NCBI GenBank assembly: GCA_024278615.1
Contig: JAJRSS010000006.1
Location: 1-43,061, forward strand
Length of the DNA: 43,061 nt
From: Alphaproteobacteria bacterium
Lineage (GTDB): Bacteria > Pseudomonadota > Alphaproteobacteria > Rhodospirillales > 2-02-FULL-58-16
Direction: 5' to 3'
Shown piece after piece: positions 1-43,061 of this stretch (the first letter of the stretch is position 1; the number at the start of each line of letters is the position of its first letter). The translations under genes were made by a program, and so were the position numbers. The notes below the pieces were generated by a model. The model was not told the origin of the DNA, searched no databases, and worked only from the letters and a program-made list of their open reading frames with translations.

Positions 1-1275
1 ATGAAGCAAGCCTTTTCCCGATTTCTGGTGCTGGCGGCCCTGTTGCTGCCGTGGGGAAGCCTGCCCACCGTCACTCATGCCCAACAAGGGTTGAGGATCG
101 TGGCCGTGGTCAATGGCGAAATTATTTCGGTCTTTGACCTGAACGTCCGCCTTGCCCTGATCATCGCCACGTCAAACCTTGAAAACAGGCCGGAAGTCAG
201 GCAACGGCTGGCTCCTCGGGTGCTGCGCAATCTGATGGACGAGAAAATCAAGCTGCAAGAGGCCAAGCGCCTCAATATTCGCATTACCGGGAAGGAAATA
301 AGAGATGCGTTGAAGCGGTTGGAGCGCCGCAACAATCTGCCGCCGGGCGGACTGGGTAGGTTTCTTTCTCAATTCGGCCTGGACCGGTCGGCTGTGGTTG
401 AACAGATAGAATCTGAAATCGCATGGGTCAAAATCATCAGAGCCACCCTTTTGCCCCGCATCAAGATTACCGAGGAAGAGGTTGAGGAAAGGTTGGCGGA
501 GATCAAATCCTATGAAGGAAAGCCCCTTTACCGGGTGGCGGAAATTTTCATCCCGGTCGACGACCCGTCAAGAGAGACAGAAGCCCGGCTGCTCTCCGAA
601 CGGCTGATTCAAGAGCTTCGGGGCGGTGCCCGGTTCGCCGCCCTTGCCCGCAGCTTTTCGAAAAGCCCTTCGGCGGAAACGGGTGGTGATTTGGGCTGGA
701 TAAGACAGGGAGAACTTGACCGGCAACTGGACGCCGTTATCGCAACCATGAACCCCGGGGATATCTCCCCGTTGATCCGCACGGCAACGGGCTACTATAT
801 CCTTACTCTTATCAACCGCCGCATCGCTGAAGCCTTGGACAAGGTGGAGGTGGTGGTCTCGCTTCAACAGATCTACCTGAACCTGCCGCCTAACCCCGGC
901 GAGGATGAAATCAAAAGGCAGATGGAAAGAGGCCGGTCCCTGGCGTCGTCGGTTAAAAATTGCGCGGACATGGACCGGCTGGGCAAGGAAACCGGGTCTC
1001 CTCTTTCAGGAAATTTGGGCAAGCAATCCCTGGGTCAACTGTCGGCGGTGGTGCGGGATGCTGTAAAGGATTTGCCTGTGGGCGGTGTCAGCCAACCCAT
1101 TCGCACGGGTCAGGGCGTTATCGTGCTTATGGTTTGCGACCGGTCGTCAAACAGTTCGGAACAGGATGCCAGGGACAGGGCACGGCGGTTGATTCTGGAA
1201 AGACGGCTGGGGAGAGAAGCTCGACGGCGTTTCGAGGAACTTCGCCGGGCGGCCCATGAAGATGTGCGGTTATGA
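1..1275 (+). CDS. surA: SurA-like periplasmic peptidyl-prolyl isomerase/chaperone
   Basis: Signal peptide followed by SurA N-terminal domain and parvulin-type repeats (GGDLGWIRQGELD..., GYYILTLINRR); located upstream of pdxA-rsmA. Confidence 0.9.
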   Translation: MKQAFSRFLVLAALLLPWGSLPTVTHAQQGLRIVAVVNGEIISVFDLNVRLALIIATSNLENRPEVRQRLAPRVLRNLMDEKIKLQEAKRLNIRITGKEIRDALKRLERRNNLPPGGLGRFLSQFGLDRSAVVEQIESEIAWVKIIRATLLPRIKITEEEVEERLAEIKSYEGKPLYRVAEIFIPVDDPSRETEARLLSERLIQELRGGARFAALARSFSKSPSAETGGDLGWIRQGELDRQLDAVIATMNPGDISPLIRTATGYYILTLINRRIAEALDKVEVVVSLQQIYLNLPPNPGEDEIKRQMERGRSLASSVKNCADMDRLGKETGSPLSGNLGKQSLGQLSAVVRDAVKDLPVGGVSQPIRTGQGVIVLMVCDRSSNSSEQDARDRARRLILERRLGREARRRFEELRRAAHEDVRL

Positions 1276-2306
1276 CACCACCGGGCGCAAGCGGTAAGCC
1301 GCTGGCGCTGACCATGGGTGAACCGGCGGGTATCGGCGGCGAAATTTCCCTCAAGGCGTGGCTGAGCCGGGATGAAGGGGTACCGCCTTTTTTTCTTATC
1401 GACGATCCGGAAAGGATGCGGCGCCTTGCCCGCCGCCTTTCGTTGGCCGTACCGGTTGAGGCAGTGGATGACCCGGACGAAACGGAAGAAGTATTTTCCC
1501 GCGCATTGCCCGTGCTTTCCCTCGATACGCCGGTTGAAGCGACCTTGGGTGAGGCTGACCCGGCCCATGCAAGAGCCGTTATCTCGGCCGTAGAAACCGC
1601 CGTCGGGTTGACTAGGGAATCCCGCGCGGCCGCCGTTGTAACCAACCCCATCAACAAGAAAGCCCTCTATCAGGGCGGTTTCCGCTTTCCCGGCCATACG
1701 GAATTTCTCGCCTCGCTCGCCGGCGGCGGGGCGAGACCGGTAATGATGCTGGCCAGTTCCCGGCTGAGGCCTCCATTGCGGGTGGTCCCGGTGACCGTTC
1801 ATGTCAGCCTGGCCAAAGCGGTTCAGGCGATTTCCAGCGATCTCATCGTCGAAACCGGAACGGTCACGGCTCGGGCGTTACAGCGGGAATTCGGCATTGA
1901 AAAACCGCGAATAGCGGTGTCGGGGCTAAACCCCCACGCGGGAGAAGGCGGCGCTTTGGGTTCGGAGGAAATGGAAATTGTCGCACCGGCCATCGTTCAA
2001 CTGCGTCAAAAAGGCTTGAACGTCTGGGGTCCGGTGTCCGCCGATACTCTTTTTACCGAGGGCGGCCGCAGGAACTATGACGCCGCCCTGTGCATGACCC
2101 ATGATCAGGCCCTGATCCCCATCAAGGCGCTGGATTTCGAGGGCGCCGTCAACGTGACCCTTGGCCTGCCCTTCATCCGCACCTCGCCCGATCATGGAAC
2201 AGCCCTGGATATCGCCAACGCCGGCGGCGCCAGCGAAGCAAGCCTGGTCGCGGCCCTGAAGATGGCGGCACATATGGCCGAACAGAGGGCTCTGGCGCCC
2301 GCCTGA
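1272..2306 (+). CDS. pdxA: 4-hydroxythreonine-4-phosphate dehydrogenase
   Basis: PdxA motifs (TMGEPAGIGGEI, TNPINKKALYQGGFRFPGHTEFLA, GLNPHAGEGG, DQALIPIKAL, TSPDHGTALDIAN); overlaps surA stop. Confidence 0.95.
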   Translation: MTPPGASGKPLALTMGEPAGIGGEISLKAWLSRDEGVPPFFLIDDPERMRRLARRLSLAVPVEAVDDPDETEEVFSRALPVLSLDTPVEATLGEADPAHARAVISAVETAVGLTRESRAAAVVTNPINKKALYQGGFRFPGHTEFLASLAGGGARPVMMLASSRLRPPLRVVPVTVHVSLAKAVQAISSDLIVETGTVTARALQREFGIEKPRIAVSGLNPHAGEGGALGSEEMEIVAPAIVQLRQKGLNVWGPVSADTLFTEGGRRNYDAALCMTHDQALIPIKALDFEGAVNVTLGLPFIRTSPDHGTALDIANAGGASEASLVAALKMAAHMAEQRALAPA

Positions 2307-2316
2307 CGAGGAAATA

Positions 2317-3177
2317 GTGTCCGCCAACCTCCCGCAATTGCCCCCATTGCGCGATGTCATCGCCCGCCATGGGCTGAGAGCACGAAAATCCCTGGGCCAG
2401 CACTTTCTGCTCGACTTGAACCTTACCGCCCGTATCGCCCGCGCCGCTGGAAATTTACGGGACCATACGGTCATTGAAATCGGGCCGGGACCGGGGGGGC
2501 TGACCCGCGCCCTGCTGGACGCCGGCGCGAAACGAATAATCGCCATTGAAAGGGATGACCGGTGCATCGAAGCCCTCGGCGAACTGACCGCCGCTTACGG
2601 TGATCGCCTGAGGGTCATCGAGGCAGACGCTCTTAACCCTGACGTGGCCGTCCAGGCCCTGACCGGGCGCCCCAGGCCCCGGAAAGTCGTTTCAAACCTG
2701 CCTTACAACATCGCCACGCCATTGCTGATCGGCTGGCTGAAGCAGATCCAGGAATTGGATGGGCTGACCCTGATGTTCCAAAAAGAAGTGGCCAGCCGCT
2801 TAGCCGCCAGGCCCGGAAGCAAGGAATACGGCAGGCTTTCAGTGATCACCCAGTGGCTGTGCGAAGTCCGCATTCTGTTCAACGTGGACCAGAGGGCCTT
2901 TACCCCTCCGCCCAAGGTGGTGTCGACGGTGGTCGGCCTGGTTCCGCGAAACCAGCCACTGGCACCCGCCGCGTGGGAGTGTCTGGAGCGGGTTACGCAA
3001 AGCGCCTTAGGCCAGCGGCGCAAGATGCTTCGTAGCAGCCTGAAACCACTGGGCCTGGACCTGGAATCCCTGGACATCGACCCGACGCTCCGGGCCGAGG
3101 ACCTGACGGTGGAACAGTTCTGCCGTTTGGCCGGCGCACTGGAGAATTCCGAGGAGAATGCCGGCAAGATGGCGTGA
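2317..3177 (+). CDS. rsmA: 16S rRNA (adenine1518/1519-N6)-dimethyltransferase
   Basis: KsgA motifs (KSLGQHFLLDLNL, EIGPGPGGLTRALL, VVSNLPYNIATPLL); GTG start. Confidence 0.95.
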   Translation: MSANLPQLPPLRDVIARHGLRARKSLGQHFLLDLNLTARIARAAGNLRDHTVIEIGPGPGGLTRALLDAGAKRIIAIERDDRCIEALGELTAAYGDRLRVIEADALNPDVAVQALTGRPRPRKVVSNLPYNIATPLLIGWLKQIQELDGLTLMFQKEVASRLAARPGSKEYGRLSVITQWLCEVRILFNVDQRAFTPPPKVVSTVVGLVPRNQPLAPAAWECLERVTQSALGQRRKMLRSSLKPLGLDLESLDIDPTLRAEDLTVEQFCRLAGALENSEENAGKMA

Positions 3178-3186
3178 AGCGCCGGT

Positions 3187-3858
3187 TCAGGAATCTTCGC
3201 CAAGGGCGGCGACAAAGGCTTGTAATTCAGGCTGGTTTTCTCGCTTCAGGCTTTCGGCCACGGTTGCGGCTTCATCCTGCGCCGGCCCAAGATTCCGGCA
3301 AGACCGCCTTTTTCTCCTTTCCACCGCCAGGATCGCCTGTACGTTTGCGACGCTTTCATCCACTTTCCGGTTGACGAAAACATATTCGTATTCGTTCCAG
3401 TGGCTGATTTCATCCATGGCCATGGACATGCGCCGGCGAACCACCTCGTCTGAATCCTGGGCCCGTTTGTGGAGCCGCGTTTCCAGTTCCGCGGTTGAAG
3501 GCGGCAGGATGAAAACGCCGACCACGTCGTCCCCGGCATTTTCCTTCAATTGCCGTGCCCCCTGCCAATCCACGTCGAACAACACATCGGTTCCCGCTTT
3601 CAACGCTTCCTCGACCGGCCCCCTGGGGGTCCCGTAACGGTTGCCGAAGACCTGGGCGTGTTCCAGAAAATTACCTTCGCTGATCATGGCCTCGAAGGCA
3701 TCGGGGTCAAGAAAAAAGTAGTCCCTGCCTTCCACCTCCCCCGGGCGTTGGGGGCGGGTGGTGGCCGATACGGATAGGGCAATGTCCCGATCCCGGGCCA
3801 AAAGTTCCCGGGAAATGGTGGATTTTCCAGCCCCCGATGGCGAGGAAAGGATGAGCAT
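3187..3858 (-). CDS. gmk: Guanylate kinase (ORF extends to 3942; start set at MLILSSPSGAGKS, TTG start slightly upstream also possible)
   Basis: SSPSGAGKSTI P-loop, ATTRPQRPGEVEGRDYFF, NRYGTPRGPVEEAL. Confidence 0.93.
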   Translation of the reverse strand: MLILSSPSGAGKSTISRELLARDRDIALSVSATTRPQRPGEVEGRDYFFLDPDAFEAMISEGNFLEHAQVFGNRYGTPRGPVEEALKAGTDVLFDVDWQGARQLKENAGDDVVGVFILPPSTAELETRLHKRAQDSDEVVRRRMSMAMDEISHWNEYEYVFVNRKVDESVANVQAILAVERRKRRSCRNLGPAQDEAATVAESLKRENQPELQAFVAALGEDS

Positions 3859-3880
3859 CAGGCCCCGCCGGCTGTCGGCG

Positions 3881-4756
3881 TCATTCAATGTTCTGTACCT
3901 GCTCGCGGAACTGTTCGATGGCCGCCTTGAGATCCAGGCCAACCCGGGTCAATTCCACGTCCGCCGATTTGGAGCACAGGGTATTGGCTTCCCGGTTGAA
4001 TTCCTGGCACAGAAAATCCAGCTTGCGGCCGATGGAGCCGGTATGACCGATCAGTTCGCGGGCCGCGTCCACATGGGCCTTCAACCGGTCCAGTTCTTCG
4101 CGCAGGTCCGCCTTGGTGATTAAAAGGGCGGCCTCCTGGGCCAGCCTTTCCTCGGGCAGGGCGGGCAGGGTTTCCAGCAACGCCGCCACCTGTTCGCGAA
4201 GGCGTTCGCGGATGGCATCGGGTTGGGCGGCGGCCAGTCCTTCCGCCTTGCCGGTCAGGCTGCTGATGGTATCGAGCAGGGAAACCAGAACCGGTTCCAG
4301 CCTGCCGCCCTCTTCGGCCCGCATGGCGGCGAGGGCCTCCAATGCCCGGTCCAGCCCGGCCAGAAGGGAATCTTCCAGCGCCTTCTGCGCCTTTTCATCG
4401 GGCTCCTCTTCCAGAGCCTCCATGACGCCGCTCAAGGCGAGGATGCCGTCGACTCTTGGCGGCTGGGCGTCGGGCAGGTGACGGGTGATTTCCGGCAGGA
4501 CCGCGAGCACCTGTTCCAACACATCGGTGTTGACCTGAAAGGCGCGATTGGACCGGTTGCGTACGAGATTGAGGGTAAGGGAGAAGTTTCCCCGGTGGAA
4601 CCGTTTGGCTACCCGTTCGCGGGCCTGGGGATCAAGGGATTCCAGGCCGCCCGGCACCCGGCATCGCATGTCCCGGCCCTTGCCGTTGACACTTTTTACC
4701 TCCCACGTCCACGAACAGGCTTCTTCCTGGCCCTGGACGCGGGCAAACCCGGTCAT
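3881..4756 (-). CDS. yicC: YicC family endoribonuclease-like protein (start set at MTGFARVQG)
   Basis: LSSMTGFARV N-terminus, KSVNGKGRDMRCRVP, C-terminal GRKLDFLCQEFNREANTLCSKSADVELTRVGLDLKAAIEQFREQVQNIE. Confidence 0.93.
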   Translation of the reverse strand: MTGFARVQGQEEACSWTWEVKSVNGKGRDMRCRVPGGLESLDPQARERVAKRFHRGNFSLTLNLVRNRSNRAFQVNTDVLEQVLAVLPEITRHLPDAQPPRVDGILALSGVMEALEEEPDEKAQKALEDSLLAGLDRALEALAAMRAEEGGRLEPVLVSLLDTISSLTGKAEGLAAAQPDAIRERLREQVAALLETLPALPEERLAQEAALLITKADLREELDRLKAHVDAARELIGHTGSIGRKLDFLCQEFNREANTLCSKSADVELTRVGLDLKAAIEQFREQVQNIE

Positions 4757-5063
4757 CGATGATAGGGGCAAATGGCTTCTCCTGCTGGCCCTGCCGATAG
4801 TTCTACTGGCTTTCCCGGCACTTATAGCCGCCACGGGAACACGCAACAAGGCGCGGAATGGTCCACCGGACCCTCAACCCCGCCTTCTGGACAATGGAGC
4901 CGGGAAACCGGTGTGCTGTTTGCCACCGCCGTTCCCGCACCGGAAAGGCCGGACACCATTCGGAAGTGGGCGGGGCGCATACTTCAAGGCCTTTCCCCCG
5001 ATGACTTGCCCGTCCGCAAACGGGGTGTGGCCTTAACACCCCTGCGTTCTGTACAAAGGCTGC

Positions 5064-5846
5064 ATGGACCGATATTCCATCCTCATTACCGGCGCATCCA
5101 GCGGCATCGGCGAAGCCCTGGCCAAGCATTACGCCGGGCCGGGCGTTTTCCTGGCCTTGAGCGGCCGCGACCCCGAACGGCTGGCGGCGGTGGCCCAGGC
5201 CTGCCGGGCCCAGGGCGCGGAAGTGGCCGAAGAAACCGTCGATGTGCGCGACCCGAAGGCCATGGCCGCATGGGTGGCCAAGGTGGATAACGCACACCCC
5301 CTGGACCTGATCATCGCCAATGCGGGCGTTTCCGGCGGCACGGGCAGTTCCGGCGACGGCGGCGGCCTCAATTCCGGCGAGGACGAAAACCAGGTTCGGG
5401 AAATCTTTGCCGTCAACCTGACCGGGGTACTGAACACGGTGTGGCCGGCCCTGCCGGCCATGCGGGCCCGGGGCCGGGGACAGATCGCCATCATCAGTTC
5501 CCTGGCCGGGTTCACCGGCCTGCCGGGCGCGCCCGCCTACGGCGCATCCAAGGCGGCGGCGCGAAGCTACGGCGAAGGCTTGCGGGGCTGGCTGGCCAGG
5601 GATGGGATCAAGGTTTCGGTCGTCTGCCCGGGGTTCGTGGAAAGCCGGATCACCGCCCGGAACAAATTCCCCATGCCCTTCTTCATGCCGGCGGAAAAAG
5701 CGGCCGGCATCATCGCTGGGGGCTTGGCCCGGGACAAGGGCCGCATCGCTTTTCCCTGGCCCATGGTTTTTGCCATTCGGCTGTTGAATGCCCTGCCTGC
5801 CGAATGGGCAAGCCGCCTCATGCGACGGGCGCCGAAGAAACAGTAA
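5064..5846 (+). CDS. Short-chain dehydrogenase/reductase
   Basis: ITGASSGIGEAL, NAGVSGG, YGASKAA motifs. Confidence 0.85.
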   Translation: MDRYSILITGASSGIGEALAKHYAGPGVFLALSGRDPERLAAVAQACRAQGAEVAEETVDVRDPKAMAAWVAKVDNAHPLDLIIANAGVSGGTGSSGDGGGLNSGEDENQVREIFAVNLTGVLNTVWPALPAMRARGRGQIAIISSLAGFTGLPGAPAYGASKAAARSYGEGLRGWLARDGIKVSVVCPGFVESRITARNKFPMPFFMPAEKAAGIIAGGLARDKGRIAFPWPMVFAIRLLNALPAEWASRLMRRAPKKQ

Positions 5847-5873
5847 GCCTGAAAAGACCGGAACGGCGGCGCC

Positions 5874-6866
5874 TTATTGCGGTGACGCTTTGAAGCTCTT
5901 TTGGATTTGCCGCCATTTGGCGACGTTTCGGTTGTGCTCCGCCAGGGTACGGGAAAAAACGTGGCCGCCTGTGCCGTCGGCGACAAAATACAGCTCGTCA
6001 GTAAAGGTGGGCTGGAGAACCGCCGCGAGGGAAGCCCGGCCTGGATTGCTGATCGGTCCGGGGGGCAGCCCGTTGATGAGATAGGTATTGTAAGGCGTCG
6101 GTATTCTGAGGTCGGCCCGGGTCAGCGGCCGGTCGAAATTCCCCATGCCGCCGGTCAGCCCATAGGCTACCGTGGGGTCCGATTGCAACCGCATCCCCTT
6201 CTTCAGGCGGTTCAGGAATACCGCCGCGATGCGGCCCCGTTCTTCGGGCAGGGAGGTTTCTTTTTCGACGACGGAAGCAAGGATAATAACTTCGAGGGGC
6301 GTCTTGAGGGGCAGGTCCTTGGCCCGCAATTTCCACAACTCCTGAACGGTTTCCTCCATGGCTCCCGCCATACGGGCGATCACCGCCTTGCGCTCGTCGC
6401 CGTAAGAAAAATAGTAGGTCTCGGGCAACAAGGATCCCTCCCGGGGCATGGGGCCGGAATCGCCGATCAATCCGTCGGTGGCTTTCAACTGGGCAATAAC
6501 CTTCGACACCGGCAGGCCCTCCGCCACGGTCAAGCGGCGGACCACCGTGCTGCCGATCTGCAAGTAACGGATAACTTCACGGGGACTGATAAGCGCCGGG
6601 AAAATATATTCACCGGCCCGCAGGGTCTTTCCGGCACCGGTAATCCGGGCGCCCAGGCGAAAGACACGAGGGTCGGCGATGACGCCTTCGTCGGCCAGGA
6701 TATTGGCGATGCCGTCAACCCCGGCGCCCTTGGGGATGATGATCGTGGCCGGTACCTTGAGGGGGCCGGGACGGGCGTACTGGGCATAGCCCCAGAGGGC
6801 GATACCTCCGGCGATAACGGTCAAAAAGGTAAGAACGTAGAACGCGCGGACGGCAAGACGCGCCAT
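5874..6866 (-). CDS. mltG: Endolytic murein transglycosylase (YceG/MltG)
   Basis: Single TM N-terminus; EVIILASVVEKETSLPEERGRIAAVFLNRLKKGMRLQSDPTVAYG; TPYNTYLINGLPPGPISNPG. Confidence 0.93.
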   Translation of the reverse strand: MARLAVRAFYVLTFLTVIAGGIALWGYAQYARPGPLKVPATIIIPKGAGVDGIANILADEGVIADPRVFRLGARITGAGKTLRAGEYIFPALISPREVIRYLQIGSTVVRRLTVAEGLPVSKVIAQLKATDGLIGDSGPMPREGSLLPETYYFSYGDERKAVIARMAGAMEETVQELWKLRAKDLPLKTPLEVIILASVVEKETSLPEERGRIAAVFLNRLKKGMRLQSDPTVAYGLTGGMGNFDRPLTRADLRIPTPYNTYLINGLPPGPISNPGRASLAAVLQPTFTDELYFVADGTGGHVFSRTLAEHNRNVAKWRQIQKSFKASPQ

Positions 6867-6871
6867 GGGGG

Positions 6872-8131
6872 TTAAACCGCTTTAAAAACGAGCGATGCGT
6901 TGGTTCCGCCAAACCCAAAGGAATTGGAAAGGGCTGCCCGGACCTTGCGTTCCTTGGGCTGGTGGGGAACCAGGTCGATATCACACCCTTCCGAAGGGTT
7001 ATCCAGGTTCAGGGTTGGCGGCACCACGCCGTTACGAATAGCCAGTATGGAAAAAATGGATTCCACGGCGCCGGCCGCCCCCAAAAGGTGGCCAATCGCC
7101 GATTTGGTGGACGACATGGAGAGCTTGTAGACGGAGTCACCGAAGACCCGCTTCACCGCTCCAAGCTCGATTTCATCCCCCAAAGGCGTGGAAGTGCCAT
7201 GGGCGTTAACGTAGTCAATATCCTCAGGATTAAGTTCGGCCCGCTTCAGCGCCGCCCGCATGCACCGGTAGGCGCCGTTACCATCGGCCGCCGGAGCCGT
7301 AATGTGGTTGGCGTCGCCGGACATGCCATAACCCACTACTTCGGCATAGATTTTTGCACCACGTTTCCTGGCATGTTCCAGTTCTTCCAGCACCACGATG
7401 CCGGCGCCATCGCCCATGACAAACCCGTCCCGATCTTTGTCCAACGGCCGGGAAGCCTTTTCCGGTGTGTCGTTGTACTTGGTGGACAGGGCCCGGGCTT
7501 GCGCGAATCCGGTCATCCCCAAACGGCAGATGGCCGCTTCGGTGCCGCCGGCGACCATCACGTCCGCGTCCCCCCACATGATCATGCGGGCGGCATCGCC
7601 GATGGCGTGGGCGCCGGAAGAACAGGCGGTCACCACCGCGTGGTTAGGGCCCTTGAATCCGTACTTGATGGAAACGTGTCCCGAAACCAGATTGATCAGG
7701 CTGGCGGGAATGAAAAAGGGACTGACCTTGCGTGATTTGCCATTATCAACCAGCACGGCGGCGCGGGAAATTTCCGATAAACCGCCGATCCCTGAACCGA
7801 TCAGCACACCGGTACGACAGCGGGTCTCCTCATCCTCGGGTTTCCAGCCTGAATCCTCAACCGCTTGAATGGCCGCGACCAATCCATAGAGAATAAATGT
7901 ATCCATGCGCCGTTGTTCCCTGGGCGTAACCCAGTCATCGGCATTGAACAACCCATGGGCGGTTTCCCCCCCAGGCACCTGACCACCGATTTTCGCCGTC
8001 AGGTCCGAAACATCGAAGGATTGAATGGCCCTGATCCCTGACTTCGATTCCATCAGGTGGTTCCAACTGGTTTCAACGCCGGAACCCAGCGGGGTGACCA
8101 TACCCATACCGGTGATGACAATTCGTTTCAT
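6872..8131 (-). CDS. fabF: 3-oxoacyl-[ACP] synthase II (start at MKRIVITGMG)
   Basis: VITGMGMVTPLGSGVETSW, ACSSGAHAIGDA, NAHGTSTPLGDEIE, SNSFGFGGTNASLVF. Confidence 0.95.
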   Translation of the reverse strand: MKRIVITGMGMVTPLGSGVETSWNHLMESKSGIRAIQSFDVSDLTAKIGGQVPGGETAHGLFNADDWVTPREQRRMDTFILYGLVAAIQAVEDSGWKPEDEETRCRTGVLIGSGIGGLSEISRAAVLVDNGKSRKVSPFFIPASLINLVSGHVSIKYGFKGPNHAVVTACSSGAHAIGDAARMIMWGDADVMVAGGTEAAICRLGMTGFAQARALSTKYNDTPEKASRPLDKDRDGFVMGDGAGIVVLEELEHARKRGAKIYAEVVGYGMSGDANHITAPAADGNGAYRCMRAALKRAELNPEDIDYVNAHGTSTPLGDEIELGAVKRVFGDSVYKLSMSSTKSAIGHLLGAAGAVESIFSILAIRNGVVPPTLNLDNPSEGCDIDLVPHQPKERKVRAALSNSFGFGGTNASLVFKAV

Positions 8132-8227
8132 GGTGTCAGGTGAATCAGAAATGACGCAATAATCCGGTTGAACCGCTTGAAGGGCAATCGGGCGGGTAAA
8201 CAAACAGCGCCATCCGCCGGATGTCGC

Positions 8228-8464
8228 CTAGCTCACATGGGAACTAATGTAATCGACAGCGTCTTTGATTGTCAGGATTTTTTCAGCCGCATCATCGGGA
8301 ATTTCACACCCGAAGGCTTCTTCAAAAGCCATGACCAGTTCAACTGTGTCCAGACTGTCAGCGCCCAGATCATCAATGAAGCTGGCGTTTTCCACCACTT
8401 TAGACTCCTCGACGCCAAGATGCTCTATAACAATTTTCTTCACCCGCTCGGCGACGTCACTCAT
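8228..8464 (-). CDS. acpP: Acyl carrier protein
   Basis: 78 aa; [32 protein letters not shown] with 4'-phosphopantetheine DSL motif. Confidence 0.97.
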
Positions 8465-8655
8465 ATTCCAGATCCTCAATTCGAAGTTGGCATTCCAAAA
8501 GGTTAACCGGGCTGCCGCAAGACACAATTCAAATCATGACCGGTCACCGGGCAACCGCGCAAGCCGCCCAATAGGCGGCGAAGGGCAAGTTTCCTAACAC
8601 ACTTTTTCAGCCTTGACCAGCGGCCAAGACACCCTTCCAGCCGGAGAATTCCTCC

Positions 8656-9408
8656 TCAAATCATGGTCATGCCGCCATTCACGTGAAGGGTTTGGCCGGT
8701 CACGTAGGAAGCCTCGTCGCTGGCCAGATAAAGGGCCGCGGCGCCCACATCGGCGGCGGTTCCGAACCGGCCACTGGGGATGGCGGCCAAAAGCCGGTCC
8801 ATCTGGTCCCGGGTCAGGTCGTCGGTCATGGGGGATTCGATAAATCCGGGGGCGATGCAGTTGCCGGTAATGCCCCGGGTAGCCACTTCCTGGGCCAGAG
8901 ACTTGGTCAGGCCGATCAACCCCGCCTTGCTGGCGGCGTAGTTGGCCTGACCCGCATTGCCGGTCACGCCAACCACCGAGGCAATCCCGATCAGCCGCCC
9001 CCACCGTTTTTTCATCATCCCCCTCAGACAGGCGCGGGACAGCTTGAAAGCCGCCGTCAGATTGACGTCGAGCACCGTCTGCCAGTCCTGGTCCTTGATC
9101 CGGAGGGCCAGATTGTCCCTGGTCAGGCCTGCGTTGTTGACCAGGATGTCAATGCTGCCGCCAAGGGCCGCTTCGGCGTCAGCCACCAGCCGGGCGGCGA
9201 AATCTGCTTTGGACAGGTCGGCGGGAACCCCATGGGCGCGGCCCCCGCCATCCTTGTCCAGTTCATTGGCCAGGGCTTCCAGGACCTGGATGCGGGTGCC
9301 CGACAGGACCACATTGGCTCCGGCGCCGTGAAACACACCTGCGATGGCGCCGCCGATGGCGCCCGAAGCACCGGTAATCAGGGCCGTTTTACCCTTCAAA
9401 TCGAACAT
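8656..9408 (-). CDS. fabG: 3-oxoacyl-[ACP] reductase
   Basis: SDR fold in fab cluster; ALITGASGAIGGAIA, NNAGLTRDNLALRI, YAASKAGLIGLTKSLAQE. Confidence 0.93.
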   Translation of the reverse strand: MFDLKGKTALITGASGAIGGAIAGVFHGAGANVVLSGTRIQVLEALANELDKDGGGRAHGVPADLSKADFAARLVADAEAALGGSIDILVNNAGLTRDNLALRIKDQDWQTVLDVNLTAAFKLSRACLRGMMKKRWGRLIGIASVVGVTGNAGQANYAASKAGLIGLTKSLAQEVATRGITGNCIAPGFIESPMTDDLTRDQMDRLLAAIPSGRFGTAADVGAAALYLASDEASYVTGQTLHVNGGMTMI

Positions 9409-9452
9409 GAATATATTCTCCCTCTGGCCCTTTCAGGCTTTCCGCATGGCGA

Positions 9453-10406
9453 TCAAAGGGTTTTGAGAAACCCCTCGACCTCTTCGGGCGAACCCACCGC
9501 CATACCGGTCAGATCCCGGTCAATGCGGCGGATCAGCCCGCTAAGCACCTTGCCGGCGCCGATCTCGACGATCGTATCGACGCCAAGTTCTTTCATGGTC
9601 AGCACGCTTTCCCGCCACCGCACCAAGCCCGTTACCTGGGCCACCAGCAAGGGACGTAAGGCCGCGGGGTCATCGACGGGCTGGGCGGTAACATTGGCGA
9701 TCAGGGGCACCGCCAGCGGTCGGGGAGCGATTCCAGCCAGGGCAGCCTCCATGGCCTCCGCCGCCGGCGCCATGAGCAGGCAATGAAAGGGCGCACTGAC
9801 GGGCAGCAGGATAGCCCGGCGGGCGCCTTTTTCCTTGGCCAGTTCCATGGCCCGCTGTACCGCCGACCGGGTACCGCTGACTACCACCTGGCCGGGAGCG
9901 TTGTCGTTGGCGGCGGCACAGACATCGTCCTCTCCACCGGCTTCGGCGGCTTGCCGGGCAATAACGAAAACATCTTCCAATTCCAGGCCCAAGAGGGCGG
10001 CCATGGCCCCTTCGCCCACCGGCACCGCCTTCTGCATGGCCCTGCCCCGCTCCCTGAGCAGGCGGGCCACGTTGGCCACGTCAAAAGCGCCGGCGGCGGC
10101 CAGGGCCGAATATTCGCCAAGGGAATGGCCTGCCACATAGCTAACCGCCGTGGCCAGGTCCAAGCCGCCCTCTTCCCGGAGCACCGCCATAACCGCCAGA
10201 CTGACGGCCATGAGGGCAGGCTGGGCATTTTCGGTCAGGGTCAGTTCGTCCTCTGGCCCCTTGAACATGAGCCGGGACAGGAACTGGCCGAGAGCATCGT
10301 CCACTTCATCCAGAACCTGCCGGGCGGAGGGAAATACCTGGGCCAGTTCGTGGCCCATACCGACGGCCTGGGAGCCCTGACCAGGGAAAACAAAGGCGCG
10401 TATCAT
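9453..10406 (-). CDS. fabD: Malonyl-CoA:ACP transacylase (start at MIRAFVFPGQGSQ)
   Basis: FVFPGQGSQAVGMG, GHSLGEYSALAAAG, VSAPFHCLLMAPAAEAM. Confidence 0.94.
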   Translation of the reverse strand: MIRAFVFPGQGSQAVGMGHELAQVFPSARQVLDEVDDALGQFLSRLMFKGPEDELTLTENAQPALMAVSLAVMAVLREEGGLDLATAVSYVAGHSLGEYSALAAAGAFDVANVARLLRERGRAMQKAVPVGEGAMAALLGLELEDVFVIARQAAEAGGEDDVCAAANDNAPGQVVVSGTRSAVQRAMELAKEKGARRAILLPVSAPFHCLLMAPAAEAMEAALAGIAPRPLAVPLIANVTAQPVDDPAALRPLLVAQVTGLVRWRESVLTMKELGVDTIVEIGAGKVLSGLIRRIDRDLTGMAVGSPEEVEGFLKTL

Positions 10407-10481
10407 GGCAAAGCAGGCCTTTTCTGAATCACGGAACAGCGAACGAGGCGGGAGGAAAGTGATAACCCCTGGCCCGCCCCT

Positions 10482-10539
10482 GTCAAGGGCGCTGGCGCCC
10501 GTCTTTATTTGCAGGTCAAGGGCGCTGGCGCCCGTCTTT
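10482..10539. repeat. Two identical 25-nt direct repeats GTCAAGGGCGCTGGCGCCCGTCTTT (10482-10506, 10515-10539), each containing a GGGCG/CGCCC hairpin
   Basis: Read directly; 33-nt period; each copy is a GC stem followed by GTCTTT. Confidence 0.9.
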
Positions 10540-10580
10540 CCTGGTATGCCAACAAGTGCTGAATCCGTCCCAGGAGCGGC

Positions 10581-10608
10581 TTGCACAGGGCCGTAATCCG
10601 TGTATAGT
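10581..10608 (+). promoter_or_regulatory. Candidate sigma70-type promoter for rpsF operon (TTGCAC-16-TATAGT)
   Basis: TTGCAC at 10581-10586, TATAGT at 10603-10608, about 95 nt upstream of rpsF. Confidence 0.55.
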
Positions 10609-10703
10609 CCCGCGCTTCACTCTCTCTGCCGGGCCTAAAAACCCGGCTATGTCCGATACGGGGCGGTCCCGGCCGGATTGAGAAAAGCCAAAGGGAGAAG
10701 GCT

Positions 10704-11195
10704 ATGCCTTTTTACGAAAGCGTGTTTATCGCACGCCAAGACATCACGGGCGCCCAAGCGGATGCCTTGGCCGACGATTTTTCCAAGGCCATCGAAGACA
10801 ACGGTGGCAAGATCACCAAGCGGGAAAACTGGGGTATCCGGTCCCTCGCTTACCGGATCAAGAAAAACCGCAAAGGCCACTACATCCTTTTCAATATGGA
10901 CGCGCCCAGCGCCGCAGTTTCCGAAATGGAACGGCTGATGCGCATCAATGAAGACATCCTGCGATACCTGACGATTCGCTTGGATGAACTGGATGACAAT
11001 CCATCGATCATAATGCAACGGGGCGCCGGCAGGGATGATCGCCCCAAGCGTAGTTACGCCCCCAGGGACGAAGGCAAGGCGCCGGTTAAAGCTTCCAGTG
11101 AGAGCGCCCCAACCGAAAATGCCAAAGCAAAAAGCGAGCCAACCGAAAGCTCAAATGCGGAAAGCACCGAAAAATCAGAAGGAGACGACAAATGA
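10704..11195 (+). CDS. rpsF: 30S ribosomal protein S6
   Basis: [20 protein letters not shown]...[27 protein letters not shown]. Confidence 0.96.
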
Positions 11196-11479
11196 GCCCG
11201 GCGGAAGGACGGCGCGGAGGCGGCGGAGGCGGCGGAGGCGGAGGTGCGGGAGGAGGCCGGCGGCCATTTTTCAGGCGCCGCAAAACCTGCCCTTTTACGG
11301 GAACAAATGCGCCCAAGATCGACTTCAAGGATACACGACTCCTTCAGCGGTATATCTCTGAGCGTGGCAAGATCGTACCCAGCCGGATCACCGCCGTTTC
11401 CAACAAGAAACAGCGCGAACTGGCGAAGGCTATTAAAAGGGCCCGGTTCCTTGCCCTGCTGCCTTATGTGGTCGACTGA
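11192..11479 (+). CDS. rpsR: 30S ribosomal protein S18 with Gly-rich N-terminus
   Basis: [62 protein letters not shown]. Confidence 0.97.
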
Positions 11480-11529
11480 TTCAGCCTGCTGAACGTACGG
11501 ATTAACACTGATGTTCCCGGGAGAATTGG

Positions 11530-12480
11530 ATGTCCAGGGATACCGTGATCGCCATTTGCGGCGGCTGTCTGAGCGCGGCCGCCTCCCTGGTTATTCTTAC
11601 CGGATCCCTGGGTGGTCTCGTTTTCGCCTATCTGGCGCCGTTGCCCCTGTTGCTGGCCGGGCTTGCCCTGGGCCTGCGGGCGGCCTTGGTGGCGTGCGCG
11701 GCGGGAACCCTGGTTTCCGTCTTCATCGGGGGGCCGAATGCAGCGGGCGTATACCTTGTGATCAGCGTCATTCCCGTTTGCATCACCGTACGTCAGGCCT
11801 TGCTCAACCAAACCGGCTCCGGAGGGTAAATCCACTGGTATCCTCCCGGCTCCATTCTTTCCCTGCTGACGGTATTCAGCGGCGTCATGCTTGTGTTGGC
11901 GGCTATGTTTTTTGGCGGCGATGGGGGAATGGAGACGGTTGTCTCGCGGAGTCTAGGCAATACCGTTGCGGTCATGTGGCCCCAATTGCAGGAAGGGAAC
12001 CAGGCAGCGATCGTTTCCATGCTGACGCCTGTTATCCCCGGGGGCGTCGGTCTGGTGTGGACCTTGGTGACAGTATTGAACGGCGCTCTCGCACAGGGCC
12101 TGCTGGTGCGCATGGAGAGAAACCTTCGGCCACCGCCGTCTTATTCGAAATTGGTGTTGCCCGATTGGATATCCTGGTTTCTGGTCGGCGCCGCCGCGCT
12201 GGCCCTGGTGGGGTCTTTGGCGGGGTTTGGTCAACTGGAATATCTGGGCCGGAATCTGGTGATAATTTTCGCCATGCCGTTTTTTCTTTTGGGGCTTGCG
12301 GTAGCGCATGCCATGGTTCGTCGTTTGCCCATGGCGGGAATGCTTCTCGCAGTCTTGTATGTGGTGCTGGTGCTGTCCAGCGGCGTACTTTTCGTCGTTG
12401 CCGGCGTTGGCTTGATTGAACAATGGGTCGGAATACGCCGGCGCTTGACCGCGCCGGGTAAAGACCAGGAGGACCAGTGA
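11530..12480 (+). pseudogene. DUF2232-type integral membrane protein interrupted by one in-frame TAA (11827-11829)
   Basis: ORFs 11530-11829 and 11887-12480 are in the same frame; coding character continues through the stop (NQTGSGG*IHWYPPGSILSLLTVFSG); located between rpsR and rplI as expected for this family. Confidence 0.75.
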
Positions 12481-13157
12481 TGGAAGTTATCCTGATGGAG
12501 AGAATTGAGAAACTGGGTCAGATGGGCGATATCGTCACTGTCAAGACCGGGTATGCGCGCAATTTCCTGTTGCCGCAAAACAAGGCCATGAGGGCGACCG
12601 CCGAAAACCGCCGCTCCTTCGAGGAGAAGAAGGCGCAACTGGAGGCATCCAATCTGGTACGCCGCAACGATGCGGAAGCCGTCGGTAAGAAGCTGGACGG
12701 TGTCACCGTCATCCTGATCCGCCAGGCCGGTGATGCGGGCCAACTCTATGGATCGGTCAACGCCCGCGACATCGCGGAAAAAGTCACCGAAGCCGGATTT
12801 ACCGTAGACCGGCGCCAAATCCGGCTTGAACACCCAATCAAGTCCCTGGGACTTTTTACGGTAAGGGTGGACCTTCACCCTGAGATTTCGGTGCCTGTCG
12901 CGGTCAACATTGCCCGCTCGGAAGACGAAGCCCTGACCCAGGCCAAAACGGGCAAGGCTATTGTCGGCCAGGATGAAGTGGAAGAGACTCAGGCTGCGGA
13001 AACCGGCGATGCGGCGCCCGAAATCGCCGAACTGCTGGACGAGGGTGTTGAAGTCCCTCAAGACCTCGCCGAAATCCCAGAAAAGGACCCTGCGAAGGTA
13101 GCTGCCGGGGGAATACCGGCGGAGGAAGGTGCAACTGGAGGCGGTAAAGAAGGTTAA
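12480..13157 (+). CDS. rplI: 50S ribosomal protein L9 with long acidic C-terminal extension
   Basis: [43 protein letters not shown]. Confidence 0.95.
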
Positions 13158-13199
13158 CCGAGCGGCTCCTTCTTAAAACCCTGTAAAAAGTCTCAATTG

Positions 13200-13230
13200 C
13201 GGTGCGCCGGTATCGACAGCGCACCGTTTT
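13200..13230 (+). terminator. Intrinsic terminator after rplI
   Basis: CGGTGCGC...GCGCACCG 8-bp stem followed by TTTT. Confidence 0.7.
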
Positions 13231-13384
13231 GTCGTGGATTCACCGGTCCTTTCCCCGCCATCTTTTTTTAACCGCTCTTTTTTGGTATACTAACCTTGGG
13301 TTTAATGAAGCGAGTGGATACATAACAAAAAACCTGGCCAAAACCAGCAGCAGACCACCTCTACTCTGAAGGCAGGGGGATGAT

Positions 13385-14623
13385 ATGTTGTTAACGGCAA
13401 CCATGACCCATCTCATAAAGATGGGTCGGCTGACCGTTATTGATTCGGTCGGCAAAACCGAAGTTTTTGAAGGTGCGGCAGGCCCGACGGTTACTGTTCG
13501 GCTTCATGAATCGAATTTGCGCTGGAAACTGGCGCTTAACCCGCAACTTTATTTGGGCGAAGCCTACATGGACGGCCTCCTGACAGTGGAGGACGCCAGC
13601 CTCTATGACCTGCTTGACCTTTTGTGCCTTAACCTAGCGGCAAACGATTGGCATCCCCTCGTCAAACTTCTGACCCGCATGGACCAGGCGTTCAGGCGTC
13701 TTTACCAATTCAATCCGGTAAAGCAGGCGGCGGCTAATGCGGCCCTTCACTATGACTTGTCCAGCGACCTGTACGGCCTGTTCCTGGATTCCGACCGGCA
13801 GTATTCCTGCGCCTATTTCGAGCGGGGAGATGAAGACCTGGAAACGGCCCAATTGGCCAAGAAAAGGCATATCGCCGCCAAATTGCTACTGCAGCCGGGG
13901 ATGAAGGTTCTGGATATTGGCTCCGGCTGGGGGGGGATGGCTCTGTACCTGGCGCGGAAATGGGGCGCCGAGGTAACCGGAATTACCCTGTCCCGGGAGC
14001 AACTGGAATTCAGCCAAAGTAGAGCCCGGAAAGAAGGCCTGGACGGCAGAGTCAGCTTTCATCTCAGGGACTACCGGGAACAGACGGGAAGTTTTGACCG
14101 AATTGTTTCCGTCGGCATGTTCGAGCATGTGGGTGTCGATCACTATGGGCAGTATTTCGGCAAGTTAACGGAACTGCTGAAGGACGACGGCGTCGCCCTG
14201 TTGCACACCATAGGCAGGGCCGACGGCCCCAGCGTGACCGACCCGTGGATTCGAAAGTACATCTTCCCCGGCGGTTACTGTCCCGCCCTGTCGGAAATCC
14301 TCCCGCACACCGAAAAAGCCAGACTGGCAACCACCGACGTCGAGGTCCTGCGCCTCCATTACGCCCAGACCCTGCGCCACTGGCGCCGCCGGTTCATGGC
14401 CAACCGCAAAAAGGCAGCCGGCCTTTACGACGAGCGTTTTTGCCGCATGTGGGAGTATTACATGGCGGCGTCGGAAATTTCCTTCCGCCGCCTTGATAGT
14501 GTAGTCTTCCAGATCCAAATGGCCAAACAGGTGGACGTGGTGCCGCAAACCCGGAGCTACATCGAAAAGGCCGAGCAGCAAAAGGTCCGGGATTCGGAAC
14601 AGGCGGAGAATCGGGCAGCCTGA
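13385..14623 (+). CDS. cfa: Cyclopropane-fatty-acyl-phospholipid synthase family
   Basis: MKVLDIGSGWGGMALYLARKWGAEVTGITLSREQLEFS, MFEHVGVDHYGQYF, FPGGYCPALSEI. Confidence 0.93.
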   Translation: MLLTATMTHLIKMGRLTVIDSVGKTEVFEGAAGPTVTVRLHESNLRWKLALNPQLYLGEAYMDGLLTVEDASLYDLLDLLCLNLAANDWHPLVKLLTRMDQAFRRLYQFNPVKQAAANAALHYDLSSDLYGLFLDSDRQYSCAYFERGDEDLETAQLAKKRHIAAKLLLQPGMKVLDIGSGWGGMALYLARKWGAEVTGITLSREQLEFSQSRARKEGLDGRVSFHLRDYREQTGSFDRIVSVGMFEHVGVDHYGQYFGKLTELLKDDGVALLHTIGRADGPSVTDPWIRKYIFPGGYCPALSEILPHTEKARLATTDVEVLRLHYAQTLRHWRRRFMANRKKAAGLYDERFCRMWEYYMAASEISFRRLDSVVFQIQMAKQVDVVPQTRSYIEKAEQQKVRDSEQAENRAA

Positions 14624-14745
14624 GGCGGGCTCGACTTATCCTCATATCCACAGTCCTGAAGGGACCGGTGTTTTTGTCCCGAGGTTACACAGGCCTGTGA
14701 ATTGAATGGCGCTTACACCGGACCTACAACACGGTAGGTTTCCGC

Positions 14746-16257
14746 ATGGCACCGACACTGACAACCACACCCACCGCGGAAGCCCAGGCGGCGACCGCTG
14801 AAATTCACGCCCCCGCCTTTCGTACCCCACCTCACAACGTGGAGGCGGAGAAGGCGCTTTTGGGGGCCATCTTCGTCAACAACCGGGCCTATGAACGGGT
14901 ATCCGAATTCCTGCGCCCGGAACATTTCGTCCTTGGACAGCATGCCAGTGTTTTCGAGGCCTGCGCCAAACTGATCGAGCGCGGACAGATCGCCGACCCG
15001 GTAACCCTGAAGGGTTTCTTCGAACAGAACGAAAGCCTTTCGGATATTGGCGGCCCGGCCTATCTGGCCGAACTGGCGTCCAGCGCTGTCGGTACCATCA
15101 ACGCCGGCGAATACGGCCGCATCATTTACGATTTGCACCTGAAGCGGCAGCTCATCGCCCTGGGCGAGGACGTGGTCAACCAGGCCTACGGGGGCGAAGT
15201 GGATTCTACCGCCACCGACCAGATCGAATACGCCGAGCAATGCCTGTACGACCTGGCCACGGAAGGGGATTACGAGGGTGGCTTCCAGCCCTTCAAGGCC
15301 TCCGTGCTCAACGCAATCAACATGGCCGAGGCGGCCCATCGGCGGGAAGGCGCCCTGGCCGGGGTGACCACCGGCCTGACCGACCTGGACCGAATGTTGG
15401 GCGGTCTGCATCCTTCGGACCTGATTATCCTGGCTGGACGCCCGGGCATGGGAAAAACGGCCCTGGCCACCAATATCGCTTTCAACGCCGCCTATTCCCA
15501 CAACTCGACCAATGGCAAGTAAGGCGCGGTAGTCGGTTTTTTCTCCCTGGAAATGTCATCGGAGCAGTTGGCCAGCCGCATTATTTCGGAGCAGTCCAAT
15601 ATTTCTTCCGACCGTATGCGCAAGGGTGAATTGTCCAATGATCAATTTAATACGCTGGTCATCACCAGCCAGAACCTGCATCAGATACCGTTCTTCATCG
15701 ACGACACGCCCGCGCTGACCGTCAGCGCCCTTCGCACCCGCGCCCGGCGGCTGAAGCGGCAGCACGGCCTTGGCCTGATTATCGTTGACTACCTGCAGCT
15801 GATTTCCGGCGCGTCGAGTTCCCGCAATGATGGGCGGGTACAGGAGGTGTCCGCAATTACACGGGGCCTGAAGACCCTTGCCAAGGAGCTTGACCTGCCG
15901 GTGCTGGCCCTGTCACAGCTTTCCCGGGCCGTGGAGCAGCGGGAAAACAAGCGGCCCCAATTGTCGGACTTGCGGGAATCCGGGTCCATCGAACAGGATG
16001 CGGACGTGGTCGCGTTCATCTTTCGCGAGGAATATTACCTGGAACGGGACCGCCCGGCCCAAAGGGCGGACGAGAAGGATGATCACTTCCAAGAAACGAT
16101 GAATCGGTGGGAACGCCGCCTGGATGACAAGAAGAACATGGCGGAAATTCTCATCGCCAAGCAGCGCCACGGCCCGATTGGCGACGTGGCCCTGGCGTTC
16201 CAGGGCGCCTACACCCGCTTTGGCAACCTGGACCAAACCCACACCCCGCGGGAGTGA
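14746..16257 (+). pseudogene. dnaB: Replicative DNA helicase DnaB, interrupted by one in-frame TAA (15520-15522); functional status uncertain
   Basis: PPHNVEAEKALLGAIFVNNRAYERV N-terminus and Walker A GRPGMGKTALATNIA before the stop; GAVVGFFSLEMSSEQLASRI, Walker B region LGLIIVDYLQLI, LSDLRESGSIEQDADVVAFIFREEYY after it, same frame. Confidence 0.9.
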
Positions 16258-16266
16258 CCGGCGGCC

Positions 16267-17391
16267 ATGACCAACGCGGATCATGCCGGCGGCATCCTGA
16301 CTATCGACCTAGACGCCATCGCCGGCAACTACCGGCTGCTGAACGGCAAATGCGCGGCAAGTGGCGCAAAATGCGCCGCCGTGATCAAAGCCGACGCCTA
16401 TGGCCTTGGCGCCGCCGTGGTCGGGCCGGCCCTTGAATCAGCGGGGTGCCGGGTTTTTTTTGTCGCCCTTACCGGTGAAGGTGTTTCCCTGCGTGGCGTG
16501 CTGCCGAAAGCTGAAATCCATGTCCTTGCCGGACCGCTTGCCGGCAACGAGGACACCTTTGAAGAATACGGATTGGTGCCAACGCTCAATTCCCTTGGCG
16601 ACGTGGATACCTGGGCGGCGTTCTGCCGCCGCCAGGACCACCGGCTGCCCGCCAACCTTCAAATCGACACGGGCATGTCCCGTCTGGGTCTGCCTCCCGG
16701 CGAACTGGATGTCCTGGCCGATGATCCGTCCCGGCTGGATGGCCTGGCGGTTGCCAATATGATAAGCCACCTGGCGTGCGCCGACGAACCGGGCCATTCC
16801 CTAAACCGGCGGCAACTGGAATCGTTTACCAGGGCCCGCACCCGAATCGCCGCCGGGGCAAAGGCATCCCTTGCCAATTCGTCGGGTATCTTTCTCGGAC
16901 CCGAATATCATTTCGATCTGGCCCGCCCGGGGGCCGCCCTGTACGGTGTCGGACCGGTGCCGGGCATCCCCAATCCCATGGCGCAAGTGGTTCACCTGCA
17001 AGGTAGAATCCTGCAAGTGCGTGACGTTGACTCGCCCCAGACCGTTGGCTATGGTGCGATTCATCGCTTCGCCCAGCCGACGCGAATCGCGACCGTGGCG
17101 GTGGGATACGCCGATGGTTATCTGCGGTCGTTTAGCGATTCCGGATGTGTTTACGTGGGTGATATTCGGGCGCCGGTTGTGGGGCGGGTTTCAATGGACT
17201 TGATTACTGTTGACGTCTCCGGTGCTCCCGAAAGCGGAACCCGGCCCGGCACCTTGGTTGATGTGATCGGCCCTCACAACCCCATCGACACCATAGCGAA
17301 AGAAGGCGGCACCATCGGTTATGAAATCCTGACCAGCCTCGGCCACCGGTATCACCGGGTATATTCCAGCAGCCAGGCAGGTCGCGCCTGA
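16267..17391 (+). CDS. alr: Alanine racemase
   Basis: AAVIKADAYGLGAAVV PLP-lysine motif, IDTGMSRLGLPPGEL, RVSMDLITVDVS, GYEILTSLGHRYHRVY. Confidence 0.95.
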   Translation: MTNADHAGGILTIDLDAIAGNYRLLNGKCAASGAKCAAVIKADAYGLGAAVVGPALESAGCRVFFVALTGEGVSLRGVLPKAEIHVLAGPLAGNEDTFEEYGLVPTLNSLGDVDTWAAFCRRQDHRLPANLQIDTGMSRLGLPPGELDVLADDPSRLDGLAVANMISHLACADEPGHSLNRRQLESFTRARTRIAAGAKASLANSSGIFLGPEYHFDLARPGAALYGVGPVPGIPNPMAQVVHLQGRILQVRDVDSPQTVGYGAIHRFAQPTRIATVAVGYADGYLRSFSDSGCVYVGDIRAPVVGRVSMDLITVDVSGAPESGTRPGTLVDVIGPHNPIDTIAKEGGTIGYEILTSLGHRYHRVYSSSQAGRA

Positions 17392-18164
17392 TGAGGTTTC
17401 TTCGCCTCATCGGCCGCGTGTTCCTGGCCTTTTTGGGCACCGCCGGACGGCTGATCCTGTTCACGGCCGATGCCGTCTCCCAATGCGTCAGGCCGCCCTT
17501 CTACCCGCGCATGATCCTGCGCCATATGCTGGATATCGGATATTTCTCCCTGCCGGTGGTGGGGCTGACCGCCATCTTCGCCGGCATGGTCCTGGCCCTG
17601 CAAAGTTATACCGGGTTCGCCCGTTTTTCCGCCGAAGGCGTTATCGCCAATGTAGTGGTCATCTCCATTACCCGTGAACTGGGGCCGGTGCTGGCCGGGT
17701 TGATGGTGGCGGGCCGAATCGGCGCCTCCCTGGCGGCGGAAATCGGCACCATGCGGGTGACCGAACAGATCGACGCCCTAACCACCCTTTCCACCAATCC
17801 CATGAAATACCTGGTCACCCCCCGCCTGATCGCCGGGGTGACGATGTTTCCCTTTCTGGTATTCATCGCCGATATCATCGGCGTCTTCGGAGGCTATGTG
17901 GTGGCCGTTTACAAGCTGGGCTTCAATCCCGCCAACTACATCCAGAGCACCTATGACTTCCTGCAAGCCGAAGATGTCAATTCGGGCCTGGTCAAAGCGG
18001 CGGTGTTCGGCTTCATCGTCACCCTGATGGGGTGCTATCATGGCTACAATTCCAAGGGCGGCGCCCAGGGGGTCGGCACCGCGACCACGAACGCGGTGGT
18101 TTCCGCCTCCATTCTGATCCTCTGCTTCTACTACATTCTGACGGAAATGTTCTTCGCCAAATGA
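17391..18164 (+). CDS. mlaE: MlaE-type ABC transporter permease
   Basis: DUF140 family: ITRELGPVLAGLMVAGRIGASLAAEIGTMRVTEQIDAL. Confidence 0.92.
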   Translation: MRFLRLIGRVFLAFLGTAGRLILFTADAVSQCVRPPFYPRMILRHMLDIGYFSLPVVGLTAIFAGMVLALQSYTGFARFSAEGVIANVVVISITRELGPVLAGLMVAGRIGASLAAEIGTMRVTEQIDALTTLSTNPMKYLVTPRLIAGVTMFPFLVFIADIIGVFGGYVVAVYKLGFNPANYIQSTYDFLQAEDVNSGLVKAAVFGFIVTLMGCYHGYNSKGGAQGVGTATTNAVVSASILILCFYYILTEMFFAK

Positions 18165-18952
18165 CCGAACCGAAACCCGATAATAGCCGGCTTAAGATCC
18201 GCTTGCGCGGAGTGCATAAGCGGTTCGGGTCCAAGATCGTGCTGGACGGCCTGGACCTGGACGTAGGCGTGAGCGAATCCGTGGTTGTCATCGGCGGCTC
18301 GGGTACCGGTAAATCGGTAATGTTGAAGTGCATCCTGGGCTTGCTGCAACCCGACAAGGGCAGTATCCAGGTGGATGGCGAGGAAGTGGTCGGCATGTCC
18401 GCCGCCGCCCGGGAAGAGATCAACCGCAAGTTCGGCATGCTGTTCCAGGGCGGCGCCCTGTTCGACAGCCTGCCGGTGTGGGAAAACGTCGCCTTCGGGC
18501 TGCTGGCGGAAAAAAAGGTGACCCGCCTGGAAGCCAGGGAGATTGCCATCAGCAAGCTGGCCCAGGTGGGCCTGGGCGGCGAAGTGGGCGACCTGTCGCC
18601 GGCGGAACTTTCCGGCGGTATGCAGAAGCGGGTCGGCCTGGCCCGGGCCATCGCCTCGGACCCGGAGATTATTTTCTTCGACGAGCCGACCACCGGGCTG
18701 GACCCGATCATGGCCGACGTCATCAACGACCTGATCGTCAAGACCACCCGCCAGATGGGCGCCACCGCCCTTTCGATCACTCACGACATGGCCAGCGCCC
18801 GCAAGATCGCCAACCGTATCGCCATGCTGTACGAAGGCAAGATCATCTGGGCCGGGCCGACGGAAAACATCGATTCTTCCGGCAACCTGTACGTGGAGCA
18901 ATTCATCAACGGCCGCGCCGAAGGCCCCATAAAAATGGCGGTGCGGGCATGA
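18161..18952 (+). CDS. mlaF: MlaF-type ABC transporter ATP-binding protein (start at MTEPKPDNS)
   Basis: GGSGTGKSVMLKCILGL Walker A, LSGGMQKRVGLARAIASDPEIIFFDEPTTGLDPI. Confidence 0.93.
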   Translation: MTEPKPDNSRLKIRLRGVHKRFGSKIVLDGLDLDVGVSESVVVIGGSGTGKSVMLKCILGLLQPDKGSIQVDGEEVVGMSAAAREEINRKFGMLFQGGALFDSLPVWENVAFGLLAEKKVTRLEAREIAISKLAQVGLGGEVGDLSPAELSGGMQKRVGLARAIASDPEIIFFDEPTTGLDPIMADVINDLIVKTTRQMGATALSITHDMASARKIANRIAMLYEGKIIWAGPTENIDSSGNLYVEQFINGRAEGPIKMAVRA

Positions 18953-18997
18953 GAGACTTTTTGCCCCGTCAACATGGTTTTTCGGGAGGGAATCCTG

Positions 18998-19247
18998 GTG
19001 TCCAAAAATGAAGTTTATCAGGTGAAAATCGCGATCGTGGACAGCGATCCTCCTATTTGGCGGTGGTTGTTGGTTCAATGGAGCATCAATCTTCATGAAC
19101 TTCCTTGAAGCGATTGAAGATCCGGACCATCCGGAACACGATTTCTTGCTGGAGTGGATTGGAGGAAGCTTCGATCCACGGCAGTTCGACCCGAAAATAG
19201 TAAACAACGCATTTGCGCGCGCATTTGGCACCGGTCCCGGCCAATGA
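18998..19247 (+). pseudogene. Relic of a plasmid pRiA4b ORF-3-like protein (N-terminal and C-terminal pieces, central part missing, frameshifted)
   Basis: 18998-19108 reads VSKNEVYQVKIAIVDSDPPIWRWLLVQWSINLHELP*; 19095-19247 reads MNFLEAIEDPDHPEHDFLLEWIGGSFDPRQFDPKIVNNAFARAFGTGPGQ*, matching the two ends of that family. Confidence 0.75.
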
Positions 19248-19285
19248 CCGGTAAAGGAAGATAGCCGTCCTGAAGGGACACAGAC

Positions 19286-20752
19286 ATGGCCCGCGACTCC
19301 AATGTTTATGTTTGTCAGGAATGCGGGGCGTCGGTGGCCAAGTGGAGCGGCCGGTGCGACGCCTGCGGCGGCTGGAACACCCTGACGGAAGAAGCCAAAC
19401 CGGAAGCGACACCCAAGGGGCTGGGTGCCAGGCGCGGGCGTAAGGTGGAATTCGTCGGCCTGGAAGGGACCACGGCGCGCCAGCCCAGGCGGATTACCGG
19501 CATTGAAGAGTTCGACCGGGTTACCGGCGGCGGGCTGGTGCCCGGGTCCGCCATTCTGGTCGGCGGCGACCCGGGAATAGGTAAATCGACCTTGCTGTTG
19601 CAAGTGGCTGCGGCGCTGGCCAATAAATCCGGTGATGACGCCGGCGTCGCCTATATCTCGGGCGAGGAATCCATAGACCAGTTACGGCTGCGGGCCGAAC
19701 GGCTGGACCTGACCAAGGCGCCCGTGCGTCTGGCGACGGCGACCTCGGTGCGCGATATCGCCGCTTCCCTGGGTGGAACCGGCGGGCCGGACGTGGTGGT
19801 TATCGATTCCATTCAGACCATGTTCGTGGATACCCTTGAATCGGTGCCGGGTACCGTATCCCAGGTGCGCGCCTCGGCCCAGGAACTGATCCGGCTGGCC
19901 AAGCGGCGGGGTTTCTGCCTGTTTCTGGTCGGCCACGTGACCAAGGAAGGGGTGATCGCCGGCCCCCGGGTGCTGGAGCACATGGTCGACACGGTGCTCT
20001 ATTTCGAGGGCGAGCGCAGCCACCAATTCCGGATTCTGCGTTCGGTCAAGAACCGCTATGGGCCAACGGACGAAATCGGCGTTTTCGAGATGACCGGCGG
20101 CGGTTTGTCCCAGGTGCCCAATCCCTCGGCCCTGTTCCTGGCCGACCGGGAGGAGGACGCCACCGGCGCTGCCGTTTTCGCCGGCATGGAGGGAACCCGC
20201 CCGGTTCTGGTGGAAATTCAAGCCCTTGTCGCCCCCTCCCCCCTTGGTACGCCGCGTCGCGCCGTGGTCGGCTGGGACCAGGCCCGGCTGTCGATGGTGC
20301 TGGCGGTGCTGGAAGCCCGATCCGGCCTTGCGCTGGCGGGCAGCGACGTATACCTAAACATCGCCGGCGGGCTGCGGATCACGGAACCGGCGGCAGATTT
20401 GGCGGTGGCGGCGGCGGTGGTTTCATCGGTCAGTGGCGTGCCCGTGCCGGGCGAGACCGTAATCTTCGGCGAGATCGGCCTGGCCGGCGAAGTACGGGCC
20501 GTGGGTCTCGGGGATGCCAGGCTGAAGGAAGCGAAAAAGTTGGGATTCACCAATGCCTTGGTGCCCGGCAGCCGGGCCAAGGAAGCCGCCGACATGGGTA
20601 TGGATATTGGCGGGATCCGCCACGTAGCTGATTTATTGAACTTGTTCGATGCCTCCGCAAATGAAGTCAGGAAAACCGAGACCAGGCAATACAGCATGAA
20701 CCCGCGGCCTCCAAAAAAAGCCCAAAATGGCAAGAAAGCCCAGAATGGATAA
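19286..20752 (+). CDS. radA: DNA repair protein RadA
   Basis: CQECGASVAKWSGRCDACGGWNT zinc finger, GGDPGIGKSTLLLQVA, KNRYGPTDEIGVFEM, LonB-like C-terminus. Confidence 0.96.
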   Translation: MARDSNVYVCQECGASVAKWSGRCDACGGWNTLTEEAKPEATPKGLGARRGRKVEFVGLEGTTARQPRRITGIEEFDRVTGGGLVPGSAILVGGDPGIGKSTLLLQVAAALANKSGDDAGVAYISGEESIDQLRLRAERLDLTKAPVRLATATSVRDIAASLGGTGGPDVVVIDSIQTMFVDTLESVPGTVSQVRASAQELIRLAKRRGFCLFLVGHVTKEGVIAGPRVLEHMVDTVLYFEGERSHQFRILRSVKNRYGPTDEIGVFEMTGGGLSQVPNPSALFLADREEDATGAAVFAGMEGTRPVLVEIQALVAPSPLGTPRRAVVGWDQARLSMVLAVLEARSGLALAGSDVYLNIAGGLRITEPAADLAVAAAVVSSVSGVPVPGETVIFGEIGLAGEVRAVGLGDARLKEAKKLGFTNALVPGSRAKEAADMGMDIGGIRHVADLLNLFDASANEVRKTETRQYSMNPRPPKKAQNGKKAQNG

Positions 20753-21503
20753 CCTTCCCATCCACATCGTTGATCTTGGCGTCGCCGTGGTATTGCTGGT
20801 TTCGGCCTTCTTTGCCTTCGCCCGAGGGTTCGTGCACGAGATCCTGTCGGTGATCGGCTGGGTGGGCGCCATTTTCGCCGCCATCTACGGCCTGCCCTAT
20901 GTCAAACCCCACGCCCGGGATTTGATCGAGATGAAACTGATCGCCGATGTCGCCGCCGGGGCGTTCGTTTTCCTCATCACCCTGCTGGTGTTGTCGCTGC
21001 TGACCGGCGCCATCGCACGGCGGGTTAAGGACAGTTCCCTCAACGCCCTTGACCGGGCGCTGGGATTTCTTTTCGGCCTGGCACGGGGCGCCGTACTGGT
21101 CAGTTTGGTCTTCGTCGCCGCCGAATGGATTTTGGTAACGCCGCCGGACCCCAAGGATGGCCAGGCGCAGGCGCCAAGTCAGCAAACGGCAAGTCAGGAC
21201 ACCGCTGACGCGGCGGACGAAAACGATCTGCCGCCCGACCCGCTGGCCTGGATCAGGTCGGCCCGCAGCATGCCGCTGATCGAAACCGGAGCCGCCCTGC
21301 TGGCCTCCATGGTGCCGGCTGGAAACGGCACACCCAAGGCTTCGTTTAATATCCGCTCAAAGGCGGAGGAATTGATGGAAGGGCAGAAAATTCTCCGCAA
21401 CCTGATCAGTCCCACGCCTAAAAACGATACCGGCGATCAACCCAATGGGTACACCAAGAGGGAGCGCGAAGAAATGCAACGGTTGATCGAAGGCAACAAC
21501 TGA
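20745..21503 (+). CDS. cvpA: CvpA family protein (start at MDNLPIHIVD)
   Basis: Multi-TM N-terminus FAFARGFVHEILSVIGWVGAIFAA; immediately upstream of purF. Confidence 0.9.
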   Translation: MDNLPIHIVDLGVAVVLLVSAFFAFARGFVHEILSVIGWVGAIFAAIYGLPYVKPHARDLIEMKLIADVAAGAFVFLITLLVLSLLTGAIARRVKDSSLNALDRALGFLFGLARGAVLVSLVFVAAEWILVTPPDPKDGQAQAPSQQTASQDTADAADENDLPPDPLAWIRSARSMPLIETGAALLASMVPAGNGTPKASFNIRSKAEELMEGQKILRNLISPTPKNDTGDQPNGYTKREREEMQRLIEGNN

Positions 21504-21510
21504 CCGGAAT

Positions 21511-22992
21511 TTGGAAGCCATGGCGCAAAAAAAGGATTATGCCCACATGCCGCCGGCCGATGATGACCACCCCCATGAGGAATGCGGCGTCTTCGGTATC
21601 TTCGGTCATCCGGAATCCGCCGCCCACGTGGCGCTGGGCCTGCATGCCCTTCAACACCGGGGGCAGGAAGCAGCGGGTATCGTCTCGTATGACGGCGTCC
21701 AGTTCAACAGTCACCGGGCTCTGGGCCTGGTCGGCGACAATTTCAGTTCCAAGGAAATCATCAGCCGCCTTCCCGGAACCATGGCCCTGGGACACAACCG
21801 GTATTCCACCACCGGCGATACGGTGCTGCGCAACGTTCAACCGCTGTTTGCCGATTTCAGTTTCGGCGGCTTGGCCATCGCCCACAACGGCAACCTGACC
21901 AATGCTTACGGCACCCGGAAAATGCTGGTCAAACGGGGCTGCATCTTCCAATCGACCAGCGATACCGAAACCATCATCCACCTGATCGCGCTAAGCCACC
22001 GCAGTATCGTGGTCGAACGCATGATCGACGCCTTAAAGCAGACGGACGGCGCCTATTCCCTGGTCGCCATGACCCACGAAAAACTAATTGGCGTACGGGA
22101 TCCTCACGGGGTGCGCCCCCTGGTTTTGGGAAAAATGGGTGAAGCCCACATCCTGGCCTCGGAAACCTGCGCCCTGGACATCATCGGCGCGGAGTTTGTC
22201 CGCGATGTGGAGCCGGGCGAGATGGTCGTTATCGACAGAGATGGCCTGCGCAGCATCTATCCCTTCCCAAAACTGGACTCCAAATTCTGTATTTTTGAAT
22301 ACATCTATTTTGCCCGCCCCGACAGCACCATCGAAGGCAAAAACGTCTATAACGTACGCAAGCGTATCGGCGCCGAGTTGGCCCGGGAAAGCCATATCGA
22401 TTGCGATATGGTGGTCCCGGTTCCCGATTCCGGCGTGCCCGCAGCCCTGGGATATGCCGAACAATCCGGAATTCCCTTCGAACTGGGCATCATCCGCAAC
22501 CACTACGTGGGCCGCACATTCATCGAACCAACGGATCAGATCCGCCACTTCGGGGTAAAACTGAAGCACAACGCCAACATTGGGCATTTGCGCGGCAAGC
22601 GGGTTATTCTGGTAGATGATTCTATCGTTCGCGGAACCACATCGGTAAAGATCGTCGAAATGGTGCGTAACGCCGGCGCCAGTGAAGTTCACATGCGTAT
22701 TTCAAGCCCGCCCATCACGGATTCCTGTTTTTACGGCATAGATACCCCGGACCGGGAAGAGTTGCTGGGCGCCCACCTGGACGTAGAGGGCATGACCCGA
22801 TTGATTGGCGTCGATTCACTGGCGTTCATTTCTACCGAAGGGCTGTATCGCGCCGTCCAGAAAACCGGCCGCAACGCGAATTGCCCCCAGTATTGCGACG
22901 CCTGCTTCACCGGCGAATACTCCATCCGGTTGACCGACAAGGAGGACGGTCCCATCCCCCTGCAGCTTTCGCTGCTGGCCGAGCGGCAATAA
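21511..22992 (+). CDS. purF: Amidophosphoribosyltransferase
   Basis: HEECGVFGIFG Ntn-type N-terminus, GHNRYSTTGD, VILVDDSIVRGTTSVKIVEMVRNAGA. Confidence 0.96.
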   Translation: MEAMAQKKDYAHMPPADDDHPHEECGVFGIFGHPESAAHVALGLHALQHRGQEAAGIVSYDGVQFNSHRALGLVGDNFSSKEIISRLPGTMALGHNRYSTTGDTVLRNVQPLFADFSFGGLAIAHNGNLTNAYGTRKMLVKRGCIFQSTSDTETIIHLIALSHRSIVVERMIDALKQTDGAYSLVAMTHEKLIGVRDPHGVRPLVLGKMGEAHILASETCALDIIGAEFVRDVEPGEMVVIDRDGLRSIYPFPKLDSKFCIFEYIYFARPDSTIEGKNVYNVRKRIGAELARESHIDCDMVVPVPDSGVPAALGYAEQSGIPFELGIIRNHYVGRTFIEPTDQIRHFGVKLKHNANIGHLRGKRVILVDDSIVRGTTSVKIVEMVRNAGASEVHMRISSPPITDSCFYGIDTPDREELLGAHLDVEGMTRLIGVDSLAFISTEGLYRAVQKTGRNANCPQYCDACFTGEYSIRLTDKEDGPIPLQLSLLAERQ

Positions 22993-22994
22993 CC

Positions 22995-23714
22995 TTGACC
23001 GTCGGCAGCGGTCGTTTGGACGGACGGATCGCCCTGATTACCGGCGCATCCCGGGGGATCGGCCGGGCGGTGGCCCACCGGTTCGCCGATGAAGGCGCCC
23101 ACCTGATCCTGACTGCACGTACCCAGGGAGCGCTGGAGGAACTGGACGACGAAATACGCAACGCCACCGGCAGCCGGCCGACACTGGTTCCAGCGGACTT
23201 GACCGATGGGGATGGTATAGACAGAATGGGCGCAGCCGTGTTCGACCGGTTCAAGCGGCTCGACGTCTTGGTCGGCAATGCCGGCCTGCTCATGCCCCTG
23301 AGTCCCGTGGCACACATCGATCCCAGATCCTGGGATCAGGTGATGGCTGTTAATTTGACTGCCAACTGGCGGTTGATCCGCAGCTTTGACCCTTTGCTCA
23401 GGGCGTCCGATGCAGGCCGGGCGATATTTGTTTCTTCGTCGGCGACCAAGGGCGTCTGGCCCTATTGGGGGGCTTACGCAGTAAGCAAGGCCGCCCTTGA
23501 AACCTTGGTCCGGACTTACGCCGCGGAGATTGGAAAAACCCGTGTCAGGGCCAACCTGATCAATCCGGGCCCGACAAGAACAGCCATGCGGCCCATTGCC
23601 TTCCCGGGTGAAGACCCGGCGACGGTCAAGACGCCGGAAAGTGTTACCGGCGTATTCGTCGATCTGGCGGAAGCCGGCTGTGAGTTGAACGGGAAACTGG
23701 TCAACGTCGGCTAA
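22995..23714 (+). CDS. Short-chain dehydrogenase/reductase (TTG start proposed)
   Basis: GRIALITGASRGIGRAVA, GNAGLLMPLSP, YAVSKAALETL; directly after purF. Confidence 0.88.
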   Translation: MTVGSGRLDGRIALITGASRGIGRAVAHRFADEGAHLILTARTQGALEELDDEIRNATGSRPTLVPADLTDGDGIDRMGAAVFDRFKRLDVLVGNAGLLMPLSPVAHIDPRSWDQVMAVNLTANWRLIRSFDPLLRASDAGRAIFVSSSATKGVWPYWGAYAVSKAALETLVRTYAAEIGKTRVRANLINPGPTRTAMRPIAFPGEDPATVKTPESVTGVFVDLAEAGCELNGKLVNVG

Positions 23715-23804
23715 ACGTCGTGGTTCGCCACCGGGTTTTCCTGGCGAAAGACGGCGGAAAAAATCAAAGAATGAAGCGTTAGCGCTTCGACGAAGGAATG
23801 AATT

Positions 23805-24467
23805 ATGGATATGCCAAGCAGTTTTAGTCTTTTTCGCCGTACCAAAGCTCTTGAAACCGAGATCGATCAGTTTCTCGACAAGATTTCCCAGGCATCGCTG
23901 TTGTTCAAGCGAGCTATCCAGATTTATACGGAAAGCGGTTGCACCGAAGAATTCGACGAAAAACTGCATCAGGTCAATCAACTGGAAAGTACCGCCGACC
24001 ACCTTCGCCGGGCCATCGAAACCCAGCTTTACACACAGACCCTGATCCCGGAATCCCGCGGCGACGTGCTTGGCCTTCTAGAAAACCTGGACTCGGTGAT
24101 CAACGACCTGGAAGGCGCGCTATGGGGGTTCTCCATTGAAATCCCGGTAATCCCGGAAGATTACCGGGCCGATTATGTGGCCTTGACCGATATGGTGGTG
24201 CAGGCGGTGGAATCCCTGGTACTGGCATCCCGCGCTTTCTTCCGCAATATCGAAGCCGTTCCCGACCACAACCACAAGGTCATGTTCTATGAAAAGGAAG
24301 CCGACCGGGTCAGCACCAAGCTGAAAAAAGCGATTTTTCGCTCGGACCTTCCGCTGAGCCAAAAAGCCCAGCTCCGCAATTTCGTCGAGCACATCGACAA
24401 CGTGGCCGACAAGTCTGAGGACGTAGCGGATCGCCTGGCGATCTATACCATCAAGCGGACGGTCTGA
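23805..24467 (+). CDS. DUF47/PhoU-like accessory protein of PiT transporter
   Basis: FSLFRRTKALETEIDQFLDKISQASLLFKRAI; coupled to PiT permease downstream. Confidence 0.88.
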   Translation: MDMPSSFSLFRRTKALETEIDQFLDKISQASLLFKRAIQIYTESGCTEEFDEKLHQVNQLESTADHLRRAIETQLYTQTLIPESRGDVLGLLENLDSVINDLEGALWGFSIEIPVIPEDYRADYVALTDMVVQAVESLVLASRAFFRNIEAVPDHNHKVMFYEKEADRVSTKLKKAIFRSDLPLSQKAQLRNFVEHIDNVADKSEDVADRLAIYTIKRTV

Positions 24468-24474
24468 CTCTTCC

Positions 24475-25959
24475 ATGGAAATCACTATCCTTTTCTTCCT
24501 GACCAGCGGCTTGTTCCTGGGGTGGGCACTGGGCGCCAACGACGCCGCCAATGTATTCGGTACCGCCGTCGGCACCCGAATGGTGCAATTTACCACCGCC
24601 GCCATGATCTGCGGCGTCTTCGTCATCCTGGGCGCGGTGTTCAGCGGTGCCGGCACCACCGAGACCCTGGGAAAACTGGGTTCGGTGAACGCCCTTGGGG
24701 GGTCGTTCATGGCTGCCTTTTCCGCCGCCCTGGCGGTCTATATGATGACCAAGCTGGGCCTGCCCGTTTCCACTACCCAGTCCATTGTCGGTAGCATTAT
24801 CGGCTGGAACCTGTTCAGCCAGACGCAGACCGACACCACGTCGCTTTTGAAAATTTTGGCGACCTGGGTTGTTTCCCCGATATTGGCCGCCATCATCGCC
24901 ATCGTGTTATTTAAGCTGGTGGCGGTTTTCCTTCGCCACGCCAAAATCCACCTGCTTCGCACCGACGCTTATACCCGGGCTGGCTTGTTGCTTGCCGGAG
25001 CCTTTGGTTCATACAGCCTGGGCGCCAATAACATCGCCAACGTGGTCGGCGTGTTCATTCCCGCTTCCCCCTTCACGGATTTCCACTTCACAGATCTGCT
25101 GACTTTTACCTCGACACAACAACTCATGCTTCTGGGTGGCTTCGCCATTGCGGTTGGCGTATTTACCTATTCCAAGCGGGTGATGCTGACGGTCGGCGGC
25201 GGCTTGCTGTCCCTGTCGCCCATCGCCGCATGGGTGGTGGTGACTTCCCATTCCATCGTGCTCTTCCTGTTCGCTTCAAAGGGACTGGAGCATTTCCTGG
25301 CTACCAACGGTTTGCCCACCATTCCCCTGGTCCCGGTGTCCAGTTCCCAGGCCGTGGTCGGCGCGATCATCGGCATCGGCATCCTGAAAGGCGGGCGCGG
25401 CATCCGATGGCGGGTACTGGGCGGCATCGGCGCCGGCTGGGTGATGACACCCCTGCTGGCCGGCCTGATTTGTTTTGTCGGCCTGTTTTTCCTTCAAAAC
25501 GTTTTCGACCAGAAGGTTTACCGCCCAGTACCCTATGAATTGTCCGAACCGGCGATAGAACGGATGGAAAAACTTGGAGTGGCGGTCGGTAACTTCCGGG
25601 ACCTTCATTCCAGGCGGTTCGAAACGGCGATTGCTATCCGTGACGCACTGAAAGAACGGACAGGGTTGAGCGACGAGGACCTGGTCACCATCCTGGATGC
25701 CGCCGAATTGGATTTGATGGTCGTAGACGCGACAGGCATCGATTCCTTAGAGAAAAGCCGGTTGACCGATGGGCAGGTCCAGGCGCTCCGGTCCCTGGCC
25801 GGTGAACGCTATCCCCATCGCTGGATGCTTGCCGATGCCTTGGCCCGGATCAGCGAAGAATGGCGGCCCAGGGAGAAAAACAAGATCAACAAGATCTACA
25901 ATGTAGACTTGAAAGCCCGGCTGGCGGTCGTCTTTCGGACATTCCGCGCCGATCAATAG
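24475..25959 (+). CDS. Inorganic phosphate transporter, PiT family
   Basis: GANDAANVFGTAVGTR and second repeat GANNIANVVGVF signatures; multi-TM. Confidence 0.93.
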   Translation: MEITILFFLTSGLFLGWALGANDAANVFGTAVGTRMVQFTTAAMICGVFVILGAVFSGAGTTETLGKLGSVNALGGSFMAAFSAALAVYMMTKLGLPVSTTQSIVGSIIGWNLFSQTQTDTTSLLKILATWVVSPILAAIIAIVLFKLVAVFLRHAKIHLLRTDAYTRAGLLLAGAFGSYSLGANNIANVVGVFIPASPFTDFHFTDLLTFTSTQQLMLLGGFAIAVGVFTYSKRVMLTVGGGLLSLSPIAAWVVVTSHSIVLFLFASKGLEHFLATNGLPTIPLVPVSSSQAVVGAIIGIGILKGGRGIRWRVLGGIGAGWVMTPLLAGLICFVGLFFLQNVFDQKVYRPVPYELSEPAIERMEKLGVAVGNFRDLHSRRFETAIAIRDALKERTGLSDEDLVTILDAAELDLMVVDATGIDSLEKSRLTDGQVQALRSLAGERYPHRWMLADALARISEEWRPREKNKINKIYNVDLKARLAVVFRTFRADQ

Positions 25960-26005
25960 GGCTGACCTCGCCCAAACGATAGCCAAGCGATGAATAGGCA
26001 GCCGG

Positions 26006-26776
26006 TCAGGTCTTTTCGTCGCCAGCAATCATGATTTCCGCCGTCAGCCGGTCAAGCTCTTCCTTCAAGGCTTCTTTTGGGTGGCGGTCGGTAATCAGGA
26101 AGGAAACCTGGTCCAGGTGGGCTACCCGAACCGGCGCCAGGCGGTTGAATTTCGTATGATCGGCAAGAAGCACCTTGGTCCGGCCCTGGGCCAGCATGCG
26201 ACTTCGAAGCTCTGCCGCTTCGCGGGAAAAGTCCAGTAACTGGGCCCCGCTGGTCAAGGCGCTGACCCCGATAAAGACAAAATCGGCGAAGTAGTTAGCC
26301 AGCATTTCGGTGGCGTCCCGGCCCAGGGTAGCCCCATCGGCGCCCTGCATTTCCCCGCCCAGAAGCAACACTCGGTTTTCGTTGCGCCCGGCCAGGCGGC
26401 CAGCCACCTGGATGTCATTGGTATAGACGGTGAGCCGGCGCCTTTGGGCCAGCGCACGGGCGAGGCAAATGGTTGTGGTGCCGGAATCGATAATTACCGA
26501 AGCCCCATCGGGGACCAGGGTAGCCGCAAGGCGGCCGATGGCGTTTTTGCCCTTTGTGTTGACCGACATACGATCAGCAAAGGCGGGCTCTTCCGTTTCC
26601 ACGGAAAGAGCGCCGCCATGGGTCTTTTTTAGAAGGTTTTCCGCTGCCAGGCGGGAAATGTCGCGGCGGATGGTTTCCCGGGATACGTGGAACCGCCGAT
26701 AGAGCTCGGCGACCGAAACCGACCCTTTTTCCCCCAGGATTTGGACGATAAGTCCCCGCCGTTCCTCGGCCAACAT
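26006..26776 (-). CDS. DeoR/GlpR-family transcriptional regulator
   Basis: N-terminal HTH ERRGLIVQILGEKGSVSVAELYRRFHVSRETIRRDISRLAAENLLKKTHGGAL; sugar-phosphate sensor domain DSGTTTICLARAL. Confidence 0.93.
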   Translation of the reverse strand: MLAEERRGLIVQILGEKGSVSVAELYRRFHVSRETIRRDISRLAAENLLKKTHGGALSVETEEPAFADRMSVNTKGKNAIGRLAATLVPDGASVIIDSGTTTICLARALAQRRRLTVYTNDIQVAGRLAGRNENRVLLLGGEMQGADGATLGRDATEMLANYFADFVFIGVSALTSGAQLLDFSREAAELRSRMLAQGRTKVLLADHTKFNRLAPVRVAHLDQVSFLITDRHPKEALKEELDRLTAEIMIAGDEKT

Positions 26777-26887
26777 GGATGATAAACCTCTTTTACCGCG
26801 AGGAGTCTGTTCACGACCACCCCCGCCGTCAACCCCGGCCCGGAAAACTTTTTTGCAATAAATGCTTCACATAAGCACCACAAAATA

Positions 26888-26911
26888 GGACCTTAAGGGA
26901 CCTAAGGTCCC
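26888..26911. promoter_or_regulatory. Overlapping inverted repeats, candidate operator (GGACCTTA-N7-TAAGGTCC and GGGACC-TAA-GGTCCC)
   Basis: Perfect 8-bp and 6-bp arms in the DeoR/ABC transporter divergent intergenic region. Confidence 0.6.
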
Positions 26912-26937
26912 ACCTCAGGCTACTGTTACGATATTGA

Positions 26938-26954
26938 CCCCAAATTTTTTGGGG
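26938..26954. promoter_or_regulatory. Second inverted repeat CCCCAAA-TTT-TTTGGGG
   Basis: Perfect 7-bp arms, same divergent intergenic region. Confidence 0.5.
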
Positions 26955-27120
26955 GAAAAGTAGTTTTTTGAGGTAAATCATTGAGTTATGGGGCTTGAAC
27001 GATCACCCGAAGGCCCGGTTGATGCTCAACCGAGCCCGAGACAAGAGGGTGTAAGAGGGAGAAATCAGGTGGATCAGCCACCTGAAGAACCGTTTACCAG
27101 GGAGATGGAGATTCTTTCCA

Positions 27121-28163
27121 TGCACATCAAATCAATGCCGAAATCGATTACGCGGGTCCTTGCGGCTACTGCCGTCGGTGTATTCACTGCGGGGATCAGC
27201 GCCCCGTTGTTCGCCGAGACGCTGACCGTTTATACAGCCGTTGAAGCCGAAGACCTGAAGAAGTATGCCGCCCGGTTCAACGAGGACCATCCGGATATCA
27301 AGATCAAATGGGTCCGGGATTCCACTGGTATTGTCACTGCCAAGTTACTGGCCGAAAAGAACAACCCCAAGGCCGACGTGGTCTGGGGCCTCGCCGCGAC
27401 CAGCCTGATGCTGTTGGGCGAAGAGAACATGCTACAGCCCTATGCACCCAAGGGCCTTGACAAGCTGGACCCCAAGTTCAGGGATTCGAAAAATCCGCCG
27501 TCATGGACGGGCATGGACGCCTGGGTGGCGTCCATCTGCTACAACACGGTCGAAGGCAAGAAGAATGGCGTCCCCAAGCCTACTTCGTGGAAAGACCTGA
27601 CAAAACCCGCCTATAAGGGCCATGTGATCATGCCTAACCCCAATTCCTCTGGCACCGGTTTCCTGGATGTTTCCAGCTGGTTGCAGTTGTTTGGCGAGGA
27701 AGGCGGTTGGAAGTTCATGGATGCCCTTCATGAAAATATTGCCCGCTATACCCACTCGGGCTCAAAGCCCTGCAAGCTGGCGGCAGCCGGTGAAATTACC
27801 GTTGGGGTATCCTTCGCTTTCCGTGGCGCCAAGTCCAAAGCCAAGGGCGCTCCGCTCGATATCGTCATTCCTACCGAGGGCATCGGCTGGGATATGGAAG
27901 CGACCTCCATCATCAAGGGCACCAAGAAGCTGAAAGCGGCTCAAACCCTGGTCGATTGGTCGATCTCTGAAAAGGCCAACAAGATGTATAATGAGGGCTA
28001 TGCCGTTATCGGTATCCCCAGCTTGGCCAAACCAGTTAAGTACTTCCCCAAGGAAGTCGCCACCAAGATGATCGACAACGACTTCGCCTGGGCGGCCAAG
28101 AACCGCAAGCGCATTCTTTCCGAGTGGCAGAAGCGTTTCGATTCCAAGTCCGATCCCAAGTAG
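27121..28163 (+). CDS. Periplasmic substrate-binding protein of putative 2-aminoethylphosphonate ABC transporter (start at MHIKSMPKS; ORF opens at 26988)
   Basis: Signal peptide; Fe3+/AEP-type SBP fold (LTVYTAVEAEDLKKYAARFNEDHPDIKIKWVRDSTGIVTAKLLAEKNNPKADVVWG); followed by matching ATPase and fused permease. Confidence 0.85.
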
Positions 28164-28180
28164 CGGTTTCCTAACAAAAC

Positions 28181-28236
28181 CGATCATGACAAAATCCCAT
28201 CCGTGTCCCAGCCAGGCACGGATGGGACGATCATGA
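28181..28236 (+). repeat. Perfect 11-bp stem-loop (TCCCATCCGTG/CACGGATGGGA) flanked by 9-nt direct repeats CGATCATGA
   Basis: Stem 28195-28205 / 28217-28227; direct repeats 28181-28189 and 28228-28236. Confidence 0.8.
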
Positions 28237-28273
28237 AGAGGAAGTTGTTCTTTCTGCTTCTTCCAAGAACAAT

Positions 28274-29404
28274 ATGAACAAGGGGATTGCGGTGGTAGAA
28301 ATGACCGCCGGCGCAGGCATCGATGGGCGAAAGCCCTATTTGCGCATCAATAACGTAACGAAGAAATTTGGCGATTTCGTTGCCCTGAACAGAGTATCCC
28401 TGGATGTCTACGAGGGTGAATTTGTCTGCTTCCTGGGGCCGTCCGGATGTGGCAAGACCACCCTGCTTCGGGCCATTGCCGGACTGGACATTCAGACATC
28501 GGGCACCATTGAACAGGCGGGAAAGGATATTTCCGACCTGCCCGCATCCGAGCGGGATTTTGGTATTGTTTTTCAGTCCTATGCGTTGTTTCCCAATCTG
28601 ACCGTCAACCGCAACGTCGCCTACGGCCTGGAAAATCGCAAGGTGTCCAAAGCGGACATTACCGCCCGGGTGGAAGAACTCCTCAATCTCGTGGGCATGC
28701 CGGAACAGGGACAAAAATATCCGGCTCAACTTTCCGGCGGACAGCAGCAACGTGTCGCCCTGGCACGGGCCCTGGCTACCTCGCCTGGCCTCTTGCTGCT
28801 GGATGAACCGCTGAGTGCCCTGGATGCCAAGGTACGCGTCCGCCTTCGCCACGAGGTCAAGCACCTTCAGCACAAGCTGGATGTCACCACCATCATGGTG
28901 ACGCACGATCAGGAGGAAGCCCTAACCATGGCCGACCGCATCGTGGTCATGAACCAGGGTGTGATCGAACAGGTAGGAACACCCCTGGAAATCTACCGCA
29001 GGCCAGGCAGCCCGTTCGTGGCAGACTTCGTCGGCACCATGAACTTCCTGGCGGCAACGGCCATAGGTAACGGAAAGGTGCGCATGGGAAACATCGAACT
29101 GTCCGCAGGGAACGACGGCGCCAACATTGGGGAAGGTACTCCGGTGACGCTTTGTGTCCGGCCCGAAGATGTGATGACCCGAAACGTGGAAGCAGACACC
29201 CCCAACGCGTTTGAAGTGACCGTTCAGGACATGGAGTTCCTGGGTTCGTTTTACCGCGCCGATATTTCACCCCGGGATGACGAGAAGACCGTTTTTCTGG
29301 CGGACCTGTCGATCAATCTGGTCCGTGACAAGAACATCATCAAGGGTATGAACCTGCCCGTCGCCTTTCCGGAAAGCCGAATCCGGGTTTTTTCACAGAC
29401 ATAG
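28274..29404 (+). CDS. ABC transporter ATP-binding protein (putative AEP importer, PhnT2-like)
   Basis: LGPSGCGKTTLLRAIAGL, LSGGQQQRVALARALATSPGLLLLDEPLSALDAKVR, TOBE-type C-terminus. Confidence 0.9.
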   Translation: MNKGIAVVEMTAGAGIDGRKPYLRINNVTKKFGDFVALNRVSLDVYEGEFVCFLGPSGCGKTTLLRAIAGLDIQTSGTIEQAGKDISDLPASERDFGIVFQSYALFPNLTVNRNVAYGLENRKVSKADITARVEELLNLVGMPEQGQKYPAQLSGGQQQRVALARALATSPGLLLLDEPLSALDAKVRVRLRHEVKHLQHKLDVTTIMVTHDQEEALTMADRIVVMNQGVIEQVGTPLEIYRRPGSPFVADFVGTMNFLAATAIGNGKVRMGNIELSAGNDGANIGEGTPVTLCVRPEDVMTRNVEADTPNAFEVTVQDMEFLGSFYRADISPRDDEKTVFLADLSINLVRDKNIIKGMNLPVAFPESRIRVFSQT

Positions 29405-29418
29405 AATAGAGGCTGACC

Positions 29419-31119
29419 GTGACGACCGCCGCCGCCATCCCGTTGCCGGAAATAAAACCGAAGCTGAGCGGCGACGACCGCATCATGCGCGGATTTATCC
29501 TGCTAGTCGGTGTGTGGATGGTGATTGCAGTCCTGTTACCCCTTTACTTCATGCTGTCGAAAAGCTTCGAAGACAACGACGGTAATTTCATAGGTCTCCT
29601 TAACTACGCCGAATACTTTTCCACTCCGGCGTTGTTCTATTCTATTGAAAACAGTTTTTTCATTGCCGTCGTTTCCACGGTAATCACGATCACCCTGGCA
29701 TTCATCTATGCCTATGCCTTGACCCGAAGCCTGATGCCTTTCAGGGGTGCCTTCAAGGTCATCGCCATGATCCCGTTGCTGGCACCTTCCCTGTTGCCGG
29801 CCATTTCTTTTGTTTACTTCTTCGGCAACCAGGGGGTGATCAAGGGTGTGCTAATGGGGGAAACCATTTATGGCCCCATCGGTATCATCATGGGGGAGGT
29901 GTTCTACACTCTGCCCCATGCCTTGATGATCCTGGTCACGGCGCTGAGTACGGCCGACGGCCGCCTTTACGAAGCGGCTATCAGCCTTCGCGCCGGCAAA
30001 ATCAAAACCTTTTTTACCGTCACCCTGCCCGGCATAAAATACGGGTTGATCAGCGCCATTTTTGTCGTCTTTACCCTGGTCATCACCGATTTCGGCATCC
30101 CCAAGGTGATTGGTGGCCAATTCAACGTGCTGGCGACAGACATCTATAAACAGGTCATCGGTCAACAGAATTTCGAGATGGGAGCGGTGGTCAGCGTCGT
30201 CCTGCTGATCCCGGCCATCGCCGCCTTCTTGGTCGACCGAATCGTCCAGCGCAAGCAGGTGGCTTTGCTCACTGCCCGCGCCGTGCCCCTGGAACCCAAG
30301 AAAAGCCGAGGGTTCGATACGGCCATGGGAATTTATTGTGCGACCATCGCCTTTGTGATCCTGGCCATAATAGGCATGGCAATCTATGCTTCCCTCGTCA
30401 CCTTCTGGCCCTACAACCTGACACTGGGCTTCACCAATTATGACTTCGATGTCATGGATGGCGGCGGCTGGGAATCCTTCGGTAATTCACTCAGGATGGC
30501 CGCCTATACAGCGGTGTTCGGCACGGCGATCATCTTTACCGGTGCCTACATGGTCGAAAAGACCAAGGGTTTCGCCCTAGCCCGGGGGGCAATTCAGTTC
30601 CTGTGTATCCTGCCCATGGCAGTTCCGGGCATGGTGCTGGGCTTGGCCTACATCTTTTTCTTCAATCACCCGGATAATCCGCTGGGGATGATTTATGGGA
30701 CCATGGTTATCCTGGTAGTGGTCACCATCAGCCACTTCTATACGGTCAGCCACCTGACGGCGCTGACGGCGCTGAAGCAGATGGACCCGGAATTCGAAGC
30801 GGTGTCCGCGTCCCTCAAGGTTCCCTTTTTCCGCACTTTCCTTAGAGTTACGGTTCCCGTCTGCCTGCCGGCCATCCTTGATATTTCCATCTATCTGTTC
30901 GTCAACGCCATGACCACGGTTTCGGCAGTGATTTTCCTGTATTCATCGGATACCAACCTGGCCTCGGTGGCGGCCCTGAACATGGACGACGCGGGCGACG
31001 TAGCACCCGCCGCGGCCATGTCCGTGATGATCGTGTTGGCTTCGGCGACGGTACGAATCCTCCATGCAATCCTTACCCGGGGCCTGGCCCGCCGCCTGCA
31101 AGCATGGCGAAAGCGCTGA
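29419..31119 (+). CDS. ABC transporter permease with two fused membrane domains (putative AEP importer, PhnU2-like)
   Basis: 566 aa, two BPD_transp_1-like halves (EAAISLRAGKIKTFFTVTLPGIKYG and EAVSASLKVPFFRTFLRVTVPV). Confidence 0.9.
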   Translation: MTTAAAIPLPEIKPKLSGDDRIMRGFILLVGVWMVIAVLLPLYFMLSKSFEDNDGNFIGLLNYAEYFSTPALFYSIENSFFIAVVSTVITITLAFIYAYALTRSLMPFRGAFKVIAMIPLLAPSLLPAISFVYFFGNQGVIKGVLMGETIYGPIGIIMGEVFYTLPHALMILVTALSTADGRLYEAAISLRAGKIKTFFTVTLPGIKYGLISAIFVVFTLVITDFGIPKVIGGQFNVLATDIYKQVIGQQNFEMGAVVSVVLLIPAIAAFLVDRIVQRKQVALLTARAVPLEPKKSRGFDTAMGIYCATIAFVILAIIGMAIYASLVTFWPYNLTLGFTNYDFDVMDGGGWESFGNSLRMAAYTAVFGTAIIFTGAYMVEKTKGFALARGAIQFLCILPMAVPGMVLGLAYIFFFNHPDNPLGMIYGTMVILVVVTISHFYTVSHLTALTALKQMDPEFEAVSASLKVPFFRTFLRVTVPVCLPAILDISIYLFVNAMTTVSAVIFLYSSDTNLASVAALNMDDAGDVAPAAAMSVMIVLASATVRILHAILTRGLARRLQAWRKR

Positions 31120-31235
31120 CAAACCCAACCGGACCGGCGAACCAGGTCAAATCCAATCTGGACTTTCTCCGCCCTGCCCTTACAGTTCGGCTATACCCGT
31201 AGCCCACCCGATCCGGATAACGGAGTACCGCCGAT

Positions 31236-32753
31236 ATGATTCCTTCCTTCGCCAAGCTGCTGACCGGCGATCAGGTGGCGCGCATAGCCGGGGCGTCCAT
31301 GGAAATCCTGGCGGACACGGGCCTTCTGGTGCGCAACGAAAAAGCCCGGAAGCTTTTCGCAAAGCATGGGGGCAAGGTTGATTCCCATAACCAGATGGTC
31401 AAGCTGCCCCGGCCGGTGGTAGAGGAGTTCATGGCCGCCGTGCCACCCACCTTCACCTTTCGGGGCCGCGACCCCCGCTTCGACCGCACCCTTCCCGGCG
31501 AAGGCCCCCTGTTCGCCACAGCCAGTTCCGCCCCCAACGTGATCGACCCGGTGAGCGGCGAAGAGCGGCGGGCGACCTCGGAAGATATCGCCCGCATGGC
31601 CCACCTGATCGACGCCCTGCCCGGTTACGACGTATTTTCCGTCGCCACCCTGGCCGATGACGCGCCGCCGGGCATGTACAGCTTGTCGCGTTTTTATCCG
31701 GCGCTGAAAAACTGCCGTAAGCCCATCCGGGCGTCCCTGCTGAGCCCAAAGGAAGCCGATGAAATGGTCCGCCTGCTGGGTATTATCGCCGGCGGCGAAG
31801 AGGCCTTTTGGGAGCGGCCCTTCATTACCTTCGGCTTCTGCGCGGTCATATCGCCGCTGACCATGGATTACGACGCCACCGAGATGCTGATGTATTACGC
31901 CGAAAAGGGCATCCCCAATCACTCCATCACGGTGCCCAACGGGGGCTTGAGTTCACCCTTCACCCTGGCGGCGACCACGGCCCAGGGCAACGCCGAATTC
32001 CTGGCCGCCACGGTTTTGACCCAGATGGCCAAACCAGGGACGGAAGTACTGTATTCCGTGCTGCCGACCATGACCGACATGCGTACCGGCGCCTATGCTG
32101 CCGGAGCCGTGGAAACGGGCATGCTGGACATGGCGGTGGCCCAGATGGCGGCCTATCACAACGTTGCCTGTGGCGGTTACATCGGGCAAACCAATTCCAA
32201 GATCAGCGACGCCCAGGCCGGGTACGAAAAAGCCATGTCTTCGACTATGGGCGTGCTGGCCGGGTTCGATTTCCTTCAGGTGGGCGGCCTTGTGGACACC
32301 CTCATGGCTTTCGATTTCGGCCAAGCGGTGATTGATAACGAAATTGCCATGATGCTCAAGCGGTTGACCCAGGGCATGGAATTCAGCGAGGAAAGCCTGG
32401 CCCTCGACATCATCAAGGAAGTGGGGCCGGCGGGCATGTTCGTCGATCACCCACATACCTTCGAGCGCATGAAAACCGCCACCTACCTGCCCCAAGTGGC
32501 CGACCGCACCCCCCGCCAGACCTGGAAGGAACTGGGTTCCACGGATATCCACGACCGAGGCCTGTGGCGGGCGCGCGAGATCCTGACGGCCAACAACGAC
32601 GCGGTATTTTCGTCCGCTGTGGACGCCCGAATCAGGGCCACCTTCGACGGGCTGGTCGCCGGCGATTCCCTGCCGCCAGAAGGCTGGACAGCCCCCGGAC
32701 TGGCCCCCCGGCGGCGCCAAAGGACCGGCCGGCGGCGTGCCCCTCGCCGCTAA
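31236..32753 (+). CDS. MttB-superfamily (trimethylamine/betaine:corrinoid) methyltransferase, non-pyrrolysine type
   Basis: Full-length 505 aa without internal TAG; MttB-like TNSKISDAQAGYEKAMSSTMGVLAGFDFLQVGGLVDTLMAFDF, DRTPRQTWKELGSTDIHDRGLWRAREIL; Arg-rich C-terminus. Confidence 0.9.
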   Translation: MIPSFAKLLTGDQVARIAGASMEILADTGLLVRNEKARKLFAKHGGKVDSHNQMVKLPRPVVEEFMAAVPPTFTFRGRDPRFDRTLPGEGPLFATASSAPNVIDPVSGEERRATSEDIARMAHLIDALPGYDVFSVATLADDAPPGMYSLSRFYPALKNCRKPIRASLLSPKEADEMVRLLGIIAGGEEAFWERPFITFGFCAVISPLTMDYDATEMLMYYAEKGIPNHSITVPNGGLSSPFTLAATTAQGNAEFLAATVLTQMAKPGTEVLYSVLPTMTDMRTGAYAAGAVETGMLDMAVAQMAAYHNVACGGYIGQTNSKISDAQAGYEKAMSSTMGVLAGFDFLQVGGLVDTLMAFDFGQAVIDNEIAMMLKRLTQGMEFSEESLALDIIKEVGPAGMFVDHPHTFERMKTATYLPQVADRTPRQTWKELGSTDIHDRGLWRAREILTANNDAVFSSAVDARIRATFDGLVAGDSLPPEGWTAPGLAPRRRQRTGRRRAPRR

Positions 32754-32894
32754 CCCTTTACACAATAACGACTAATTTTCTGCTCTTCCCTGTGGGGTTT
32801 TTTTTCGAGAGCAGTGTTGATTTTTGTGGACTTATGACCGTTTATGCCCGATATTGCGCGCCGACGAAAGCCACTTGCCCCAAGGTCGCCAGCC

Positions 32895-34040
32895 ATGAGC
32901 AACACCCGAAAAGACCCCTCGCCGAAGGATCCTTGGCTGCTGACCCCCGGCCCGCTGACCACCACGGCGGCGACCAAGGAAGCCATGCTCCATGACTGGG
33001 GCTCGCGGGATACCGCTTTCATCGAGACCAACGCCCGTGTCCTTAACCGCCTGTTGGCCATCGCCGGAGCCAGCGAGACCCACGTCTGCGTGCCCATGCA
33101 AGGCAGCGGCACTTTCGCCGTGGAAGCCACCCTGGGGACGTTGATCCCGCGGGACGGCAAGGCGCTGATCCTGATCAACGGCGCCTACGGCAAGCGCATG
33201 GTCCGCATTCTCGACTATATGGGCCGCGCCCACGTCATTCTGGAAACGCCGGAGGACACGCCCCCCGACCCGGCGGAACTTGACCGCATGCTGGCCGCCG
33301 ATACGGCCATCACCCATGTGGCCGCCGTCCATTGCGAAACCACGTCGGGAATCCTCAACCCGATCGCCGAAATCGCCCGCATCGCCGCCAAGCACGGGCG
33401 CAGCCTGTTGATCGACGCCATGAGCGCCTTCGGCGCTATTGCCCTGGACGCCCGGGAAATTCCCTTCGACGCCCTGATGGCGTCTTCCAACAAGTGCCTG
33501 GAGGGCGTGCCCGGCATGGGCTACGCCATCATCCGCAAGTCGGTGCTGGAAACCTGCGAGGGCAACGCCCATTCCCTGAGCCTGGACTTGTATGACCAGT
33601 GGGTGGCTATGGAAAAAACCAGCCAATGGCGCTTCACCCCGCCGATCCACGTGATCGTCGCCTTCGATGCGGCACTGGAACAGTTCGAAGCCGAAGGCGG
33701 CGTCGCCGGGCGCAACGCCCGCTACGCCAACAATTGCCGGATCCTGATGGAAGGCATGCGGGCGCTGGGTTTCCGGGCCCTGCTCTCCGGCAACCTGCAG
33801 GCGCCGATCATCGTCACCTTCCACCTGCCCGCCGATCCCCGTTTCGTTTTTGAGATCTTCTACAATTCCCTCAGGGACCGGGGCTATGTCATCTATCCGG
33901 GCAAGCTGACCGTGGCGGACAGTTTCCGCATCGGCTGTATCGGCAACCTGGGCGAAAACGAAATGCGTGGCGCGCTAAGCGCCATTAGCGAAGTGATCAC
34001 CGAAATGGGTGTGAAAACCGGCGCGCCGGCCGCCGCCTGA
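32895..34040 (+). CDS. phnW: 2-aminoethylphosphonate--pyruvate transaminase-like (start at MSNTRKDPSPKD)
   Basis: LLTPGPLTTTAATKEAMLHDWGSRD, HCETTSGILNPI, DAMSAFGAIALD, SSNKCLEGVPGMGYAIIRK (PLP lysine). Confidence 0.92.
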   Translation: MSNTRKDPSPKDPWLLTPGPLTTTAATKEAMLHDWGSRDTAFIETNARVLNRLLAIAGASETHVCVPMQGSGTFAVEATLGTLIPRDGKALILINGAYGKRMVRILDYMGRAHVILETPEDTPPDPAELDRMLAADTAITHVAAVHCETTSGILNPIAEIARIAAKHGRSLLIDAMSAFGAIALDAREIPFDALMASSNKCLEGVPGMGYAIIRKSVLETCEGNAHSLSLDLYDQWVAMEKTSQWRFTPPIHVIVAFDAALEQFEAEGGVAGRNARYANNCRILMEGMRALGFRALLSGNLQAPIIVTFHLPADPRFVFEIFYNSLRDRGYVIYPGKLTVADSFRIGCIGNLGENEMRGALSAISEVITEMGVKTGAPAAA

Positions 34041-34074
34041 GGCGGATCATCCGGCGGCTATTCCACGAAACACA

Positions 34075-34935
34075 ATGGAGGCCGAGATGGGCTTGAGAAC
34101 CGATTACGTCTATTCACGCAGCTATACGGGCAAGGTCAAGGCGGTGATCCTGGATTGGAGCGGCACCACGGCGGACGCCTACGTCATCGCCCCGGCGGTG
34201 GTCTTTGTCGAAGTGTTCAAGACCCAGGGCGTGGACATATCCATGCTGGAAGCCCGTGGCCCCATGGGCCTCAGGAAGGACCTGCACATCAAGGCCCTGA
34301 CCGAGGACCCGGATATCCGCGACCGGTGGAAAGGGGTTCATGGCAAGAACCCGGACCAGGGCGACGTTGACCGCATGTTCGCCGATTTCGTCCCCAAGCA
34401 GTTGGACTGCTTGAAGAAATACACCACCCTGCTGCCCGGCGTCGCCGAGACCACCCAGAAGATTCAAAAAGACGGCGTCAAGATCGGCAGCACCACGGGC
34501 TTCGTCCGTTCCATGGTCGATATCCTGGAAGCCGATGCCAAGAAGCAGGGCTACACGCCGGATGCGTCCGTCGCCGGCGACGATGTTGTCCATGGCGCCC
34601 GGCCCAAGCCGTTCATGGTCTACAAGAACCTGGACCTGCTGGACGTGCATCCCATCCAGTCGGTAATCAAGGTGGACGACACCATTTCCGGCGTTGGCGA
34701 GGCTCTGGAAGCCGGCTGCTGGGGTGTCGGCATAGTCAAGTACAGCAACTACATGAACATCAATACCCTGGAAGAAGCGGATGCGTTGCCCCAGGCGGAA
34801 ATCGAGCGGCGCCAAGCCTTCACCCGGGAAACCCTACAAAAGGCCGGTGCCCACTACGTGATCGACGAGTTCCCCCAACTGCTGAAAGTGATCAAGGACA
34901 TCAACCGGCGGCTGGCCTCGGGTGAAAAGCCCTAG
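34075..34935 (+). CDS. phnX: Phosphonoacetaldehyde hydrolase-like HAD protein
   Basis: VILDWSGTTADAYVIAPAVVFVEVFKTQGVDISMLEARGPMGLRKDLHIKALTE; GSTTGFVRSMVDI; Lys in MGLRK aligns with the PhnX Schiff-base Lys by eye. Confidence 0.88.
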   Translation: MEAEMGLRTDYVYSRSYTGKVKAVILDWSGTTADAYVIAPAVVFVEVFKTQGVDISMLEARGPMGLRKDLHIKALTEDPDIRDRWKGVHGKNPDQGDVDRMFADFVPKQLDCLKKYTTLLPGVAETTQKIQKDGVKIGSTTGFVRSMVDILEADAKKQGYTPDASVAGDDVVHGARPKPFMVYKNLDLLDVHPIQSVIKVDDTISGVGEALEAGCWGVGIVKYSNYMNINTLEEADALPQAEIERRQAFTRETLQKAGAHYVIDEFPQLLKVIKDINRRLASGEKP

Positions 34936-34958
34936 GGTTGGGTAAGGGTTCGGCTTAC

Positions 34959-35012
34959 AGCGGTCAGCATTCAGCCTTTAGCTCAAATTCCGCTACCTGA
35001 ATGCTGACCGCT
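34959..35012 (+). terminator. Stem-loop with perfect 16-bp arms downstream of phnX
   Basis: AGCGGTCAGCATTCAG (34959-34974) / CTGAATGCTGACCGCT (34997-35012); 22-nt loop; no strong U tract so terminator role is tentative. Confidence 0.55.
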
Positions 35013-35467
35013 TGAAAAGCGGCGCTAAATGCACGATCAGGGGGGGGGTGAAAGGCCGCCATCCCCCCCCCGGTCAAAATAGGAAATTCGCCCGTAACCC
35101 ATGATTCAATGGAAAACAGGTTGAATCCACGTAGGAGAATATAGGCATTTTCCTTCATTTCGGGGCTTGAGGGCACCCGAAATATTGGCTTTTGTTAACC
35201 GGCGGTCGTTGGCCTGATGGTTTCGAACGGCCAGCTTTTCTGCCCTTTCAAGAAGTTCCCCCTTTTCGGTATAACGGCCAAACGGCGGTGAAATCACTGC
35301 TGCCTGAGGTTTAAATACTGTATCCTTTTAACTCCCTGTCTCCCAAGCTCCCCCTTAGCGCAAGAGCGTGGCTTTATTCTCCTGCTTAGCTTATTCCGAT
35401 AACGCCTTGAAACTATATTGTTTATAGCCATTAAACCTACCGTTGCCGGGGGCCGTCTCTATTCGTC

Positions 35468-35496
35468 TTGACTATAGAATATATTTTAGATATTTT
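35468..35496 (+). promoter_or_regulatory. Candidate promoter TTGACT-17-TATTTT for corrinoid operon
   Basis: AT-rich segment about 50 nt upstream of the first gene of the operon. Confidence 0.45.
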
Positions 35497-35543
35497 GTGT
35501 ATATAGCATTCAAACCCATCCGGGAAACCTGATTGGGGGAACG

Positions 35544-36155
35544 ATGGAAACCTTCACGCCACAGGAAATCACCATCGCCGTGGAGCCCTTGCTGCGCATC
35601 CAGGGCTACCGCGATTTGGACAAGGTACGCGCGCCGATCAAAAAGGTGGCCGCCAAAATGGCTGCCCGAGCCCAGCAACTGGCGGAGCCCATTGCCGTTT
35701 ACCGTAAGGTGCCGATCAAATCCGTAGATGGTAATTCGGTGACCCTGGGCGCCGGCACCGTATTTCACAGTGAGGAATTCCCCAGGTTTCTGACCGGGTG
35801 CGGCGAAGTGGTGGTCTTTGTACTGACCATCGGCACCGCTTTCGATGCGGAAGTCCAGGCACTCATCGAAGAAGACAAGATCCTTGAGTTGCTGTTTTTT
35901 GAAAACGCCGGCTGGATCGGAGTGGAAAGCGCCACCAAGACTTTTTCCCGCCACCTTCAGGCCATGGCCCGCCAACAGGGCTGCCAACTGACCCGCCGCC
36001 TGGCCCCTGGGTACCAGAACTGGCGCCTGGAGGAACAAGCGAACTTTTTCAGCCTGTTTGAAACCGGCGCCCTTCCCGTCCGCCTTCTCGAAAGTTGCGC
36101 CATGCTTCCCAAAATGTCCCGTTCCGGGCTTTACGGATTGAAACCATCATTATAG
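35544..36155 (+). CDS. Vitamin B12-dependent methionine synthase activation-domain-like protein
   Basis: C-terminal RLAPGYQNWRLEEQANFFSLFE resembles the MetH reactivation-domain signature; first gene of a corrinoid methyltransferase operon. Confidence 0.75.
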   Translation: METFTPQEITIAVEPLLRIQGYRDLDKVRAPIKKVAAKMAARAQQLAEPIAVYRKVPIKSVDGNSVTLGAGTVFHSEEFPRFLTGCGEVVVFVLTIGTAFDAEVQALIEEDKILELLFFENAGWIGVESATKTFSRHLQAMARQQGCQLTRRLAPGYQNWRLEEQANFFSLFETGALPVRLLESCAMLPKMSRSGLYGLKPSL

Positions 36156-36214
36156 CAAAACCTGACATCCAACGGCCCGGCGGTATCCGGGTACAACTTC
36201 ACTAGGGGGCGACC

Positions 36215-37189
36215 ATGACCATTGGCTCACACGGCCTGATTATCATCGGCGAGAACTTCAATACTACCCGCAAGATCCGCGGCACCAGTCCGCGCGTAGT
36301 GCGCGAGGGGGACAAGCAGGGCCTGTCCTATACGGACCTGGACGGCACGGTGCGAATCCTGGACATCCCCGACCCCCTGCCCGAGGATCCGGGCGAACTG
36401 AAGACCACCATGATCCCCCATATCGGCTTGGCCCTGCGCAACAAGGACATGGACTACATCCGCTGGGCGATCATGGCCCAGGTGGAAGCCGGCGCCCATA
36501 TCATCGATATCTGCGTCGATGAAATGTCTCACTACCCGGAGGAACGGGCCGACTGGATGCGCTGGACCGTCGAAGCCGTGCAGAAAATGACCGACGTGGC
36601 GCTGGCCATCGATTCCTCGGACCCGCAAACGGTAAAGGCGGGGCTGGAGGTCTATGACACCTCGAAAAGCCGGCCGGCGATCAATTCCGTCAACCTTGAA
36701 GAAAACCGCCTGCCGCTGATTCCCATGGCTAAGGAAATGAATGCCTACCTGTTCGCCAACGCCGGAGGGTCATCGGGTATGCCGCAAAATGCCCAAGACC
36801 GGGTGGACAACCTTGAGCAACTGATGAAGATGATGGATGACGCCGATGTCCCCATGGAAGACCGCTTCCTCGACCCCCTGGTTTTTCCCATCGGCGCCGG
36901 TCCCGACTTCGGCTTGCACTACCTGGACGCGGTAAAGACGCTGCGCCAACGGTATCCGGAGGTGCATATCTTCGGCGGCCATAGCAATACTTCCTTCGGC
37001 CTGCCGGGCCGCAAGGGACTCAATAACGCGTTCATCGTCCTTTCCATGTTGGCCGGGTGCGATACCCTGATGATCGACCCGATCATGAACCCGCCGGCGG
37101 AACTGATCGAATTTCGCATGGCCGCCGACGCGCAGACCGGCAAGGACGAATTCGCCATGAAGTATCTCAAGTACTGGCGGGCGAAATAG
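36215..37189 (+). CDS. Methyltetrahydrofolate:corrinoid methyltransferase-like (pterin-binding/DHPS fold)
   Basis: IIGENFNTTRK, ALAIDSSDPQTVKAGLEVY, PAINSVNLEENR, GGHSNTSFGLPGRKGLNNAFIVLSMLAGCDTLMIDP. Confidence 0.9.
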   Translation: MTIGSHGLIIIGENFNTTRKIRGTSPRVVREGDKQGLSYTDLDGTVRILDIPDPLPEDPGELKTTMIPHIGLALRNKDMDYIRWAIMAQVEAGAHIIDICVDEMSHYPEERADWMRWTVEAVQKMTDVALAIDSSDPQTVKAGLEVYDTSKSRPAINSVNLEENRLPLIPMAKEMNAYLFANAGGSSGMPQNAQDRVDNLEQLMKMMDDADVPMEDRFLDPLVFPIGAGPDFGLHYLDAVKTLRQRYPEVHIFGGHSNTSFGLPGRKGLNNAFIVLSMLAGCDTLMIDPIMNPPAELIEFRMAADAQTGKDEFAMKYLKYWRAK

Positions 37190-37232
37190 CCGTGGTTCTC
37201 CGAATTGAAACCGCAATAAGTGGGAGGAAAAT

Positions 37233-38402
37233 GTGAAGGAACTGTCACACCGGGAAAGGTTCATCCGCGCCCTGCGCCATGAACCCATTGACCGTCTGCC
37301 AAGGTTTTTCCGCTTCAAGCGTGAAGCCAAGGAGAAAGTCGCCCGCATCTTCGGCATCACAGACGCGGAAACGGGCCTGGGTCACCAGCCCGACCTGGAA
37401 CTGCGCATGGGCAACGATGTCGTGCTTTATCAGATTGGCATTAACGCGGAGTTCTCCCACCGGGAAATCGCTATCGGCGACACCTGGCACAGCCCGTTTA
37501 ACGTCGGCTACGGCAAAAGCGGTCTGCAAGGCCGCAACGAGGAAGAACACAAGGAATTCATGAAGACCCAGGAATACTGGGGCCCGGCCAAGGTAGTACC
37601 GGAGAACTTCCCCAGTTCCCACCCCATCACCTCCATGGAAGACCTGAAAAACTACAAGTGGCCCGACCCCGACGATCCCCGTTTGCTCGATCCGATCAAG
37701 AAGATGGTCGACGAATACGGGGATGAATATTTCACCATGGTAGACTTGTCCTCGACCCTGATCGAGGCCGCTTACGCCCACATCGTCGGCACCCAGAAAT
37801 TCTTCCTCATGCTGTTCGACCAACCGGAACTGATCGAAGGGGTTCTGGACGGGCTGACCGAATACTACACGGAACTGGGTAAGAATGCCGTCAAACTGGG
37901 CATCGACATGATCCGTGTCGGAGACGACGTGGGCGCCCAGCAGTCCATGATGCTGTCGCCAGATTCCTGGCGTGAACTGGCCAAGCCCCGGTTCGAATAC
38001 ATGTTCAAGGAATTCAAGAAGGTCAACAAGGACCTGTTCATCAAGCTGCATTCCTGCGGCGACTATTCACCGATCATCCCAGACATCATTGAACTGGGGG
38101 TAGATTTGTCGGGGCTCATGCAGCCCACGGGCGGTAATAAGGATCAGGTGGGGATCAAGAAAAAATACGGCGCCGACCTGGCCCTGGTCGGCGGCTTCGA
38201 CGTGCAGAACCTCCTTCCCCGGGGTTCGGTGGAAGACGTTCGCGCTGGCGTCCTGGAGGTGATCAAGAACCTGGGTGTCGGCGGTGGTTATATTTTTTCG
38301 CCGTCCCACTACATCCTGGCCGACGTCCCCATCCAGAACATCTGGGCGATGTACGAAGCGGTCCAGGATTTCGGGGAGTACGGCAAGTACCCGCTCGACT
38401 GA
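37233..38402 (+). CDS. Uroporphyrinogen decarboxylase-family methyltransferase (MtaA/MtbA/CmuA-like fold)
   Basis: HRERFIRALRHEPIDRLPR N-terminus, KLHSCGDYSPIIPDIIELGVD, GGGYIFSPSHYILADVPIQNIWAMYEAV; operon context. Confidence 0.88.
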   Translation: MKELSHRERFIRALRHEPIDRLPRFFRFKREAKEKVARIFGITDAETGLGHQPDLELRMGNDVVLYQIGINAEFSHREIAIGDTWHSPFNVGYGKSGLQGRNEEEHKEFMKTQEYWGPAKVVPENFPSSHPITSMEDLKNYKWPDPDDPRLLDPIKKMVDEYGDEYFTMVDLSSTLIEAAYAHIVGTQKFFLMLFDQPELIEGVLDGLTEYYTELGKNAVKLGIDMIRVGDDVGAQQSMMLSPDSWRELAKPRFEYMFKEFKKVNKDLFIKLHSCGDYSPIIPDIIELGVDLSGLMQPTGGNKDQVGIKKKYGADLALVGGFDVQNLLPRGSVEDVRAGVLEVIKNLGVGGGYIFSPSHYILADVPIQNIWAMYEAVQDFGEYGKYPLD

Positions 38403-38425
38403 CCCATACCAGCAAGGAGAAAAAA

Positions 38426-39133
38426 ATGTCCGAACCAAGATTGAAAATCCCCGAAGGCTGGGAGGAACGAGCCCCCGAAGGGTGGGAGTGGAGCGAACTG
38501 TGGGAAGCCGTGGAAGTGGGCAAGCACATATTCACCGATGAATTCGTCCGCAAAGCCATCGACACCGGCATCAATCCACGTACGATCCTGGATGACGGCC
38601 TGTTCCCGGGCTTCAACCTGCAAGGGGACCGTTTCACTGAACAGATCATCTTCATCCCCGAAATGCTGATCACTGCCCGGGCCATGAAGGCGGGACTGGC
38701 GTTGATCCGCCCACTGCTCGCCGCCCAAGCGGAAAAACCCATCGGTGTTTTTGTCATGGGCACGGTGCTGGGCGACATGCACGATATCGGCCAATCCATT
38801 GTCGCCATCATGCTGGAAAACGCCGGATTCCAGTTGACCAACCTGGGTACTGACGTACATCCGGATAAGTTCATCGAGACTATCAAGGAATTGAAAGCCG
38901 ATCTGGTCGGCTTTTCCGCCCTTCTTTCGACCACCGTCTATTATCAAAAAGTGACCATTGACGAGATTGAAAAAGCGGGGCTTCGTGACAATGTGAAGAT
39001 TCTCATTGGCGGCGCTCCCACGACCCAGGATTGGGCGGACGAAATTGGCGCCGACGGCTGGGGACGGGATGCGGTACAGGCCGTCAAGCAGGCCAAACGG
39101 CTGATCGCCGAACCTCGGACGGCGTGGGCGTAA
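38426..39133 (+). CDS. Corrinoid (B12-binding) protein of methyltransferase system
   Basis: GTVLGDMHDIGQSIVAIMLENAGFQLTNLGTDV (DxHxxG corrinoid motif), FSALLSTTVYYQK, ILIGGAPTTQDWADEIGADGWGRDA. Confidence 0.94.
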   Translation: MSEPRLKIPEGWEERAPEGWEWSELWEAVEVGKHIFTDEFVRKAIDTGINPRTILDDGLFPGFNLQGDRFTEQIIFIPEMLITARAMKAGLALIRPLLAAQAEKPIGVFVMGTVLGDMHDIGQSIVAIMLENAGFQLTNLGTDVHPDKFIETIKELKADLVGFSALLSTTVYYQKVTIDEIEKAGLRDNVKILIGGAPTTQDWADEIGADGWGRDAVQAVKQAKRLIAEPRTAWA

Positions 39134-39155
39134 GACTTAAAGGTATGGGACCTAT

Positions 39156-41057
39156 ATGAGCGAGAACGTCAGCGTTACTTTCGTCGATGGGGACGGCAAA
39201 CAAACGTCCCGGAAGGTGGGTCGGGGAAGTACCTTCATCGACGCCGCCCAGGACCTGAACCTGGATATTGCCGCCACCTGCGGCGGCCGGGGCCGGTGCC
39301 GAAGCTGCCGGATCAAGGTATTGAAAGGCATCCTGCCGCCGCCCACCATCATGGATCAGGTGCAACTGGGCCCCGATGAAGTGCATGAAGGATTCCGCCT
39401 GTCCTGTCAGACCAAGGTGATCGCCGATTGCACGGTGCTGGTGGCGCCGCCCATCGCCGAAGGCGGTCATAAGATTTTGGGTGCCGGAGTCTCTGAAGAT
39501 ACGCAGTTTCACCTTGATTCCGGCATCGAGAAAAAGCTGGTCGCCGCCAACACGCCGAAGGACGAAAACCACCAGACCTCGGACATGGAGATGATTTTGG
39601 TTGCGCTGGGCGAGCCGGTAAACGGCGACGTCCCCATCGAAGTCCTCCGCAAGGCACCCGACGTGATACGCGCCAAGGGCGGGTCGCTGACCGTCACCAC
39701 CTTCAACCACCGGGTCATCGACGTGGAGCCGGGAGACACCACGCGACACAAGTACGGCATGGCCTTCGACATTGGCACCACCAGTATCGTCGGATCATTG
39801 GTGGACCTGGAAACAGGCGAACAACTGGCCTCCGTCGGCGGCGTCAATCCCCAGGCGGTGTTCGGCGGCGACCTGATGTCGCGCATCGCCTATGCCCAGT
39901 TCAACCCCCAGGCCCTGCGCAAGCTTCGCTCGCGGGTGCTGGCGGAAATCAATGGTTACGTCAAGGAAGTGTGCGGGAACAATAATATCTCCGCCGGCCA
40001 TATCTATAAAATGGTTATCGTCGGTAATACCTGCATGCATCATATCTTCCTGGGTATCGATCCCACCTATGTTGGCTTGGCTCCTTATGCGCCGACCGTG
40101 CGCGAACCGGTGGTGGTGACCGCCAAGGAAGCTTTGCTGAAGGTCAACCCCAACGCACGGATTTGCTTCCTGCCCATTGTCGCCGGGTTCGTCGGCGCCG
40201 ATACGGTGGCCGCCGTCCTCGCCACCCGCATCCACGAAAGCGACCACATACGGGTGATGGTGGATATCGGCACCAACGGCGAAGTGGTCATGGGCACACG
40301 GGGCCGGCTGATGGCCTGCTCGGCGCCCGCCGGCCCGGCCCTGGAGGGGGCGCAAATCCATCACGGCATGCGGGGCGCCGTGGGCGCCATAGAAAAGGTG
40401 GAAATTGACGGCGACGTGACATGTGAAACCATCGGCGGGGCACCGGCGGTGGGTATTTGCGGGTCCGGCCTGGTCGACGCGGCGGCCAAGATGCTCGAGG
40501 CGAAAGTGATCAATCCTTCCGGCTTGCTGCGCCGGGACGGGGGTGAAGGGCTGCCGGAAAAAATCAAGGCCCGCATCGTCGAAGGGGATAACGGCTGGCA
40601 TTTCGTCCTTACCTGGGCCAAGGACACCGGCAAGGACGAGGATATCTACCTCACCCAGCAGGACATCCGCCAGCTTCAACTGGCCAAAGGCGCCATCTAT
40701 TCGGGTATCCTGATGCTGCAAAAGGTGATGGGCGTGGCCGATGGCGACATTGAGGAACTGATGCTGGCCGGCGGCTTCGGCAACTACATCAGTACGGAAA
40801 GCTCGGTCGCCATTCGGCTTCTTCCCAATCTGCCCCTGGAAAAAATAGCCTACGTGGGCAACGCCGCCGCCCTCGGCGCCCAGATGGCCCTTCTGTCGGA
40901 GACAGAGCGGCGGCGCGCCACCACCCTGGCCCGCGAGATCGAGCACGTTGCCCTGGCCACCAATCCGGACTTCCAGGAAATCTTCGTCAAGGCAGTGGTT
41001 TTCGGAGACGAAACGAAAAGGAAAAGCAGAACCCGCACCAGAACCAAGGTGGGTTAG
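39156..41057 (+). CDS. RACo-like reductive activator of corrinoid proteins (2Fe-2S ferredoxin + ASKHA ATPase, DUF4445)
   Basis: ATCGGRGRCRSCRIKV ferredoxin cysteines, AFDIGTTSIVGSLVDLETGEQL, VDIGTNGEVVMGTRGRLMACSAPAGPALEGAQIHHGMRGAVGAIE, LAGGFGNYI. Confidence 0.93.
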   Translation: MSENVSVTFVDGDGKQTSRKVGRGSTFIDAAQDLNLDIAATCGGRGRCRSCRIKVLKGILPPPTIMDQVQLGPDEVHEGFRLSCQTKVIADCTVLVAPPIAEGGHKILGAGVSEDTQFHLDSGIEKKLVAANTPKDENHQTSDMEMILVALGEPVNGDVPIEVLRKAPDVIRAKGGSLTVTTFNHRVIDVEPGDTTRHKYGMAFDIGTTSIVGSLVDLETGEQLASVGGVNPQAVFGGDLMSRIAYAQFNPQALRKLRSRVLAEINGYVKEVCGNNNISAGHIYKMVIVGNTCMHHIFLGIDPTYVGLAPYAPTVREPVVVTAKEALLKVNPNARICFLPIVAGFVGADTVAAVLATRIHESDHIRVMVDIGTNGEVVMGTRGRLMACSAPAGPALEGAQIHHGMRGAVGAIEKVEIDGDVTCETIGGAPAVGICGSGLVDAAAKMLEAKVINPSGLLRRDGGEGLPEKIKARIVEGDNGWHFVLTWAKDTGKDEDIYLTQQDIRQLQLAKGAIYSGILMLQKVMGVADGDIEELMLAGGFGNYISTESSVAIRLLPNLPLEKIAYVGNAAALGAQMALLSETERRRATTLAREIEHVALATNPDFQEIFVKAVVFGDETKRKSRTRTRTKVG

Positions 41058-41233
41058 CAGGATGCTGAAAAACTCCAAAACTGACGTAATCAACTTTCGA
41101 CACCGGCCTAATTTTCTAGGAGGCCGCCGGACGCGGGATGAGGCGACGCTATTGGAACTCCTCTTCTTGAGGGACGAGCGCAAGCGGGAGTCTCGAAGGA
41201 TCGTTGTCGCAAACACCCTTTTTCAGCACCCTG
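41058..41233. mobile_element. MITE-like 176-bp element with near-perfect 15-nt terminal inverted repeats
   Basis: CAGGATGCTGAAAAA (41058-41072) vs reverse complement of TTTTTCAGCACCCTG (41219-41233), one mismatch; abuts the RACo stop codon. Confidence 0.6.
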
Positions 41234-41246
41234 TTGGGGGCTCGGC

Positions 41247-42209
41247 ATGAAAGTGAGCCTGATCTTCGGTTTTTTGGGTTCGGGCAAGACTACCTTGCTG
41301 CGCCACATCCTGGCCGAAAGGGCGGCCAAGCAATCCATGGCGGTAATCGTCAACGAATTCGGCGAAGTGGGTATCGACGGCGCCATCCTCGCCGGTAATA
41401 ACGTCGACATGGTAGAGCTGAATTCCGGCTGCCTGTGCTGCACCCTGAAGGGGCCGCTGCTCAACGCGGTGGAGGAACTTCGCGACCGCGCCGGCGTCGG
41501 GCACACGGTAATCGAAGCCTCGGGCCTGGCCCACCCGGAGGAAATGGAGGAAACCTTCGCCAATCCCAGGTTGGGAACCACGGTGGATGTGGGTCCTTAC
41601 GTCACCGTTGTGGACGGGCACAAGTTTGCCAGGCTGCGCCAGGGCCTGGGGGAATTCTACGTGGACCAAGTGGCCTATGCGGACGTGATCCTGCTCAACA
41701 AGGCCGACCTCATGTCGGCCGACGAAATGGAAATATTGAAAAAGGAAATCAACGCCATCAATCCCGATGCCGAAATTTTGGTGACCGAACGGTGTGATGT
41801 TGATCCCGGGTCGGTCCTGGACAGCAGGAAAGTTGCGGAAAAAGCCGCGCAAGCCGATCCCCATCATTCCCCCGGTCATTCCCCCCTTCACTCTCATGAA
41901 TCCTTTGATTCCCTGGTCCTGAATTCCGGCGCGGATGCGGCGCGGGGCCGGGTCCAGCGGTTCTTCTCGGGCCTTGCGCCCAACGTGTTGAGGGCCAAGG
42001 GGTTCATGACCATCGACGGCCGGCTGTCGCTGGTGCAGTACGCCGCCGGGCAGTTGGAAATCGAGGACAACCCGGCCGCCTCCGCCACCCAGGACCCCGC
42101 CCGCCAGATGGTGTTTATCGGCGAGGGCCTAAACCGGGCGGCCCTGGAATCCGAATTCGCCTTCGCCCGCCGGAAAAACGGAAATGGGACCGAAGAGAAT
42201 GGAACATGA
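41247..42209 (+). CDS. CobW/COG0523-family GTPase (metallochaperone-like)
   Basis: FGFLGSGKTTLLRHIL Walker A, NSGCLCCTLKGPL (CxCC), LLNKADLMS. Confidence 0.92.
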   Translation: MKVSLIFGFLGSGKTTLLRHILAERAAKQSMAVIVNEFGEVGIDGAILAGNNVDMVELNSGCLCCTLKGPLLNAVEELRDRAGVGHTVIEASGLAHPEEMEETFANPRLGTTVDVGPYVTVVDGHKFARLRQGLGEFYVDQVAYADVILLNKADLMSADEMEILKKEINAINPDAEILVTERCDVDPGSVLDSRKVAEKAAQADPHHSPGHSPLHSHESFDSLVLNSGADAARGRVQRFFSGLAPNVLRAKGFMTIDGRLSLVQYAAGQLEIEDNPAASATQDPARQMVFIGEGLNRAALESEFAFARRKNGNGTEENGT

Positions 42210-42886
42210 CCAAGCCTAACCTGGCCGCGGTGAAGGAACTCAATCCCCCTTCCCTGTCGGAAAAGGCCTATCAGCTTCTGTTGCGCAAGATCACTCGGCT
42301 GGAACTGGCGCCGGGGGCGGTGCTGGCGGAAAGGGCGCTGATGAACGAACTGAATATCGGGCGTACACCGATCCGCGAGGCGTTGCAGCGGCTGGCCAGC
42401 GAAGGCCTGGTTTCCCACCTGCCCAACCGCGGCATGTTCGTCACCGAAATCGGCGCCACCAGCGTCCAGCAAATCTATGAATTCCGCGCCATGATCGAAG
42501 GCTTCACCGCCCGCCTGGCCGCCAGCCGCGCCACCGAGGAAGAAATCGCCGAACTGGCGTCGCTCCACCAGCAGTTGGCGGGAGCGACGAAAAAGAACGA
42601 CATCGACTTGTACGTCGACTTGGATTTCCACTTCCACGTCCTGCTCGCCCAGGCGTCAAAGAACGCCTACCTGGAAGAGGTAGTGCCGCGGATTTTTTAT
42701 CTTCACCTCAGGCTGTGGTTTTTTATCTCCAGCCGGACGGGAAACTGGCGCTCCATCGCCGACGCCCACGACGGAATGACCGATGGCGTCGTCAAAGCCC
42801 TGAAAAGCCGCGACCCCGACGAAGCGGAAAGGGCCATGCAGTCCTATATCTCGCTCCGACACACCGACATCAAGGACGTGCTGTAG
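42206..42886 (+). CDS. GntR-family (FCD domain) transcriptional regulator
   Basis: wHTH LAERALMNELNIGRTPIREALQRLASEGLVSHLPNRGMFVTEI; FCD C-terminus; ATGA overlap with CobW gene. Confidence 0.92.
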   Translation: MTKPNLAAVKELNPPSLSEKAYQLLLRKITRLELAPGAVLAERALMNELNIGRTPIREALQRLASEGLVSHLPNRGMFVTEIGATSVQQIYEFRAMIEGFTARLAASRATEEEIAELASLHQQLAGATKKNDIDLYVDLDFHFHVLLAQASKNAYLEEVVPRIFYLHLRLWFFISSRTGNWRSIADAHDGMTDGVVKALKSRDPDEAERAMQSYISLRHTDIKDVL

Positions 42887-42924
42887 GGGTACGAGAAAAA
42901 AATATACAGAGTCCCCGGATTCTT

Positions 42925-43061
42925 AGTGTCTGTCCGGGAAAAAGTTGCTTTGGGTGAATCATTTATGATTCTGTTGTGGCCACTGATTCGTTTTTCGGGA
43001 GGTGGCTATGTGGACTGGCAAGAACCGAGGCCTGTACGAGCGCAAGGGCCTGCGTTATCCG
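42925..43061 (+). mobile_element. Left end of a probable IS5-type insertion sequence, truncated by window edge; transposase start at 43008
   Basis: 43008-43061 reads MWTGKNRGLYERKGLRYP with GGGAGG RBS; resembles the start of IS5/IS427-type transposases; upstream GTGTCTGTCCGGGAAAAA may be the terminal repeat. Confidence 0.65.

Follow-up and report, generated by a model that had tools for sequence, protein, structure and literature searches.

The mttB gene in the AEP operon

What is the role of a homolog of the methyltransferase MttB in the middle of an operon for the uptake and degradation of AEP? The gene lies in the window analyzed here, that is, the whole stretch of 43,061 nucleotides from a bacterium of the Rhodospirillales (Alphaproteobacteria), where six genes follow each other on the plus strand in the order phnS2, phnT2, phnU2, mttB, phnW, and phnX. 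The first three encode an AEP ABC transporter, consisting of the substrate-binding protein (positions 26988-28163; TIGR03261, 532 bits against a cutoff of 393), the ATP-binding protein (28274-29404; TIGR03265, 527 against 458), and the permease (29419-31119; TIGR03262, 827 against 593). The last two encode the AEP:pyruvate transaminase PhnW (32844-34040; NF010006, 554 against 296; TIGR02326, 497 against 401) and the phosphonoacetaldehyde hydrolase PhnX (34075-34935; TIGR01422, 292 against 220). Since the transporter, PhnW, and PhnX all exceed the curated cutoffs, the locus is a PhnWX-type AEP degradation cluster, and the first-pass annotation correctly placed mttB (31236-32753, plus strand) between the AEP transporter permease and phnW. 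We predict that the mttB product is a corrinoid-dependent N-methyltransferase for trimethyl-AEP.

The gap between phnU2 and mttB is 116 bp, and that between mttB and phnW is 90 to 141 bp, depending on the start of phnW, which is more likely at 32895 than at 32844. The latter gap contains a short G/C hairpin followed by T8 (32780-32820), which was not flagged in a terminator scan and is a possible attenuator; because of it, co-transcription of mttB with phnWX is only putative. The hairpin is enclosed by the 7-bp inverted repeat CTGCTCT/AGAGCAG. The phnS2 open reading frame has an extra N-terminal stretch ahead of a likely signal peptide, and its true start is probably internal.

Divergently transcribed from phnS2 is a DeoR-family regulator gene (26006-26776, minus strand; profile match) with a 62% homolog in the mttB-phn cluster of locus L028. 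Beyond it lies a pair of genes assigned by family matches to DUF47/PhoU_div and the PiT phosphate permease (23805-25959, plus strand). The same pair is found near relatives of mttB in loci L028 and L013, and PiT alone in L066. The operon contains no PbfA gene, and none of the cluster genes with a family assignment (19286-42886) encodes a choline kinase.

The mttB product belongs to a separate clade

The mttB gene encodes 505 amino acids without an internal stop. The protein matches the MTTB family (PF06253, E-value 4e-89) over the full length of the domain, and its residues 2-468 align with nearly the whole of MtgB (PDB 9yce/2qne) and of the pyrrolysine-containing MttB (Pyl-MttB) 7xcl. The predicted structure (mean pLDDT 84.3, pTM 0.85) has MtgB 9yce/2qne and MttB 7xcl as its best PDB matches, and with a TM-score of 0.83-0.88 against MtgB 9yce the fold is intact; both the full-length domain and the fold thus place the protein in the MttB superfamily.

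The first-pass annotation assigned the gene to the non-Pyl MttB group from its 505 uninterrupted codons, and the assignment holds on further grounds. The score against the Pyl-MttB model TIGR02369 is 391 bits, below the cutoff of 525. There is no in-frame TAG at the position of Pyl334 of 7xcl; the aligned codon 318 (32187-32189, plus strand) is CAA, encoding Gln, which makes the protein non-Pyl by alignment and not merely by the lack of a TAG. Gln318 does not appear to be a relic of a pyrrolysine codon either, given the CAA codon and the presence of Leu at this position in all other clade members except locus L061, which has Val.

The 31 sampled members of the clade are 49-59% identical to the window protein, whereas all other MttB proteins in the genomes bearing it, including those with TAG codons, are at most 36% identical, and the other MttBs of the same genome about 30% or less. 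In a 72-row tree with MtgB, the Sinorhizobium meliloti protein 4yyc, Pyl-MttB proteins, and the genome's own paralogs as references, a branch with SH-aLRT support of 100 divides 28 clade members from all other rows, and MtgB, 4yyc, and the Pyl proteins lie across a stem of roughly one change per column. A second tree of the 31 members and five outgroup rows gave the same clade with UFB/SH-aLRT support of 100/100. Of the references suggested at the outset for a tree check, these trees cover MtgB; they put the window protein outside the clades of MtgB, Pyl-MttB, and 4yyc, and it does not group with the glycine betaine methyltransferase MtgB.

Relatives were found in nine of 297 sampled genomes of the same order of Alphaproteobacteria and, more rarely, in two of 385 of the class sample, the window's own genome included in both cases, while the phylum sample (one of 399) yielded this genome alone. 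They occur in 12 of 194 genomes from the order of a Desulfobacterales genome, and also in Chloroflexota and Firmicutes. No close copy was detected at E<1e-100 among 59 genomes of the same order, and no match at E<1e-80 among the PLSDB plasmids.

Phosphonate genes recur near clade members

Phosphonate genes (phnS2/T2/U2, phnW, or PbfA) occur near seven of the 29 other clade loci, or six if L015 is set aside. In L028, the order is DUF47-PiT, DeoR, LysR, mttB, and phnS2-T2-U2. In L034, phnS2-T2-U2 is divergent from mttB, which is accompanied by a gene for a DMGDH-like protein. Locus L035 contains phnW, LysR, PbfA (665 bits, cutoff 525), a gene similar to HD oxygenases, a DMGDH-like gene, mttB, and phnS2-T2-U2. 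Locus L011 has a PbfA gene (662 bits, cutoff 525) 2.3 kb from mttB. In L013, from Desulfobacterales, mttB has as neighbors PiT, DUF47, and a pair of PbfA genes scoring 723 and 657 bits (cutoff 525), and in L063 it is near PbfA homologs 84% and 77% identical to those of L013. In L015, an HD protein is encoded near mttB; its best model is TmpB, with a score under the cutoff. At the remaining 22 of the 29 loci no phosphonate gene was detected within about 10 kb, in some cases through contig ends.

The phosphonate-linked loci span α-proteobacterial, γ-proteobacterial, and Desulfobacterota genomes, and on the 31-member tree they show a scattered pattern, with cases in each of the two halves as well as on the branch of the window protein itself. 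No phosphonate gene was found near any of 31 paralogous MttB loci from three genomes (G000, G677, and G680). One-sided Fisher tests give p = 0.004 for seven of 29 against none of 31, and p = 0.009 without L015, values that serve only as a guide because the loci are interdependent, the contigs are often short, the controls were drawn from three genomes, and the PbfA and HD probes were derived from the clade loci themselves. This recurrence in other genomes supports the early suggestion that mttB occupies the position of the first catabolic enzyme for whatever is imported. The product is probably a corrinoid methyltransferase for choline-like phosphonate or phosphate substrates, which in the window most likely converts N-trimethyl-AEP (M3AEP) to dimethyl-AEP, to be passed on to AEP catabolism once it has been demethylated further by enzymes encoded elsewhere.

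The recurrent neighbor PbfA (L011, L013, L035, and L063), a user of hydroxy-AEP, could instead point to a substrate other than M3AEP, either one of the secondary or tertiary amines M1AEP and M2AEP or a hydroxylated compound, for example (R)-1-hydroxy-M3AEP, and the requirement of PhnW for a primary amine (PMC10590968) is in line with demethylation of such compounds. We regard this as very unlikely for the window gene, since quaternary amines are the substrates of those non-Pyl MttBs that have been characterized (PMC12155760, PMC8604678) and the window operon has no PbfA. As a separate observation, the two PbfA genes near mttB in the Desulfobacterota genomes are divergent (L013:11494-14660 and L063:2450-6997). 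The Desulfobacterales carriers of mttB and PbfA are presumed from taxonomy to be anaerobes; therefore use of hydroxy-AEP may occur in anaerobes.

No TmpB match for the known oxygenase route

M3AEP is described as frequent in nature, and the one breakdown route named for it in the literature consulted is that of TmpA/TmpB, two iron oxygenases (PMC10590968), which yield glycine betaine and phosphate. Accordingly, mttB could encode a methyltransferase for glycine betaine or another carboxylate betaine, acting downstream of TmpA/TmpB. The TmpB-like HD proteins near mttB in L015 and L035, both below the cutoff, a TmpB above the cutoff elsewhere in genome G252, and a resemblance of the mttB-DMGDH pairs to betaine breakdown would fit this role. 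However, TmpB (NF049941) had no match at an E-value of 1e-5 in the window's own genome (G000), an assembly about 96% complete in 329 contigs, and none in G270, G677, G1210, and G1232, which disfavors conversion of M3AEP to glycine betaine in this organism. The PbfA linkage in Desulfobacterales also argues against an oxygenase route, if these hosts are anaerobes as presumed, with oxygenases unavailable to them. Further, the window protein lies outside the MtgB clade and lacks the Arg of MtgB at position 313, and betaine is not a product of PhnWX. A betaine substrate is thus quite unlikely, and M3AEP itself remains the more probable one.

Clade members linked to choline-type kinases

Two Firmicute clade members (L144 and L145, from genomes G1232 and G1233) share their clusters with eutBC and with genes for a choline kinase (PF01633), a HAD hydrolase, a kinase of the APH type, and an EamA transporter, as well as an mttB split by a stop. 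This arrangement suggests a route from choline to ethanolamine via phosphorylated intermediates. L069 and L070, from the order of the Desulfobacterales genome, have DMGDH-like genes along with a kinase of the APH type or a fusion of APH and aminotransferase. The fusion at L069 (15375-18458), near mttB and two DMGDH-like genes, is of the kinase-peptidase-aminotransferase type (PRK06148) and may act on ethanolamine phosphate.

In Eubacterium limosum, choline is phosphorylated by MthK and the phosphocholine is then demethylated by MthB, an MttB protein; co-localized homologs of mthB and mthK were reported in Clostridia and δ-proteobacteria (PMC12155760). Since Firmicute and some Desulfobacterota members adjoin choline-type kinases, the clade is probably not restricted to phosphonates, and a part of it probably acts on phosphocholine. 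The phosphonate substrate implied by the first-pass annotation thus gains from the recurrent phosphonate linkage, but the reading has to be widened for the clade as a whole, which probably includes phosphocholine enzymes. One pocket could plausibly serve both phosphocholine and M3AEP, as the two differ by one oxygen.

The window gene might itself encode a phosphocholine:corrinoid methyltransferase of the MthB type, captured by the AEP operon for its promoter or for phosphocholine demethylation in phosphate scavenging. Its clade is the same as that of the Firmicute genes beside choline kinase, HAD, and eutBC, and the arginines described below are common to all members, so that they give no means of telling phosphate and phosphonate substrates apart. 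On the other hand, the window cluster has no choline kinase, the neighbors of mttB (PhnS2T2U2, PhnW, and PhnX) are AEP-specific, and the linkage with phosphonate genes is repeated in other genomes. We consider this reading unlikely, though it is the most probable of the alternatives. For the clade, we lean towards a specialization for choline-like quaternary amines with a phosphorus-acid end, from phosphocholine to phosphonocholine, with the window member initiating the use of N-trimethyl-AEP by a corrinoid-dependent reaction that needs no oxygen and would join AEP catabolism to one-carbon metabolism.

Conserved arginines and the C-terminal tail

Three residues encoded by codons 152-166 of mttB (31689-31733, plus strand), R152, K158, and R165, do not vary among the 31 clade members; MtgB has Met, Lys, and Met, respectively. 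R152 and R165 are found in about 2% of 44 non-clade sequences, and both positions are Met in 4yyc as well. At position 313 the clade has Gly, whereas MtgB and 4yyc have Arg, as do all of the 15 among the 44 non-clade sequences in which this position is present; D360 corresponds to Ser in MtgB. In the predicted structure, R165 is located in barrel strand β2 and R152 in the preceding helix. R152 and R165 may bind the phosphonate. The first reading of the sequence proposed looking for a cationic pocket suited to a phosphonate; the newly recognized conserved arginines, one of them in β2, would be compatible with an anion pocket.

The Arg-rich C-terminal tail noticed in the same reading (32711-32750, plus strand) is a real feature: of the other proteobacterial members of the clade, 14 have a complete C-terminus, and all 14 retain an RxRRxxRRR-like end. 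Clade members of the Desulfobacterota and Firmicutes have no such tail. It is predicted to be disordered (pLDDT below 50 at residues 495-505), and the other MttBs of the same genome have Arg-rich N-termini instead. The tail follows lineage and is a lineage trait rather than a clue to the substrate.

The downstream corrinoid cassette

At 0.6 kb past phnX begins a cassette of seven genes on the plus strand (35544-42886), identified by family matches as MetH-activation-like, pterin methyltransferase, URO-D/MtaA-like, corrinoid protein, RACo, CobW, and GntR. The URO-D/MtaA-like protein occupies the methyltransferase position. The genes for the corrinoid protein (38426-39133) and RACo are 5.7 kb downstream of mttB; across the whole genome, six matches to corrinoid proteins were found.

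Genome G255 has counterparts of all seven genes, identically ordered and with 46-78% identity, on a contig (C112, L128) where they stand without mttB, and the corrinoid proteins of G252, G270, and G088 are only about 40% identical to that of the cassette. This occurrence without mttB weakens the cassette as a dedicated partner; it is an independent conserved unit and a possible partner of mttB, and a shared corrinoid hub, by analogy with that of PMC12478193, would be as likely to serve the enzyme.

The presence of a complete corrinoid system so close to phnX, together with the weak hairpin-T8 after mttB, could also mean that the neighborhood of mttB is incidental, the gene being either a part of the downstream cassette or a chance insertion. 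This is highly improbable: in G255 the cassette is intact on another contig and mttB is with phn genes; in G252 and G270 mttB is with phn genes, and the corrinoid proteins there are only about 40% identical ones, not that of the cassette; and phosphonate genes recur at six or seven other clade loci.

Proposed pathway

In the proposed route, of which the substrate, the corrinoid partner, and the later demethylations are inferred, PhnS2T2U2 would import methylated AEP. The mttB product would then transfer one N-methyl group of M3AEP (2-(trimethylammonio)ethylphosphonate, or phosphonocholine) to the Co(I) of a corrinoid protein, leaving N,N-dimethyl-AEP, and the pterin methyltransferase would hand the methyl group from the corrinoid protein to tetrahydrofolate. 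As PhnW requires a primary amine and does not accept mono-methyl AEP (PMC10590968), two more demethylations are required after mttB, and the window operon contains no gene for them. In most proteobacterial relatives a DMGDH-like FAD-DAO/GcvT protein is encoded directly after mttB. A homolog with 52-54% identity is located on a 4-kb contig (C38) of the window's own genome and is the best candidate for the later steps; this flavoprotein would strip the remaining methyl groups, with acetaldehyde and phosphate as the final products of PhnW and PhnX.

We found in the open-access literature no earlier report tying MttB to AEP catabolism and no description of an enzyme for M3AEP demethylation. If the proposed route is correct, it would let anaerobes and bacteria of oxygen-poor niches use M3AEP, with the methyl groups recovered as one-carbon units and the phosphorus freed. 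The MttB superfamily, most of which lacks known substrates, would gain a phosphonate member, and R152/R165 would offer a testable residue pair for recognition of the phosphorus acid.

Comparison with known systems

The closest parallel is MthB of E. limosum (WP_341455952.1), the phosphocholine:Co(I)-MthC methyltransferase (PMC12155760). It also belongs to the non-Pyl MttB superfamily, and its substrate, like the one predicted for the window gene, combines a phosphorus acid with a choline head group. The mthB gene adjoins a choline kinase, as do the Firmicute clade members L144 and L145, a likeness by gene context alone, whereas the window mttB has the AEP transporter, PhnW, and PhnX as neighbors and no mthK-type kinase. 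MtgB, the glycine betaine methyltransferase, shares the fold and the lack of pyrrolysine at about 30% identity but falls in a separate clade and differs at the four positions discussed above (R152/R165 versus Met/Met, G313 versus Arg, and D360 versus Ser). The trimethylamine methyltransferase Pyl-MttB (7xcl) has the same fold at about 28% identity, with Gln318 (CAA) of the window protein in place of its pyrrolysine.

Among phosphonate systems, TmpA/TmpB share the proposed substrate, trimethyl-AEP, but convert it by two iron oxygenases. The flavoenzymes PbfB, PbfC, and PbfD likewise handle N-methylated AEP in PhnWX-type clusters, but their substrates are mono-methyl AEP and, in the case of PbfD1, dimethyl AEP rather than trimethyl-AEP, and they are oxidative and release methylamines (PMC10590968). 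Finally, the MtgBCD system of marine bacteria is similar in its aerobic-type hosts, in the presence of several PF06253 genes, and in the corrinoid/tetrahydrofolate hub, but it is assigned to glycine betaine and phosphonate is not mentioned; the extra PF06253 genes of these bacteria were suggested to serve other methylated compounds (PMC12478193).
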